From the NCBI RefSeq assembly GCF_002355735.1, contig NZ_AP014879.1, positions 2,108,001 through 2,172,000 on the forward strand: 64,000 bases of DNA, written 5' to 3'. Shown here one piece after another: positions 1 to 64,000 of this stretch. A program made the position numbers and the translations under genes. The notes under the pieces are model-generated. The model was not told where the DNA came from and did not search any database. It saw only the letters and a program-made list of their open reading frames with translations. The DNA comes from Sulfuricaulis limicola (GTDB lineage Bacteria; Pseudomonadota; Gammaproteobacteria; Acidiferrobacterales; Sulfurifustaceae). Positions within the stretch are counted from its first letter, which is position 1; each line of letters starts with the position of its first letter.

Positions 1-22
1 GACCGCCTGTTTCATGCCTGTT

Positions 23-940
23 TCAGGGATTTTCACCCAGTGCCAGCAGGCGCCGCGGCGCCACCCGCCCGTCGTCCTGCACTTCCCCCATGCCGAGAAA
101 GCGCGTGTCGCCCTCGTACAGCCGTACCCAGCCGGGTTTGAAGCCATGCTGGGTCGACACCGATTGCCCCTGTTTCAGGTAATGGGCCGCGAGCGGCGTC
201 AGGTGCACGTCCGGCAGCTCGTGCAGCACGCTGTCCACCGGCTGCAACAGCCGGGCGCGCTCCACCGGGGTCTCCAGGGCCTGCAAACGCTCGAGCGGCA
301 CGGCATTTTCGATGCCGACGTGGCCGATGCCGGTGCGGCGCAACTGCACCACATGCGCCCCGCAGCCCAGGATCTCGCCCAGGTCGTGCGCCAAGCTGCG
401 CACATAGGTGCCCTTGGAGCAGGCAATCTCCAGTGTCAGCAGGTCGTTTTCGAGGCTTAACAGCTTGATTTCATGGATGGTGATGCGGCGCGGCTCGCGC
501 TCGATCTCCACCCCGGCGCGGGCCAGCTTGTAGAGCGCCTCACCCTGGTGCTTGATGGCGGAATACATCGGCGGCACCTGTTCGATCTCGCCGCGAAAAC
601 GCTCCAGCGCGCGCTCGATGTCGCGCCGACCGGCGCCGACCGGGCGCGTGGCCGTGACCTCGCCCTCGCTGTCGTAGGTGGTGGTGCTCTGCCCGAGCCG
701 GAAAACCGTCCAGTAACGCTTGTCGGCGTTGAGCAGGAACTGGGTCAGCTTGGTGGCCTCGCCGAAGAACAGCGGCAACAGCCCGGTGGCGATGGGGTCG
801 AGGCTGCCCGAATGCCCGCCCTTGCAGGCGTTGAGCAGGTGCTTGACCGTCTGCAGCGCCTGGTTCGAGGTCAGGCCCACCGGCTTGTCGAGCAACATCA
901 CTCCGCTCAGGGGATCACAATGGCGACGCTGCCGCTTCAC
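23..940 (-). CDS. truB: tRNA pseudouridine(55) synthase TruB
   Basis: Isomerises U55 to pseudouridine in the T-loop of tRNAs. The 305-residue length matches the family (about 300-315). The start is GTG (complement of 938-940), chosen because it gives the usual ~14 residues before the conserved LLDKP motif, as in E. coli TruB. The catalytic motif GHSGSLDPIATGLL lies near residues 42-55, with the nucleophilic Asp in SLD (about residue 48), and KRYWTVFRLGQ follows. It is the last visible gene of the rimP-nusA-infB-rbfA-truB operon. It is separated from rbfA by about 105 nt containing a perfect inverted repeat, so coupling to rbfA may be weaker than usual. Identity is secure. Confidence 0.97.
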   Translation of the reverse strand: MKRQRRHCDPLSGVMLLDKPVGLTSNQALQTVKHLLNACKGGHSGSLDPIATGLLPLFFGEATKLTQFLLNADKRYWTVFRLGQSTTTYDSEGEVTATRPVGAGRRDIERALERFRGEIEQVPPMYSAIKHQGEALYKLARAGVEIEREPRRITIHEIKLLSLENDLLTLEIACSKGTYVRSLAHDLGEILGCGAHVVQLRRTGIGHVGIENAVPLERLQALETPVERARLLQPVDSVLHELPDVHLTPLAAHYLKQGQSVSTQHGFKPGWVRLYEGDTRFLGMGEVQDDGRVAPRRLLALGENP

Positions 941-978
941 TGCTTCGGTATCCTCGTTTCAAAAAAATTCACAGGATT

Positions 979-1046
979 AACAGGATTGTTCAGGATTTAC
1001 AGGATTAAGGATTTCAAAAATCCTGTAAATCCTGAACAATCCTGTT
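979..1046. repeat. Perfect inverted repeat built of CAGGATT units (rbfA/truB spacer)
   Basis: Two 28-nt arms (979-1006 and 1019-1046) are exact reverse complements around a 12-nt centre. Within each arm the heptamer CAGGATT recurs every 9-10 nt, and one further copy lies just outside at 972-978. The right arm ends at the rbfA stop codon. A half copy of the same family occurs at 54291-54317. It is not a classic terminator because neither side has a clean T tract. Confidence 0.9.
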
Positions 1047-1417
1047 TATTTGCTTTTAGTTTTACTGTCTTCAGTAATCGCCTGTTCGATCAGGCTGTCG
1101 ATGCGCGCGCCGCGTTCCACCGATTCGTCGAAATAAAACCGCAGTGCCGGCACGCTGCGCAACGACACCCGTTCCATCAGGGCATGCCGCAGGAATCCGG
1201 CGGCGCGGTTGAGCGACTTGGTCGTCTGCTTCGCCTCCGCCGCGCCACTCAGCAGCGAATAATAGATACGGGCGGAAGACATGTCGCGCGACACCTCCGC
1301 CCCCGTGATCGTGATCTGGTGTGCGTGCGGGTCGTCGAGCTCGCGCGGGATGAGCATGGCGAGTTCACGCCGGATGAGTTCAGCGACGCGCCGCGGGCGA
1401 TTGGATTCTGTTTTCAT
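1046..1417 (-). CDS. rbfA: 30S ribosome-binding factor RbfA
   Basis: Small KH-fold protein that binds the 30S subunit during late 16S rRNA maturation and cold adaptation. At 123 residues it is slightly shorter than E. coli RbfA (133). The N-terminus (RPRRVAELIRRELAMLI), a central ITGAEVSRDMSSARIYY block and a C-terminal VPALRFYFDES motif are family signatures. The ATG at 1415-1417 has no clear Shine-Dalgarno sequence, because the preceding infB/rbfA spacer is occupied by a degenerate repeat. Translation may depend on coupling to infB. The gene stops inside the edge of the downstream CAGGATT palindrome. Confidence 0.95.
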   Translation of the reverse strand: MKTESNRPRRVAELIRRELAMLIPRELDDPHAHQITITGAEVSRDMSSARIYYSLLSGAAEAKQTTKSLNRAAGFLRHALMERVSLRSVPALRFYFDESVERGARIDSLIEQAITEDSKTKSK

Positions 1418-1489
1418 AAAGAATATGGAACCGCAGATGAACGCGGGAAATTACAGATAAGCAGAAAATTTATCCGCGTTACAGGAAAA
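1418..1489. repeat. Degenerate hairpin element in the infB/rbfA spacer
   Basis: The 72-nt spacer contains 7-nt complementary arms AACGCGG (1440-1446) and CCGCGTT (1474-1480), plus two near-identical direct copies of GAAAATTACAG. It also contains CCGCAGATGAACGC, which looks like a decayed GCAGAT-type repeat array. It resembles the other spacer elements of this window in placement and architecture but is more eroded. Confidence 0.5.
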
Positions 1490-3946
<2,457 letters not shown>

Positions 3947-3969
3947 AAGCCTTCAATAATATGAGATCA

Positions 3970-4047
3970 AACCGCCAAGGCGCCAAGGTCGCCAGGAAAA
4001 GCAATATAGATATGAAAAATCTTGGCGTTCTTGGCGTCTTGGCGGTT
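3970..4047. repeat. Inverted repeat built of CGCCAAG units (nusA/infB spacer)
   Basis: Arms 3970-3996 and 4021-4047 are 27 nt each and complementary at 23 positions, with several of the differences being G.T-compatible transitions. Each arm has three CGCCAAG-like units at 8-9-nt spacing. The 24-nt centre is A/T-rich. A related array occurs at 27245-27380. It fills most of the nusA/infB spacer. Confidence 0.88.
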
Positions 4048-4088
4048 CAAAATCTTATTCATTTCATCGAGTCCCTGAAAACGGGCGC

Positions 4089-5591
4089 TTATCCCGCCTG
4101 CTGGCCCTCGAACCACGGCGCGCGCGCCGTCATGATCAGCTCGCTGGCGCGTTCCGGCGTCATGCCCTCGATCTCGAGCAGGTCGTCCACCGCCTGTTCC
4201 GCCAGCTCTTCCATGGTCTTGATGCCGCGGGCGGCCAGCAGATGCGCGGTGTTCTCATCCATGCCCTGCATTTCGAGCAGATCCTGGGCCGGCTCGGCCA
4301 GGCTGATCTTCTCTTCCTGGGCAATGGCCTTGGTCAGCAGCAGGTCACGCGCGCGGTTGCGCAGCTCGTCCACCAGTTCGTCGTCGAATTCCTCGATGGC
4401 GAGCAGTTCCTGCTTCGGCACGTAGGCGATCTCGTCGAGATTGGTGAAACCCTCCTGCACCAGCACCGTGGCGACGTTTTCGTCCACCGCCAGCTGATCC
4501 ATGAACAGCTTGATGGCGTTGGCCGCTTCCTGAGTGCCTTTTTCCTGGGCCGTCTGCTCGGTCATGATGTTCAGCTCCCAGCCGGTCAGCTCGGAGGCCA
4601 GGCGTACGTTCTGGCCGCTGCGGCCGATGGACTGGGACAACTGCTTCTCGTCCACGATCACGTCCATGCTGTGCGACTCCTCGTCCACCACGATGGACTG
4701 CACTTCCGCGGGCGCGAGCGAGTTGATCACGAACTGCGCCGGATTTTCCGACCACAGGATGATGTCCACGCGCTCGCCGCCGAGTTCGTTCGACACGCTT
4801 TGCACGCGCGAGCCGCGCATGCCGACGCAGGCGCCGATGGGATCGATGCGCGCATCGGAGGAGCTCACTGCGATCTTGGCGCGCAGCCCCGGGTCGCGCG
4901 CCGCGCCGTGAATGGTGATCAGGCCTTCGCCGGCTTCGGGAACCTCGAGCTTGAACAGCTCAACGAGCAGCCTGGGCGCCACACGCGACAGGAACAGTTG
5001 CGGGCCGCGCGGCACGGATTTGACCTCTTCCAGCAGGGCGCGGATGCGATCGCCCGGACGCAGGCCCTCGCGTGGAATCATGGTGTTCTTGGAGAGCAGC
5101 GCTTCGGCGTTGCCGAGGTCGACGATGGCGTCGCCGCGCTCCAGGCGCTTGACCACGCCCGTGACCATCTCGCCCTGGCGGTCCTTGTAGAGGTTGACGA
5201 TCTGCTCGCGCTCGGCCTCGCGCACCTTCTGCATGATGACCTGCTTGGCCGCCTGCGCCGCGATGCGGCCGAACTCGACCGGCTCCAGCGGGGACTCGAT
5301 GAATTCGCCGGCTTGGATGCCGGGCTTGATGGCCTGGGCCTCGGTCAGCTTGTACTGGCGGTCGGGGAACTCGACTACCTCGGTTTCGTCGGGAATGACT
5401 TCCCAGCGGCGGAAGGTGTCGTAGGCGCCGGTGTCGCGATGGATCGCAACGCGCGCGTCGATGTCGCCCTTGTGACGCTTGCGCGTGGCGGTGGCCAGGG
5501 CCGCTTCGAGCGCCTGGAAAATGATTTCCTTGTCGACGCCTTTTTCGCGCGACACGGCATCCACGATAATCAGTACTTCGTTGCCCATCAT
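4089..5591 (-). CDS. nusA: Transcription termination/antitermination factor NusA
   Basis: RNA polymerase-binding factor controlling pausing, intrinsic and Rho termination, and antitermination. The 500-residue length is typical. The domains are an N-terminal RNAP-binding domain (about 1-125), an S1 domain (about 130-200), KH1/KH2 (about 200-345), and two acidic helix-hairpin-helix repeats at the C-terminus (about 365-490), recognisable from the duplicated LLA..EFDDELVDELR-type and LLEIEGMTPERA motifs. The start is ATG-ATG, with GGGAGAG upstream. It sits between rimP and infB. Its own autoregulatory sites were not identified. Confidence 0.97.
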   Translation of the reverse strand: MMGNEVLIIVDAVSREKGVDKEIIFQALEAALATATRKRHKGDIDARVAIHRDTGAYDTFRRWEVIPDETEVVEFPDRQYKLTEAQAIKPGIQAGEFIESPLEPVEFGRIAAQAAKQVIMQKVREAEREQIVNLYKDRQGEMVTGVVKRLERGDAIVDLGNAEALLSKNTMIPREGLRPGDRIRALLEEVKSVPRGPQLFLSRVAPRLLVELFKLEVPEAGEGLITIHGAARDPGLRAKIAVSSSDARIDPIGACVGMRGSRVQSVSNELGGERVDIILWSENPAQFVINSLAPAEVQSIVVDEESHSMDVIVDEKQLSQSIGRSGQNVRLASELTGWELNIMTEQTAQEKGTQEAANAIKLFMDQLAVDENVATVLVQEGFTNLDEIAYVPKQELLAIEEFDDELVDELRNRARDLLLTKAIAQEEKISLAEPAQDLLEMQGMDENTAHLLAARGIKTMEELAEQAVDDLLEIEGMTPERASELIMTARAPWFEGQQAG

Positions 5592-5618
5592 AAATTACTC
5601 TCCCGTCACGCCCGCCGT

Positions 5619-6074
5619 TCAGAACCGGGGCACCAGTCGTGCCCGCTCCATGTCATCGAACGCCAGGCTGAAACTCTCTTTGTCCACTTCCACCACGACA
5701 TGGTCCGTCGCCACTTCCACCAGCCTGCCGGAGAAGTTGCGCCGTCCCAGCACCGGCTGCTGCATCTTGACCTTGACGGTCTCGCCGACGAAGCGCCGGA
5801 AATCCTCCGGCTTGACCAGCGGCCGGTCGAGGCCGGGTGAAGACACCTCCAGGGTGTACTGCCCCGGCAGCGGGTCCTCGACATCCAGCAGCGCGGACAA
5901 CTGCCGGCTCACTTTGGCGCAGTCGTCCACGTTCACGCCCCGGGGGCTGTCTATATATACCCGCAACGTGGGGCTGTGGTGGCTGCCGGCCATTTCCACA
6001 TCCACGAGCTCGAATCCCATGGCGCTGACACCGGGCTCCAGCAGCTTGCGCAAATCCGCCCGCGTCGTCTGCAT
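5619..6074 (-). CDS. rimP: Ribosome maturation factor RimP
   Basis: Needed for 30S subunit assembly; first protein gene of the nusA operon. I place the start at the ATG at 6072-6074 (MQTTRADL...), which gives 151 residues, close to the E. coli length of 150, and is preceded by a GGA at -8. Upstream in-frame ATGs at 6089 and 6116 would add residues not typical of the family. Recognisable motifs are AMGFELVDVEM, LRVYIDSPRGVNVDDCAKVS and LDVEDPLPGQYTLEVSSPGLDRPL. It is separated from the upstream tRNA by a terminator and a GC-rich leader hairpin. Confidence 0.95.
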   Translation of the reverse strand: MQTTRADLRKLLEPGVSAMGFELVDVEMAGSHHSPTLRVYIDSPRGVNVDDCAKVSRQLSALLDVEDPLPGQYTLEVSSPGLDRPLVKPEDFRRFVGETVKVKMQQPVLGRRNFSGRLVEVATDHVVVEVDKESFSLAFDDMERARLVPRF

Positions 6075-6097
6075 ATTTTCCAGTCCCATAAAACACA

Positions 6098-6118
6098 AAG
6101 TGGGCGCGCGGCCCACTT
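6098..6118 (-). promoter_or_regulatory. Leader hairpin upstream of rimP
   Basis: AAGTGGGC (6098-6105) and GCCCACTT (6111-6118) form an 8-bp GC-rich stem with a 5-nt loop. Read in the operon direction it is followed by TGTGTTTT just before the rimP start region. It could be a weak terminator/attenuator or an mRNA-stabilising leader hairpin. Function is inferred only from position. Confidence 0.5.
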
Positions 6119-6205
6119 CTTGTTACTTGCTCTTGATACGGCTGAATCCCGGCTGGATTATAAGCACTTCCCGCGGGTTCGGAAAGTAGCCGCGAAATCC
6201 GGAAT

Positions 6206-6225
6206 AAAAAGGCCCCGGAGGGGCC
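6206..6225 (-). terminator. Intrinsic terminator after initiator tRNA
   Basis: On the minus strand GGCCCC-TCC-GGGGCC (6225-6211) is followed by TTTTTATT (6210-6203). This is a compact GC-rich stem and T-run directly downstream of the tRNA-fMet gene. It probably partly uncouples the tRNA from rimP. Confidence 0.8.
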
Positions 6226-6237
6226 GAATCACAAAAT

Positions 6238-6314
6238 TGGTAGCGGGGGCAGGATTTGAACCTGCGACCTTCGGGTTATGAGCCCGACGAGCTGCCAGAC
6301 TGCTCCACCCCGCA
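6238..6314 (-). tRNA. Initiator tRNA-fMet (CAT)
   Basis: The minus strand folds as a 77-nt tRNA with encoded CCA, anticodon CAT, and three consecutive G:C pairs closing the anticodon stem (GGG...CCC). Positions 1 and 72 are unpaired (T and T). The last two are hallmarks of initiator tRNA. The location upstream of rimP-nusA-infB matches metY of E. coli. Confidence 0.97.
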
Positions 6315-6325
6315 GCAGGACGCGA

Positions 6326-6354
6326 AGTCTAACGGCGGAACTGGATTAATTCAA
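6326..6354 (-). promoter_or_regulatory. Putative sigma70 promoter for tRNA-fMet
   Basis: On the minus strand TTGAAT (6354-6349) is followed after 17 bp by TAGACT (6331-6326), about 12 nt before the mature tRNA 5' end. The same TAGACT -10 hexamer appears in the nuo promoter. Confidence 0.45.
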
Positions 6355-6422
6355 GGAAATATAGGTACTTAACCGATCACTAATGTTCGGTTTTATGACG
6401 ACGGCTCGTGCCGGCGTGAATA

Positions 6423-7178
6423 TCAGACAGATATTTTGTCCGTGGCGGCAGGCTGGCGCTGCCGCAGGGCGTCAACGCAATAGATATAGGCGATCCAGCC
6501 GAGGATTCCGCTGATCAGGCTTGCCAGGGCATTGAACAAAATCGGGCCGTCGGCGGGCAGAAATCCCGCCGCCAGCGCGGGCACGAGCACCATCAGCGCC
6601 AAAAAAACAGAATGCGACAACCTGGTCCAGGCAATGCGCAGCGCGGCCTTGAGGCCGGACAGCAGCCGGAACTCCCGCTGCACGAACACCAACGGCAGCC
6701 AGTAGACGAAGACGAAGGCCAACATGCCCGTCATGGGACCAAAATACGTCGTGAGCGTTTGCGTCAGGGCCTCGAGGTTCGAGCCTGTCAGCAACAAGGC
6801 CACGAGCACCAGCACATTCATGACCACGGCAAACAACAGGCCGGCCTTGAGCAGCAGCCACACAAACGCGGCAAAAACCGCCTTGCCTGCCCGGATGACT
6901 TCGCCAACCGGCAAGGCCTCCCGTCCCTGCGACAGGGCCTGAAACGCACCCGCCTGCAGATAGAAGAACAGCATCAAGGCCATGGCAGTCAGGAAAATGG
7001 CCAGCATCGACAGCAGCGGTGCGGCGTCCTCGGGCACGCGCCATTGCAGCATGAACATCAGCAGCAGCTGTGCCGCCAGCACGAACCAGATGCCCGGGCT
7101 GAGCACGGCGCGGACCATGGCATGCAGCCTGAGCTCACCCTCGGTACGCACGGGAATATCGCGAATAACTTCCTGCAT
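6423..7178 (-). CDS. Hypothetical multi-pass membrane protein
   Basis: The 251-residue protein has about six hydrophobic segments (near residues 27-47, 58-76, 103-127, 145-165, 190-210 and 215-235). A short basic/amphipathic N-terminus and a polar C-terminal tail predict an integral inner-membrane protein. I see no catalytic motif or transporter signature and assign no function. It stands between the tRNA-fMet gene and a cupin gene read in the same direction; the roughly 36-nt gap to the cupin gene allows cotranscription. The start ATG (MQEVIRDIP) is the first in the frame. Confidence 0.75.
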   Translation of the reverse strand: MQEVIRDIPVRTEGELRLHAMVRAVLSPGIWFVLAAQLLLMFMLQWRVPEDAAPLLSMLAIFLTAMALMLFFYLQAGAFQALSQGREALPVGEVIRAGKAVFAAFVWLLLKAGLLFAVVMNVLVLVALLLTGSNLEALTQTLTTYFGPMTGMLAFVFVYWLPLVFVQREFRLLSGLKAALRIAWTRLSHSVFLALMVLVPALAAGFLPADGPILFNALASLISGILGWIAYIYCVDALRQRQPAATDKISV

Positions 7179-7214
7179 CAGTCAGGTAATCGGGAACGGG
7201 GGATTATTGGAAAT

Positions 7215-7490
7215 TTAACCGAAGTTATAGTGTTTCCTGACCGGGCTCAGGATCTCCCAGGTACAGGACAGGCCGGCGGGAAACGAAACCAGATCGTTTT
7301 CCGTTATTTTCACCGGCTCGCCGCCGTCCGGCGTCACGATCGCCTCGCCTTCGAGGATATAGCAGGTTTCCTTCTGATCGTATTTCCAGGGGAACCTGGA
7401 CACTTCCTTGTCCCAGATCGGCCAGTCATAGACGCCGATGACATCGAGTTTCATGGGCGATGGATCGTGTTCAACGTGGATTTGCATCAT
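7215..7490 (-). CDS. Small cupin-domain protein (cupin_3/DUF861-like)
   Basis: About 91 residues forming a single cupin fold. The motif ETCYILEGEAIVTPDGGEPV is cupin motif 1-like, and ENDLVSFPAGLSCTWEIL is motif 2-like. Such short cupins are related to ureidoglycine aminohydrolase-type (DUF861) proteins, but substrates are mostly unknown. The start is ATG at 7490 or the adjacent ATG at 7487; the longer upstream reading frame is Arg-rich and has no domain. The metal-ligand histidines of classical cupins are largely absent, so enzymatic activity is doubtful. Confidence 0.85.
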   Translation of the reverse strand: MMQIHVEHDPSPMKLDVIGVYDWPIWDKEVSRFPWKYDQKETCYILEGEAIVTPDGGEPVKITENDLVSFPAGLSCTWEILSPVRKHYNFG

Positions 7491-7714
7491 GGGGTCTCGG
7501 CTTCTCTTCCTGGCGCGGTAAGCAGTCCATTTTACGTCGGCAGGCCGAACCCCGGCAACGCATGCGCCGGTGGCGCCTGATCGGTCTCTCCGCGCAGTTC
7601 GTCGGGTCGGACGTGCAGCGGACATTGGATGCAAAAACAGCGTCTATACTCAATATTGATAAAACCCCGTGAAAGGCAGACACGGCCCGATTCTGCCGCC
7701 GTGAGCTGTCGAGC

Positions 7715-9109
7715 GTGAGCCTCCCGCGTTTTTCCAAGGACCTGCGTACCGACCAGTCGCTGCGACACTCGGTACGCGACGGTGTGGCCTATTCCGTCAT
7801 GGCCGGCGCCGGCGAGCACTATCTCTCCGCCTACGCCCTGTTCCTCAAGGCCACGACCGCCCAGATCTCCTGGCTCGCCGCCTTCCCCTCGCTGATCGGA
7901 TCGTTCGCGCAACTGTTCTCGGCCTGGCTGGCAAGCCGCCTCGGCCGGCGCAAGGGCATCATCCTGTTCGGCGTGGCGCTGCAGACCCTCATGTGGCTGC
8001 CGATCATCTGGCTGCCCTATTTCTTTCCGGCGCATGCCGTGGCCACTCTCATCGTCTGCGTCACGCTGTATTTCGCCGGCGGCCATCTGGCCGCGCCGGT
8101 GTGGAACAGCCTCATGGGTGATCTCGTGCCGGAACGGCGACGCGGGCGTTTCTTCGCGCGCCGCACCTGGCTCATGAGCATGATGCATTTCCTGGCGCTG
8201 GTCGGCGCCGGGTTGCTGCTGCACGGATTCGAAACGACGCAACGCGTGCGGCTCGGATTCATGCTGCTGTTCACCCTGGCGGCGCTGGCACGGCTCTACT
8301 CCGCCACCCAGCTCGCGCGCATGCACGATCCCGGCCGTGTTCCCGCGCCCATCGACTGGCCGGCGCTGCCCGGACTGTGGCAGCGGATGCGCGGGTCGGA
8401 TTGCGCGCGCTTCAGCTTTTTCTTCGCCGCCATGCAGTTCGCGGTGGCGATCGCGTCACCGCTCTTCGTGGTTTACATGCTGCGTGATCTCGGCTTCTCC
8501 TATCTCCAGTACATGATGTCCACGGCGCTCGCGGTACTGGCGCAGGTCGGCAGCCTGCGCATGTGGGGCCGGCTGGGCGACATTTTCGGCAACCGCGTCA
8601 TTCTCAGAGTCACCGGCTCCGTGATCCCGGTTTTCCCCTTGCTGTGGCTGGTCTCCCCCAACTTCGCCTACGTCGCGGTGCTGCAGATGTTCGGCGGGGT
8701 TTTCTGGGCCGGCTTCAGCCTGAGCGCCACCAACTACCTGTACGATTCCGTCGCCCCCGAGCGCCGCGCGGCCTACAGCGCGGTGCATAACGTGTTCGCC
8801 AGCCTCGCTGTCTTCGCCGGCGCTCTGCTCGGCGGTTTCCTGAGTCTGGTGGTTCCGGAAAGCTTCACGCTGTTCGGCAGCACCTGGCGCTGGACCAGCA
8901 GCCTGTGGGGCGTGCTGGTGGTGTCGAGCCTGGCCCGTGGCATCGTGGCCTTGTCGCTGGCACCGACCCTGCGCGAGGTGCGCGAGGTGCGCCGGCTCAC
9001 GGCCGTGGGGCTGATGTGGCGGGTGGCGCGGTTCAACGCGCTGGCGGAACTGATCTTCGGCATGCTGGCGTTCACCCGCCGGCGCCTGCGCTCCTCCGGC
9101 CCGGCCTGA
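7715..9109 (+). CDS. Major facilitator superfamily transporter
   Basis: The 464-residue membrane protein has about 12 hydrophobic segments in two halves. A loop-2 motif between the second and third segments (SRLGRRKGIILFG) is the MFS signature, with a comparable RLGDIFGNRV in the second half. Start GTG at 7715. The substrate is unknown. The family resembles uncharacterised MFS proteins annotated near lipid or drug exporters, but nothing here decides that. It is transcribed alone and points toward a convergent permease gene 19 nt beyond its stop. A weak -10-like TATACT lies near 7647-7652. Confidence 0.85.
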   Translation: MSLPRFSKDLRTDQSLRHSVRDGVAYSVMAGAGEHYLSAYALFLKATTAQISWLAAFPSLIGSFAQLFSAWLASRLGRRKGIILFGVALQTLMWLPIIWLPYFFPAHAVATLIVCVTLYFAGGHLAAPVWNSLMGDLVPERRRGRFFARRTWLMSMMHFLALVGAGLLLHGFETTQRVRLGFMLLFTLAALARLYSATQLARMHDPGRVPAPIDWPALPGLWQRMRGSDCARFSFFFAAMQFAVAIASPLFVVYMLRDLGFSYLQYMMSTALAVLAQVGSLRMWGRLGDIFGNRVILRVTGSVIPVFPLLWLVSPNFAYVAVLQMFGGVFWAGFSLSATNYLYDSVAPERRAAYSAVHNVFASLAVFAGALLGGFLSLVVPESFTLFGSTWRWTSSLWGVLVVSSLARGIVALSLAPTLREVREVRRLTAVGLMWRVARFNALAELIFGMLAFTRRRLRSSGPA

Positions 9110-9128
9110 TCCGGGCTACCGGCCCGCT

Positions 9129-10364
9129 TTACACCAGAAAAATCCAGTAGACCAGCGCATTCACCAGCGTCAGGGGGATGCCGACGCGCGCGAATTCAAC
9201 GAAGCCCAGGGTGTGGCCGGTTTTGCGCTCGGCGTTCTGGATGATGATGATGTTGCTGGCCGCTCCCAGAATGAAAAGATTTCCCGCGATGGTCGAGCCG
9301 GCCGCGAGCGCCAGCAGTTCCGGCGTACCGGCGCCGCTATGCATGAGCAGCGGCAGGTAAAGCGCCACCAGCGGGACGTTGGATATCAGCTGGCTCAACA
9401 GCACGCTGACCGGAAGAATCGCGCCCATCGAAGCCACATCGAGATTCCAGCGCGCCAGCAGCGACTGGAAAAATCCCGAATCCCAGACGCTTTCCATGAG
9501 CACGAACATGGCCGCGAAGAACACCAGCGTGCGCCAGTCGATATGGCGCAGAATCAGAAACCGTTTTGCGCTGAACAGCAGGATGGGCGCGGCGGCGATC
9601 AGGGCGATCCAGGTCAGCCGGAAATTCACCTGCGGCAGCACGAACGCCAGCGCCACCTTGAAGGCAACGAGGAGCATCATCAGGATCAGCGACAAGCGCG
9701 CCAGTTGCGCCAGTCGCGGATCGCGCAATTCCTGCCGCGTGTGCACCAGTGCCTCGCCGTGAAAGCTCTCGTGATAGAAAAACCTGAGGATGAAAAACGC
9801 CGCCAGCAGGTTGATGGCCGTCGGCAGCGCCAGATACCGGAAAAACTCCACGAACGGGTTTTGCATCCGCCCGTAAATGGATATCAGCAGGTTCTGGGGG
9901 TTGCCGATCGGGCTCATGACGCTGCCCAGGGTCACGGCAAAGGCCAGTGCCAGCAGCAGAACCTTGGGTGACATGCGGTGCTGTTTCGCCAGCAACAGGA
10001 CCAGCGGCGTGCCGATGATCGCCAGCGTGTCGTTCATCAGGAAGGCCGAGGCGAATCCGGCGCCGAACAGGATGGCCAGAATCAGGCCATCGGCGGTCCT
10101 GGCGCGCCGGAAGATTTTATGGGAGAGATGAAACAGGTAGCCGCTCTCTTCCAGCGCCTGCCCGACCACGAATACCCCGAAGAGAAACAGCATCACGTCC
10201 AGGTCGATGGCGCGCAGCGCCTGCGCGGGACCGATCTGGCCCGTGACCAGCACCGCCACGGCCCCAAGCAGCATGATCTGCCACAGCCCGAAGTGGAAAT
10301 TACCTATGCGGCGCACGGCGATCAGCGTGAATACACCCAGCAGGACGATAATGGAAATGTACAT
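9129..10364 (-). CDS. ArsB/NhaD-type (ion transporter superfamily) permease
   Basis: The 411-residue integral membrane protein belongs to the superfamily that includes NhaD, ArsB and SLC13/citrate carriers. Two inverted halves each carry a helical-hairpin motif: SAFLMNDTLAIIGTPLVLL with VMSPIGNPQNLLI in the first half, and SNVPLVALYLPLL with STIAGNLFILGAASN in the second. I choose the ATG at 10362-10364 (MYISIIVLL) because it begins the first membrane helix and has AGG upstream. The frame extends 87 residues further, but that part is low-complexity and not domain-like. The ion is not predictable (Na+, arsenite or dicarboxylate). It is convergent with the MFS gene. Confidence 0.85.
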   Translation of the reverse strand: MYISIIVLLGVFTLIAVRRIGNFHFGLWQIMLLGAVAVLVTGQIGPAQALRAIDLDVMLFLFGVFVVGQALEESGYLFHLSHKIFRRARTADGLILAILFGAGFASAFLMNDTLAIIGTPLVLLLAKQHRMSPKVLLLALAFAVTLGSVMSPIGNPQNLLISIYGRMQNPFVEFFRYLALPTAINLLAAFFILRFFYHESFHGEALVHTRQELRDPRLAQLARLSLILMMLLVAFKVALAFVLPQVNFRLTWIALIAAAPILLFSAKRFLILRHIDWRTLVFFAAMFVLMESVWDSGFFQSLLARWNLDVASMGAILPVSVLLSQLISNVPLVALYLPLLMHSGAGTPELLALAAGSTIAGNLFILGAASNIIIIQNAERKTGHTLGFVEFARVGIPLTLVNALVYWIFLV

Positions 10365-10713
10365 GCCTGGTGCCGCGATGACCGGGTTCTTCTTCGGGCG
10401 GAATAGCCGGCGCCCATCATATTGAAAATCCACCGGTGGGCAACCGCCGGCCGGGAAGCCTTCCGCCGCCTCGCCCCGCCGGCAAGTCCACATTTTTTGG
10501 ACAAAATCGCCGACGGGTGCTAAAAATAACGACAGCGGTATTCTTCGAGCCAGGGACGGCTGTACTCCTCCGAGCCAGCCGGTCCGCGACCCGGGACCTG
10601 CCGCCAGTCCGCGATCCTGCCGCATTTGTCACGTGCCCCTGTTCCCCGGGGTCCACGGACATTTATGGTAATGGCGCCTTCAAGTGGAATCTTTGCAAGG
10701 ACGGAATGGAATC
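10365..10713. other. Intergenic region between divergent genes
   Basis: No gene is supported in these ~350 nt between the permease (minus) and the small exported protein (plus). A possible minus-strand promoter (TTGCCC, 16 bp, TATGAT) lies at about 10416-10444. A short hairpin GTCCA-CATTTTT-TGGAC is at about 10486-10502. The rest is GC-rich without recognisable repeats. Confidence 0.4.
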
Positions 10714-10953
10714 ATGAACACGCATCGCATCACCGCCATGGCCATGGCCGTGGCACTCAACGGATTCGCGCACACGCTTGCGGCGGAAGAGAATATTCCG
10801 GCGATCCCCGCGGATGACACGCTTCAGCAGAACGTTTCCGAACAGAAGCAGGAAACCGAAATCCTGATCTCGGAGTCCGAGATGCCGGCGCAAACTGTTT
10901 CGCAACCGGCCGACAATTTGCTGAGTGACCTCAAGGTTTATCCTTCTTTCTGA
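10714..10953 (+). CDS. Small exported hypothetical protein
   Basis: 79 residues. The N-terminus MNTHRITAMAMAVALNGFAHTLAAEE looks like a Sec signal peptide cleaved after AHTLA. The mature part (~55 residues) is acidic and Gln/Glu-rich with no Cys. An ATG at 10714 with GGA..GGAATC upstream is preferred over the in-frame ATG at 10684. I do not recognise the family. A strong bidirectional terminator follows 22 nt after the stop, supporting an independent monocistronic unit. Confidence 0.65.
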   Translation: MNTHRITAMAMAVALNGFAHTLAAEENIPAIPADDTLQQNVSEQKQETEILISESEMPAQTVSQPADNLLSDLKVYPSF

Positions 10954-10974
10954 TTCCTGAGTTTCAGGAACACC

Positions 10975-11010
10975 AAAACAAAAAAGCCCCATACGGGGCT
11001 TTTTTGTTTT
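10975..11010. terminator. Bidirectional intrinsic terminator
   Basis: A perfect 16-bp stem (10975-10990 with 10995-11010) has loop ATAC, core AGCCCC/GGGGCT, and A/T-rich flanks that give a T-run on both strands. It ends the small exported protein gene (plus) and the nuo operon after nuoN (minus). Confidence 0.93.
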
Positions 11011-11025
11011 GCGCCGCATCGAGAT

Positions 11026-12471
11026 TCAGGTCAATGCCTGTATCGCCTGCCGGCACAGCTCCATGATAGTGCCCACCCACGGCAACACGCCGACCAGCAG
11101 CAGCGCGTTGATACCCAGCAACACCTGCATGTCGCGGCCGGCGCGGATCGGGGTCTTCTCCGTGGCGTCGTCGAAGTACATGAGCTTGATCACGCGCAGG
11201 TAGTAGTAGGCGCCGATGACGGCGAACAGCACCGCTACGACAGCGAGGGGGATCATGCCGGCCTTGATGACGGACTGGATCACCAGCAGCTTGGCGTAGA
11301 AACCCACCGTCGGCGGCACACCCGCCATGGACAGCATCAGCAGCAGCATCAGGAACGCATGCCACGGGCTGCGCTGGTTGAGCCCCTTGAAATCCTCGAG
11401 CCGCTCGGCCTCGAAGCCGGAACGCGACAACAGGATGATCATGCCGAAGGCGCCGGCGCTCATCACCGCGTAGACCAGGATATAGAACAGCGAGGAACTG
11501 TAGCCGTTCGGCTCCACGCTCAGGATGCCGAGCAGGAAGAAGCCCATGTGCGAGATCGAGGAATACGCCAGCATGCGCTTGATGTTGTCCTGCGCGATGG
11601 CAATGATGTTGCCGATGGCCATGGACAGCACCGTGATGATGATCAACATGGTCTGCCACGAGCCCGCGAGCGGCTCGAGCCCGCCGACCAGCAGGCGCAG
11701 GAACAGGGCGAAGGCCGCCAGCTTCGGGGCCGTGCCCACGTACAGCGCCACGGCCGTGGGCGCGCCGTGGTACACGTCCGGCACCCACATGTGGAACGGC
11801 ACCGCGCCGACCTTGAAGGCCAGCCCGGCGATGACGAAAACCAGGCCGAAAATGAGAATAATGTTGTCGGGTGACATCTTGCCGATGGCCCGGGAAACCG
11901 CGGCGATTTCGAGGCTGCCGGTCGCGCCATAAATCATGGACATGCCGTAGAGCAGCATGCCGGAGGCAATGGCGCCGAGCACGAAATATTTCATCGCCGC
12001 TTCGGTGGCGGTGCCGGAATTACGCTGGAACGCGATCATGGCGTAGAGCGACAGCGACATCAGCTCGAGACCCAGATACAGCGTGAGGAAATGGCTGGCC
12101 GAGGCCATGACCATTACGCCCACCACGCCGAACAGGCCGAGCACGAAATACTCGCCGCGATACATGCCGCGATCGCGCAGATACTCGCGCGAATAGGCGA
12201 AGACGAAGAAAGTGATGGCATAGGTGCCCAGCTTCAGCAGATCCGCCAGGTTGTCAGCGACGAACATGCCGTTGAAGGTAAACACCGGTGCGACAGCGGC
12301 CAGCTTCAGCGTCAGCACGGCGGCGCCGGCCAGGGTCGCCTGCGTCAGCCAGTAGGAAACCGCGCGCATCCGCTCCGACAGGAACAGATCGATCACCAGG
12401 ATCGCGCAGGCCATCGAGAACACGAAGATCTCGGGCATAGCGGGCAGCATGTCAGGGGTGACGAATTTCAT
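11026..12471 (-). CDS. nuoN: NADH-quinone oxidoreductase subunit N
   Basis: The 481-residue antiporter-like membrane subunit of complex I has about 14 transmembrane segments. The proton-channel Lys/Glu-bearing helices and the broken-helix motif around [16 protein letters not shown] and [21 protein letters not shown] are characteristic. It is the last gene of the 14-gene nuo operon, 7 nt after nuoM, and is followed by the bidirectional terminator. Length matches the family (about 480-490). Confidence 0.97.
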
Positions 12472-12478
12472 CGGTTGA

Positions 12479-13957
12479 TCACAGTTTTGTTACCGTCGTT
12501 TGTTGCAACAGGTGCTCGACCGAGGCGTGCATCACGTCGAGGAACGGATACGGCCACAGGCCCATCACCAGCACGGCCAGCGCCAGCAGCGAAAGAAACA
12601 CCACCTCACGCGAATTGACGTCCGTCAGCCCGCCGACCTTGTCGCTGGTCACGGCGCCGAAAATGACGCGCTTGTACATCCACAGCGTGTAGGCCGCGCC
12701 GAATACCAGCGTGGTGGCGGCGGCCAGGGCGTACCAGACATTGACCTGGAACGCGCCCAGGATCACCAGCAGTTCACCCACGAAACCGGAAGTCCCGGGC
12801 AGGCCGGCGTTGGCCATGGCGAACAGCATCATGAAGGCGGCAAACACCGGCATGCGATTGGCCACGCCGCCGTAATCTTTGATCATGCGCGAGTGCAGAC
12901 GGTCATACAGCACGCCCACGCACAGGAACAGCGCGCCGGAGACGAAGCCGTGCGAGATCATTTGCACGATGCCGCCCTCGATACCCTGCGTGTTGAATAT
13001 GAAAAACCCCAGGGTCACGAAGCCCATGTGCGCGATCGAGGAATAGGCGATGAGCTTTTTCATGTCTTCCTGCACCAGCGCCACCAGGCCGATGTACACG
13101 ACCGCGATGAGCGAGAGCGTGATCATCAGCCAAGCCAGCTCGTGTGAGGCGTCCGGCAGGATCGGCAGCGAAAACCGCAGGAAACCGTAGGCGCCCATTT
13201 TCAGCATGATGGCGGCCAGGACCACGGAGCCGCCCGTGGGCGCCTCGACATGCGCGTCCGGCAACCAGGTGTGCACCGGCCACATCGGCACCTTCACCGC
13301 AAAGGCCGCGAGGAAGGCCAGGAAAATGAGAATCTGGGCGTTGAGCCCCAGCTTGGTGTCATGCCAGGCGAGAATGTCGAAGCTGCCGGCCTGGTAATAA
13401 AGATAAATGAAGGCCACCAGCATCAGCACCGAACCCAGAAAGGTGTAAAGAAAGAACTTGATGGTGGCGTACACCCGGTTCGGCCCGCCCCAGAGGCCGA
13501 TGATGATGAACATCGGCACCAGCATGGCCTCCCAGAAGACGTAGAACAGGATGCCGTCCAGCGCGCTGAACACGCCGATCATGAGACCTTCCATGATGAG
13601 GAACGCGGCGTGGTACTGCGCCACTTTCTTCTCGATCACCTTCCAGGCGGAGATGACGACCAGCACCGTGGTGAAACTGGTGAGCAGGATCAGCAGCAGC
13701 GAGATGCCGTCGATGCCAAGGCGGTAACGGATGCTGAAGGCCTCGATCCAGGCGTAGTCCTCGACGAACTGCATCGCGTGGGTGCCGTGGTTGAAACCGG
13801 TGTACAGCGGCAGCGTCACGAGGAAGGTCAGCACCGCGACCACCAGGCTCAGCTGGCGCGCATAATCGGCGTTGCGGTCGCTGCCGGTGGCAAGCACCGC
13901 GATGCCGCCGAAGATCGGCAGCCAGGTGGCAAGGCTCAGGACGTGTTCGGCGAGCAT
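12479..13957 (-). CDS. nuoM: NADH-quinone oxidoreductase subunit M
   Basis: 492-residue antiporter-like subunit with about 14 helices. [26 protein letters not shown] and [13 protein letters not shown] are the conserved discontinuous-helix and lysine-bearing motifs of proton-pumping subunits; an early conserved glutamate lies in the [13 protein letters not shown] helix. It starts 3 nt after the nuoL stop in the operon direction, consistent with translational coupling. Confidence 0.97.
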
Positions 13958-13960
13958 GGT

Positions 13961-15928
13961 TTATCGATGCAGGAAGAAAGTTATCAGCAGGAACAGTCCC
14001 AGGATCATGGCGAACGCATAGTGATACACGTAGCCGGACTGGATGCGGCGGATGACGCCGGATACCCATCCGATCATGCGCGCGGTGCCGTTCACCGCCA
14101 GGCCGTCGATCAGCTTCACGTCGCCGATTTTCCAGAACAGCCGCCCGATGGCGCGCGCGCCGCCGGCGAACACGAATTCATTGAACTCGTCCACGAAATA
14201 CTTGCGCAGCAGCAGCGTGTAGATCGCACCGGCCTTCTCGCGCACGCGCCCGGGGAGATGCGGCAGGCGCACGTACATGAACCAGGCCGTGACGATGCCC
14301 GCCACCGCCAGCAGGAACGGCGCCGATTGCAGGCCATGGGCGATGAAGGGACCGATGCCGGCATAGTGCTCTCCGATCTGCCGGACCACATCATGCGCCG
14401 GCAGCACCTTGATGGACTCGGCGAAGAAACCGCCGAACACCACCGGGTCGAGGAACAGGAAACCGGCCAGGAGCGAGGGAATCGCCAGCAGGATGAGCGG
14501 GATCGTCACCACCCAGGGCGACTCCTCCACGTGCTTGAGCGTATGCTCGTCCATGCGCGGCTTGCCGTAATAGGTCAGGAACAGCATGCGGAAGGTGTAG
14601 AACGCCGTGACGAACACGCCCGTCAGGACGGCGAAATAGGCGAAACCGCTGCCGGGCAGACTGGATTCATGCACCGCCTCGATGATCATGTCCTTGGAAA
14701 AGAACCCGGCGAAAGGCGGAATGCCCGCGAGCGCCAGCGAACCGATCCAGGTGGTGACGAAAGTGATCGGCATGCGCCGCTTGAGGCCGCCCATCTTGCG
14801 CAGGTCCTGCTCGTGGTGCAGCGCAATGATGACCGAGCCCGCCGCCAGGAACAGCAGCGCCTTGAAGAAGGCGTGCGTCATCAGGTGGAAAATGCCGACG
14901 CTGTAGGCCGAGGCGCCGAGCGCGACCATCATGTAACCGAGCTGGGACAGCGTGGAATACGCCACCACGCGCTTGATGTCGTTCTGCACCATGCCGACGA
15001 AGGCCATGGACAGCGCCGTGATCGCGCCGATCACGAGTATCACCGACAACGCGGTTTCCGACAGTTCGTACAACGGCGACATGCGCGCCACCATGAACAC
15101 GCCGGCGGTCACCATGGTGGCCGCGTGGATCAGGGCCGAGATCGGCGTCGGACCTTCCATCGAGTCCGGCAGCCACACGTGCAGCGGCACCTGCGCCGAT
15201 TTGCCCATGGCGCCGATGAACAGCAGGATGCCGATGAGCGTCATGAGGCTCCAGTCGACGCCCGGCAGCACCTGGATCGTCTTGGCCGCCATCTGCGGGG
15301 CGATGGCGAACACGGCGGCGTAATCCAGCGTGTTGAAGGTCATGTAGACCGCCGCGATGCCGAGCAGGAAGCCGAGGTCGCCGACGCGGTTGACGAGAAA
15401 GGCCTTGAGCTGGGCGTAGGTGGCGGAGTCGCGCGTGTACCAGAAGCCGATCAGCAGGTAGGACATCAGGCCGACCGCCTCCCAGCCGAAGAACAGCTGG
15501 AGGAAGTTGTTCGACATCACCAGCATCAGCATGGCGAAGGTGAACAGCGCGATATAGCTGAAGAAGCGCTGGTAGCCGGGATCGTCGTGCATGTAGCCGA
15601 TGGTGTAGATGTGCACGCACAGCGACACGAAGGTGACGACCACCATCATGAGCGCCGTCAGCGGATCGATCAGGAACCCGACCTCCAGCGGAATGCCGGC
15701 GGAGACGCCCCAGGTATACACCGGCCCGTTAAAGTGGTTCCCCGCCAGCACGTCCGGCAGCACGACGAAGGCCGACAGCGCGAAGGCCACGGCCACGCCC
15801 ATGATCGTCACGCTGTGCGCGCCGATGCGCCCGATTTTCCAGCCGAACAGGCCAGCGAGCAGCGCGCCCGCGAGGCAGGACAGCGGAATCGCGAGATAGA
15901 TCAGTTCCATGGAAATGCCGTCCTGCAT
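13961..15928 (-). CDS. nuoL: NADH-quinone oxidoreductase subunit L
   Basis: The 655-residue distal proton-pumping subunit has an antiporter core (residues ~80-480) plus the long C-terminal lateral helix region that braces the membrane arm. The motifs FFGWEAVGLMSYLLIGFW, VHVWLPDSMEGPTPISALIHAATM-type and YSTLSQLGYMMVALG are visible. The ATG at 15926-15928 has AGGGG upstream; a second ATG six codons later (MELIYLAI) is an alternative. It begins 4 nt after the nuoK stop. Confidence 0.96.
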   Translation of the reverse strand: MQDGISMELIYLAIPLSCLAGALLAGLFGWKIGRIGAHSVTIMGVAVAFALSAFVVLPDVLAGNHFNGPVYTWGVSAGIPLEVGFLIDPLTALMMVVVTFVSLCVHIYTIGYMHDDPGYQRFFSYIALFTFAMLMLVMSNNFLQLFFGWEAVGLMSYLLIGFWYTRDSATYAQLKAFLVNRVGDLGFLLGIAAVYMTFNTLDYAAVFAIAPQMAAKTIQVLPGVDWSLMTLIGILLFIGAMGKSAQVPLHVWLPDSMEGPTPISALIHAATMVTAGVFMVARMSPLYELSETALSVILVIGAITALSMAFVGMVQNDIKRVVAYSTLSQLGYMMVALGASAYSVGIFHLMTHAFFKALLFLAAGSVIIALHHEQDLRKMGGLKRRMPITFVTTWIGSLALAGIPPFAGFFSKDMIIEAVHESSLPGSGFAYFAVLTGVFVTAFYTFRMLFLTYYGKPRMDEHTLKHVEESPWVVTIPLILLAIPSLLAGFLFLDPVVFGGFFAESIKVLPAHDVVRQIGEHYAGIGPFIAHGLQSAPFLLAVAGIVTAWFMYVRLPHLPGRVREKAGAIYTLLLRKYFVDEFNEFVFAGGARAIGRLFWKIGDVKLIDGLAVNGTARMIGWVSGVIRRIQSGYVYHYAFAMILGLFLLITFFLHR

Positions 15929-15932
15929 CGCA

Positions 15933-16238
15933 TTACCCCTTGAGCTCGCTCAGGTCTTCGACATTGATGCTGTTCCGGTTGCGGAACACCACCACCAGAA
16001 TGGCCAGTCCGATGGCCGACTCGGCCGCCGCCACGGTCAGGATGAAAAACACGAAAACCTGGCCGGAGATATCGCCGAGATAATGCGAGAACGCGATGAA
16101 ATTCAGATTCACGGCCAGCAACATGAGCTCGATGGCCATGAGCAGGATGACCAGATTCTTGCGGTTGAGAAAAATCCCGACCACGCTGAGGGAAAACAGG
16201 ATGGCCCCGAGAATCAGGTAATGCGACAACGGTATCAT
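15933..16238 (-). CDS. nuoK: NADH-quinone oxidoreductase subunit K
   Basis: The 101-residue subunit has three transmembrane helices. The two buried glutamates important for proton transfer are visible in [15 protein letters not shown] and [14 protein letters not shown]. Its length equals E. coli NuoK (100). It lies between nuoJ and nuoL, as expected. Confidence 0.97.
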
Positions 16239-16270
16239 CGTTCCCCTTCCCCTTTCGATGCTCTCATGGC

Positions 16271-16876
16271 TCAGCTTTTCTTTTCCGCGCGCATCTTGAC
16301 GATGCGCATGCGCGTGTGCCGATCGATATTGATCTGTTGCGACGGATCCTGGTATTTGCTGTCCTTGCGGCGGCGCAGGGTCAGCGCAATGGCTGCGACG
16401 ATGGCCACCAGCAGGATGCCAGCCGCGATCTCGAACGGGTAGACGTAAACCGTGTACAGCAGCCGCCCCAGTTCACGGGTGTTGCTGTGATCCGCCGGCA
16501 GCGAGCCCGGGTCGGGCATCTGCTTCAGCCCGAACTGGTCGGTGCTCAGGACAATGCTCATTTCGAGCACCAGCAGCACCGCCACCAGCCCGCCGATCGG
16601 GAGGTACTCGCCGAACCCCTCGCGCAGACGCACCAGATTGAGATCCAGCATCATGACCACGAACAGGAACAGCACCATGACCGCGCCGACGTACACCAGC
16701 ACCAGCACGATGGCGAGAAACTCCGCCTGCAACAGCAGCCACAGCCCGGCGGCGCTGACGAACGCCAGCACCAGGAACAGCGCCGCCTTCACCGGATTAC
16801 GCACGGTGATCACCATGGTGGCGGCGAACACCAGGATCGTGCCGAAGAAGTAAAAAATTAATTGCTTAAATTCCAT
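16271..16876 (-). CDS. nuoJ: NADH-quinone oxidoreductase subunit J
   Basis: 201-residue membrane subunit with five helices; [23 protein letters not shown] and [17 protein letters not shown] are the conserved segments. I place the start at ATG 16874-16876 ([12 protein letters not shown]). An upstream in-frame ATG at 16933 would add 19 residues read from inside the adjacent inverted-repeat element, and those are not family-like. The C-terminal ~45 residues are polar and basic. Confidence 0.96.
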
Positions 16877-16886
16877 ATGATCACTC

Positions 16887-16980
16887 GCCGCAAAGACGCA
16901 AAGAGCGCAAAGGAAGTTGAAAATCAAAAACAAAATCTGTTGTTCTCATTTTTTCTTTGCGTTCTTCGCGCCTTTGGGGC
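16887..16980. repeat. Inverted repeat built of CGCAAAG units (nuoI/nuoJ spacer)
   Basis: Arms 16887-16913 and 16954-16980 (27 nt each) are complementary at about 22 positions. Each arm carries three CGCAAAG-like units at 8-9-nt spacing. The 40-nt centre is A/T-rich. The element fills most of the 113-nt gap between nuoI and nuoJ, which is otherwise a tightly packed operon. Confidence 0.85.
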
Positions 16981-16989
16981 AAAAAATTA

Positions 16990-17481
16990 TTATCTATACT
17001 TCGCGTCGGTCGCGCGGTCTTCCGCCAGCTGTTTCTCGTACTTGTCGCCGATCGCCAGCAGCTGGTCCTTGTGAATCACGTTCTCGCCGCGATTCTCGAA
17101 ATGAAACTCGAAAAGCCGGGTTTCGACGATGGAGTCCACCGGACAGGATTCCTCGCAGAATCCGCAGTAAATGCACTTGAACAGGTCGATGTCGTAACGC
17201 GTGGTGCGGCGCGTGCCGTCGGCGCGCACCTCCGACTCGATGGTGATCGCCGCCGCCGGGCACACCGCCTCGCACAGCTTGCAGGCGATGCAGCGTTCCT
17301 CGCCATTGGGATAGCGGCGCAGCGCATGCAGGCCGCGGAAACGCGGGCTCATCGGCGTTTTCTCTTCCGGATACTGAATTGTGAACTTGCGCGCGAACAA
17401 ATGGCGCCCGGTCACCATGAGCCCCTTCAGAAGCTCATAGAGGAAAAACGTGTTCAGCTGCCGTTTGATTGCCTTCAGCAT
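16990..17481 (-). CDS. nuoI: NADH-quinone oxidoreductase subunit I
   Basis: The 163-residue ferredoxin-type subunit carries two [4Fe-4S] clusters (N6a/N6b). The motifs are [12 protein letters not shown] and [16 protein letters not shown]. The start is ATG at 17479-17481 (MLKAIKRQ), the usual family N-terminus; a GTG six codons upstream, abutting the nuoH stop, is an alternative. It passes electrons from the peripheral arm toward NuoB. The next gene, nuoJ, is displaced by the CGCAAAG inverted repeat. Confidence 0.97.
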
Positions 17482-17499
17482 GGTCTTTATCTCTTCCAC

Positions 17500-18576
17500 T
17501 CAGTGGAAGACAAACCCCCAGGGCGTAAGAAACATGACGCCGCCCATCACGCCGATCCACACCAGCGTCACCGGAATGAACACCTTCCAGCCGAGACGCA
17601 TGATCTGGTCGTAACGATACCGCGGAAACGTGGCACGGAACCACAGGAACAGGAACAGAACGAAACTGATCTTGAACAGCAGCCAGTGAATGCCGTTGCC
17701 GAGCACGGTGCCGATGACGGGGGTGGCCAAAATCCCGGCGGGCAGGCCCTCGAACGGCGACAGCCAGCCGCCCAGGAACATGACCGACGTCAGCGCCGCG
17801 ATCAGGATCATGTTGGCATACTCGGCCAGGAAGAAGATGGCGAAGGCCATGCCGGAATACTCGACGTGGAAGCCGGCGACGATCTCGGACTCGCCTTCGG
17901 CCACGTCGAACGGGGCGCGGTTGGTTTCCGCCACGCCGGAGATGAGATACACCATGAACAGCGGCAATAGCGGCAGCAGGTACCAATGATGCGGACCGCC
18001 GCTCTGCGCCAGCACGATCTCGCGCAGGTTCAGGCTGCCGGCCGCCATCAGCACGCCCACCAGCGCGAAGCCCATGGCGATCTCGTAGGCCACGATCTGG
18101 GCCGCGGAACGCAGACTGCCGAGGAAGGCATACTTCGAGTTCGACGCCCAGCCGGCGATGATGACGCCATACACGCCCATGGACGTCAGCGCCAGGACGT
18201 ACAGCAGACCGGCGTCGATGTTCGTGAGCCACATCTTGTCGGTGAACGGAATCACCGCCCACGCCGCCAGCGCCGGCGCGAAGGACATGATCGGCGCGAA
18301 CACGAACAGATAGCGGCTTGATTTGGCCGGGATGATGATTTCCTTGACCAGCAGTTTCACCGCGTCGGCCAGCGGCTGGAGCCAGCCCTTGGGGCCGACA
18401 CGGTTCGGGCCGATGCGCACCTGCATGTAGCCGATGATCTTGCGTTCGGCGTAGGTGAGGTAGGCCACGCACAGCAGCAGCGGCACGAGAATAATGAGAA
18501 TCTTGCCGAGATTGACCAGCGCGATCTGCGACCAGCCCGGAAACCAGTTCCAGAATTCGATCAGCAGGGTGCTCAT
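17500..18576 (-). CDS. nuoH: NADH-quinone oxidoreductase subunit H
   Basis: The 358-residue membrane subunit forms the quinone-chamber roof at the junction with the peripheral arm. It has eight helices, with the conserved cytoplasmic loop [23 protein letters not shown] and the [22 protein letters not shown] motif containing quinone-site carboxylates. It overlaps the nuoG stop in an ATGA arrangement (18573-18576). Confidence 0.97.
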
Positions 18577-20993
18577 GAGGCCACCTTCAGGGTCGCCGGA
18601 CCGTGCGCGCCCAGCATGGCGGTCTCCGGATAACCGGCGGGGACCAGCACGCAGCCGTCCGGCACGCGCTCATCCAGCACCAGATCGAGACGCGCGACGC
18701 CCTGCACCATGACGACCTGCACGCTCTCGCCGCCATGGAAACCGAGCTTGCCGGCCTGCGCCGCATTCAGGCGCGCCGAAGGCTTCGGGTTGTCGGCGGT
18801 TTTTTGCAGCGCGGGCGCGCGCCGCGCGATGGGATCGACCGTATATATAGGTACTTCCGCCAGGCGCATGAGCTGGCCGGACGCGGGCGTCATCGCCAGA
18901 TCCTCCGGCGGCGGGACAAACGCGGGCGCCGCCGTGGCAGCCACCGGCTGATGCAGCTCCTGTCGTACTTCCCCAATGTCCGAGTGCTCGAACCCGGGCA
19001 GGCCCATGAGGTTCCCCAGCATACGCAGGATTTTCCAGCCCGGCCGCGACTCGCCGAGCGGCGCGGCAGCCGCCGCGAACGGCTGTGACCGGCCCTCGAT
19101 GTTGACGAAGCTGCCATCAGTCTCGGTAAACGGCGCCAGCGGCAGCCACACGCTCGCGTATTCCACGGCGCGCGTGCGATACGGCGAGGGCTTGAAGCTG
19201 GTCAGCATCACCACGAAATCCGCCGCCTGCATCGCCGCGGCAGCGGCCGCGCCGTCGAGGCAATCGAATTCCGGCTCAACGCCGAACAATAAATAAGCCT
19301 TGCGCGGCTGACGCAGCATGTCCAGCGCGTGCCGGCCCCGGGTGGCGGAATTTCCCGCCACGCTGCGGTGCGGCACGCAGCCGGCGAGCCAGGCGCCCAC
19401 GGCATTGGCCTCGGGCAGCTGGCCGAATTTTGCACCGGACGATTCGGCGATGAATTGCGCCAGAGCACGCAGCGTCGCTGCCTGCGGATGACCGAGCGCA
19501 AAGCTTCCGAGCAGGATCGAGGCATTCTTGCCCTGATGCAGGGCCTGGGCCATGGCCTGCTCCGCCGCTCCGGGCTTGATGTCGCCGAAACGCGGCTTCA
19601 GCGAAGCCGGCAGGGAAGAATTTTTCAGCGCCGCCATGGCATTGGCGACCCCGGCCAGCGCGCGCAGCATCTCGGACGGCGCGCCGACCACCCGTCCCGC
19701 GAGCTTGTAGTTGAAATCGTAATCCAGCGGATTGATGGCAAAGATTTTCGCGCCCTTGAGCGCGGCCTTGCGCAGCCGCAGGTTGAGCAACGGCTGGTCC
19801 TTGCGCGGGTTGGCGCCGACCAGCAGCGCGGCATCGAGGCCTTCCAGCTCCGCGATCGGCCGTCCCAGCGCCGGCGCGACGGGAGCGGCAGCGTCGTCGC
19901 TGAAATCCATCTGGCGCAGGCGGTGATCCACGCTGCCGCTGCCGAGCGCGCGCACCAGTTTCTGCAACAGATAGAACTCTTCCGAGGTGGAAATGGGCGA
20001 AGCCAGCGCGCCCAGGCCGTCGGGCCCGTGTGCTTCCAGCGCCTTGCGCAGTCCCGCGGCCGTGAACTCCAGGGCCGTGGTCCAGTCGGTCTCTTCCCAT
20101 TCGGTCCCGCGCCGGATCATCGGAACCCGCAGGCGGTCTTCGCCGTTCAGGGCTTCGTAACTGAAGCGGTCGCGATCCGCCAGCCAGCATTCATTGATCG
20201 CCTCGTTGACGCGCGGCAATACGCGCATCACGTTCCCGCGACGCGTCTGCACGATGATATTCGCGCCGACACAATCGTGCGGGCTGACTGAGGCATGATC
20301 CTGCAGCTCCCAGGTGCGGGCGCTGAAGCGGAACGGCTTGGAAGTCAGCGCGCCGACCGGGCACAGGTCGATGACGTTGCCGGACAATTCGGAGTCCACG
20401 CTGCGGTCGAGGAAGGTGCGGATCTCCGTGTGTTCGCCGCGGCCCAAGCCGCCGAATTCCATGACGCCGGCGATTTCCTCGCCGAAGCGCACGCAGCGGG
20501 TGCAGTGGATGCAGCGCGTCATTTCGGTGGCGATCAGCGGCCCGATGTCCTTGTCCTTGACGATGCGCTTCATTTCGGCGTAACGCGAGGCGTCCTTGCC
20601 ATAGCCCACCGCCAGGTCCTGCAGCTCGCACTCGCCGCCCTGGTCGCAGATTGGGCAGTCGAGCGGATGGTTGATCAGCAGAAATTCCATCGTGCCTTTC
20701 TGCGCCGCGCGCGCCTTCTCGGAGCGGGTATGCACCACCATCCCGTCCATCACCGGCGTGGCGCAGGCCGGCATGGGCTTGGGCGCCTTTTCCACGTCCA
20801 CCAGGCACATGCGGCAGTTGGCCGCCACGGACAGCTTGTTGTGGTAACAGAAGCGCGGGATGTAGACGCCGGAGGCGTCGGTGACCTCAATCAGCATCTG
20901 GCCCTTGCGCGCCTGGAGCTTGCGGCCATCGACTTCGATGGTGACCGTGTCGGAGGCCGGCGGCGTCTTGATGTCTTTCGGATTGGCGCTCAT
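18573..20993 (-). CDS. nuoG: NADH-quinone oxidoreductase subunit G
   Basis: Iron-sulfur subunit of the peripheral arm, 806 residues from the ATG at 20991-20993 (MSANPKDIK), which overlaps the nuoF stop as ATGA. The N-terminus has a [2Fe-2S] ferredoxin domain ([20 protein letters not shown]), the His/Cys [4Fe-4S] motif [18 protein letters not shown], and [16 protein letters not shown] for further clusters. The molybdopterin-oxidoreductase-like domain follows. A C-terminal MopB-like barrel ends the chain. The longer open frame upstream is the shadow of nuoF. Confidence 0.96.
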
Positions 20994-22276
20994 GCGTGGC
21001 TCCCGTGCGTTCCCGGCATGCAACGACGGTGCTCGATGTGGTATTCGAATTCGCTGCGGAAATACTTGATGAAGCTTTTCACCGGCCAGGCCGCGGCGTC
21101 GCCGAGCGCGCAGATGGTGCGGCCCTCGATGTTGGAGGCGACGTCCGTGAGCATGTCGAGGTCTTCGGGCCGGCCCTGCCCGTGCTCGATGCGGTGAATC
21201 ACGCGCGACATCCAGCCAGTGCCTTCGCGGCACGGCGTGCACTGGCCGCAGGATTCCTCGTAATAGAAATGCGCGATGCGCGCCAGCGCGTGCACCATGC
21301 AGGTGCTGTCATCCATCACGATCACGCCGCCCGAGCCCAGCATGGAACCGGCCTTGGCCAGCCCGTCATAATCCATGGTCACTTCCATCATGATGCCGGC
21401 CGGCAGTACGTTGGCCGAGGAGCCGCCGGGGATGACCGCCTTGAGGTGGTGGCCGTGACGCACGCCGCCGGCCATCTCCAGCAGTTTCGCGAACGGCGTG
21501 CCGAGCGGGACTTCATAGTTGCCGGGCTTGTTGACGTGGCCCGACACCGAGAACAGCTTCGGTCCGCCGTTATTCGGCTTGCCGATACCGAGGAACCAGT
21601 CGGCGCCCTGGCGGAGGATGTCCGGAACCGAGGCCAGCGTCTCGGTATTATTAATGGTGGTCGGTCGCCCGAACAAACCGTAATTCGCCGGGAACGGCGG
21701 CTTGAAACGCGGCTGGCCCTTCTTGCCCTCGATGGATTCGAGCAGCGCGGTCTCCTCGCCGCAAATATAGGCCCCGGCGCCGAGATGAGTATATAAGTCA
21801 AAGTCCACACCCGAACCGAGGACGTTCTTGCCCAGCAGACCGGCCGCATAGGCCTCCTGCAGCGCGGCCTCGAACCGTTCATAGGGTTCCCAGAACTCGC
21901 CGCGGATGTAGTTGTAGCCCACGGTCGCGCCGATGGCATAACCGGCAATGGCCATGCCCTCGATCAGGGAATGCGGATTGAAGCGCAAGACATCGCGGTC
22001 CTTGCACGTGCCCGGCTCGCCCTCGTCGGAATTGCACACGATGTATTTCTGGCCCGGTGTGTTCTTCGGCATGAAGGACCATTTCAGGCCGGTGGAGAAA
22101 CCCGCGCCGCCGCGGCCGCGCAGCGCCGATTTCTTCAGCTCCTCGATGATTTTCTCGGGCGGCGTCTTTTCCTTCAGAATCTTTTTCCACATCTCGTAAC
22201 CGCCGCTGCCCTGATACACCGAAAGGCGCCATGGCTGGTCGAGATGCTGATTGCGGAAACAGAGTTCGTTCGCCAC
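20990..22276 (-). CDS. nuoF: NADH-quinone oxidoreductase subunit F
   Basis: The 428-residue NADH- and FMN-binding subunit. [13 protein letters not shown] is the FMN/NADH glycine-rich loop, and [19 protein letters not shown] is conserved. [15 protein letters not shown] binds the N3 [4Fe-4S] cluster together with a distal Cys (TICALGDAA). It begins 3 nt after the nuoE stop and forms the NADH dehydrogenase module with NuoE and NuoG. Confidence 0.97.
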
Positions 22277-22279
22277 GCG

Positions 22280-22789
22280 TTACTCCAGCTGGTCCAGAAT
22301 CTGATCCACCTTTTCGGGGGTCAGATTCTCGTGGTAGGTTTTATCGACCATCATCATGGGCGCGCCGGTGCAGGCGCCCAGGCATTCGACTTCCTTCAGC
22401 GTGAACTTGCCGCCCGGCGTGGTCTCGCCGGGTTTCACCCCGAGTTTTTTCTGCAGGTGGCTCATGATCCGGTCGGAGCCGTTCAGCAGACAGGAAATAT
22501 TGGTGCAGACGCAGACCTTGTGGCGCCCTACGGGCTTGAGGTCGTACATGGTGTAGAACGTCGCCACTTCGTGCACCGCGATCGGCGGCATCTCGAGGTA
22601 TTGCGCCACCGCCTCGATCAGGTCCACCGACAGCCAGCCGCCGTTCTGGTCCTGGGCGATGCGCAGCGCCGCCATCACCGCGGCCTGCTTGCGGTCGGGC
22701 GGGTATTTGGCGACCCAGCGGTCGATCTCGGCGCGCGAGGCTTCCGACAGGAGACCAGTCTTGGCGGCCGGCTTGGATTGCGGCATCAT
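22280..22789 (-). CDS. nuoE: NADH-quinone oxidoreductase subunit E
   Basis: 169-residue thioredoxin-like [2Fe-2S] (N1a) subunit. The four cysteine ligands are in CTNISC and [10 protein letters not shown]. The start is the ATG-ATG pair at 22784-22789, overlapping the nuoD stop as ATGA. The longer frame running into nuoD is not real. The length matches E. coli NuoE (166). Confidence 0.96.
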
Positions 22790-24039
22790 CGGTCGATATC
22801 CCCGAAAACGATATCCAGGGTGCCGATGATCGCCACCACGTCGGCGATCATGTGGCCGCGACACATCTCGTCCATCGCCGCGAGGTGCGGGAAACCGGCG
22901 GTGCGCAGCTTCACGCGATACGGCTTGTTGGCGCCGTCCGACACCAGGTACACGCCGAACTCGCCCTTGGGGTGCTCGATGGTCGCGTACGCCTCGCCCG
23001 CCGGGATGCAGTAACCCTCGGTGAACAGCTTGAAGTGGTGGATCAGCGCTTCCATGTCTTCCTTCATTTCCTCGCGGCTCGGCGGCGCGACCTTGTGGTC
23101 GCCGGTCATCACCGGTCCGGGGTTGCGGCGCAGCCATTCCACGCACTGGCGGATGATGCGGTTCGACTGGCGCATCTCCTCGACGCGCACGAGATAACGG
23201 TCATAACAATCGCCGTTGACGCCGACCGGGATGTCGAAATCGAGGCGGTCATAGACCTCGTAGGGCTGTTTCTTGCGCAGGTCCCACTCCACGCCCGAAC
23301 CGCGCAGCATCGGGCCGGTAAAGCCGAGCTGCAGGGCGCGCTCCGGCGATACCACGCCGATGCCGACGGTGCGCTGCTTCCAGATGCGGTTGTCGGTCAG
23401 CAGGGTTTCATACTCGTCCACGTGCTTGGGGAAACGCTCGGTGAAATCCCAGATGAAGTCGAGCAGCGAGCCCTGGCGATTGGCGTTGAGCCGCTCGAGG
23501 TCGGCGGCGCTGCGAAGCTTCGACGGCTGGTATTGCGGCATGGCATCCGGCAGGTCGCGGTACACGCCGCCCGGACGGTAATAGGTGGCGTGCATGCGCG
23601 CCCCGGTCGCCGCCTCGTAGATGTCAAACAGGTCCTCGCGCTCGCGGAACGCGTACAGGAACACGGTCATGGCGCCGATATCGAGGGCGTGCACGCCGAC
23701 CCAGAATATGTGATTCAGCAGGCGCGTGATCTCGTCGAACATCACCCGGATGTACTGCGCGCGCAACGGCGGCTCGACGCCGAGGAGTTTCTCGATGGCG
23801 AGCACGTAGGGATGCTCGTTGCACATCATCGACACGTAGTCGAGGCGGTCCATGTAGCCGATGGACTGGTTGTACGGCTTGCACTCGGCCAGTTTTTCGG
23901 TGGCGCGATGCAACAGGCCGATATGCGGGTCGGCGCGCATCACCACCTCGCCGTCCAGCTCCAGCACCAGGCGCAGCACGCCGTGGGCCGCCGGATGCTG
24001 CGGTCCAAAATTCATCGTGTAATTGCGGATTTCAGCCAT
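22786..24039 (-). CDS. nuoD: NADH-quinone oxidoreductase subunit D
   Basis: The 417-residue 49-kDa-type subunit derives from the hydrogenase large subunit and forms the quinone site with NuoB. The start is ATG at 24037-24039 ([24 protein letters not shown], whose GPQHPAAHG motif holds the quinone-site His). It is a separate gene from nuoC, unlike the fused nuoCD of E. coli, which is common in non-enteric proteobacteria. Confidence 0.97.
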
Positions 24040-24043
24040 GATG

Positions 24044-24649
24044 CTAACCCTTGGCAAATCCTTCCTCGCGTATGACGCGAGGAACGAGAACACGCGGCTC
24101 GATGGATACCGGCTGGTAGACGACGCGCTGTTTCTCGGGATCGTAGCGCATCTCGACCTGGCCGATGAGCGGAAAGTCCTTGCGGAAGGCGTGCCCCACA
24201 AAACCGTAATCGGTGAGAATGCGGCGCAGATCCGGATGGCCCTCGAACACAATGCCGAAAAGATCGAAGGCCTCGCGCTCATACCAGTTGGCGCTGTTCC
24301 AGATGCCGGTCACGGAGGCGATCAGCGGCATTTCGTCATCCAGCCAGGCGCGCAGCCGGACCCGCCGGTTGTACTTCATTGACAACAGGTGATACACCGC
24401 GGCGAACCGCGGGCCCGATCGCGTTCCCGCCGCAGACTCGCGTCCGTACTCGAGATAGTCCACGCCGCACACATCCATCAACTGCGTGAAGGCCAGCGCG
24501 GGATCGTCGCGCAAACGCGTGCAGACCGGAATGATTTCCTCGCGCCGCACTTCCAGCGTCAGCTCGCCCAGGTACTCGCGCGCGTCCGTGATCGCCGCGC
24601 CGAACAATTCCCGGACGTGTGCGGCAAGGCCCTGATTCGAGTCAGTCAT
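24044..24649 (-). CDS. nuoC: NADH-quinone oxidoreductase subunit C
   Basis: 201-residue 30-kDa subunit of the peripheral arm. The signature [29 protein letters not shown]-type block (about residues 120-150), ending in [19 protein letters not shown], is unmistakable. It lies between nuoB (19 nt gap) and nuoD (4 nt gap). Confidence 0.97.
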
Positions 24650-24668
24650 GATCCGGATATCTCGGTCG

Positions 24669-25145
24669 CTAGCGGGCGATGGTGTTGGTGCGGCGGATCT
24701 TGTTTTGCAGCTGGATGATGCCGTACAGCAGGGCCTCGGCCGTCGGCGGGCAGCCCGGAACGTAGACGTCCACCGGCACGATGCGGTCGCAGCCGCGCAC
24801 CACGGAATAGGAATAATGGTAATAGCCGCCGCCGTTGGCGCATGAACCCATGGAGATCACCCAGCGCGGCTCGGCCATCTGGTCATAGACCTTGCGCAGC
24901 GCCGGCGCCATCTTGTTCGTCAGTGTTCCGGCCACGATCATGACATCCGACTGCCGCGGGCTGGGCCGGAAGACGATGCCGAAGCGGTCCATGTCGTAGC
25001 GCGCGGCGGCCGCGTGCATCATTTCGATCGCACAACAGGCCAGCCCGAAAGTCATGGGCCAGAGCGAGCCGGTGCGCGCGGCGTTGATGAGCTTGTCCGC
25101 CTGCGTGGTGACCCAGCCTTTTTCGAGCACACCTTCAATACTCAC
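24669..25145 (-). CDS. nuoB: NADH-quinone oxidoreductase subunit B
   Basis: The 158-residue PSST subunit holds terminal cluster N2. Cys ligands are in [18 protein letters not shown] and [11 protein letters not shown]. The start is GTG at 25143-25145 ([10 protein letters not shown]), supported by an excellent GAGGTG ribosome-binding site 5 nt upstream; the frame extends upstream into structured spacer sequence that is not protein-like. This start leaves a 140-nt hairpin-rich gap to nuoA. Confidence 0.96.
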
Positions 25146-25201
25146 GTTGCACCTCAATACGGCTCCTGCCCGCCGCCTCCGAAAAGCCCTGCGAGACAGA
25201 T

Positions 25202-25262
25202 GCGAATTGGTGTCGGCGGCCAGCGCCAATTCGCCGGTCGCATCCCGGCGCTTCGCGCCGGG
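25202..25262. repeat. Paired hairpins in the nuoA/nuoB spacer
   Basis: GCGAATTGG (25202-25210) pairs with CCAATTCGC (25226-25234). CCCGGCGC (25244-25251) pairs with GCGCCGGG (25255-25262) through a TTC loop. Both are perfect stems, inside a 140-nt gap of an otherwise tightly packed operon. The sequence resembles small GC-rich palindromic repeat modules rather than a promoter. Confidence 0.7.
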
Positions 25263-25285
25263 TCCCTGCTCCACGGCTCATGTCG

Positions 25286-25642
25286 CTACTCCCATTCCAG
25301 CGCCCCTTTCTTCCATTCGTAGATGAAACCAACGACCAGGATGCCGAGGAATATCATCATCGAAACAAAGCCGAACAGGCCGATTTCCTGAAGCGCCACT
25401 GCCCAGGGAAACAGGAACGCGATTTCAAGGTCGAAAATGATGAACAGGATGGCAACAAGGTAATAACGCACGTCGAACTTCATGCGCGTGTCTTCGAAGG
25501 CCTCGAAACCGCACTCGTAGGGGGAAAGTTTGGCGCTGTCCGGACGGTTCGGCCCGAGCGCCCGGCCGGCCAGAATGATGACGCCGCCCATGACCAGAGC
25601 GACGCCGATAAAAATCAGAATGGGGAGATAAGCTTGCAGCAT
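25286..25642 (-). CDS. nuoA: NADH-quinone oxidoreductase subunit A
   Basis: 118-residue membrane subunit with three helices. The family motifs are [43 protein letters not shown], containing the conserved Cys-loop and Asp/Glu-bearing helix. The start is ATG at 25640-25642 ([11 protein letters not shown]), with GGGGCCCGG upstream. It is the first gene of the nuo operon, about 60 nt downstream of a strong promoter-like sequence. Confidence 0.96.
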
Positions 25643-25703
25643 CCGGGCCCCAGGGACTTGTCGGCGGACTTCGATCCGCTCATTGATGGTGAATGAGCCG
25701 GCG

Positions 25704-25733
25704 AGTCTAGGCTTTCGCTGCAAAGGATGTCAA
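25704..25733 (-). promoter_or_regulatory. Putative sigma70 promoter of the nuo operon
   Basis: On the minus strand a perfect TTGACA (25733-25728) is followed by an 18-bp spacer and TAGACT (25709-25704). The expected transcript start is about 55 nt before the nuoA ATG. Confidence 0.7.
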
Positions 25734-25754
25734 GCAAGCGACGGGCTTGCAAAC

Positions 25755-25794
25755 TTATACCCTTCAAAGGGTTAAAACACTTCTGGGGGTATAA
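25755..25794. promoter_or_regulatory. Alternative-pairing dyad upstream of the nuo promoter
   Basis: TTATACCC (25755-25762) is complementary to GGGTATAA (25787-25794). Part of the first arm can instead pair locally: ACCCTT (25759-25764) with AAGGGT (25767-25772). It lies between tRNA-Leu and the nuo promoter, so it could be an operator for nuo or the remnant of a terminator after tRNA-Leu. No regulator is identified. Confidence 0.4.
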
Positions 25795-25867
25795 AATGCG
25801 CCTATTGATACGGCCCGCGCAACCAGCGCGCGCAAGCAACGCGCCGTGCGCGCCAGGAAAAAATTAA

Positions 25868-25952
25868 TGGTGCCGACGGAGAGACTCGAACTCTCACGGC
25901 TTTCGCCACTACCACCTCAAGGTAGCGTGTATACCAATTTCACCACGTCGGC
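25868..25952 (-). tRNA. tRNA-Leu (GAG)
   Basis: The 85-nt minus-strand sequence folds as a type II tRNA with a long variable arm. The anticodon loop is TTGAGGT (anticodon GAG), and CCA is encoded at 25868-25870. The position just downstream of secG matches the secG-leuU order known from E. coli. Confidence 0.96.
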
Positions 25953-26014
25953 ATGCGAGAACAGATCCGGTCCAGGACGCACTTCGGCTCTGCGCCCTCT
26001 GCGGCATTACTAAA

Positions 26015-26362
26015 CTACTTCGGTACTTCGGGCGCCTTGGGCGCGGCGGGCACATCGCTGGGTGGCGCCGGCGTTTCGGTTTTCACCGGTTGCTCGATGA
26101 CCACGCTTTTGGTGACGCTGGCCGGCACCGTCTGCTGGGCGTACAACCAGGCCAAGCCCAGGTTGGAAAGGAAAAAGACCGTCCCCAGGATCGCGGTGCT
26201 GCGCGTCAGAAAATTTGCCGAACCGCGGCTGCCGAACAGCGTCTGCGAGGCGCCACTGCCGAAAGACGCGCCGATATCCGCGCCCTTGCCCTGTTGCAGC
26301 AGGATCAGACCGATCAGCGCCACGGCCGAGATGATGTCAATTACCAGTACCAGATCTCTCAT
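26015..26362 (-). CDS. secG: Protein-export membrane protein SecG
   Basis: The 115-residue auxiliary SecYEG subunit has two transmembrane helices (about residues 3-22 and 55-75) joined by a conserved LQQGKGADIGASFGSGASQTLFG segment, a clear SecG signature. The C-terminal ~35 residues are Pro/Ala-rich and periplasmic or disordered. It is 30 nt downstream of tpiA and just upstream of tRNA-Leu. Confidence 0.96.
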   Translation of the reverse strand: MRDLVLVIDIISAVALIGLILLQQGKGADIGASFGSGASQTLFGSRGSANFLTRSTAILGTVFFLSNLGLAWLYAQQTVPASVTKSVVIEQPVKTETPAPPSDVPAAPKAPEVPK

Positions 26363-26392
26363 AAATATAACCCTGTCCGTTTCGCTCCGTTA

Positions 26393-27151
26393 TCAATCGG
26401 CGGCCCGGCAAATCGTCAGGAACTCTTCCGCCTGCAACGATGCCCCGCCGATCAAACCTCCGTCGATGTCCGCCTGGGCCAGAAGTTCCTTCGCATTGCT
26501 GCCCTTCATGCTGCCGCCATAAAGAATGCGCGTGTTTTCCGCCACGGCCTTATCCCGGACCGCCAGGCGGCTGCGGATAAAACGATGCACCTCCTGCGCC
26601 TGCTGCGGCGTGGCCGTCTTGCCGGTGCCGATGGCCCAGACGGGTTCATAGGCGATCACGGCATTCCGGAAACTGGCGATTCCGTGCCTGTCCAGAACGG
26701 CATCAAGCTGGCGCGCCACTACCGCCTCGGTCTGATTCGCCTCACGCTCCTGCAGGGTCTCACCGACACATAATATAGGTATCAGGCCCGCGGCCTGGGC
26801 GGCGCCGTACTTCTCCGCCACCACGGCATCGGTTTCGCCATTCAGGGTGCGCCGCTCGGAATGACCGACAATAACATAAGTGCAGCCGTAATCCCTGAGC
26901 ATCGGGCCGGCGATTTCACCGGTATAGGCCCCGGATTTGTGCACGGACAGGTTCTGCCCGCCCCAGGCAGCCGGACTGCCGGCCAGTTTCTCGGCGGTCA
27001 GGGGAATCAGGATATACGGGGGGCACACGGCGACTTCCGCCCTGGACGCAGCGCTCACGCCTTTCCGGATGCCGTCCAGCAGGGTCGCTGACTCGCTCCG
27101 CGAGCCGTTCATTTTCCAGTTGCCCGCTACCAGCGGCCGGCGCTGCACCAT
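26393..27151 (-). CDS. tpiA: Triose-phosphate isomerase
   Basis: 252-residue TIM-barrel enzyme interconverting dihydroxyacetone phosphate and glyceraldehyde 3-phosphate. The substrate Lys is in the N-terminal GNWKMNG, the electrophilic His in VGHSERR, the catalytic Glu in AYEPVWAIGTGKTATPQQ (which includes the flexible loop), and the phosphate-binding C-terminus is GGSMKGSNA and GLIGGASL. It is upstream of secG in the same direction. Confidence 0.98.
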   Translation of the reverse strand: MVQRRPLVAGNWKMNGSRSESATLLDGIRKGVSAASRAEVAVCPPYILIPLTAEKLAGSPAAWGGQNLSVHKSGAYTGEIAGPMLRDYGCTYVIVGHSERRTLNGETDAVVAEKYGAAQAAGLIPILCVGETLQEREANQTEAVVARQLDAVLDRHGIASFRNAVIAYEPVWAIGTGKTATPQQAQEVHRFIRSRLAVRDKAVAENTRILYGGSMKGSNAKELLAQADIDGGLIGGASLQAEEFLTICRAAD

Positions 27152-27241
27152 CGGAACCTCCCCGTGTTCGTGTCAAATCTGCCGAAAAACGGGCGCGATG
27201 TTACCGATGCCGGGGGCGGATTGCAATTTTATAAGGGTTTT

Positions 27242-27382
27242 AAACCGCCAAGACGCCAAGAACGCCAAGTTTTTCTATGTTGCGGCCCAGGGTGCAACGA
27301 AAATCGTTGCACCCGTTCGGCGGCGCGAATGTTCACTGAACATTCGCGAGGACCCCGCCTCACCCTTGGCGTCTTGGCGGGT
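27242..27382. repeat. Composite inverted repeat with two nested perfect hairpins (tpiA/glmM spacer)
   Basis: Outer arms of CGCCAAG units (27245-27260 and 27365-27380) are perfect 16-nt complements; the left side has one extra unit. Inside lie two perfect 11-bp stems with 3-nt loops: 27290-27300 with 27304-27314 (loop AAA), and 27324-27334 with 27338-27348 (loop ACT). The first inner hairpin and its right flank strongly resemble the hairpin at 60976-61010. No coding potential is seen in this 237-nt gap. Confidence 0.9.
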
Positions 27383-27388
27383 AATACT

Positions 27389-28747
27389 TCAGGCCGCCGC
27401 TTCCGCGGCGCTTTTGACGGTATCGGCGAGATGCCGGCTGAGGCGCTCGACCTGCGCGGCGTTGCGCCCTTCGACCATGACGCGCACCACCGGCTCGGTG
27501 CCGGAGGCGCGCAGCACCACGCGTCCATTGTTCGCCAGCTCGCTTTCGACTTCCCTGATGGCCTGCTGCACGCGCGGTGATTCCTTGACGTCGAAACGCC
27601 GTGCCATGCGTACGTTGATCATGGTCTGCGGATAGATCTCAAGACCGCTCCGGAGATCGGCGAGGCTCTTGCCGGAACCGCACATGGCCGCCAGCACCTG
27701 CAGCGCGGCAATGATGCCGTCGCCCGTGGTAGCGCGGTCGAGACAGATGATATGGCCGGAGGTCTCTCCCCCCAGCTCCCAGCCGTGCTCGTTGAGCAGG
27801 CTCAGCACGTAACGGTCGCCGACCGCGGCGCGCTCGAAAGGCACGCCCAGCCTGCCGCAGGCATGCTCCAGTCCGAGATTGCTCATGAGCGTGCCGACCA
27901 CCCCGCCGCGCAGGCGTCCGGACTGCTTGCGGTCCGTGGCGATGATATAGAGCAGGTGGTCGCCATCCACGATGTCGCCGCGGCTGTCGACCATGATCAC
28001 CCGGTCACCGTCGCCATCCAGCGCGATCCCGAGATCGGCCTTGTGCGCCAACACGGTCTTCTTGAGAAAAATCGGAAAGGTGGCGCCGCACTCGCGGTTG
28101 ATGTTGAAACCATCCGGTTCGTTCGCGACCGCGACCACCTCGGCACCGAGCTCGCTGAAAACCAGCGGTGCCAGGTGATAGGCCGCGCCGTTGGCGCAGT
28201 CGACGACGATCTTGAGGCCCTCGAGACTCAGGCGATGCGGAAAGGTGCTCTTGCAGAACTCGATGTAGCGGCCGCCGGCATCGTCATAACGCTTGGCCTT
28301 GCCGAGCGCCGAGGGGCCGGCAGTCGTCAGCGGCTCACGCATCTTTTCCTCGATCGCCAGCTCGACTTCGTCCGGCAGCTTGGTGCCCTCGGAGGAAAAA
28401 AACTTGATGCCGTTGTCATCGAAAGGATTGTGCGAGGCGGAAATCACGATACCGGCACGGGCGCGAGCGGTGCGCGTGAGATAGGCGATGGCCGGCGTCG
28501 GCATCGGCCCGAGCAGGCGGATATCCACGCCGGCAGCGGACAATCCGGCCTCGAGCAGCGACTCCAGGAGATAGCCGGAGACACGCGTGTCCTTGCCGAT
28601 CAGAATCTTGGCGTGGTCGGCCGTGCCCTTGCCGAGCACGCAACCGGCGGCCCAGCCGAGCTTGAGCACGGTTTCCGGCGTGATCGGCTCTTCGCCCACC
28701 TTGCCGCGCACACCATCAGTACCGAAAAAATGACGTTTCATGTTCAT
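27389..28747 (-). CDS. glmM: Phosphoglucosamine mutase
   Basis: The 452-residue enzyme converts glucosamine-6-phosphate to glucosamine-1-phosphate for UDP-GlcNAc synthesis. The phosphorylated Ser is in [19 protein letters not shown]. The metal loop is [13 protein letters not shown], the sugar loop is GGETSGHI, and the C-terminal phosphate loop is VRASGTEP-like ([15 protein letters not shown]). It begins [15 protein letters not shown]; the second Met is an equally likely start. It is downstream of folP, as in E. coli. Confidence 0.98.
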
Positions 28748-28751
28748 GACT

Positions 28752-29594
28752 TTATCTCTCGCTGCTCTCCGGATACACCGCCGACCACATGCGCAGCGCC
28801 TCGACAGTCGGGCCGACGTCGTGCACCCGCACGATGCGGGCGCCCTGCTGCACCGCCATCACCGCGAGCGTCACGCTCGCGTGCAGCCGCTGCGCCACCG
28901 GCAGGCCCAGCGCCTTGCCGATGATGGATTTGCGTGACAGGCCAACCAGCACCGGCGTGCCCAGGTTTTGCAGTTTTTTCAGGTCTCGCAGTAATTCTAT
29001 ATTATGTTCCAGCGTCTTGCCGAAACCGAAGCCGGGATCAACGATCAGCCGTGACGCCGGAATACCCGCGTTGACGCAGGCATCCAGCCGTTGTTTCAGG
29101 AAATCCCGGACCTCGCCCACGACATCGGCATAGCGCGGGTCGTCCTGCATGGTGCGCGGCTCGCCGCGCATGTGCATCAGGCAGACCGGGACGTTCAGTT
29201 CCGCCGCCGCCATCAAGGCTCCCTCTGCCCGCAGCGCCCGCACGTCATTGATGAATCCCGCGCCGGTGGCCACCGCCGCGCGCATGACCTCCGGCTTGGA
29301 AGTATCGATGGAAATTGGCAGGGGTACCCGCACATGCAGGGCCTCCACCACGGGAAGCACGCGGTCCATTTCTTCCTGTGCCGATACCGATCGCGCGCCG
29401 GGACGGGTGGATTCGCCGCCGATATCGATGATGTCGGCGCCCTCCTGCGCCATCCGCAGCGCCTGAGTGATCGCATTTTCGGGGGACAAAAAAACACCCC
29501 CGTCCGAAAAGGAGTCGGGGGTGACGTTCAGGATTCCCATGACCGCGGGACGCCGCAGATCCAGCGGCCGCCCGGCGCAATCCAGGATTGTCAT
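28752..29594 (-). CDS. folP: Dihydropteroate synthase
   Basis: The 280-residue TIM-barrel enzyme of folate synthesis condenses pterin diphosphate with p-aminobenzoate. Pterin-binding signatures are [15 protein letters not shown] near residues 19-33 and [15 protein letters not shown] near residues 54-68. Further motifs are SIDTSKPEV and [12 protein letters not shown]. It sits between ftsH (6 nt gap) and glmM (4 nt gap), the standard ftsH-folP-glmM cluster. Confidence 0.98.
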
Positions 29595-29600
29595 TTCAGC

Positions 29601-31508
29601 TCAGTGTTCACCCGCGGGTGAGTCAAGGCGCGGCTTCACGGCCTTGCCGCTCGGCTTCTTCGGGCTGCCGGCATCGCCCTTGGGCGAACCGCTCGTGCCC
29701 GCCGGCGGGCGCGGTTCCCTGCCCATCATGATGTCCTCGATCTGGTCGGCCTCGAGCGTTTCCCATTCGAGCAGGGCCCGGGCCATCCTTTCGACCTTCT
29801 CGTGGTTTTCCTCAATGATGGCGCGCGCCTTGGCATATTGCTCGTCGATGATGCGGCGAATCTCCCGGTCCACCACCTCGGCCACGGCATTGCTCATGTT
29901 CTTGTGCGTCATGACGTCGCGCCCCAGGAACACCTCGCTCTGGTTGTCGCCGTAGACGCGCGTGCCCAGCACGTCGGACATGCCCCAGCGCATGACCATG
30001 TTGCGCGCGAGATCGGTGGCGCGCTCGAAGTCATTGGCCGCGCCGGTGGTCATCTGGTGCATGAAAACTTCCTCGGCGATGCGCCCACCCATCAGCACCG
30101 CGATGGTCGAGAGCAGGCTCTCGCGGTCGTGGCTGTAGCGGTCTTCGGTCGGCAGTTGCATGGTCACACCCAACGCGCGACCGCGCGGGATGATGGTCAC
30201 CTTGTGCACCGGATCGGTGTTCGGCAGCGACTTCGCCACCACCGCATGGCCGGATTCATGATAGGCCGTGTTCATGCGTTCCTTTTCCGGCATGACGATG
30301 GAGCGGCGCTCCGCACCCATGATGACCTTGTCCTTGGCTTTCTCGAAATCCTGCATGTCCACGAGACGCTTGTTGGCGCGCGCGGCGAACAGCGCCGCCT
30401 CGTTCACCAGGTTGGCCAGATCCGCGCCGGAGAAACCGGGCGTGCCGCGGGCGATGATATTGGCATCCACGTCGTCCGACACCGGAACCTTGCGCATGTG
30501 CACCTTGAGGATCTGCTCGCGCCCGCGGATGTCAGGCAGCGGCACGTACACCTGGCGGTCGAAACGGCCCGGGCGCAGCAGCGCCGGGTCGAGCACGTCC
30601 GGACGGTTGGTCGCGGCGATGACGATCACGCCTTCCGTGCCTTCGAAACCGTCCATCTCGACCAGCAGCTGGTTCAGGGTTTGTTCGCGCTCGTCATGAC
30701 CACCGCCGAGGCCGGCGCCACGCTGGCGCCCCACGGCGTCGATTTCATCGATGAAGATGATGCAGGGCGCGTGCTTCTTGGCCTGCTCGAACATGTCGCG
30801 CACGCGCGAGGCCCCGACGCCGACGAACATCTCGACGAAATCGGAACCGGAAATCGAAAAGAACGGCACTTTAGCCTCGCCGGCGATGGCCTTGGCGAGC
30901 AGCGTCTTGCCGGTGCCGGGCGAGCCGGTCATGAGCACGCCCTTGGGAATGCGGCCGCCGAGCTTCTGGAACTTCGAGGGGTCGCGCAGGAATTCCACCA
31001 GCTCGCCCACCTCTTCCTTGGCCTCTTCCACGCCGGCTACGTCGTCAAACGTGATCTTGTTCTGTTCCTCGGAGAGCATGCGCGCCTTGCTCTTGCCGAA
31101 ACTCATGGCGCCGCGGCCACCCATGCCACCCTGCATCTGGCGCATGAAGAACACCCATACGCCCACCAGCAGCAGCAGCGGGAACCAGTTGATGAAAATG
31201 GTCAGCAGCAGCGACTGCTCTTCCTGCGGCTTGCCTTCGAACAGGACCTTGTGGTCGATCAGGTCGTTGAAGACCTGTTGATCGCCAGGATTGTAGGTGG
31301 TGAAGTTCTCACCGCTCTTCATTTTGCCCGTGATTTCGCGCCCCTGGATCGTGACCCGGTCAACCTCGTCGCCGCGCACCTTCTGGATGAAGGTCGAGTA
31401 TTCCATGGGCCGCGCCGCCGGTTGGCGGTTGCCGAAATTATTGAACACCGACATCAGCACGATGGCGATGACGAGCCATAACAGGAGATTCTTGGTGAGA
31501 TTGTTCAA
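29601..31508 (-). CDS. ftsH: ATP-dependent zinc metalloprotease FtsH
   Basis: The 635-residue membrane AAA+ protease degrades misfolded membrane proteins and regulators such as LpxC and sigma32. It has an N-terminal helix (about 4-22), a periplasmic domain, a second helix (about 100-120), an AAA module with Walker A GSPGTGKT, Walker [38 protein letters not shown], and the zinc site HESGH. The start is TTG (complement of 31506-31508), with AGAGGT at proper spacing, one of the rarer start codons here. The C-terminal ~30 residues are Pro/Gly/Lys-rich. Confidence 0.97.
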
Positions 31509-31602
31509 GTATTACCTCTTAATCAAGTAACGGCGGATTCCGGCGCCCGTCATCCACTATCCGCATTTTCCTATGATGTACGCGGGCACACAACGATTTT
31601 GA

Positions 31603-32226
31603 TCAGATACCCTTAAACCCCTTACCCAGAAGATAAATTTCCTTGCTCTCCGCGCGCGACGCCGGCGGTTTGCGCGCGACAAGCTTCTCGAAGCGGCGGC
31701 GCAACTGCGCGTGGAACTCGTTAAACCCGGCGCCCTGAAAGGTCTTGATCAGCAGCGAACCGCCCGGCTTCAGCGATTTGTCGGCGAAATCCAGCGCAAG
31801 TTCCGCCAGGTTCATGCTGCGCGCCTGGTCCACGGAGGCCACTCCTGTCATATTGGGGGCCATGTCGGAGATTACAAGATCCACCGGTTTGCCTCCCAAA
31901 TGACCTATTAAGGAGTCTAGCACCCGCTGTTCGGTGAAATCCCCTTCGATGAATTCGACGCCGACCATCGGCTCCATCGGCAGGATGTCCAGTGCCAGCA
32001 CCCGTCCGGACTCGCCCACGCGGCTTTGGGCGTACTGCGACCAGCCTCCCGGCGCGGCGCCCAGATCCACCACGGTCATGCCCGGGCGCAACAGATGGTC
32101 GCGGCGGTCAATTTCCTCGAGCTTGTATATGGCGCGCGAGCGGGCGCCCTCCTGGCGCGCGCGCTTGACGTATTTGTCCCTGGCGTTACGCGCGAGCCAG
32201 CGCTGACTGCTTTTGGTGCGGGACAT
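31603..32226 (-). CDS. rlmE: 23S rRNA (uridine(2552)-2'-O)-methyltransferase RlmE
   Basis: 207-residue SAM-dependent methyltransferase (FtsJ/RrmJ) for the A-loop of 23S rRNA. The SAM motif is VVDLGAAPGGWSQYA. The catalytic K-D-K-E tetrad is represented by YKLEEID, SDMAPNMTG, LIKTFQG and SKEIYLL. It is upstream of ftsH, as in most Gammaproteobacteria, and divergent from yhbY with a 66-nt shared promoter region. Confidence 0.97.
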   Translation of the reverse strand: MSRTKSSQRWLARNARDKYVKRARQEGARSRAIYKLEEIDRRDHLLRPGMTVVDLGAAPGGWSQYAQSRVGESGRVLALDILPMEPMVGVEFIEGDFTEQRVLDSLIGHLGGKPVDLVISDMAPNMTGVASVDQARSMNLAELALDFADKSLKPGGSLLIKTFQGAGFNEFHAQLRRRFEKLVARKPPASRAESKEIYLLGKGFKGI

Positions 32227-32292
32227 GGGGAATGGAACGAGGCTGCGGTATGATGCGTCGATTCATCAAAAGGTAATCGGGCTTCATTATAT

Positions 32293-32586
32293 ATGGCTTT
32301 GAGCGCGAAACAGCGGAAACAGCTGAAGGCACTGGCGCATCACCGCAAACCGGTGGTGCAGGTGGGAAATGCCGGTGTCACGGCGCCGGTGGTCCGGGAA
32401 ATAACCCTGGCGCTCGAGGCCCATGAGCTGCTCAAGATACGTCTGCCGGGCGTGGAGCGCGACGCGCGGCACGCGCTGCTGCAACAAGTCTGCGAAGCAA
32501 CCGGGGCCGAGGCGGTTCAGGAAATCGGCCGGATAGCGGTGATTTACCGCCGCGCGAAAAAACCGCGCCTGAAACTTCCGGAATAG
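32293..32586 (+). CDS. yhbY: CRS1/YhbY-domain ribosome assembly RNA-binding protein
   Basis: 97-residue single CRM-domain protein associated with pre-50S ribosomes. The family motif KQLKALAHHRKPVVQVGNAGVTAPVVREI begins near residue 10, and GRIAVIYRRAKKP is the C-terminal block. It is divergent from rlmE and convergent with greA, the conserved context of yhbY. The ribosome-binding site is weak. Confidence 0.95.
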   Translation: MALSAKQRKQLKALAHHRKPVVQVGNAGVTAPVVREITLALEAHELLKIRLPGVERDARHALLQQVCEATGAEAVQEIGRIAVIYRRAKKPRLKLPE

Positions 32587-32597
32587 AAAAACACGGA

Positions 32598-33070
32598 TCA
32601 GATATAACGGATTTCGAGGATTTCGTAGGAGCGCAGTCCACCCGGTACCTGCACCTCGACCATGTCGCCCAGCTCCTTGCCGATCAGCGCGCGGGCAATC
32701 GGCGAACTGATGGAGATCATTCCCTTGGCGATGTCGGCCTCGTGGTCGCCGACGATCTGGTAGGTCACTTCCTGGCCGGAATGCTCTTCCATGAGCTTGA
32801 GCGTGGCGCCAAAAACCACGCGGCCGTCGGCGTTGACGGTTTTGGGGTCGATGATCTGCGCCGTGGCGAGCTTGATATCGAGCTCGGCGATGCGTCCCTC
32901 GACAAAACTCTGTTGTTCCTTGGCCGCGTGATACTCGGCGTTCTCCGAAAGGTCGCCGTGCGAACGCGCCTCGGCAATCGCCTGGATGATGCGTGGACGC
33001 TCCACGGTCTTCAGGCGATGCAGCTCGGTTTTGAGCTTCTCGGCACCGACAACGGTCATGGGTGTTTTCT

Positions 33071-33074
<4 letters not shown>
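32598..33074 (-). CDS. greA: Transcription elongation factor GreA
   Basis: The 158-residue protein rescues backtracked RNA polymerase by stimulating transcript cleavage. It has an N-terminal coiled coil (about 8-75) with the acidic tip ([22 protein letters not shown]) and a C-terminal FKBP-like domain ([14 protein letters not shown]...). The ATG overlaps the carB stop (ATGA, 33071-33074), so translation is coupled to carB. Confidence 0.97.
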
Positions 33075-36307
<3,233 letters not shown>

Positions 36308-36312
36308 ACGAA

Positions 36313-37506
36313 TCAGGTTTCAAGTTTCATGTCTGAAGTTTCAGGTTTTTTAACCTGAGACTTGAAACCTGAAACCTGAAACGCTTCCATCATTTTTATG
36401 AACCGGTCGAACAAGGGCGACACGTCGTGCGGTCCAGGGCTGGCCTCGGGATGGCCCTGGAAACAGAACGCCGGCTTGTCGGCGCGCTGCAGGCCCTGCA
36501 CCGTGCCGTCGAACAGCGAACGGTGCGTCACGCGCAGGCAGGCCGGCAGGCCGGCTTCATCCACGGCGAAACCGTGGTTCTGGCTGGTGATCATGACGCG
36601 GCTGGTCTCGATATCGATCACCGGGTGATTCGCGCCATGATGGCCGAATTTCATCTTGACGGTGCGCGCGCCGGAGGCCAAGCCCAGCAGCTGATGCCCG
36701 AGACAGATACCGAACACCGGCAAGCCGGTATCCACGATTTGACGTATCGCTTCGATGGCATAGGTGCACGGCTCGGGGTCGCCCGGGCCATTCGAGAGAA
36801 ACACCCCGTCCGGCTTCATCTTCAATACTTCTGCGGCCGGCGTCTGGGCCGGCACCACCGTGAGGCGACATCCACGCGCCGCCAGCATGCGCAGGATGTT
36901 GCGCTTGATGCCGTAGTCATAGGCAACCACATGAAACCGGGCCTGCGGCGGTTTCATGTAACCCGCACCCAGCTCCCACAGCCCTTCGTCCCACACGTAA
37001 GGCTTGCGGGTCGACACCACCTTGGCGAGGTCCATGCCCTTGAGTCCCGGGAACGCGCGCGCGGCCTTCAGCGCCGATTTCCTGTCGGGCTTGCTGCCCT
37101 TCTCCACCGCCAGGATGCATCCGTTCTGCGCGCCCTTCTCGCGCAACAGGCGCGTGAGCCGGCGCGTGTCAATGCCGGCAATGCCAACCAGCTTGTGGCG
37201 GCGCATGAATTCTCCCAGCGATTCCGTCGCGCGGAAATTGCTGTGGGTGAGCGGCAGGTCGCGAATGACCAGCCCCGCGGCATGCACAGCGCCGGATTCC
37301 ATGTCTTCGGGATTGGTGCCGGTGTTGCCGATGTGGGGATAAGTGAGCGTGACGATCTGGCGAGCGTAAGAGGGGTCCGTGAGGATTTCCTGGTAGCCGG
37401 TCATGGCGGTGTTGAACACCACTTCGCCCACCGCCTGCCCCGGAACGCCGATGGACTCCCCGTAGAACAGAGAGCCATCTTCCAGCGCAAGCAGTGCGGA
37501 CGGCAT
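36313..37506 (-). CDS. carA: Carbamoyl-phosphate synthase small (glutaminase) subunit
   Basis: The 397-residue glutamine amidotransferase supplies ammonia to CarB. N-terminal CarA-specific domain ([31 protein letters not shown]); class I amidotransferase domain with nucleophile Cys in [14 protein letters not shown] and His/Glu in [11 protein letters not shown] place the start at ATG 37504-37506 ([14 protein letters not shown]), matching homologues; an upstream start at 37539 would add 11 odd residues. The normal C-terminus around DRFIKMMEA is followed by ~22 extra residues (Gln/Lys/Ser/Thr-rich) encoded by an inverted-repeat element. Confidence 0.97.
36314..36383. repeat. Inverted repeat of 7-nt GTTTCAA-like units overlapping the 3' end of carA
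   Basis: The left arm (36314-36347) is a tandem of 7-nt units (GTTTCAA, GTTTCAT, GTCTGAA, GTTTCAG). The right arm (36352-36383) is a nearly complementary array. The element supplies the last ~22 codons and the stop of carA, and ends 7 nt before the carB start codon. Confidence 0.85.
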
Positions 37507-37537
37507 AGACCATGTACCTCGCGACGCGCAGGCGCAC

Positions 37538-37579
37538 AAAAACGGGAGAGGCGCCCGCTGCTCCGGTGCTTCTCTCCCG
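37538..37579 (-). terminator. Terminator-like hairpin in the carA leader (possible attenuator)
   Basis: On the minus strand CGGGAGAG (37579-37572) and CTCTCCCG (37550-37543) form an 8-bp stem, followed by TTTTT (37542-37538). It lies downstream of the likely carA promoter and 31 nt before the carA ATG. That position suits attenuation of carAB better than termination of the upstream gene. Confidence 0.65.
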
Positions 37580-37619
37580 CCTTGAATGCCTAAATAAGGG
37601 TGTTTCCGGCTGAAGCGGG

Positions 37620-37648
37620 ATTTTACGTGACAGCCCGGCTGGAATCAA
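37620..37648 (-). promoter_or_regulatory. Putative sigma70 promoter of carAB
   Basis: On the minus strand TTGATT (37648-37643), a 17-bp spacer, and TAAAAT (37625-37620). Transcription from here would run through the terminator-like hairpin before reaching carA. Confidence 0.5.
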
Positions 37649-37691
37649 CGACGAAACAGCGAAAATGCCACACGGGGGTGCGACATCTTGC

Positions 37692-39467
37692 CTAGACGAG
37701 GCGCTTTCCCTCCCGCAGCATGCGGGTGATGTCCTCGGTGGATACGGGTTTGCTGAAGAGGTAGCCCTGCACCATGTCACAACCGTAACGGCGCAGCGCG
37801 TCCAGCTGTTCCCGGGTTTCGACACCTTCGGCGACCACTTTCAGTTTCATGGCGCGCGCCAGGCTGACGACCGCCTCCACGATGGCCGCGTGATCGCGAT
37901 CCACCGTGGCGTCACGCACGAATGAACGGTCGATTTTCATGACGTACAACGGCAGCCGTTGAAAGGAATCGCGAAAACTGGTCCCCGCGCCGTTGTCCGC
38001 CAGCGCTACATGGACCCCCAGCGCGCTCAGCTGGTTGAGGACGGCACGGTAATTTTCATGTCCGGTACCCACCAGTTTCTCGGGGGGGACATCGAGCTCC
38101 AGATAATCCGCCGACATGTTTGTCTCCTTCAGGATCTTCTCGACCAGCTCCACAAACCCCCGGCGGCGGAACCGGTAAGGCGAGATATTCACCGTCATGC
38201 GCAGCGGAGACATGCCGATTTTCTGCCACTGATAGTTCTGCGTGCAAACGGTGCGTAACACCCATTCATCGACGGTATAAACCAGCTTGGACCGCTCCAG
38301 CAGGGGCATGAAATCCCCGGCCGATATCAGTCCCATTTCCGGATGCTGCCACCGCAACAGCGCCTCCACCCCGATGATATTTCCGCTCGACAGATCCACG
38401 CGCGGCTGGTAGTGGAGCAGCAGTTCACCGCGCTCGAGCGCATTCTCGATCTGCATCTCCATCTGCTTCACGGCCGCCGCGTTCTCCGCCATGTCGATTC
38501 CGAACAACTGGAAGTTGTTGCGCCCGGCCTGTTTGGCGCGGTACATGGCCTGGTCGGCGTCCTTGAGCAGGCTCGCCAGATCCTTGTCGTCCATGGGGTA
38601 AATCGTGATGCCGATGCTGATTGTGATATGAACCTCGTGCCCGTCCACGCGAAACGGTTCCTGCATGACATCGATGATCTTCTCCGCCACGATGGTGGCG
38701 TTATCGATGTGCGGAATGCTCTCCAGGATAACGGTAAATTCATCGCCCCCCAGGCGCGACACTGTATCCACGTCCCGCAAACATGAGGTAATTCTTTTTG
38801 CCACCGCCTTCAGCAATTCGTCACCGACATGGTGACCCATGCCGTCGTTGATGGTCTTGAAGTGGTCCAGATCGAGATACATGATCGCGACCAGTTTTTC
38901 CTCGCGACTGGCGCGCGCCAGTGCGTGGGTCGCGCGGTCGTGAAACAGCGCACGGGTCGGCAGGCCGGTCAGGGCGTCGTATTGCGCGAGATAAACCAGG
39001 CGCTGCTCGGCCTGTTTGCGTTCGGTGATATCACGCGCGATGGCGACAAAGCCGGGATGGTTTCTGTCGCCGGTCTCGCAAACGGTCAAGTCGACCTGAA
39101 ACGTCGCCCCGCTTTTGCGCAGACCCACCGCCTCGCGCGTGCCGCTGCCGATCGCGCCGCCCACGCCGGTCCGGATATCCGTCAGCAAGGCATCGATGTT
39201 TTTCCCCCGGATCTCGTTTTCCTTGTAGCCGAATATCTGCTCCGCCATCGGATTGAACATACTGATCGTGCCTTGCGAATCGATAATCATCACGCCTTCG
39301 GCAATATTGCCGAGCACGGTCCGCAACTGTTCATCAATGGCAGGGATGACGGTCTTTTCACGGAAGGAGCGGTGGCCGGCAAAACGCAGATAAATCAGTG
39401 TCAGCAACAGTGTTGTTGCCGACGCCGCAAGCACCGCCACAATCAGCGTGGTGGAGTCAACGGACAT
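37692..39467 (-). CDS. Membrane-anchored PAS-GGDEF-EAL protein with degenerate EAL site
   Basis: The 591-residue cyclic-di-GMP signalling protein has an N-terminal transmembrane segment (about 6-28), a PAS domain (about 45-150), a GGDEF domain (about 165-320) with an intact RLGGDEF active site, and an EAL domain (about 340-585). The EAL domain keeps VEALLRW, KIDRSFV, AEGVET and GYLFSKP. But the usual ELTE-type motif reads ELDVPPEKL, and the DDFGTG loop reads ADNGAGTSF, so metal-binding acidic residues are missing. It is probably a cyclase and/or c-di-GMP-binding protein rather than a phosphodiesterase. It lies upstream of carA in the same direction but behind its own spacer. Confidence 0.9.
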   Translation of the reverse strand: MSVDSTTLIVAVLAASATTLLLTLIYLRFAGHRSFREKTVIPAIDEQLRTVLGNIAEGVMIIDSQGTISMFNPMAEQIFGYKENEIRGKNIDALLTDIRTGVGGAIGSGTREAVGLRKSGATFQVDLTVCETGDRNHPGFVAIARDITERKQAEQRLVYLAQYDALTGLPTRALFHDRATHALARASREEKLVAIMYLDLDHFKTINDGMGHHVGDELLKAVAKRITSCLRDVDTVSRLGGDEFTVILESIPHIDNATIVAEKIIDVMQEPFRVDGHEVHITISIGITIYPMDDKDLASLLKDADQAMYRAKQAGRNNFQLFGIDMAENAAAVKQMEMQIENALERGELLLHYQPRVDLSSGNIIGVEALLRWQHPEMGLISAGDFMPLLERSKLVYTVDEWVLRTVCTQNYQWQKIGMSPLRMTVNISPYRFRRRGFVELVEKILKETNMSADYLELDVPPEKLVGTGHENYRAVLNQLSALGVHVALADNGAGTSFRDSFQRLPLYVMKIDRSFVRDATVDRDHAAIVEAVVSLARAMKLKVVAEGVETREQLDALRRYGCDMVQGYLFSKPVSTEDITRMLREGKRLV

Positions 39468-39606
39468 GACGAGTAGCCGGTTCAGCCATGTGATTCATGC
39501 GCGCGCAGCGTTGTTCTTGAATTTGTGCTCCAGCCAAGGATAGCCGGCCCACGTGCGTTTACCATAAAAGCCTGGCGCGTGTGGGGTTTAAGGCTAAACT
39601 CCGCTT

Positions 39607-40299
39607 ATGGAAAAAGAATATTTCACCATCCTGATACATCTCGGCGCGGCGGTGCTGGCGGGCGGTTTTATCGGCCTGGAACGCACCTATCACGGGCGCC
39701 CGGCCGGATTTCGCACCCATACGCTGGTCTGCACCGCCTCCAGCCTGTTGATGCTGCTGACCGTCTACCAGTGGGAGTTGCTCAAGGGCGTGCCGCTGGA
39801 AACCGTGCGCGTGGACCCGACACGCATGGCGCAGGGCATCATGACCGGCATCGGCTTTCTCGGCGCCGGCGTGATCATGAAGGAAGGGCTGACCGTGCGC
39901 GGTCTGACCACGGCGGCGTCGATCTGGATAACCGCCTCCATCGGCATTCTGCTGGGCATCGGTTTTTACTTTCCCGCCATCGTGGCGACCCTGCTCACGC
40001 TCGGAACGCTGTCGTTGTTCCGCTGGATCGAGGCCATCATGCCCTCGCAGTACTACGCACGCCTGCACGTGCGCTTCAAGCGCCAGGATTTGCTGCCCGA
40101 GCCCGAACTGCGCGACCTGATCACGGCGCATGGTTTCTCCGTGGCCAACCTGAGCTATCAATTGGCGGACGAGGGCAAGGTGTTTGAGTACCAGATGACG
40201 GTCCGCGTCGGCAACCGCGACAGTTATCGGCGCCTGGCCGAGACCCTCACCGGCCGGGAGCAGGTGCTGGAATTTCACATCTATCCCACCGGCGACTGA
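39607..40299 (+). CDS. MgtC/SapB family membrane protein
   Basis: 230 residues. The N-terminal half has four or five transmembrane helices with the family signatures GGFIGLERTYHGRPAGFRTHTLVC and GIGFLGAGVIMKEGLTVRGLTTAASIW. The C-terminal ~80 residues form a soluble ACT-like domain. MgtC proteins are linked to growth in low magnesium and to modulation of ATP synthase; the substrate, if any, is unresolved. It is divergent from the GGDEF/EAL gene and convergent with the TPM genes. Confidence 0.9.
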   Translation: MEKEYFTILIHLGAAVLAGGFIGLERTYHGRPAGFRTHTLVCTASSLLMLLTVYQWELLKGVPLETVRVDPTRMAQGIMTGIGFLGAGVIMKEGLTVRGLTTAASIWITASIGILLGIGFYFPAIVATLLTLGTLSLFRWIEAIMPSQYYARLHVRFKRQDLLPEPELRDLITAHGFSVANLSYQLADEGKVFEYQMTVRVGNRDSYRRLAETLTGREQVLEFHIYPTGD

Positions 40300-40313
40300 A
40301 CCACCCGCGCAAT

Positions 40314-40811
40314 CTAGAATACGACTGGCCGGTCGTCGAGTTCGTTGCTGTCTTTCTTTTGCGGCGGATAATGACGGGCGAGGTGGGCACTCACGCTGCG
40401 GATGCCGTGCAGAACGCCTTGCTCGAATTTTCCCTGGCGGAACAGCGTCTCCATTTCACGGCATATTTTTTCCCAGCCCTCGGTGCTCACCCGGGCATGC
40501 GCGTCACGGTCAGCGATGATCTCCACGTCGCGATCCGCCAGCAGCAGATAAATCAGAACTCCGTTGTTCCGCTGCGTATCCCATACTCTCAACTGGGAGA
40601 ACACTTCCAGCGCGCGTTCACGCGCCGGCTGGCCACGTAACAGCGGTAAAAAGGGCAATCCGCTTTCCACCGCAAAACGAATCTCGCCGGCATGCGTCGT
40701 CTCGGCCGCACGAATCGCGGCCTCGATGGCACGCAAGGTGCGCGCCGGAAACACCAGGCGCACGCGCCACGGCGGCAGGAACAGATTGCGAATCACGCGC
40801 CGGACGTTCAT
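40314..40811 (-). CDS. TPM-domain protein (second TPM protein of the LemA operon)
   Basis: 165 residues with a TPM fold. GEIRFAVES.LPF, RNNGVLIYLLLADRDVEIIADRDAH and ICREMETLFRQGKFEQGVLHGI are the family blocks. It lacks a signal peptide; a basic N-terminus precedes a hydrophobic patch. The start is ATG at 40809-40811, overlapping the stop of the upstream TPM gene (ATGA) with GGGGA 8 nt away; an ATG two codons earlier is possible. The lemA-TPM-TPM order is a recurrent bacterial operon of unknown function. Confidence 0.88.
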   Translation of the reverse strand: MNVRRVIRNLFLPPWRVRLVFPARTLRAIEAAIRAAETTHAGEIRFAVESGLPFLPLLRGQPARERALEVFSQLRVWDTQRNNGVLIYLLLADRDVEIIADRDAHARVSTEGWEKICREMETLFRQGKFEQGVLHGIRSVSAHLARHYPPQKKDSNELDDRPVVF

Positions 40812-41710
40812 CACCATTTCCCCGAGGCGCCGCCGCCCCCGAATCCGCCGCCCCCGCCGCTGAAGCCGCCTCCGCCACTGCTCCAGCCGCCGCCGGGGCC
40901 GCTGCTGTAACCCCCGGACCAGCCGCCGAAATTACCCCGTCCACCACGGCCACCGCTGCTGCCGACGGCCAGAGTGAACAAAAAGACAACTACTCCCGCT
41001 ACCAGCGCGCCGAGCAGCGAGCCGATGGTGATCCAGAAAACAATGCCCACGATTCCGCCGGAAACAGCGGCCCCGATCAAGCGGCCGAGCAGCGCTCCCA
41101 GAAACCCGCCACCGATCATGACCGCAATGAACGCCGCCGGCAGCAGATCGGCAATTCCGGACCACGATCGGTCGCGTGCCTGCGGCGGCGGCAACGGCTC
41201 ACCGTCGATCAGGCGAATCAGGCGGGTGATGCCTGCCTGAATGCCCCCGTAGTAGTCGCCCTGCTTGAAGAAAGGAACAATGATCTCGTCAATGACACGG
41301 TTGGCCACGGCATCCGGTATCGCACCTTCGAGGCCATAGCCGACTTCGATGCGCAGCGCACGGTCGTCCTTGGCAACGAGCAATATCACCCCGTCATCAA
41401 TGCGGCTTCCACGTGCGTCTTTCCTTCCCACTTTCCAGGTTTCGGCAACCCGCAGGGAATACTGCTCGATGGCTTCGGGTTGCGTCGTGGGAACGATCAG
41501 CACCGCGATCTGGCTGCCCTTGCGGGTTTCGAAGTCGCGCAGCTCCTGTTCCAGCGCGTCGCGCTGCGACGGCGCGAGCGTGCCGGTCAGGTCGGTCACG
41601 CGCGCCGTCAGCGGCGGCACCGCCACTTCCGCACGGAGGGCGAAACTGGCGAGGAAAAGCGCCAGGAGAAGCAGTCCGCGCGCGAGCACCCTGATGTTGG
41701 CGCGCATCAT
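40811..41710 (-). CDS. TPM-domain exported membrane protein (YgcG-like)
   Basis: The 299-residue protein has a signal peptide (about 1-28, ending FALRAEV), then a periplasmic TPM domain (about 33-165) with TGTLAPSQRDALEQELRDFE and DDGVILLVAKDDRALRIEVGYGLEGAIPDAVANRVIDE. Transmembrane helices follow (about 190-245), then a very Gly/Ser-rich tail rich in GGG and SGG runs. The acidic blocks suggest metal binding, as described for TPM domains. It sits downstream of lemA (21 nt). Confidence 0.92.
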   Translation of the reverse strand: MMRANIRVLARGLLLLALFLASFALRAEVAVPPLTARVTDLTGTLAPSQRDALEQELRDFETRKGSQIAVLIVPTTQPEAIEQYSLRVAETWKVGRKDARGSRIDDGVILLVAKDDRALRIEVGYGLEGAIPDAVANRVIDEIIVPFFKQGDYYGGIQAGITRLIRLIDGEPLPPPQARDRSWSGIADLLPAAFIAVMIGGGFLGALLGRLIGAAVSGGIVGIVFWITIGSLLGALVAGVVVFLFTLAVGSSGGRGGRGNFGGWSGGYSSGPGGGWSSGGGGFSGGGGGFGGGGASGKW

Positions 41711-41731
41711 GCCGGCATCAATATGCTGGCG

Positions 41732-42358
41732 TTACTGTTTTCCGGCGCCGGCTGGCGTGGGCGGCGTACCGCCGAAATCGACCCTCGGCGGCCTGGCGAT
41801 TTCCTTTTCATTCTCCACGGTGAAGCTCGGTTTCACCTTGTAACCGAAGAGCATCGCCGTCAGGTTGCTCGGGAAGCTGCGCACGGTGACGTTGTACGCC
41901 TGCACCGCCTGGATGTAACGGTTGCGCGCCACGGTGATGCGGTTCTCCGTGCCTTCGAGCTGCGCCTGCAAATCGCGGAACAGGCCGTCGGCCTTCAGCT
42001 GCGGATAATTCTCCGCCACCGCGAGCAGGCGCGACAGGGCGGAACTCAGTTCGCCTTGCGCAGCCTGAAATTTGGCCAGCGCCTGTTCATCGTTAACCAA
42101 CTCCGGGGTCGCCTGGATGGAACCCACCCTGGCGCGCGCGTTGGTTACCTGTTCCAGCACTTCCTTTTCGTGTGCCGCGTAACCCTTGACCACGTTCACC
42201 AGGTTCGGCACCAGGTCGGCACGACGCTGGTACTGGTTCAGCACCTCGGCCCAGCCGGCCTTGATCTGCTCATCGGTGCTTTGCAAGGTGTTGTAGCCGC
42301 AGCCACCGAGCAGGGAAAAAATCATCAGGAACAATGGCAAAACAATCTTGTTGCGCAT
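41732..42358 (-). CDS. lemA: LemA family protein
   Basis: 208 residues. The N-terminus ends in a lipobox-like LLGGC (Cys20), suggesting a lipoprotein, unlike many LemA proteins with a plain anchor. A helical LemA domain follows with YQRRADLVPNLVNVVKGYAAHEKEVLEQVTNARA and the C-terminal YNVTVRSFPSNLTAMLFGYK motif. The function is not established; LemA is usually co-operonic with TPM proteins, as here. Confidence 0.93.
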   Translation of the reverse strand: MRNKIVLPLFLMIFSLLGGCGYNTLQSTDEQIKAGWAEVLNQYQRRADLVPNLVNVVKGYAAHEKEVLEQVTNARARVGSIQATPELVNDEQALAKFQAAQGELSSALSRLLAVAENYPQLKADGLFRDLQAQLEGTENRITVARNRYIQAVQAYNVTVRSFPSNLTAMLFGYKVKPSFTVENEKEIARPPRVDFGGTPPTPAGAGKQ

Positions 42359-42387
42359 GGATCACTCCTTGATATTCAACAAACCGC

Positions 42388-43641
42388 TCAATTTGCGTTG
42401 GCGACAAACTGCCTGCGGTAATTGACCACCTTATACAGGTATTGCCGCGTTTCTTCATAAGGCAGGCCGGTGCGCAACTTCTGGTACACCGCCGACGGCG
42501 ACAGGCCGTTGATGGCATTCACCGCAGCGACCTTGTCCTTCGAGAACGTCCGCAATACATTGCTCGGCCCGGTGTTGTACGCCGAAATCACACAATATTC
42601 CCGCGATACCGGATTGGCCACCGGTTCCAGCTGGCTGTAGGTAAGCACATTCAGATAGGCCGTACCCAGCTCGATGTTGTTCTCGGCATCAAACAGGAAT
42701 TGCTTGGACGGGGTTTCATCCTGCCCCTTTGCCTTGCGATAGGCCTCGCGTCCGCCGCTGCCGGGAACGAGCTGCATCAACCCGTAAGCCGGCGCAGAAC
42801 TTACGGCAAAGGGATTGAAATTGCTTTCGGTGCGGATGACGGCATACACCAGGCTCGGGCTGATCTTGTACTGCTCGGCGAACTTCGTCACCAGATGACT
42901 GTATTTCTCGGCCTGCTTGTTCTCGAAATTGGACACCATCGGGAATTTCACGAACAGCGCCTTTTTCTTGCCGTTATCCAGGTCGACCTCGCGCGTCGCG
43001 GCCCGGGTTTTCAGAAGGTGATCGGCAAAGCCCTCGGCCTCGACCGGCGAGGCCACAGGCTTGTTGTTCTGGTCGACCACCAGACCGAGGAGATAAGGTT
43101 CTTTCTCGCTGGTCAGGGTAATGGCGCTGTCGGAGAAAAGATCCACCGCGCGCGGGTCGTTGGGCGTGAGCAGCGTGGTGACGATGGCGTTTTTCAGGCT
43201 GGCGTTCGGGTCCTTGTCGTCCACGGTCTCCACCGTCACCTCGCCCTTGTCGAAATCCACCACCGCGCGGCTCATGTAATTCTGCGTGTACTTTATATAT
43301 TGCACGCGCGAGGGGAGTTTTACTTCCTTCTTGCCCCAGGTCTTGCTGACGCGGCCGGTCAGCAAGGTCACCAGGTTGGTGTAGTCGCGCTGGATGGTTT
43401 TGACGTCCTGCACCAGCGCATAGGGGTTGGATTTATAGACCGACTCCCGGCTCTTCAGGCCCGCCTTGATCGCTTCCCTGGCGTTGTCGCTGCGTGCGAT
43501 GCTGGCGACCGAGCGCGTCGTCGGGCTGGTGAGGACGGCCAGCGTCTGATTGAGCGTCGGGGCCTTTCTTCCGGACGACGCGCATCCCGCCACCAGCGCG
43601 GCACAGCACAGGCCCAGAATAATTTTCCGCGTCCTTGCCAT
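42388..43641 (-). CDS. mltC: Membrane-bound lytic murein transglycosylase C-like lipoprotein
   Basis: The 417-residue protein aligns along its length with E. coli MltC. A lipobox (LVAGC, Cys20) follows the ATG at 43639-43641. The DUF3393-type N-domain contains WGKKEVKLPS.VQYIKYTQNY and DFDKGEVTVETV. The SLT domain has the catalytic Glu in VIRTESNFNPFAV, then APAYGLMQLVPGSGG and YCVISAYNTGPSNVL. It cleaves the peptidoglycan glycan strand at the outer membrane. An upstream in-frame ATG adds 15 polar residues and would bury the lipobox. Confidence 0.93.
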   Translation of the reverse strand: MARTRKIILGLCCAALVAGCASSGRKAPTLNQTLAVLTSPTTRSVASIARSDNAREAIKAGLKSRESVYKSNPYALVQDVKTIQRDYTNLVTLLTGRVSKTWGKKEVKLPSRVQYIKYTQNYMSRAVVDFDKGEVTVETVDDKDPNASLKNAIVTTLLTPNDPRAVDLFSDSAITLTSEKEPYLLGLVVDQNNKPVASPVEAEGFADHLLKTRAATREVDLDNGKKKALFVKFPMVSNFENKQAEKYSHLVTKFAEQYKISPSLVYAVIRTESNFNPFAVSSAPAYGLMQLVPGSGGREAYRKAKGQDETPSKQFLFDAENNIELGTAYLNVLTYSQLEPVANPVSREYCVISAYNTGPSNVLRTFSKDKVAAVNAINGLSPSAVYQKLRTGLPYEETRQYLYKVVNYRRQFVANAN

Positions 43642-43693
43642 TAACGTAGCCCTACTCCGCTTCGCTGCGTTCGTCTCGCCATTCAAGAATCAA

Positions 43694-44680
<987 letters not shown>

Positions 44681-45658
44681 CTACTTCTTTTTACGTGCGA
44701 TGCCGATCAGCCCCAGCAGCCCCGAGCCGAACAGCCACGCGGCGGCGGGAACGGGGACAGGGGCAACATATGCGTTCGCATAGTTGAAGCCGGTGTCGGC
44801 GCTCAACGCGTTGAAATCGGTGATCGCCACGCCGTTCGCGTCGCGCAGATCGACGATGCCGCCCCAGGCGATGGTATGCCCGAACGACGCCTGGCCCATC
44901 GCATCCACTGCGGATAAGTTGGTCTGACCGTAACTGTTGTTGGTGCTGGAGTTGGCCTGAACCGTACCGTAGATGGACAGGTTCAGCGCCTGACCGAACA
45001 CCACGGGCATGGTGAACAAGTAGGTGCCGGGTGCGGCGTTGCCCATTAAATCACTGGCTCCGTTGAGCATCGTCTGCCGCTGGAAACCCTCCCATGCCAG
45101 ACCTTGGTTCGCGGCATCTCTGAGCTGGAACCCGCCGCGCCATTCCTCGCTCGACCTTCCCCATAGCGAATTGTTGCCGGTGACATCGGGGCCCCAGAAG
45201 GAGTCCCCTAACGAGCCCGAGACCGAAAAGGCCACGGTCGCAAAGCCGCTGCTGCCCGCTGCGGCCGAGGGGCTGCTGAGAGCGAACTGATCGGAGAAAC
45301 TGCCCGAGGCATACGCTTCGCTGTAACTATAGGTATCGCCCCCGCTAACCGTAGAACTCGACCAAGTATTCAAGTGTATGCCCGCCGTCTGCACCAGGGA
45401 CCAAGCATCTGCATAGGTATAGGCCAGGGAAGAGCCTGTAACACCTGACGGGTAGTTACTGTTGCTTGCCCAGACAGGGCTGGCGTTCTGGGAGGACATG
45501 TATTGATTCAGGCTATCCCCAGCCGTGGCCCACGAATACGCGGCCCCCGTGATTGAAGTACTTGCATAATATGAAGCAGCGGTGGCATTGCCGCCGACTG
45601 ATAAGAAACCGGCGACTAGCGCAACGGCAAGCAGGGTTTGCGTAGTTTTTGTTTTCAT
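44681..45658 (-). CDS. VPLPA-CTERM sorting-domain secreted protein
   Basis: 325 residues. It starts at ATG 45656-45658, with AAGGA upstream. A Sec signal peptide (about 1-27, ending NATAA) is followed by a Ser/Tyr/Gly/Asn-rich mature region with few charged residues and no recognised catalytic domain. The C-terminus VPVPAAAWLFGSGLLGLIG plus IARKKK is the VPLPA-CTERM signal: Pro-rich motif, hydrophobic helix, basic tail. Such proteins are processed by an exosortase and often go to the extracellular matrix; no exosortase gene is in this window. Confidence 0.88.
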   Translation of the reverse strand: MKTKTTQTLLAVALVAGFLSVGGNATAASYYASTSITGAAYSWATAGDSLNQYMSSQNASPVWASNSNYPSGVTGSSLAYTYADAWSLVQTAGIHLNTWSSSTVSGGDTYSYSEAYASGSFSDQFALSSPSAAAGSSGFATVAFSVSGSLGDSFWGPDVTGNNSLWGRSSEEWRGGFQLRDAANQGLAWEGFQRQTMLNGASDLMGNAAPGTYLFTMPVVFGQALNLSIYGTVQANSSTNNSYGQTNLSAVDAMGQASFGHTIAWGGIVDLRDANGVAITDFNALSADTGFNYANAYVAPVPVPAAAWLFGSGLLGLIGIARKKK

Positions 45659-45770
45659 TGATTCCTTTTGGTTTTGGTTTGTATTTTTAGATTCTGGTAC
45701 AGCGCGTTTGAGGTCAGATTCACGGCTTGAAATAATTTCTTCGGAATAAATTGTGAGCAAGACATGCCTG

Positions 45771-45934
45771 TTAAGCTGTTTTGCGCCGCGCGGCGCCGAT
45801 CAGACCCAGCACGCCGGAACCGAACAGCCATACGGCGGCCGGTGCGGACAAAAAGGGGCAGCCGGCACGCAGGCCAGGCCGCCATCAGCCCAAAGTATAT
45901 TGATCTCGTTCAGAGATTTTATGCGGCGTTTCAT
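45771..45934 (-). pseudogene. Wrecked VPLPA-CTERM gene (start and sorting signal only)
   Basis: An ATG at 45932-45934 with a good GGGAGGGCAGGTC ribosome-binding site opens a 44-codon frame ending at 45800. In a different frame the sequence still encodes APAAVWLFGSGVLGLIGAAR-type sorting helix and a basic tail, stopping at 45771-45773. This looks like a VPLPA-CTERM gene that lost its body by internal deletion plus a frameshift. The short residual ORF could still be translated, without a sorting signal. Confidence 0.7.
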
Positions 45935-45984
45935 GACCTGCCCTCCCACCTTTTACGGACGATTATCCGCATTTGTTTTTATGG

Positions 45985-46016
45985 AACCCGCGCATGACAC
46001 GCCGCGCGCGCGGGTT
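45985..46016. terminator. Stem-loop after the second VPLPA-CTERM gene
   Basis: AACCCGCGC (45985-45993) pairs with GCGCGGGTT (46008-46016) through a 14-nt loop, just downstream of the minus-strand gene ending at 46035. The minus strand has no good T-run. A T-rich stretch follows on the plus strand. Confidence 0.45.
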
Positions 46017-46034
46017 TTATATCAATTCTGTTTT

Positions 46035-46838
46035 TTACAACGCGCGTGCCTTGCGTCGCGCGATACCCACCAGCCCCAGCAGCCCCGACCCGAACAACCA
46101 CACGGCCGGCGGCACGGGGACCGGAGCAACGGCAACCTGCATGTTGTCCAGACCCCAGCTCTCGTCGGCAAGGCCCTGCAGTCCGCTGGCCGAGAAATTC
46201 AGAACCAGATCACTGCTGTTGTGCGCAAATGTGAAGCTGAGGTTGTAGACCGAATCCATCCACTCCTCCGGACGATTATTCACCGGATCGGTAAAGGTGT
46301 AACCCAGTGAATAGCACTCGGCGGCGCCGGTCATGGGATTGTAGGTGCCGGCGGGATAGACCGCGTTATAACCGGTGTTGCAGCTGGGCGCGCCGGGAGA
46401 CGGCGCATATGACTGACCGGCGGGATTGCCATTGCTGAAGGTCGCACTTAACAAGGTCGATCCGCCAGCCACGCCCAGACTCCAGGTATCCGGGCCGAGC
46501 GGGTCACCATTCACCTGCGTGGTGTCATTGCCGTCCCAGGAACGGATCAGATAGAGACTGAACGACACCGTGGTAAACCCATGGGCCGGAAGCCCATTCA
46601 GGGACAGACTGACGGTTTCATTTCCGAACTCCCCGAGGAACAGTCGTGTGCCGGCGTAATCCGGGTTGGGTGCCGACGCGACACTCGTATCGGACCATTC
46701 GCTTCCGATCGTGCCCTGAAAGTCATTGGTATAGACCGTAGCCGCGCTCGCCGGCATGGCGAACCAGCAAGCGAATACAAGCAAAGTACGGCGCGCATAT
46801 TGCGATCCTGATACCGGCTTTATCGGTTTCTTTGTCAT
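46035..46838 (-). CDS. VPLPA-CTERM sorting-domain secreted protein
   Basis: 267 residues. The ATG at 46836-46838 has AGGGGGG upstream. The signal peptide runs to about residue 36 (CWFAMPASAA). The mature domain is beta-rich (repeated short hydrophobic/Gly/Asn segments, two Cys) and resembles jelly-roll-type exported proteins, but I recognise no named domain. The C-terminus is VPVPPAVWLFGSGLLGLVG followed by IARRKARAL. It is transcribed in line with the other two VPLPA-CTERM genes. Confidence 0.88.
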   Translation of the reverse strand: MTKKPIKPVSGSQYARRTLLVFACWFAMPASAATVYTNDFQGTIGSEWSDTSVASAPNPDYAGTRLFLGEFGNETVSLSLNGLPAHGFTTVSFSLYLIRSWDGNDTTQVNGDPLGPDTWSLGVAGGSTLLSATFSNGNPAGQSYAPSPGAPSCNTGYNAVYPAGTYNPMTGAAECYSLGYTFTDPVNNRPEEWMDSVYNLSFTFAHNSSDLVLNFSASGLQGLADESWGLDNMQVAVAPVPVPPAVWLFGSGLLGLVGIARRKARAL

Positions 46839-46866
46839 TGTGCCCCCCCTGTCATCCTGGAAACGG

Positions 46867-47556
46867 TTAAGTAGTTTTCCGTTTTTGGCGCGACGCCACG
46901 CCGAGCAGGCCAGCCAGTCCGGAACCGAACAGCCAAACGGCGGCCGGCACGGGGACGACGCTTGGATCCGGCGGAGGCAGCTGCCCCATGGAGCCGGCAA
47001 AGAATGCGCTCGTTATGCAATTTCTGTCGCCGCACCAGTTGTTCTTGCCGTACTTGCCTTTTCCGTCAATGATGTTGCACCACTCGAACCCCGCCACATG
47101 CGCCGAGAAAAGCGCGTCAAAATCATCGAGGGTTGCGCCATTGACCGTGAAGCTCAGGCTGTCGGTGCGGGACTTGCCCTTGCCCTGAAGCCGGATGTCG
47201 AATTTTCCGAACTCGCTCATTCTCCTGTCTTCCCTGATCCTCCAGGAATCCGGCAGTCCGGCGATTTCAAACCCGGATTCGTCGTTGAAGCTGAAACCGA
47301 ATTTCTGGATGCCGAAGTTCCGGCCGGCAACGTTGCTCAGCGGATCAAGCGTTTGCACGAGGAAATCCACGCCGCCGGTTCCATTTTCCGTCAGCATCAC
47401 GGACAGATAATGGTTGCCGTCGGGCAAGGTATTCGACTGGTCAAGAAAAAAGGAAACGCTGGCGGCGCGCGCGGGCAGCGCGACGAGCATCAACGCGCCG
47501 ACGAACCCGAACCCCAGGACGCGTCCTGCTGTTTTTATGCGGCGGGAAAACTCCAT
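46867..47556 (-). CDS. VPLPA-CTERM sorting-domain secreted protein
   Basis: 229 residues. The ATG at 47554-47556 follows a strong GGAGGAGT site. The signal peptide is about 1-31 (ALPARA). The mature region has conserved-looking segments typical of small beta-sandwich PEP-CTERM proteins (FLVQTLDPLSNV, FGIQKFGFSFND, CNIIDGKGKYGKNNWCG with two Cys). The sorting signal is VPVPAAVWLFGSGLAGLLG with a basic tail. It is the most upstream of the cluster, 28 nt before the next gene, so cotranscription is likely. Confidence 0.87.
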   Translation of the reverse strand: MEFSRRIKTAGRVLGFGFVGALMLVALPARAASVSFFLDQSNTLPDGNHYLSVMLTENGTGGVDFLVQTLDPLSNVAGRNFGIQKFGFSFNDESGFEIAGLPDSWRIREDRRMSEFGKFDIRLQGKGKSRTDSLSFTVNGATLDDFDALFSAHVAGFEWCNIIDGKGKYGKNNWCGDRNCITSAFFAGSMGQLPPPDPSVVPVPAAVWLFGSGLAGLLGVASRQKRKTT

Positions 47557-47708
47557 ATACTCCTCCTGAAATACATTATTATTTGTGGCAAGGCCTGCGC
47601 CTTGTATTCTTCTGTCCTTCGAGTGATGCTCCTTGATGTGGCCGGCGACGCACTCCATCAGGCGCCGCCAATGAAAAATGCTTTTGTGCCTGTTTGAACT
47701 CCCAGGCT

Positions 47709-47921
47709 TTAACGCGATTTTTTCTTGCCCGCCTCGATTACCCTGAGAACAGGCTTGGTGGCTGTAAGCTTGAGGGAGTGGGACTCTGACAGGATCGCCA
47801 CCAGTTCACCGACGCTGTGAAACGGGCGCTTGGCTTCTTCCCCGACAGTCTCCACAAGACCGACAAGACTCTCCGGATTATCGGCATCCCGTCGATACAT
47901 GCGCACGATGTAGCTGTCCAT
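47709..47921 (-). CDS. Small conserved-type hypothetical protein
   Basis: 70 residues from the ATG at 47919-47921, preceded by a strong GGAGGAG site. The N-terminus MDSYIVRMYRRDADNPESLVG, then VETVGEEAKRPFHSVGELVAIL, suggests a compact alpha/beta fold of the kind annotated as small conserved hypothetical proteins in beta/gammaproteobacteria. The tail is very basic (GKKKSR). It lies between the BTAD regulator and the VPLPA-CTERM genes, all in the same direction. Function unknown. Confidence 0.72.
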   Translation of the reverse strand: MDSYIVRMYRRDADNPESLVGLVETVGEEAKRPFHSVGELVAILSESHSLKLTATKPVLRVIEAGKKKSR

Positions 47922-48068
47922 CCGCTCCTCCAGTCTGTAATTCTTTTTTCTGTACGTGGAAGAATGCGTGGAATCGACATACGGATAACTTACGGATTGG
48001 AAGAAAACTGAAACATGCCGAGGCATCTCGCGCCCGGATAGCACGAGACCGGATTCAGAATCTCAGTC

Positions 48069-48869
48069 TTAGATCAATCGACGGTGAATGGCTTCGGTGG
48101 CAGCAGAAGGGGTGATGGAAAGAATCAACGACAGAGTCGTGCGGCAACGGCGGTATACGGCCAGCGCCTCGCTGCGCCGTCCGAGCTGGTGATAGCAGAC
48201 CATCAGACGTTGATAAAAAATTTCGGCGAGGTCGTCGACCTCGAGCCCTTTCAGGTAGCACTGGATGGCGGCTTCGTGCCGCCCGACCCTTTCCCAGTGA
48301 CGCGCGACATCCATCAGGTGGCGCAGGAATTTGCTGCGCAGCCGCTCGCGCAGGGAGATGGACCACGGTTCGGGCGTTTCACGGCCGAGAAAATGCCCGT
48401 GATAAAGCGACAGCAGCCTGGAGGACAGTATCGCCAGCTCGTCGGGATCCGGTTGCGAAGAATTCAGCAGGGCTTCGGCCTGACCTGTGGCCTGTTCAAA
48501 GGCCCATACGTCCACCCAGCAAAGCTGGTTATCGAGGGTGAGCAGTCCGTTTGAAAGCACCAGCGCCTTGTCGACGCCCACAAGTCTGCGCAGCCGGTGC
48601 AGAGTGATTTCGAAAGCGTTGTAGGCCTCGTCGCCTTCGGATTCGGGCCACAGCGCCATCGCCAGCTGATCCGTGGCAACTTCACGGCCACCCAGAGCCA
48701 CCAGCACCTTGAGCAACTCCAGGGGCCGGTGTTGGGCTTTCCTGGCAAAACGGATCGGCTCTATGCCCCGGGAGACTGAAAAACGACCAAGCGTATAGAT
48801 ATGCAGCGGATAATTCCGGTGCTCATCAGTCGCGGGAACACTGACAGGTAATTGTTGCAGGTCAAACAT
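48069..48869 (-). CDS. BTAD-domain (SARP-like) transcriptional regulator
   Basis: 266 residues. The N-terminal half is a winged-helix OmpR/SARP-like DNA-binding domain (about 25-110: LHIYTLGRFSVSRG, HRPLELLKVLVALGGREVATDQLAMALWPE, AYNAFEITLHRLRRLVG). The C-terminal half is a bacterial transcriptional activation domain of helical repeats (about 115-260: LGRRSEALAVYRRCRTTL). No ATPase domain is attached, so it is a minimal SARP-type regulator. The start is ATG at 48867-48869; a GTG at 48890 is an alternative. Its position suggests control of the adjacent secreted-protein genes, which is inference. Confidence 0.87.
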   Translation of the reverse strand: MFDLQQLPVSVPATDEHRNYPLHIYTLGRFSVSRGIEPIRFARKAQHRPLELLKVLVALGGREVATDQLAMALWPESEGDEAYNAFEITLHRLRRLVGVDKALVLSNGLLTLDNQLCWVDVWAFEQATGQAEALLNSSQPDPDELAILSSRLLSLYHGHFLGRETPEPWSISLRERLRSKFLRHLMDVARHWERVGRHEAAIQCYLKGLEVDDLAEIFYQRLMVCYHQLGRRSEALAVYRRCRTTLSLILSITPSAATEAIHRRLI

Positions 48870-49249
48870 GATATAACGCCAGCAAGCCACTCTCTTATTG
48901 GCAGCTTTCCCTGCTGTCCGTCAATTCGTCTCATCCCCTCCCCTATATTCTGGCAGTAATTGCCCTCAAATTCATAGCTGAATAGTTAATGTTAATGATG
49001 CCTTACGTATACACCCAAACTGCTGCATGCAGATTATGCGATAACTCCATGATATATAAGAATTTGAAAATGACGTGCTGCTCAGGTTGAAAGTCGGGGT
49101 TAACCAGACCCATGCCTGATTTTATTGGCCGGGACAGAATGCGGGGGCACGCAATGGGGGGGGGCGGGCGCGAGCAGGGCGCAGGGGCCCCATCGTTTTA
49201 TGATGGGGATGCAACCGTCGCGAGTCGCCCGCGGAACCCGTCAAGGGAC
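48870..49249. other. Intergenic region between the BTAD regulator and dnaJ
   Basis: 380 nt with no supportable gene. An AT-rich stretch (about 48950-49070) contains ATTCA-TAGC-TGAAT (48970-48983), a direct GTTAAT repeat (48985-48996), and a palindrome CTGCATGCAG. These are plausible regulator or promoter sites for the BTAD gene. Further right are a run of nine G (49156-49164) and a stem CCCCATC/GATGGGG near 49188-49208 downstream of dnaJ, without a T-run. Confidence 0.5.
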
Positions 49250-50380
49250 TCAGCCGAAGATGCCCTTGAGCTTGTCGAGCCAAGAAGCTTCGCGAGGACT
49301 ATGACGGGTTCCCCCCTCACGCAGCGAGTGCTCAAGTTCCTGCAACAGCTCTTTCTGTCTGGCAGTCAGATTGACTGGTGTCTCCACGCTGATGCGGCAA
49401 TAAAGATCACCGGTCTGTCCGCTGCGCACGTTACGCACGCCCTTGCCGCGCAGACGGAAAAGTTTTTCGCTCTGGGTGCCGGGCGGTACCTTGATTGACG
49501 CGCGTCCATCCAGTGTCGGTACCTCGAGTTCGCCGCCAAGCACCGCCGTGGCAAAGCTCACGGGCATTTCGCAATAGAGATCGTCCTGTTCGCGCTTGAA
49601 CAGTGAATGCGGCTTGAGCCGGATCTGCACGAACAGGTCACCCGGCGGCCCGCCGTTTTCGCCGGCCTCGCCTTCGCCCGCAAGACGGATCTGATCGCCC
49701 TCGTCCACGCCGGCGGGAACCTTGACCGACAATGTTTTGGTGTGCTGCACCCGGCCGGCGCCATGGCAGGTCGGACATGGATCGGTGATGACCTTGCCGG
49801 CACCATGGCACTTGGGACAGGTTTGCTGGACGGAAAAGAAACCCTGTTGCATACGTACTTGGCCGTGGCCGCCGCAGGTGCGGCAAACGCTGGACGAGGT
49901 GCCGGCCTTGGCGCCGCTGCCCTGGCAGGTCTCGCACTTTTCCATTGCCGGAACCCGGATGCGCACTTCCGTGCCGCGCACGGCGTCTTCAAGCGAAAGC
50001 TCCAGGCTGTAACGCAGATTCGCACCGCGAAAGACCTGCGCGCCGCGTGCGCGCCCGCCGCCGAAGATGTCGCCGAACACGTCGCCGAAGATATCGGCGA
50101 AATTCGCGCCGCCCGCTGAATAAAATCCTCCCGCGGCGCCGGCCGCGGCCGAGGGGTCCACGCCGGCATGGCCGAACTGATCGTACGCGGCGCGCTTCTG
50201 CGAATCGGAAAGGACCTCGTAGGCCTCCTTGGCGTCCTTGAATTGGGCCTCGGTGGTCTTGTCACCCGGGTTGCGGTCCGGATGATATTTCATGGCCAGG
50301 CGCCGGTACGCCTTCTTGATATCCGCGTCCGAAGCGTTGCGTGCCACGCCGAGTGTTTCGTAATAGTCTTTTTTTGTCAT
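49250..50380 (-). CDS. dnaJ: Chaperone protein DnaJ
   Basis: The 376-residue Hsp40 stimulates DnaK ATPase and delivers substrates. It has a J domain (1-70) with HPD in [12 protein letters not shown], a Gly/Phe-rich segment (about 75-110), and a zinc domain with four CxxCxGxG repeats (about 135-205: [33 protein letters not shown]). The C-terminal substrate-binding domains follow. It is the last gene of the hrcA-grpE-dnaK-dnaJ operon. Confidence 0.98.
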
Positions 50381-50423
50381 TCCCGCGACCCGTTTTGCAC
50401 GAATGTCTGAACCTCAAATGGCA

Positions 50424-50466
50424 AAGGCACAGTGGCCAACCTTCCCCGATCGCCCCACCGTGCCTT
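50424..50466. other. Hairpin in the dnaK/dnaJ spacer
   Basis: AAGGCAC (50424-50430) pairs with GTGCCTT (50460-50466), with an inner GTGG/CCAC pairing, in the 106-nt gap between dnaK and dnaJ. It could be an mRNA processing or partial termination site that sets the DnaK:DnaJ ratio. Function is not proven. Confidence 0.5.
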
Positions 50467-50486
50467 CGTTCGCCAATGCGCTGAAC

Positions 50487-52427
50487 TTACTTCTTGTCCT
50501 TGTCGTCCTTCACTTCCTCGAATTCGGCGTCGACCACGTTTTCCTTTTCCTTGGCCTCGGTTTTCTCGGCGCCGGCGGTTTCCGCCGCGCCCGGCGCGGC
50601 CGAGGCGTTGGCCTGCGCGTACATCTGCTCGGCCAGCTTGTGCGAGGCCTCCAGCAGAGCGTCGGTCTTTTTCTTGATATCGTCCTTGTCGTCACCGCGC
50701 GTGGCTTCCTCGAGTTCCTTGATGGCGGCCTCGATTTTTTCCTTTTCCGCGGCGTCCAGTTTCTCGCCCATTTCCTTCACGGATTTGCGCACGCTGTGCA
50801 CCAGGCTGTCACCGTGGTTGCGCGCCTCGGCGAGCTCGCGCGCCTTGTGGTCTTCCTCGGCATGCGCCTCGGCGTCCTTGACCATTTTCTGGATCTCTTC
50901 CTCGGTCAGGCCGGAACCGGCCTTGATGGTGATCCGGTTTTCCTTGTTGGTGGCCTTGTCCTTGGCTGACACATGCAGGATGCCATTGGCATCGATGTCG
51001 AACCCGACCTCGATCTGCGGCACGCCGCGCGGCGCCGGCGGAATGTCGCCGAGGTCGAAACGGCCAAGCGACTTGTTGCCCGAGGCCATCTCGCGCTCGC
51101 CTTGCAGCACGTGCACCGTCACCGCCGTCTGGTTGTCGTCGGCGGTCGAAAACACCTGCGAGGCCTTGGTCGGGATCGTGGTGTTCTTCTGAATAAGCTT
51201 GGTCATGACGCCGCCCAGCGTTTCGATGCCGAGCGACAGTGGCGTGACGTCGAGCAACAGCACGTCCTTCACCTGTCCGCCCAGCACGCCGCCCTGGATG
51301 GCGGCGCCGACGGCGACCGCCTCGTCCGGGTTCACGTCCTTGCGCGGTTCCTTGCCGAAGAAATCCTTCACCAGCTGCTGCACCTTGGGCATGCGGGTCT
51401 GGCCGCCGACCAGGATCACGTCGTCGATGTCGGAGGCCTTGAGCCCGGCGTCCTTGAGCGCGACCTTGCACGGCTCGATGGTTTTCTGAATGAGATCTTC
51501 GACCAGCGCCTCGAGCTTGGCGCGCGTGATCTTGATGTTGAGATGCTTCGGGCCGCTGGCATCCGCCGTGATGTACGGCAGGTTCACCTCGGTCTGCTGG
51601 CTCGAGGACAGTTCGATCTTGGCCTTCTCCGCGGCATCCTTCAGGCGCTGCAACGCGAGTGGATCCTTGTGCAGATCCACGCCGGCGTCCTTTTTGAATT
51701 CGTCCGCGAGGTAATCGATGATGCGCTTGTCGAAGTCCTCGCCACCGAGAAAGGTGTCGCCGTTGGTGGACAACACCTCGAACTGGTGCTCCTTGTCGAC
51801 CTCGGCGATCTCGATGATGGAAATGTCGAACGTGCCGCCGCCCAGGTCATAGACCGCGATCTTGGAATCGCCCGGCTTCTTGTCCATGCCGTAGGCGAGC
51901 GCCGCGGCGGTCGGCTCGTTGATGATGCGCTTGACCTCGAGACCGGCGATGCGCCCGGCGTCCTTGGTCGCCTGGCGCTGGGAATCGTTGAAGTAGGCCG
52001 GCACGGTGATGACGGCTTCCTTCACTTCCTCGCCGAGATAGTCCTCGGCGGTCTTTTTCATTTTCTGCAAGACGCGCGCGGAAATTTCCTGCGGCGCCAT
52101 GGACTTGCCCTTGGCTTCCACCCAGGCATCGCCGTTCTTGGCCTTAACGATCTTGTACGGCACCATCTTGATGTCGCGCTGCACGACTTCGTCTTCGTAC
52201 TTGCGCCCGATCAGGCGCTTGATGGCATACAGCGTGTTGGCGGGGTTGGTGATCGCCTGGCGCTTGGCCACCTGGCCCACCAGCACCTCGGTATCATCGG
52301 TGTAGGCCACGATCGACGGGGTCGTGCGATCGCCTTCGCTGTTTTCGATCACGCGCACCTTGTCCCCTTCCATGACCGCCACGCAGGAGTTGGTTGTGCC
52401 CAGGTCTATACCGATAATTTTTGCCAT
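50487..52427 (-). CDS. dnaK: Chaperone protein DnaK (Hsp70)
   Basis: 646 residues from the ATG at 52425-52427 ([19 protein letters not shown], phosphate loop 1). The ATPase domain (about 1-385) includes [22 protein letters not shown] and [12 protein letters not shown]. The linker [12 protein letters not shown] is followed by the substrate-binding domain, the helical lid, and a C-terminal [10 protein letters not shown] tail. It is the third gene of the CIRCE-controlled operon. The longer frame upstream of the ATG is not real. Confidence 0.98.
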
Positions 52428-52488
52428 GGTTATCGCCTCAAAATTTGCTTGTAATTGGAATTCGAAATGGGGCTGGTCCGGCCGGTTT

Positions 52489-53091
52489 TCAAGCTGACCC
52501 GGCCGGCTTTGCCGGCTCGGCCGCCGCGCGCGCCACGACCACCATGGCCGGGCGCAACAGGCGGTCATTCAGCAAAAATCCCTTCTGGACCACATTTACC
52601 ACGTGGCCCGGCGGGACCTCCGCGGAATCGACCATGCTGATGGCCTGATGTCGTTCGGGGTCGAATTTCTGTCCCGCCGGGTCGATCAGGGTCAGGCCGA
52701 ATTTCTGGAAGATGCCGTCCAGCAATTTCAGAGTCAGATCCAGCCCCTCGTGCATTTTCTGCACCGCCGGGTTGCTGTCCTTCGGCAGCTCCACCATCCG
52801 GGCGAGCTCCAGGCTGTCCCGGACCGCGATGATTTCCGAAGCAAAGCGCTCAATGGCGAATTTGCGCGTGGCCACGACATCCAGCTCCGCGCGCTTGCGC
52901 ATGTTCTCGGCCTCGGCGCGGGCGCGCAGGAACCGGTCCAGGTTCTCCGCGGCCTCGGCACGGACCTTTTCCAGCTCTGCCTGCAATTGCTGGGCTTCAG
53001 TGCCCGGTTCGAGATCGTGTGGGGCGCCGGCGTCCGGAGCAGCGTTCTCCCTCGCCGCCGGGCCAGCCGGGGCTTCCTTATATTCGCTCAT
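52489..53091 (-). CDS. grpE: Nucleotide exchange factor GrpE
   Basis: The 200-residue protein releases ADP from DnaK. It has a disordered acidic N-terminus, a long coiled coil (about 38-100, [28 protein letters not shown]), and a C-terminal beta domain ending [23 protein letters not shown], the family signature. The start is ATG at 53089-53091, with GGAGA upstream. Confidence 0.97.
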
Positions 53092-53131
53092 TACTACATC
53101 TCCGCGGTGAATGGACTCATCATGAATGGGG

Positions 53132-54196
53132 TTAACGGCCCGAGGATTCAAGCCGCCCGGGACGCTCGCTGCTGCTGAGGGCGCCGCCCAGGAGCCGGGC
53201 CGTGATATCGACGATGGAGATCACCTGCTCATAGGCCATGCGCGTGGGGCCGATGACCCCCAGCGTGCCGACGATGCGGCCGTCGGCGCTGTAGGGCGCC
53301 GTGACCACGCTGCAATCGGCCAGCACGTCGTAACCCGATTCCTGGCCGATGAATATTTTCACGCCGGGGCCACGCATGCTCTGGTCCAGCAGATGCAAAA
53401 GGTCGCGCTTGGCATTGAAGGCCTCGAACAACTTGCGCAGCTTGCGTACGTCCCCCAGCTCGGGGAAATCCATGAGATTGGATTCGCCGCTGACCACCAG
53501 CTCGTCGGACTGTTCCTCGCCGCTCAGCGCCTCGCGCGCCATGCTCACCGCGACCTGCATGATGCGTTGCATGTCGTCGCTGGCCTGTTGTATCTCCTGC
53601 AGCAGGGCGCGTTTCACGTCGCTCATGGAAGTGCCGGAATAGGTCTCGTTGAAATAATTGGCGGACTGCACCAGCTCGGCCGGAGAATAGTCACGCTCCG
53701 CCTGGATGATGCGGTTGTGCACCTGGCCGTCCTGCGTCACCAGGATCACCAGCACGCGCCGGTTCGAGAGATTCACGAAATCGATGTGGCGGAAGGCCAG
53801 CTGCTCCTCGCGCCGCGGCATCATGACGATGCCGGCGAGCTTGCAGACCTCGGACAGCATGTGCGAGGCATTCTCGATGAGGTGCTGCGGGTCGTGATCC
53901 GCGTGCAGCTCTTTCTCGAGTTTGTGCAACTCGTTCACGTTCAGGGATTTGACCTTCAGCAGGGTGTCCACGAACACGCGATAGCCGCGTTCCGTCGGCA
54001 CGCGCCCGGCCGAGGTATGCGGGGAGCGCACCAGCCCCATTTCCTCAAGGTCTGACATGACGTTGCGCACCGTGGCCGAGGACAGATCCAACCCGGCCTG
54101 ACGCGCCAGGGTGCGCGAACCCACGGGCTGACCCTCGGCGATATACCGCTCAATCAGCGTTTTCAGCAATATTTCCGCGCGGGCATCGAGAGTCAT
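53132..54196 (-). CDS. hrcA: Heat-inducible transcription repressor HrcA
   Basis: The 354-residue repressor binds CIRCE operators and is stabilised by GroEL. The N-terminal winged helix (about 1-75) contains LIERYIAEGQPVGSRTLAR and SSATVRNVMSDLEEMGLVRSPHTSAGRVPTERGYR. A GAF-like inserted domain and dimerisation region follow, with GVIGPTRMAYEQVISIVD near the C-terminus. It is the first gene of the operon and is probably autoregulated through the CIRCE element 27 nt upstream of its start. Confidence 0.97.
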   Translation of the reverse strand: MTLDARAEILLKTLIERYIAEGQPVGSRTLARQAGLDLSSATVRNVMSDLEEMGLVRSPHTSAGRVPTERGYRVFVDTLLKVKSLNVNELHKLEKELHADHDPQHLIENASHMLSEVCKLAGIVMMPRREEQLAFRHIDFVNLSNRRVLVILVTQDGQVHNRIIQAERDYSPAELVQSANYFNETYSGTSMSDVKRALLQEIQQASDDMQRIMQVAVSMAREALSGEEQSDELVVSGESNLMDFPELGDVRKLRKLFEAFNAKRDLLHLLDQSMRGPGVKIFIGQESGYDVLADCSVVTAPYSADGRIVGTLGVIGPTRMAYEQVISIVDITARLLGGALSSSERPGRLESSGR

Positions 54197-54222
54197 GGCA
54201 AACCTCTATAATGGTGCTGACT

Positions 54223-54249
54223 TTAGCACTCTCAAAGCTTGAGTGCCAA
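54223..54249. promoter_or_regulatory. CIRCE operator (HrcA binding site)
   Basis: TTAGCACTC (54223-54231), a 9-nt spacer, and GAGTGCCAA (54241-54249) match the consensus TTAGCACTC-N9-GAGTGCTAA with a single mismatch. It lies directly upstream of hrcA on the minus strand. Confidence 0.95.
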
Positions 54250-54289
54250 GCCCTGTCCCTTTCCAGGAATCATTCAACAAAGCAGGACG

Positions 54290-54317
54290 GGCAGGATTAA
54301 CAGGATTTTTCAGGATT
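54290..54317. repeat. Half copy of the CAGGATT repeat
   Basis: Three CAGGATT units at 9-10-nt spacing (54292-54298, 54301-54307, 54311-54317) match the left arm of the 979-1046 element. No opposing arm is present. It lies between the divergent hrcA and nadK genes. Confidence 0.8.
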
Positions 54318-54435
54318 CGCAGAACCAAAAGTCAGCGATCACGCAGATCGTGCCGGCAATCCGCGATCAATAAATGGTGCATTGGCCAGCAGTTGGGTGC
54401 GTGCTAGGTTTATGATTCACATCCGGAAGACATTC

Positions 54436-55314
54436 ATGGACAAAAAAATCAAAACCGTCGGCCTGTTCGGCAAATACCAGGACCAGACCGTGGTCGAACA
54501 CCTGCGCCGGCTCGAGGAATTCCTGCTGGGGCGCAAGCTCAAGGTCCTGCTGGACCAGGCCACGGCCGAGCATTTCCCCGGATCCAAGTCACCGTCGCGG
54601 CCGCGCGCCGCCATCGGCAGCGAAATCGATCTGGCGGTCGTCGTCGGCGGCGACGGCACCCTGCTCAACGTGGCGCGCGAACTCGCGCCGCATCACGTCC
54701 CCATCATCGGCGTCAACCTCGGCCGTCTCGGTTTCCTCACCGACATCCAGGCCGAGACCATGACCACCGAGATCGGCAAGATTCTCGGCGGCGACTACCA
54801 GACCGAAACCCGGCTGCTGTTACACGCGGAGGTCATGCGCAAGGGACGCATCGTGCACACCGCCAGCGCCTTCAACGACGTGATCGTGGCCAAGGGCGAG
54901 CTGGCGCGCATGATCGAGTTCGAGACCTTTGTCGACGGCGAATTTGTCCATAGCATCCGTGGCGACGGCATCATCATCGCCAGTCCCACCGGCTCCACCG
55001 CCTACGCGCTGTCGTCGGGCGGGCCGATCCTGCATCCCACGCTCGACGCCATCGCCATCGTGCCGATCTGCCCGCACACGCTGTCAAACCGGCCGATCGT
55101 GATTTCCAGCGACAGCATCGTGGAGATCCTAGTTTCGCGCATCGCCGAGCAACACGCCTACAGCGCCTACGACGGCCAGTCCACCTTCACGCTGCAGGAC
55201 CACGATCGCGTGTACATACGGCGCTCCGAACACGAGGTCGAGCTGCTGCACCCCTCGGGCCGCAGCCACTTCGAGGTGATGCGCATCAAGCTGCACTGGG
55301 GCCGGAAACTCTGA
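54436..55314 (+). CDS. nadK: NAD kinase
   Basis: 292-residue enzyme phosphorylating NAD to NADP. The start is ATG at 54436 (MDKKIKTVGLFGKY), with GGAAGA upstream. Motifs are VVGGDGTLLNVAREL (nucleotide/phosphate), GVNLGRLGFLTDI, FNDVIVAKGELARMIEFET, and GDGIIIASPTGSTAYALSSGGPI. Its stop overlaps the recN start (TGATG), and it is divergent from hrcA, a common arrangement. Confidence 0.97.
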   Translation: MDKKIKTVGLFGKYQDQTVVEHLRRLEEFLLGRKLKVLLDQATAEHFPGSKSPSRPRAAIGSEIDLAVVVGGDGTLLNVARELAPHHVPIIGVNLGRLGFLTDIQAETMTTEIGKILGGDYQTETRLLLHAEVMRKGRIVHTASAFNDVIVAKGELARMIEFETFVDGEFVHSIRGDGIIIASPTGSTAYALSSGGPILHPTLDAIAIVPICPHTLSNRPIVISSDSIVEILVSRIAEQHAYSAYDGQSTFTLQDHDRVYIRRSEHEVELLHPSGRSHFEVMRIKLHWGRKL

Positions 55315-56987
55315 TGCTGACGCAGCTTTACGTCCGCGATTTCGCCATCGTGCGCGAGCTGAGCCTCGCGTACGAATCCGGTTTCACGGTACTGACCGGC
55401 GAGACCGGCGCGGGCAAGTCCATTCTCATCGACGCGCTGGCGCTGGTGCTGGGCGAACGCGCCGACAGCCAGGTGATCCGCCACGGTTGCGCGCGTGCCG
55501 AAGTCTCGGCCGGCTTTGCCGTGAAGCCCGCGAGCAGCGCCGCGAAATGGCTCAAGGAGAACGACCTGTTCGACGACCAGGAATGCGTGCTGCGGCGCGT
55601 GGTCGAGACCGACAAACCCTCGCGCGGGTTCATCAACGGCCGGCCGGTACCGGTCCAGATGCTGCGCGAGCTGGGCGAACATCTGGTGGACATCCACGGC
55701 CAGCACGAACACCAGTCACTGCTGCGGCGCGATGCCCAGCGGGAGATTCTCGACGATTATGCCGGCCTGGAGGACGACGTGCGTGTCCTTGCCGGCCACT
55801 ACCGGGATATGGAAACGCTGCGCGAGCGGCTGACCACCCTGAAGCAGCGCACGGCGGATCGCGAGGCGCGCGTCGAGTGGCTCACGCACCAGGTGCGCGA
55901 ACTGGAAGCGCTGGCGCTGGCCACGGGCGAGATTCCCGCGCTCGAGGAAGAACATGCGCGCCTGGCCAACGGCGCCGAGCTCATCGAAGGCGTGCAATCC
56001 CTGGCGCAGGCGGTCACGGAAGACGAGGAAACAGCGGTAGCGCGGCAACTGGCGCGCGCCGTCAGCCGGCTGGAATCGCTCGTGAAGTACGACCACAAGC
56101 TCGGCGAAATCGCCGCCCTGCTCAACGAGGCTTCCATCCAGATCGACGAGGCCGGCGGCCGCCTGAATCATTATCTCGAAAGCCTGGAACTCGACCCGTC
56201 GCGGTTGCAGGCCGTCGAACGCCGCCTGTCCACCGTGCATGACCTGGCGCGCAAACACAAGGTGAAACCCGAGGAGCTGCCGGCGGTGCACGCGCGCCTG
56301 CGCACGGAACTGAACGAGATCGAAAACCTCGACACCAGCCTCACGAAACTCGAAGAGGATCTTGGAAAGGTGAATACGCTTTATCTCAAGGCGGCGAAAG
56401 AAATCACGCGCGCGCGCCAGAACGCGGCGAAAAAACTCGCCAAGGCCGTCACCGGCGAAATGCAGGAGCTCGGCATGCCGGGCGGAAGTTTTGAAGTCAG
56501 CGTCACGCCGTTGCCGGAGGGTGAAACCGGCGCCCATGGCCTCGAGCGCATCGAATTCCTGGTCAGCGCCAATCCCGGACAGCCGGCGCGGCCGCTGGCC
56601 AAGGTGGCCTCCGGTGGCGAGCTGTCGCGTATCAGCCTCGCCCTGCAGGTGGTGCTCGCGGGCACCGGGCGCATCCCCACGCTGATCTTCGACGAGGTCG
56701 ACGTCGGCATCGGCGGACGCGTGGCCGAGGTGGTGGGCCGCAAACTGCGCGCACTCGGCGAATCGCGTCAGGTGCTGTGCATCACGCACCTGGCCCAGGT
56801 GGCGGCGCAGGGCGCTCAGCATGTCCAGATACGCAAACAGACCGAAGGCAAGGACACGGTGGCCGAGGCGATACCACTGACCGAGCGCGAGCGCACCATG
56901 GAAATCGCGCGTATGATTGGCGGCGTGGAAATCAGCAAGCAAACACTGGCGCACGCCAAGGACATGCTCGAACGTGCCTCAGCCTGA
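55314..56987 (+). CDS. recN: DNA repair protein RecN
   Basis: The 557-residue SMC-like ATPase acts in double-strand break repair. Walker A GETGAGKSILIDALALVLG is N-terminal (about 30-50). A central coiled coil is at about 160-375. The C-terminal ATPase half has the ABC-type signature VASGGELSRISLALQVVLA and Walker B PTLIFDEVDVGIGG, followed by CITHLAQVAAQG. It overlaps nadK by 1 nt. The downstream acetyltransferase gene overlaps its end. Confidence 0.98.
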   Translation: MLTQLYVRDFAIVRELSLAYESGFTVLTGETGAGKSILIDALALVLGERADSQVIRHGCARAEVSAGFAVKPASSAAKWLKENDLFDDQECVLRRVVETDKPSRGFINGRPVPVQMLRELGEHLVDIHGQHEHQSLLRRDAQREILDDYAGLEDDVRVLAGHYRDMETLRERLTTLKQRTADREARVEWLTHQVRELEALALATGEIPALEEEHARLANGAELIEGVQSLAQAVTEDEETAVARQLARAVSRLESLVKYDHKLGEIAALLNEASIQIDEAGGRLNHYLESLELDPSRLQAVERRLSTVHDLARKHKVKPEELPAVHARLRTELNEIENLDTSLTKLEEDLGKVNTLYLKAAKEITRARQNAAKKLAKAVTGEMQELGMPGGSFEVSVTPLPEGETGAHGLERIEFLVSANPGQPARPLAKVASGGELSRISLALQVVLAGTGRIPTLIFDEVDVGIGGRVAEVVGRKLRALGESRQVLCITHLAQVAAQGAQHVQIRKQTEGKDTVAEAIPLTERERTMEIARMIGGVEISKQTLAHAKDMLERASA

Positions 56988-57471
56988 CCTGACCCGCGCC
57001 GCCGAGCACGCTGCGCCGGTGATACGGCCGGCCGCGATCGGCGACGTGCCCTACATCCATCATCTGCTCGAAATCTACGCCGCGCAGGGCAACCTGCTGC
57101 CGCGAACGATGAACGAGCTCTATCGCCATCTGCGCGATTTTTTCGTGGTCGAGGTGAACGGCCAGGTCGCCGGCTGCGGCGCGCTTGAAATATTCACCGA
57201 AAGCCTCGGCGAGGTCAGAAGCCTGGTGGTGGACGATGCCTGGAAGGGCCGGGGCTTCGGACGCCTGCTGGTGCAGCGCATCATCGAAGAGGCGCGCGCC
57301 ATCGGCCTGAACCGGCTGATGGCCCTGACCTACGTCGCGCCGTTTTTCCACAAGCTCGGCTTCAGGACCGTGCCCATGGACACGCTGCCCGAGAAGGTCT
57401 GGGGCATCTGCGTCAAGTGCTACAAATACAATAACTGCGATGAAACCGCGGTGCTGCTGGAACTCAAATAG
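56974..57471 (+). CDS. GNAT N-acetyltransferase, short N-acetylglutamate synthase-like
   Basis: 165 residues from a GTG at 56974, overlapping the recN end by 14 nt. A single GNAT domain has the acetyl-CoA loop VVDDAWKGRGFGRLLVQ, preceded by GCGALEIFTESLGEVRSL, and a cysteine-bearing C-terminus CVKCYKYNNCDETAVLLEL. This layout (LPRTMNELYRHLRDFF..., ALTYVAPFFHKLGF) matches stand-alone N-acetylglutamate synthase-type acetyltransferases, so a role in arginine synthesis is plausible. The start is uncertain because no ATG gives a family-like N-terminus. Confidence 0.85.
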   Translation: MPQPDLTRAAEHAAPVIRPAAIGDVPYIHHLLEIYAAQGNLLPRTMNELYRHLRDFFVVEVNGQVAGCGALEIFTESLGEVRSLVVDDAWKGRGFGRLLVQRIIEEARAIGLNRLMALTYVAPFFHKLGFRTVPMDTLPEKVWGICVKCYKYNNCDETAVLLELK

Positions 57472-57480
57472 CTTCTGCCC

Positions 57481-57783
57481 ATGATGAAAGGAATCACCCG
57501 GCACATGACCGGATGGCGCGCCTGGATGTTCGCGCTGTTCCTGTTGTTCGTGGAAGCGGGTGCGCTCGCGCACGAGCTGGAACACCAGACGCAGAATCTG
57601 GGATCGCAATGCGCGCTGTGTCAGTTCTCGGACCATCTGGGCAAATCTCCCGTTTCCACGCCATTCGTCTTCATCGTTTCCGGCTCTTCCGTCCCGCATC
57701 TTCCGGTTTCGCTGCCGGCACCCCGCCTTCAGCCAGTTCCGGTTTTTTCCGCACGCGCCCCGCCCCGCTTTTCCGAAATCTGA
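57481..57783 (+). CDS. Small His/Cys-rich exported or membrane protein
   Basis: 100 residues with one hydrophobic segment (about 14-30, signal peptide or anchor) followed by AHELEHQTQNLGSQCALCQFSDHLGK. The clustered His and CxxC could bind a transition metal. The C-terminal half is Pro/Ser-rich. It starts 10 nt after the acetyltransferase stop and precedes the outer-membrane and ABC-transporter genes, so I infer a link to metal uptake. I do not recognise a named family. Confidence 0.65.
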   Translation: MMKGITRHMTGWRAWMFALFLLFVEAGALAHELEHQTQNLGSQCALCQFSDHLGKSPVSTPFVFIVSGSSVPHLPVSLPAPRLQPVPVFSARAPPRFSEI

Positions 57784-57795
57784 TGCCGTAACAAA

Positions 57796-57839
57796 CGTGC
57801 GCGGACAACATCCGCGCACGCGCCTTGCGTGAGCAAGGC
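57796..57839. promoter_or_regulatory. Tandem hairpins before the outer-membrane protein gene
   Basis: A 10-bp stem (57796-57805 with 57811-57820, 5-nt loop) is followed by GCCTTGC (57822-57828) / GCAAGGC (57833-57839) with loop GTGA and a T-rich tail (TTCATCTCTTTTT). The second hairpin is terminator-like and lies 31 nt before the next start codon. It may end the upstream unit or regulate the downstream one. Confidence 0.6.
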
Positions 57840-57870
57840 TTCATCTCTTTTTGATTTCGGAGGAAACCTG

Positions 57871-59193
57871 ATGTTTCGCAGGAAATTTTTCGCCATGGCC
57901 GCGCTGGCGCTGTTCACGCCCGCTACGGTGCTGGCGGCCTCAACGGATGCCGCGCCGGCTTCATCGGACCCGGGAGCGGACAAGCTCAATGACCAGCAGC
58001 GCCTGCACTCGCTGGAGGAGCGTGTAAAACAACTGGAGTCCGCGCCTCCCGTCGCGCCCACCTCGGCCGCCAACAGCTTCAATCCGGCAATCTTACTGAT
58101 CCTCTCCGGCCTTTACGCCAATCTCTCGCAGGACCCGGCGAACTACCGCATCACCGGATTCCCGCTGCCATCCGGCGTGGATGCCGGTCCGGGTCAGCGT
58201 GGGTTCAGCCTCGCCGAGAGTGAACTGGGCATCTATGCCAACATCGATCCGTATTTCTACGGGGGGCTGAATTATTCCATGCACCCTGACGATACCGCGT
58301 CGGTGGAAGAGGCGTTCGTTCAGACCATCGCGTTGCCGAACGGATTCACCGTCAAGGCCGGGCGCTTCTTCTCGGGCATCGGGTATTTGAACGCACAACA
58401 CGCGCATGTCTGGGATTTCGTGGATGCCCCGCTCGTATACCAGGCGTTCCTGGGCACGCAGTTTGGCGACGATGCGCTACAAGTGAAATGGCTTGCGCCG
58501 ACCGAGCTGTTCCTCGAACTTGGCGCGGAACTCGGCCGTGGACGTCCCTTCCCTGGCAGCGATCGTGACAAGAATGGTTCTGGTGCCGGCACGGTGTTTG
58601 TCCATGTCGGCGGCGATGTCGGCGCGAGCCACAGCTGGCGCGCGGGACTTTCGATACTGGAATCCTCGCCGCGGAATCGTGAATTTTCCGAAACCGATCT
58701 CACCGGCAATGACATTACCAACGCCTTCAGCGGCGACGGCCGCTTGTGGATCGCCGACTTCGTGTGGAAATACGCGCCGAACGGCAATCCGGTCCGCACC
58801 AATTTCAAGTTGCAGGCGGAATATCTGCGCCGGGAGGAAGACGGCGATCTCACCTATGACACAACCGGAGTGGCCAGCACGGCGGCGTACGATGCCAGGC
58901 AATCGGGCTGGTATCTTCAGGGCATCTATCAATTCATGCCGTATTGGCGCGTCGGCCTGCGCGCCGAGCAGCTGGACCACGGCACGGTCGACTACGGATC
59001 GAACAACGCCAATCTGCCGCGATCCGGCTTCAATCCGTCGAAGCACAGCGTGATGGTCGACTTCAACCCGAGCGAGTTCAGCCGCATCCGCCTGCAATTC
59101 GCCCGCGACCAGTCACGCCAGGACGTCACCGACAATCAATGGTTCGTGCAGTACCAGATGAGCCTTGGCGCCCATGGCGCGCATCAATATTGA
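57871..59193 (+). CDS. Putative outer-membrane beta-barrel protein of a metal-uptake cluster
   Basis: 440 residues. The ATG at 57871 has a strong GGAGGAAA site. The signal peptide is about 1-23 (ATVLAAS), followed by a short coiled coil (LNDQQRLHSLEERVKQLE, about 38-58). The remainder has alternating hydrophobic/polar strands with aromatic girdle residues typical of a beta-barrel, ending in a Tyr (GAHGAHQY) close to the usual aromatic C-terminus. It resembles porin-like proteins found next to zinc ABC transporter genes. It lacks TonB-box and plug domains, so it is not a TonB-dependent receptor. Confidence 0.75.
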   Translation: MFRRKFFAMAALALFTPATVLAASTDAAPASSDPGADKLNDQQRLHSLEERVKQLESAPPVAPTSAANSFNPAILLILSGLYANLSQDPANYRITGFPLPSGVDAGPGQRGFSLAESELGIYANIDPYFYGGLNYSMHPDDTASVEEAFVQTIALPNGFTVKAGRFFSGIGYLNAQHAHVWDFVDAPLVYQAFLGTQFGDDALQVKWLAPTELFLELGAELGRGRPFPGSDRDKNGSGAGTVFVHVGGDVGASHSWRAGLSILESSPRNREFSETDLTGNDITNAFSGDGRLWIADFVWKYAPNGNPVRTNFKLQAEYLRREEDGDLTYDTTGVASTAAYDARQSGWYLQGIYQFMPYWRVGLRAEQLDHGTVDYGSNNANLPRSGFNPSKHSVMVDFNPSEFSRIRLQFARDQSRQDVTDNQWFVQYQMSLGAHGAHQY

Positions 59194-59209
59194 TTCACGG
59201 AGGGAACCC

Positions 59210-60166
59210 ATGAAAAACATTCTCAGGCTGTCACTGTCCGCCGTGGCGCTCGTGTTCAGTCCGTTTGCCGCCGCGGCGCTCAACGTCTTCGCCTGCGAAC
59301 CCGAATGGGGCGCGCTGACCCAGGAACTGGGTGGCGACCGCGTCACGGTTTATGTCGCGACCAGCGCGCAGCAGGACCCGCACCAGATACAGGCCAAGCC
59401 GAGCCTGCTGGCGCAGGCGCGGCGCGCCGGTCTCGTGGTATGCACCGGCGCGGAACTGGAGATCGGCTGGCTGCCGATCGTGCTGCGCCAGTCGGGCAAC
59501 AACGCGATCCAGCCGGGCAAGCCGGGCTATTTCGAGGCGGCAAACCACGTGCAGAAACTCGAGGTACCGACGCGCCTCGACCGCGCCGAGGGCGACGTGC
59601 ATGCCGCCGGCAATCCGCATATCCAGACCGACCCGCGCAATATCGGCCGCGTGGCCACCGCGCTCGCGCAGCGCCTGGCGGAAATCGACCCGTCCGGGAC
59701 GGCACATTATCAACAACGCCAGCGTGACTTCGCGAAACGCTGGGACGCGGCGCTGGAACGCTGGACAAAACAGGCAGCGCCGTTGCGCGGCGTGCCGGTA
59801 GTGGTGCAGCACAAGGGCTTCCCCTATCTGGAAAACTGGCTCGGGTTGCGCGAGGTGGCGGCGCTCGAACCCAAGCCGGGCGTGGAACCCACCAGCGCGC
59901 ACCTCACCGCCGTGCTGGAGCAACTGCAACGCGAACCGGCGAAGATGATCCTGCGCGCGACCTACAGCGACGACCGTTCCTCGGAGTGGCTGGCCGGGCG
60001 CGCCGGGATTCCCGCGGTCGCGCTGCCGTACACCGTCGGCGGTAACGACAAGGCCAGGGACCTCTTCAGTCTCTTCGATGACACCGTGCAGCAGTTATTG
60101 GATGCGCTGCGATGTGCAGGGACGCACAAGTGTCGCGAAAAGCAGGATGCTGGGAGCGACAAATGA
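59210..60166 (+). CDS. znuA: Zinc/manganese-type ABC transporter substrate-binding protein
   Basis: 318-residue cluster 9 binding protein with a signal peptide (about 1-23). Likely metal ligands lie in QDPHQIQAKPS, AGNPHIQTDP and VQHKGFPYLENWLG. The central FACEPEWGALTQELGG start of the mature domain and a C-terminal ATYSDDRSSEWLAGRAG segment are typical of a divergent ZnuA branch that lacks the long His-rich loop. The ATG at 59210 has GGAGG upstream. It overlaps znuB by ATGA. Zinc is the likeliest metal, but manganese is not excluded. Confidence 0.85.
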   Translation: MKNILRLSLSAVALVFSPFAAAALNVFACEPEWGALTQELGGDRVTVYVATSAQQDPHQIQAKPSLLAQARRAGLVVCTGAELEIGWLPIVLRQSGNNAIQPGKPGYFEAANHVQKLEVPTRLDRAEGDVHAAGNPHIQTDPRNIGRVATALAQRLAEIDPSGTAHYQQRQRDFAKRWDAALERWTKQAAPLRGVPVVVQHKGFPYLENWLGLREVAALEPKPGVEPTSAHLTAVLEQLQREPAKMILRATYSDDRSSEWLAGRAGIPAVALPYTVGGNDKARDLFSLFDDTVQQLLDALRCAGTHKCREKQDAGSDK

Positions 60167-60930
60167 ACCTCGACGCGCTCGACATCAGCATTCTCGGGCC
60201 CGCGTTCGTCGCCGGCCTGCTGGTGCTCGCGACGCATGTGCCGATGGGTCAACAGGTGCTGGCACGCGGGATAGTTTTCATTGATCTCGCGATCGCGCAG
60301 ATCGCCGGGCTCGGCGTCATCGCCGCCGACGGCATGGGCTGGGAGCCGCAGGGTTTCGCGGTGCAGATCGCGGCCGTGGGCGCGGCGCTGCTCGGCGCAC
60401 TGCTGCTCACGCTCACGGAAAAGCGCTGGCCCGAGGTGCAGGAAGCCTTGATCGGCGTGCTGTTCGTGCTCGCCGCCTGCGCCGGCATCCTGCTGCTCGC
60501 CAGCAACCCTCATGGTGGCGAACATCTGAAGGACCTGCTGGTGGGCCAGATATTATGGGTGAACTACAAGCAGCTGCTGCCGGTCGCGCTGCTCACCGCC
60601 GTCATCCTCGCGCTCTGGTTCGGCGCCGGCAAACGCCTGGGGCGCATCGGGTTCTATGTCCTGTTCGCGCTCGCAGTCACAGCGTCGGTGCAACTGGTCG
60701 GCGTGTATCTGGTGTTCGCGAGCCTGATCATCCCGGCGCTGGCGAGCCGGTTCCACGTCGCGCGCCGGCGGCTGGTCATCGGCTATTCCGTCGGCGTGCT
60801 GGGCTATGCCGTTGGACTGGCGCTGTCGGCGGTGCTCGATCTGCCGTCGGGCGCGGTGGTGGTCTGGGCCCTGGCGATCTGCGGGATCGTGTTCGCCTGG
60901 ATTATGGGCGGGAAGGTGAAACGGAGCTGA
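60163..60930 (+). CDS. znuB: Zinc/manganese-type ABC transporter permease
   Basis: 255-residue ABC-3 family permease with about eight hydrophobic segments; GIVFIDLAIAQIAGLGVI and ASVQLVGVYLVFASLIIPALAS are conserved. The start is ATG at 60163, overlapping the znuA stop. No ATP-binding subunit is encoded before or after it: the next gene is fur on the opposite strand. The ATPase (ZnuC) must be supplied from elsewhere. Confidence 0.88.
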   Translation: MNLDALDISILGPAFVAGLLVLATHVPMGQQVLARGIVFIDLAIAQIAGLGVIAADGMGWEPQGFAVQIAAVGAALLGALLLTLTEKRWPEVQEALIGVLFVLAACAGILLLASNPHGGEHLKDLLVGQILWVNYKQLLPVALLTAVILALWFGAGKRLGRIGFYVLFALAVTASVQLVGVYLVFASLIIPALASRFHVARRRLVIGYSVGVLGYAVGLALSAVLDLPSGAVVVWALAICGIVFAWIMGGKVKRS

Positions 60931-60954
60931 GGAAAACGGCGGCGGGCCACGAAC

Positions 60955-61069
60955 CCTCTCCCCTTGTTCCCGCCGGGGCGCACGAAGAATCGTGTGCACC
61001 CGTTCAGCGGGGAAAAGGTCCACCGGACCATTTCCTGTTTCCGCTTCACTTCCTGCCTCGCGGGAGAGG
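60955..61069. repeat. Inverted-repeat element with nested hairpin (znuB/fur spacer)
   Basis: CCTCTCCC (60955-60962) and GGGAGAGG (61062-61069) bound ~115 nt in the gap between the convergent znuB and fur genes. Inside, 60976-61010 is a bulged hairpin (GGGCGCACGA / TCGTGTGCACCC) followed by CGTTCAGCGG, nearly matching 27290-27323. It is another structured spacer element rather than a clear terminator. Confidence 0.7.
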
Positions 61070-61089
61070 GGGAGTCGGAAGGGGCCCCT

Positions 61090-61545
61090 TTATTTCTTGG
61101 AACACTTGCCGTGCTTCTTCATGCCCTCGCACACGCCGTAGAGATACAGCGAGTGGTCGTCTATGTGGAACCCGGCCTTCTCGGCGATCTTGTGCTGGCG
61201 TTCCTCGATCGCGGTGTCAAAAAACTCGAACACCTGGCCGCACTCGAGACAGACCATGTGGTCGTGGTGGCTGCCCTGGTTGATTTCGAACACGGAACGC
61301 CCGCCCTCGAAGTTGTGCCGGATCACCAGCCCGGCGCCCTCGAACTGGGTCAGCACGCGGTACACCGTCGCCAGACCCACTTCCTCGCCCATGCCCAGCA
61401 GTTCCTTGTAAACCTCCTCCGCGGTCATGTGCGGGTGCCTGGCGGCCTCGAGGATGTTGAGAATCTTGAGGCGCGGCAACGTCGCCTTGAGCCCGGCTTT
61501 CTTGAGCTCGGCGCCGCCGACATTGGGGTTTCGCGTGGAGGTCAT
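61090..61545 (-). CDS. fur: Ferric uptake regulator Fur
   Basis: 151-residue metalloregulator. It has an N-terminal winged helix (LKKAGLKATLPRLKILNILE, EVGLATVYRVLTQFEGAGLV). The metal sites are in the HHDHMVCLECGQV block (regulatory His cluster plus a CxxC structural pair) and the C-terminal CEGMKKHGKC. It represses iron-uptake genes when Fe(II)-loaded. The order recN...fur-bamE is conserved; here znuAB and relatives are inserted between recN and fur. It is convergent with znuB, and divergent from bamE across a repeat-rich 298-nt region. Confidence 0.97.
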   Translation of the reverse strand: MTSTRNPNVGGAELKKAGLKATLPRLKILNILEAARHPHMTAEEVYKELLGMGEEVGLATVYRVLTQFEGAGLVIRHNFEGGRSVFEINQGSHHDHMVCLECGQVFEFFDTAIEERQHKIAEKAGFHIDDHSLYLYGVCEGMKKHGKCSKK

Positions 61546-61615
61546 GCACGTTTTCCGTTCAAGGGACTGCGCGGAGAGTATACCCGGGAAAGCCTTCGGG
61601 TTATCATCGCGCCAG

Positions 61616-61707
61616 TTATTGACTCGGCACGATTGTACTTGAATCGAGGCAACCCGTCACAGATACCACGCGACTTCGGTGATACTGAAGGCGTGCCGAG
61701 TCAATAA
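61616..61707. mobile_element. 92-nt element with 16-bp terminal inverted repeats (copy 1)
   Basis: Ends TTATTGACTCGGCACG (61616-61631) and its exact reverse complement (61692-61707) enclose ~60 nt with weaker internal pairing (GAA.TCG with CGA.TTC). It has no coding capacity. The layout is that of a miniature inverted-repeat element or a structured RNA. Copy 2 lies 19 nt away. Confidence 0.75.
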
Positions 61708-61720
61708 GAAAATCATTATG
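61702..61720. promoter_or_regulatory. Possible Fur box between fur and bamE
   Basis: The 19 nt match the Fur consensus GATAATGATAATCATTATC at 13 positions, with an unbroken 9-nt AATCATTAT match at 61712-61720 apart from the last base. It overlaps the end of copy 1 and the gap before copy 2. It could serve fur autoregulation or bamE. Confidence 0.35.
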
Positions 61721-61726
61721 ACCTTC

Positions 61727-61819
61727 GATTATTGAGGCGGCAAAATGACTTCGTTTCAAGGTTACCGCGATATCAAACGGACGGATACATTCAAACTGGT
61801 GCATGCCGCCTCAATAATC
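61727..61819. mobile_element. 93-nt element with 16-bp terminal inverted repeats (copy 2)
   Basis: Ends GATTATTGAGGCGGCA (61727-61742) and its exact reverse complement (61804-61819). The shared end core is TTATTGA-NN-CGGCA, as in copy 1. The two variable bases differ (CT versus GG) and are compensated in the opposite arm (AG versus CC). It ends 24 nt before the bamE start. Confidence 0.75.
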
Positions 61820-61843
61820 AGCCCGCGGACGATTTCCAAAACT

Positions 61844-62167
61844 ATGCGTTCTCTGCTTCTTCCCGCCTGTCTTGTGCTGCTGCTGGGCGGCTGTCTTTCG
61901 GTCTACAAGGTTGAAGTTCAACAGGGCAATGTCGTCAGCCAGGACATGATCGCCAAGCTCAAGCCCGGCATGACGCGCAGCCAGGTGCGTTTCGTGCTGG
62001 GAACGCCGCTCGTTACCGACGCCTTCCACCCCAACCGCTGGGATTATTACTACTATCTGCGTGGCAGCAAGGAAAAAACCGGCGAGACTCAGCGGTTGAC
62101 GCTGATTTTCAGGAACGACACGCTGGTATCGGTGCAGGGCGACCAGCCCGGCAAAACCGGAGGCTAG
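61844..62167 (+). CDS. bamE: Outer-membrane assembly factor BamE (SmpA/OmlA)
   Basis: 107-residue lipoprotein subunit of the BAM complex. The start is ATG at 61844 (MRSLLLPACLVLLLGGC, lipobox Cys17). The upstream in-frame ATG at 61745 lies inside a repeat element and would bury the signal. The domain motif is KLKPGMTRSQVRFVLGTPLVTDAFHPNRWDYYYYLR. It is adjacent to fur and rnfH, as in relatives. Confidence 0.95.
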   Translation: MRSLLLPACLVLLLGGCLSVYKVEVQQGNVVSQDMIAKLKPGMTRSQVRFVLGTPLVTDAFHPNRWDYYYYLRGSKEKTGETQRLTLIFRNDTLVSVQGDQPGKTGG

Positions 62168-62180
62168 TCGCGCCCCGGAG

Positions 62181-62498
62181 CTAGTCGCGTTTACGGCCGG
62201 TACCGGGTTTCGCGCGGCGTTCAGCGCGGCGGCGCCTGGCTTCTTTCGGATCCGCCAGCAACGGCCGGTAGACTTCCACCCTGTCACCGTCATGCACCGG
62301 ATCCCGGAGGCTGGCGAGCTCGCCAAAAATTCCGACCCGGCTCCGCGCCAGATCGATTTCGGGAAAGCGTTCGAGCAGGCCGGATTCACGGATCACCTGC
62401 CCGACCGTCGCGCCCGACCGCACCGTCAGCTCGATCACCTCCTGATGCGACGGCGCGGCATAGGCCACCTCGACGCGCCAGCCGGCTTCCCGCGTCAC
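62181..62498 (-). CDS. rnfH: RnfH family ubiquitin-fold protein
   Basis: 105-residue UPF0125 protein with a beta-grasp fold: WRVEVAYAAPSHQEVIELTVRSGATVGQVIRESGLLERFPEIDL, then GIFGELASLRDPVHDGDRVEVYRPL. The C-terminal ~25 residues are strongly basic (ARRRRAERRAK...). The start is GTG at 62496-62498, overlapping the ratA stop (GTGA). Function is not established. Confidence 0.93.
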   Translation of the reverse strand: MTREAGWRVEVAYAAPSHQEVIELTVRSGATVGQVIRESGLLERFPEIDLARSRVGIFGELASLRDPVHDGDRVEVYRPLLADPKEARRRRAERRAKPGTGRKRD

Positions 62499-62935
62499 GC
62501 CTCGCTTCCGTGCAGCTCGACAGCGCGCCGGTGAAAGCGGTCGACCAGCTGGTTTGCGATATTGGAAAACACCGGCGTGAGCGCAAGACTCACGATCCGG
62601 TTCGCGACCTCGAATTCCAGATCGAGGGAGATCTTGCTGGAATGCTCGTCCAGGGCCTTGAACTGCCAGAATCCCTGGAGAAAACTGAACGGGCCTTCGA
62701 GCAGTCGGATCTCCATCATCTTGTCGCGTTGCAGCAGGTTGCGCGTGGAAAACGTCCGGTGCACGCCGCTGTAGGCGATGTCGATGGCGGCAACCACCTC
62801 GTCCCCCTGCGCCGAAATGATGCGCGCGCCCCCGCACCACGGCAGAAATTTCGGATAGGACGGAATATCCGCCACCAGTTCGAACATCTCGTGTGCGCTG
62901 TAAGGCACGATGGCCGAACGGTGGATGGCGGTCAT
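62495..62935 (-). CDS. ratA: RatA/COQ10-type START-domain protein
   Basis: 146-residue SRPBCC fold protein: VPYSAHEMFELVADIPSYPKFLPWC, then FSTRNLLQRDKMMEIRLLEGPF and a C-terminal helix ending VDRFHRRAVELHG. Homologues are annotated as RatA toxin or as ubiquinone-binding COQ10 proteins. RnfH was once proposed as its antitoxin, but the coenzyme-Q role is at least as likely. The start is ATG at 62933-62935, overlapping the upstream transporter gene stop (ATGA). Confidence 0.92.
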   Translation of the reverse strand: MTAIHRSAIVPYSAHEMFELVADIPSYPKFLPWCGGARIISAQGDEVVAAIDIAYSGVHRTFSTRNLLQRDKMMEIRLLEGPFSFLQGFWQFKALDEHSSKISLDLEFEVANRIVSLALTPVFSNIANQLVDRFHRRAVELHGSEA

Positions 62936-63999
62936 GCGAACAGTTCGGGAAGATTGAACAGCACGATCAGCAGCAACGCCGGAATGACGATACGCAGCAG
63001 CCACAGCCAGGTGTGATAAAGCCAGGCCTGTCGCAAGGGCAGGGCCTCGCGCATCATCTCCGGCTTCAGCGCCCAGCCGGTGAAAAGCGCGATAAGGATG
63101 CCCGACACCGGCAGCAGCACGTGCGCGGTCAGCACCTGCATCACGTCGAAGAAGCCCAGCTTCTTGACCACGCCGAACAGCTGGAAGGAAAACGCCCAGT
63201 CATGGAACGACAGAATGGTGATCACGCCCAGGGACCAGGCGCTGATGCCGCACAAGATCGCCGAGCGCTGCAGGCTCATGCCGAATTGCTCGCTCAACCA
63301 CACCATGACCGGCTCGGCCAGCGAAATCGCCGAAGTCAGGGCCGCAACCAGCAGCAGCCCGAATAACACGACGATCAGGATGCGCCCGTAAGGTATGTGG
63401 TCGAAAGCCAGCGGCAGCGACTGGAACACCAGGCTGGGACCGGACGACAGCTCCACGTTGCCGGCGAACAGGATCGACAACACCACCAGGCTGACGGCCA
63501 CGCTGGTGAGCGTGTCCACGCCCACCACGTAGAATGAAAGCCGCGGGATGGGCGCATCGGCCCCGAGGTAGGCGCCGTACATCAACATCGCGCCCGCGCC
63601 CAGTCCCAGGCTGAAAAAGGCATGGCTCACGGCCGCGAGCACGCTCATGCCGGTGAGCTTGCTGAAATCCGGCAGGAAGAACACCGAGGCGGCATGCGCG
63701 AAGGCGTCGGTCGTGGCGACGTAGGCCGTCAGCGCCAGCAGCACCACGAGCAGCAGCGGCACGGCATAGCGCACCACCATCTCCAGTCCATGGCGCACGC
63801 CACGGGCGGCGATGAGCATGGTGATGGTCATGAACAGCGTGTGCCAGAAAAGCTGCCGCTCGGGATCCATCACCATCTGCGCGAACTGGGCGCTCATGCC
63901 ATCGGCCGTCAGGCCAACGTAAACGCCGAAGGCCGCGCGCAGCATGTAGGCGATGACCCAACCGGCGATGACGCTGAGATACGACAGGATCAGAAACAC
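62932..63999 (-). CDS. Sodium-dependent (NSS/SNF family) transporter, 5' end beyond the window
   Basis: The visible 355 residues form about nine transmembrane helices (VVGVDTLTSVAVSLVVLSILFAG, AALTSAISLAEPVMVWLSEQFG and others) of the LeuT-fold neurotransmitter:sodium symporter family. Typical bacterial members have ~450 residues. The first ~100 (TM1-2, with the Na+-binding core) would lie past the right edge, and the frame is still open at 63999. The substrate is probably an amino acid. It is operonic with ratA and rnfH through ATGA/GTGA overlaps. Confidence 0.88.
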   Translation of the reverse strand: MFLILSYLSVIAGWVIAYMLRAAFGVYVGLTADGMSAQFAQMVMDPERQLFWHTLFMTITMLIAARGVRHGLEMVVRYAVPLLLVVLLALTAYVATTDAFAHAASVFFLPDFSKLTGMSVLAAVSHAFFSLGLGAGAMLMYGAYLGADAPIPRLSFYVVGVDTLTSVAVSLVVLSILFAGNVELSSGPSLVFQSLPLAFDHIPYGRILIVVLFGLLLVAALTSAISLAEPVMVWLSEQFGMSLQRSAILCGISAWSLGVITILSFHDWAFSFQLFGVVKKLGFFDVMQVLTAHVLLPVSGILIALFTGWALKPEMMREALPLRQAWLYHTWLWLLRIVIPALLLIVLFNLPELFA

Positions 64000-64000
64000 G

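Follow-up and report, generated by a model that had tools for sequence, protein, structure and literature searches.

What is the 136-bp palindromic element that separates a glmM-like gene from a tpiA-like one in Sulfuricaulis limicola (genome of 2,864,672 bp, one contig), and how did its parts come together? The element occupies positions 27245 to 27380 of the window, by which we mean the whole 64,000-nucleotide stretch of DNA analyzed, and it is inserted between protein genes, not in an rRNA gene; the names glmM and tpiA are those that we presume for the neighboring ORFs from their sequences. The initial annotation described CGCCAAG outer arms enclosing two perfect 11-bp hairpins with 3-nt loops, and this description, including its coordinates, is correct. 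The features of the locus are as follows.

26393 to 27151, minus strand: tpiA-like ORF, the downstream neighbor
27230 to 27244, no strand: left A/T-rich end TATAAGGGTTTTAAA, a degenerate version of the family end AATATGATTTTGAAC (from the flank profile of 28 elements of the same genome)
27245 to 27269, plus strand: left arm, three CGCCAAG units
27270 to 27279, no strand: spacer from left arm to core (from the alignment of composites)
27280 to 27364, plus strand: core, a REP-like two-hairpin cassette that elsewhere in the genome also occurs alone
27290 to 27314, plus strand: hairpin 1, with a stem of 11 bp and a loop of 3 nt (fold, covariation)
27319 to 27359, plus strand: hairpin 2, with an extended stem (fold, covariation)
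27365 to 27380, minus strand: right arm, two CGCCAAG units, inverted
27381 to 27391, no strand: right end, reaching into the glmM stop codon
27389 to 28747, minus strand: glmM-like ORF, the upstream neighbor

The outer arms, CCGCCAAGACGCCAAG and CTTGGCGTCTTGGCGG, match at 100% over 16 bp (27245 to 27260 and 27365 to 27380), and the third CGCCAAG unit of the left arm reaches 27269. The inner stem of hairpin 2 (27324 to 27334 paired with 27338 to 27348) is 11 bp long around a 3-nt loop, or 12 bp if the loop is taken as 1 nt, and is extended by GGCGG (27319 to 27323), which pairs with CCGCC (27355 to 27359) over a bulge. Folded as a single strand, the element reaches −84.5 kcal/mol, compared with a mean of −48.4 for shuffled sequences (z of −9.05; 0 of 200 shuffles equal it), and stability is high on both strands. 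The hairpin stems covary, with changes on both sides in 11 of 25 pairs and with 34 covariation cells, whereas shuffling gives 7.9 and sliding no more than 7; these figures come from 26 of the 30 located core copies (L298, L300, L302, and L306 were excluded for simpler alignment) and from a structure string in which column 42 was paired with 75, the intended partner being 76.

So stable a fold, covarying stems, and an element end only 8 bp from the glmM ORF would all suit an immobile structure that acts chiefly as an RNA or DNA hairpin at gene ends (an mRNA stabilizer, an RNase III site, or a terminator). No terminator-like site was found at the element, however, nor any Rfam match in positions 26900 to 27700, and the many dispersed copies with conserved ends, together with their presence or absence among congeners (both described below), lead us to consider this explanation improbable.

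The sequence CGCCAAGACGCCAAG has 82 matches in the S. limicola genome at up to one mismatch, versus none for the reversed control pattern. A strict inverted-pair pattern recovers 22 elements there (three are built of CGCAAAG units), and 13 of the 57 genomes of the order contain elements of this pattern. The arms enclose short, A/T-rich loops, and past each arm a conserved A/T-rich end extends for ~15 bp, reading AATATGATTTTGAAC at one end of the element and GTTAATTTCTTTTT at the opposite one (profile of 28 elements of this genome). The hairpin cassette lies inside such arms in six copies in the same genome and stands alone in four (1974443, 1988800, 2450665, and 2748757).

These distributions bear on the view, put forward in the initial annotation, that small palindromic modules were inserted sequentially into an existing one. 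Nesting itself holds up: outer arrays occur without the hairpins (the 22 strict-pattern elements) and hairpins without the outer array (the four solitary cassettes), complete composites are not the only form encountered, some sites are empty in relatives, and the copy at 1292368, which has a different core subtype set between the arm and the outermost unit, is an independent nesting. Stepwise insertion of two separate hairpin modules is not supported, as the stand-alone copies in the genus carry both hairpins as one cassette of ~85 bp. Hairpin-2 modules lacking hairpin 1 are present in more distant genomes (L045, L046, and L051). Paired hairpin-2-like modules around a spacer, in a BIME-like arrangement, occur in other genomes of the order (L045, L051, and L083).

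Of 26 copies aligned from eight genomes, 22 have an identical junction of core and right arm, as judged by eye, and the composite thus appears as a unit that is old and now spreads as one. Its arms are written in different unit sequences, or dialects, among relatives: CGCAAAG in genomes G008, G007, and G003 and in one G002 copy, CGCCAGG in the other G002 copy, and CGCAGAG or CGCGGAG in two of the four G045 copies. Across relatives, both arms switch unit together and the core stays similar; left arms are damaged in some composite copies (three of six in G008).

A palindromic core with a bulged stem that is also found alone recalls REP and BIME elements moved by a Y1 (RAYT) transposase, and the S. 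limicola genome has three Y1_Tnp genes. The core motifs are not found as flanking pairs at these genes (0 of 3 are bracketed by the core), and no GTAG/CGTC tag is evident by eye at the core ends when these are set against the description in the accessible part of the source (PMC3733652), such that we regard movement by a RAYT as very improbable indeed. The flanks of the three Y1_Tnp genes (L091 to L093) hold other repeats, which are unrelated to the core.

Empty sites exist in relatives. The window site is unoccupied in G007 and G002; G008 has a CGCAAAG-armed element with an unrelated loop there, other repeats are present in G006 and G005, G003 and G001 are not comparable because the neighboring gene differs, and a search of G004 for the site gave no match. 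At a second composite site (1044907), no element is present in G006, G007, G002, G005, G004, and G001, and G008 has one of CACAGAG type; a third (1050997) is empty in G006, G007, G002, G005, and G001, with elements of other units in G008 and G003. Each of the three composite sites compared is occupied in the closest relative, G008, by an array element in a different dialect; there the arms may have been rewritten in place or the sites hit again. We recognized no target-site duplication at the elements, the flanks of which have diverged.

We suspected that genes for GxxExxY proteins sit in arrays of this kind, and we then tested this. The profile TIGR04256 (GxxExxY) has 20 matches in 13 of the 57 genomes of the order, and a search with it finds no such gene in the S. 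limicola genome, which is 99.9% complete. The matched genes are flanked on both sides by inward-facing arrays whose units include CGCAAAG, CGCCAAG, CGCAGAG, CACAGAG, CGCAGATGAA-like sequences, and ACAGGATT. In a dialect-blind test, the 250 bp upstream of each gene was aligned to the reverse complement of the 250 bp downstream, with shifted loci as controls. Within the order, 18 of 19 loci exceed the highest of 70 shifted controls (maximum of 15), with L106 and L113, two pieces of one G007 gene, counted once. A phylum-wide set (30 of the 58 listed matches) has 24 of 30 loci above its own control maximum of 13 (117 controls). In a set from many phyla (80 named loci, kept from 586 relatives, of which 3 were dropped for flanks that were too short), 54 of 77 loci exceed a control maximum of 15 (403 controls); this set includes Methanothrix and Methanosarcinales records, of which only the Methanosarcinales record passed. 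At a common threshold of 15, 94 of the 126 GxxExxY loci pass (18/19, 22/30, and 54/77 in the three sets) and 32 fail.

Inward-facing CRCNRRG arrays occur on both sides of 79 of the 126 loci, versus 1 of 584 shifted controls, and outward-facing ones on both sides of 6. When each arm was compared with the arms of other loci, its own partner surpassed all 40 sampled foreign partners in 47 of 126 cases and ranked in the top 5% in 83, a result that backs the matching of arms in part only, because dialects are common to several loci. A tally of gene orientation was discarded as unreliable owing to shadow ORFs. Array elements occur without a detected GxxExxY gene in S. limicola, G018 (78% complete), and G004 (82% complete), and the gene occurs without a matching miniature element, by the strict pattern, in G014, G009, G021, and G035. 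Overall, the association of miniature arrays with GxxExxY elements is well supported. In the literature searched, which lay mostly outside subscription journals, we found no description of this pairing; in the accessible part of one paper, a gene near an RT is annotated as GxxExxY at a place where another tool saw cas4 (PMC8934634). Separately, one GxxExxY match (L172) has an unusually long open frame (449 amino acids) within 50-bp near-identical inverted arms built of yet another unit.

The GxxExxY protein, for which the NCBIfam entry reads simply "GxxExxY protein," is a small PD-(D/E)XK (Cas4/RecB-like) nuclease. It has ~115 residues, matches both TIGR04256 and PF13366 in all five sequences scanned (PF13366 above its cutoff), and contains the catalytic D...ExK signature, with D62, E72, and K74 invariant in 49 of 49 sequences. 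The AF2 model (pLDDT of 95.4) most resembles the solved fold 4ic1 (SSO0001), which we take to be a Cas4, with a VIA Z score of 9.5 over 98 residues, a root mean square deviation of 3.8, and a Foldseek E-value of 0.011, all Foldseek E-values being above 0.001; Hjc resolvases and other nucleases score VIA Z values of 6 to 7, and fold families missing from the comparison list carry no meaning. A likeness between a predicted and a solved fold would by itself show no function, and the GxxExxY profile, when searched against PDB sequences, matched none. The dN/dS ratio is 0.07 in both pairs with unsaturated dS (dS is saturated in six other pairs), which shows that the gene is under purifying selection.

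In the genus, full-length elements and miniature ones share their ends. In G006, the GxxExxY element (L102) has CGCCAAG arms, and its left end agrees with miniature elements of S. limicola at 95% over stretches of up to 40 bp, A/T end included; the arm in the window (G000:2135243-2135274) matches positions 1462 to 1493 of L102 at 97% over 32 bp. Likewise, the arms of the GxxExxY element in G007 recur at dozens of positions in that genome with 82 to 100% identity. Both insertions lie at stop/start junctions and are absent elsewhere: that of L102 from S. limicola, G003, G001, and G007, and that of G007, between genes that we presume to be trpE- and trpG-like, from G002 (flanks 92% identical), S. 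limicola, and G005. At the trpE/trpG site, ~26 bp of the target was apparently replaced, and no duplication is seen.

Bracketing alone is no mark of a mobilizer, however, since genes for four-helix-bundle proteins matching TIGR02436, presumably the family of S23p from 23S rRNA intervening sequences, are bracketed too. Inverted arrays of other units enclose 11 of 15 of these genes (control maximum of 13), the set being 15 of 17 matches after exclusion of L264 (score of 8.0) and L270 (too short). Because none of the 15 has CRCNRRG pairs, the arrays may be a general framework in which each gene has a dialect of its own. The bracketed TIGR02436 loci include L256 to L259, L261 to L263, L267, L271, and L272, with units such as AAGTGGC, GTGAACG, and GATCAGC.

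Taken further, the arrays could be a generic hairpin framework produced by host processes (slippage, template switching, and gene conversion between arms), within which the GxxExxY and four-helix-bundle genes are passengers that gain from their location, as in rRNA intervening sequences. The bracketed TIGR02436 genes fit this explanation, as do the lack of visible target duplication and the elements of other units and other loops at all three composite sites in G008, which look as if arms had been rewritten. Yet the class of unit tracks the gene (inward CRCNRRG arrays at 79 of 126 GxxExxY loci versus 0 of 15 TIGR02436 loci), miniature and nuclease-carrying elements have ends in common, up to ~40 bp with the A/T ends, and the nuclease has invariant residues and is under purifying selection; on balance, we think a host-made framework rather unlikely.

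Tight bracketing, shared ends, and empty sites together make the window element best read as a member of the GxxExxY array elements, namely, a MITE-like member with a REP-like cassette inside, which we call nonautonomous because neither the element nor its genome holds a GxxExxY gene; we put the probability of this reading at roughly 0.6. The ends of such elements would be inverted arrays of 7- to 9-nt units, and the full-length form would encode the GxxExxY nuclease. A REP-like two-hairpin cassette would have entered the loop of one array element, and the composite would then have spread as a single unit. We hypothesize that movement is due to the GxxExxY nuclease, which may recognize the arrays, or a hairpin or cruciform formed by them, and may move elements in trans; S. 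limicola would have lost a former copy of its gene. The lack of GxxExxY in this genome, the absence of a visible target duplication, and the bracketed TIGR02436 genes count against this hypothesis.

GxxExxY array elements may constitute a class of mobile DNA, found in many phyla, that has so far attracted little notice. A fuller version of this proposal, to which we give slightly less than even odds, is that in bacteria and archaea a Cas4/RecB-like nuclease, and not a classical transposase, moves array-bounded elements that have lineage-specific dialects, with arms switching together, and mobilizes in trans large miniature families, some with nested REP-like cassettes. If true, this would give the widely distributed GxxExxY family a testable role and account for a large group of intergenic hairpin arrays that are as yet unassigned, and it raises the question of how both arms change unit jointly while the cargo stays constant.

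Several known systems resemble parts of this arrangement. Like MITEs, the window family is short and multicopy, has terminal inverted repeats, shares its ends with longer gene-carrying elements, and varies in presence among relatives; unlike MITEs, its ends are arrays of 7- to 9-nt units in many dialects, its associated gene encodes a Cas4/RecB-like nuclease and no known transposase, and no target duplication is recognized. The intervening sequences of 23S rRNA also have a small protein gene enclosed by hairpin-forming complementary borders, that of S23p according to the available part of the source, but they lie in rRNA, are removed by RNase III, and encode a different protein, whereas the elements described here lie between protein genes (PMC4990558). 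GTAG/CGTC REPs are likewise palindromic cassettes, and REP dimers nested within longer palindromes are reported in the portion of that work at hand; the present elements differ from that description in having no evident tag, in the existence of cassette-free outer palindromes, and in the absence of a RAYT link (PMC3733652). The TAACTGA heptamers of Beggiatoaceae similarly form intergenic arrays, but these are direct repeats, with one inverted case, and the accessible text reports no bracketed gene (PMC4679880).

In all, four array elements, written in three dialects, lie in the 64-kb window. Besides the composite, there are a short CGCCAAG array element without the core (3972 to 4046), a short element with CGCAAAG units (16886 to 16980), and an inverted ACAGGATT array (970 to 1049), whose dialect also brackets the GxxExxY genes L104, L105, and L109 to L111.

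Follow-up and report, generated by a model that had tools for sequence, protein, structure and literature searches.

A gene-less and very probably mobile hairpin cassette inserted in palindromic repeats and at tRNA genes of Sulfuricaulis limicola

The window analysed here, a stretch of 64,000 nt of the Sulfuricaulis limicola chromosome, raises the question of whether a hairpin that recurs inside different outer repeats is a single element, and whether that element moves. The preliminary description proposed that the same hairpin of ~35 nt begins at window positions 27290 and 60976, lies within unrelated outer repeats, and behaves like a mobile or copied module. Both sequences are found at these positions, and the outer repeats do differ, with CGCCAAG arms at the first site and CCCTCTCCCC / GGGAGAGGGG at the second. 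The shared part extends past the 35 nt, running from about 27281 and 60967 to a TCAC ending at 27363 and 61049, and includes a second hairpin and an enclosing stem. The two sites are copies of one cassette of ~85–90 nt that carries no gene. The features of the two copies and of the repeats around them are as follows (window coordinates, strand, feature and, in brackets, the evidence).

3970..4048, +, empty class A palindrome (CGCCAAG, no cassette) (half-site search)
27243..27269, +, 5' arm of the class A palindrome, AACCGCCAAGACGCCAAGAACGCCAAG (sequence, half-site matches in the chromosome)
27281..27363, +, cassette copy 1; 5' end approximate, 3' end precise (match to covariance model R1; aligned with 18 other copies)
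27290..27314, +, copy 1 hairpin 1 (hp1), GGGTGCAACGAAAATCGTTGCACCC (covariation in 5 of 9 pairs; DNA fold)
27315..27318, +, copy 1 conserved GYTC (here GTTC), the 5' foot of the second stem (G1-Y2 covary with R3-C4 of TCRC)
27319..27359, +, copy 1 stem GGCGG/CCGCC around hairpin 2 (hp2); arms 27319–27323 with 27355–27359, hp2 27324–27348, 6-nt bulge on the 3' side 27349–27354 (covariation; reproduced by the DNA fold)
27360..27363, +, copy 1 terminal TCAC, the precise 3' end (right junctions of compared copies fall here)
27364..27380, +, 3' arm of the class A palindrome, CCTTGGCGTCTTGGCGG (sequence, half-site matches in the chromosome)
60954..60966, +, left-hand portion of the class B host, CCCTCTCCCCTTG (empty orthologous site in genus relative L280)
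60967..61049, +, cassette copy 2 (R1 match 60961–61052)
60976..61001, +, copy 2 hairpin 1 (sequence, alignment, DNA fold)
61002..61005, +, copy 2 GTTC foot (sequence, foot comparison)
61006..61045, +, copy 2 stem AGCGG/CCGCT, a compensatory variant of GGCGG/CCGCC; arms 61006–61010 with 61041–61045, hp2 61011–61035 (sequence, covariation, DNA fold)
61046..61049, +, copy 2 terminal TCAC (sequence, comparison with the empty site of a relative)
61050..61074, +, right-hand portion of the class B host, made up of a small hairpin and then GGGAGAGGGGGAG (sequence, the relative's empty site)

Taken by itself, the seed pattern carries little weight: it gave four matches in the window at ≤3 mismatches against 1.7 expected. 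Covariance model R1 was built from 19 cassette copies, both window sites among them, and their scores (101.4 bits, E = 1.7e-28 for 27275–27366; 77.0 bits, E = 3.3e-21 for 60961–61052) are partly so by construction because both belong to the training set. Support independent of training comes from 27 more chromosomal matches and from the presence of the cassette in 24 of 40 related genomes. With E ≤ 0.01 the chromosome has 46 copies, and at least five different types of host sequence surround them, which disposes of two objections anticipated in the preliminary description, namely that only the two copies exist and that their flanks are homologous over the whole element.

Read 5' to 3', the cassette consists of a loose lead ending in GCC, hp1, G(T/C)TC, a five-pair stem (usually GGCGG/CCGCC) with hp2 inside it, and TC(A/G)C. 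The loop of hp2 is GTCCACNGGAC, GTTCACTGAAC or ACGTTAAGT, and a bulge of ~6 nt lies on the 3' side before TC(A/G)C. This fold is strongly supported: among the 19 copies, 98.6% of cells are paired and changes on both sides occur in 14 of 22 pairs, a level reached by none of 500 shuffles. In 112 copies gathered more widely the corresponding values are 96.7% paired and 22 of 24 pairs covarying, although that alignment was fitted to the model, so the percentages lean towards the structure. An alternative pairing of the 5' GCC with GGCGG was rejected, as it pairs 53% of cells versus 98–100% in the chosen helices. The foot reads G(T/C)TC in 108 of the 112 copies and covaries with the terminal TCRC, these pairs lying outside the model (GT/AC 89, GC/GC 14, GC/AC 4, GT/GC 0; some of the fetched copies were picked by a pattern containing CAC, while the copies from genome relatives were not). 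DNA folding of copy 1 returns exactly the structure supported by covariation, and RNA folding favours a competing arrangement. On the cassette strand G-U pairs outnumber A-C pairs (55 vs. 28) but make up only ~2% of pairs, so a DNA hairpin fits at least as well as an RNA hairpin. No Rfam family reached the gathering score for the cassette, the matches being to tRNA and 5S only.

The host sequences are the CGCCAAG/CGCAAAG, CCCTCTCCC and CCCGCTTTCGCGGG palindromes, the GACAGGATTAA element and tRNA genes, and were sorted into five classes.

Class A: palindromes of the CGCCAAG type and, in relatives, of the CGCAAAG type
Class B: CCCTCACCC...CTCCCGC...GGGAGAGGG
Class C: CCCGCTTTCGCGGGAATGAC
Class D: ends of tRNA genes, where the 5' part is usually longer and contains an additional hairpin
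Class E: elements of the form GACAGGATTAA...AATCCTGTC that carry a pair of inverted cassettes

The class A half-site CTTGGCGTCTTGGCGG has 96 matches in the chromosome (≤2 mismatches), mostly paired as palindromes of ~72 bp without a cassette. A second cassette-free palindrome in the window, of the CGCAAAG type, lies at 16887–16977; it and the palindrome at 3970–4048 seem to be variants within a single repeat family.

Empty orthologous sites and a paralogous pair of empty and filled repeats demonstrate real insertion, and they bear out the earlier proposal of a mobile or copied module. The orthologue of window site 60976 in relative L280 is empty and reads CCCTCACCCCTTG-CCCT-CTCCCGCTATCGCGGGAGAGGGGGAG (CTCCCGC follows CCCT), while the S. 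limicola site has the cassette in place of CCCT. Five genus relatives have nothing inserted on the 3' side of a tRNA-Arg gene where S. limicola has the element, flanked by two copies of CCTCTAGGGCGCGCCA and with the native terminator following the right copy. The paralogous case is L223, where CCT in one of two near-identical repeats on a single contig has given way to a cassette of 86 bp. The gap between glmM and tpiA that contains window site 27290 is bare in two relatives, and holds a cassette-free CGCAAAG palindrome in a third and a class E composite in a fourth. The differing occupants of compared sites indicate that cassette and hosts both move and that the glmM–tpiA gap has been struck repeatedly.

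Two further observations concern these loci. In several genus relatives the glmM–tpiA gap (window 27152–27388) is occupied by small mobile elements that differ from genome to genome, and it is a local insertion hot spot. The long repeat of L223 has the ends TGGCACTTACTTAAG/CTTAAGTAAGTGCCA, occurs as two copies ~5.9 kb apart (about 700–990 and 6570–6850, reverse strand), and looks MITE-like.

Only the 3' end of the cassette is precise, at TCRC|CC, and the 5' side is looser; simple copies start with YRTTCCCGCC or similar and finish with TCAC. The target is either duplicated (11–60 bp) or short of 3–4 bp. Direct repeats anchored at TCRC| with a score of at least 11 were found at 22 of 103 copies, compared with 4 of 509 mismatched controls. 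In a larger set of duplications, all 26 start with C, 24 of the 26 have C at the second position, and T precedes the cut in 19. Many duplicated targets are tRNA T-arms (GTTCRANT|CC), for which reason the upstream GTTC is inseparable from tRNA identity, and most duplications reach the tRNA 3' end or its vicinity; two sites antisense to tRNA read GCTCTA(T)|CC. Same-strand tRNA genes within 300 bp lie upstream of cassettes in 18 cases and downstream in none, and two copies (L097, L099) are placed at tRNA 5' ends. At L097 (G000 46585–47253) one tRNA-Arg gene is flanked on each side by a cassette with a target duplication.

Contigs with matches are recorded under Sulfuricaulis, Candidatus Muproteobacteria, Acidiferrobacterales, Solimonas and Lysobacteraceae, Gammaproteobacteria being among the groups reached, and further afield under Rhodobacterales, Lachnospiraceae, Nitrospira and Phycisphaerales; a few pattern matches in this wider contig search lack the fold and are evidently due to chance. 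In a phylum-wide sample the cassette was detected in 2 of 298 other genomes, a lower bound because the procedure, with 14 candidates scored per genome, recovers just 14 of the 46 copies in the source genome. A plasmid search returned seven records with the cassette, all from Rhodobacterales and non-mobilizable, and a phage search gave no cassette match. The 114 proteins adjoining cassettes belong to ordinary, varied families, and the orientation of neighbouring genes shows no preference (++ 22, −− 21, convergent 10, divergent 10).

That the cassette is a mobile, non-autonomous element is very probable. Searches with Y1_Tnp and RVT_1, among neighbouring genes and for long-distance direct repeats found no autonomous partner. 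A RAYT was rejected as partner: none of the three Y1_Tnp genes of the source genome has a nearby cassette, and two of them lie between other REP families. Among Y1_Tnp loci in relatives, 1 of 29 has a cassette in the ~1.5 kb flank, which is about chance level, and a genome with 23 copies (76% complete) has no Y1_Tnp match. A reverse transcriptase was likewise rejected, its presence being patchy and none of 20 loci being flanked by the cassette; RVT_1 is absent from a genus relative with 37 copies (99% complete) and from most genus members, in a search that could miss divergent reverse transcriptases. The 25 commonest families of adjacent proteins include no transposase, and the single long-distance direct-repeat match was L223, the filled and empty pair of another repeat. 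As a separate observation, the Y1_Tnp (RAYT-like) genes L030 and L031 (G000 1027463 and 2104881) are flanked by REPs of their own, GTAGGTTGGGGT... and GTAGGGCGCGTACCACGCGCC.

The cassette was compared with several known systems. REP/BIME sequences with their RAYT (TnpA-REP) are likewise short hairpins with a conserved tetranucleotide at the 5' foot, are gene-less, and occur in many chromosomal copies in several phyla; a model based on IS608 makes the REP tetranucleotide the guide for the cut (PMC8266576). Like some REPs, the cassette is placed inside palindromes, and nesting as such is not new since Di Nocera et al. (2013) described REPs inside palindromes as well as REPs without a transposase (PMC3733652). 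The cassette differs in its tag, GYTC rather than GTAG or CGTC, in its two hairpins with a bulged stem, its TCRC|CC end, its target duplications and its tRNA preference, and no RAYT gene is flanked by it beyond chance. CGTC-tagged REPs, which are single hairpins of 20–40 bp (PMC3733652), resemble it in being palindromic, in occurring across several phyla and in seeming to lack a transposase of their own, but tag, stem, loop and tail all differ. IS200/IS605 ends share the subterminal hairpin and a 5' guide tetranucleotide pairing with the cleavage site. The GYTC/TCRC covariation agrees with such guide pairing, and is a sign of pairing, not of cutting. Unlike those elements, the cassette has neither a transposase gene nor a conserved left target tetranucleotide, and its targets are duplicated over 11–60 bp in about one-fifth of copies, or deleted. 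The cassette works like REP and IS200/IS605 ends yet lacks defining features of each.

Bacterial MITEs (Correia/NEMIS, ERIC, RUP, Nezha) are also small, non-autonomous, intergenic, foldable and mobile, but the simple cassette has no terminal inverted repeats (inverted cassettes at both ends occur only in class E composites), its duplications have no fixed length (11 to 60 bp, or a 3–4 bp deletion), and no source IS was found. The core GYTCGGC departs from integron attC (GTTRRRY / RYYYAAC) in having C where attC has a purine. Eukaryotic SINEs have in common with it a single precise, structured 3' end, variable duplications and a tRNA association; the cassette differs from them in having no poly-A and no reverse transcriptase partner found, with RVT_1 absent from several copy-rich genomes.

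The best explanation, to which we assign a probability of roughly 0.42, is a gene-less element whose folded single strand is moved by an enzyme acting in trans, in the manner of REP or IS200-type elements, membership of either group being unproven. A single-strand route of movement is in itself a tentative proposal, somewhat short of an even chance. An enzyme supplied in trans would recognise the folded single strand of the cassette; GYTC at the hairpin foot would serve as the guide, pairing with the terminal TCRC where the cut would be made. The freed 3' end would be joined to a cut C(C) target and the other end presumably closed by replication or repair. Palindromic repeats and tRNA genes accumulate insertions, and some of the palindromes that have taken up a cassette then spread as composites. 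A guide-paired cut of a folded strand would account for both the precise end and the foot covariation, while the duplications would need a separate closing step. IS200/IS605 insertion is not known to leave a target duplication, and the duplications of 11–60 bp at cassettes argue against a route of that kind.

These duplications are explained more simply by target-primed reverse transcription. An RNA with the cassette as its structured 3' end would be copied by a reverse transcriptase onto a nicked target ending in 3' GG (the complement of CC); one end would then be precise, and the duplications or deletions would vary in length, as in SINE retrotransposition. The precise structured 3' end, the CC microhomology, the coexistence of duplications and 3–4 bp deletions across sites, and the excess of G-U over A-C pairs all fit, but the scarcity of G-U pairs, the missing RVT_1 in the nearly complete 37-copy relative and the lack of cassettes beside reverse-transcriptase loci make this route unlikely. 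The broader proposition of a cross-phylum gene-less family moving by a one-ended, SINE-like route with an enzyme of a new type is to be considered just as unlikely.

The tRNA 3' region is a usual location of integrase sites, and if a tyrosine integrase recombined the cassette site-specifically at tRNA genes, the duplications would be att cores; most of them do span the T-arm to the tRNA 3' end or near it. The same cassette 3' end is nevertheless joined to palindromes and to a few non-tRNA sites that share no common core, different tRNAs are used, the cassette measures just ~86–90 bp, and the L097 and L099 copies are at tRNA 5' ends, which leaves this reading quite improbable. Equally doubtful is a cassette that is itself now immobile, having entered each palindrome family once, with the host palindromes alone multiplying. 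Junctions are nearly identical across all copies within class A, and likewise within class B, and the whole composite is missing at window site 27290 in two relatives, both points in its favour; against it, the tRNA copies with their own duplications and the singleton sites require separate insertions, and the L223 pair records insertion into a pre-existing repeat. A selected regulatory RNA or terminator repeated by chance, which the strong conserved fold and the many copies beside tRNA 3' ends might suggest, is very improbable given the indifferent gene orientation, the ordinary neighbours, the absence at orthologous sites and the lack of an Rfam match.

The cassette is a structurally defined mobile unit outside Rfam that spans Gammaproteobacteria, Alphaproteobacteria, Firmicutes, Nitrospira and Planctomycetes, and its motif strings were not found together in a relevant context in the literature searched, which leaves out most subscription journals. 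It bears on how short palindromes without a transposase spread, a question raised for the CGTC REPs, and the covarying foot offers a concrete handle for tracing the moving enzyme. Palindromic repeats serve as insertion targets for each other, which helps to explain the origin of mosaic intergenic repeats.

The class E composites measure roughly 200–310 bp and carry the cassette inverted at both ends between outer arms GACAGGATTAA/AATCCTGTC; there are at least seven copies.

Class E elements L090–L096: G000 180559, 752921, 1666564, 1675244, 2067572, 2612125 and 2616609
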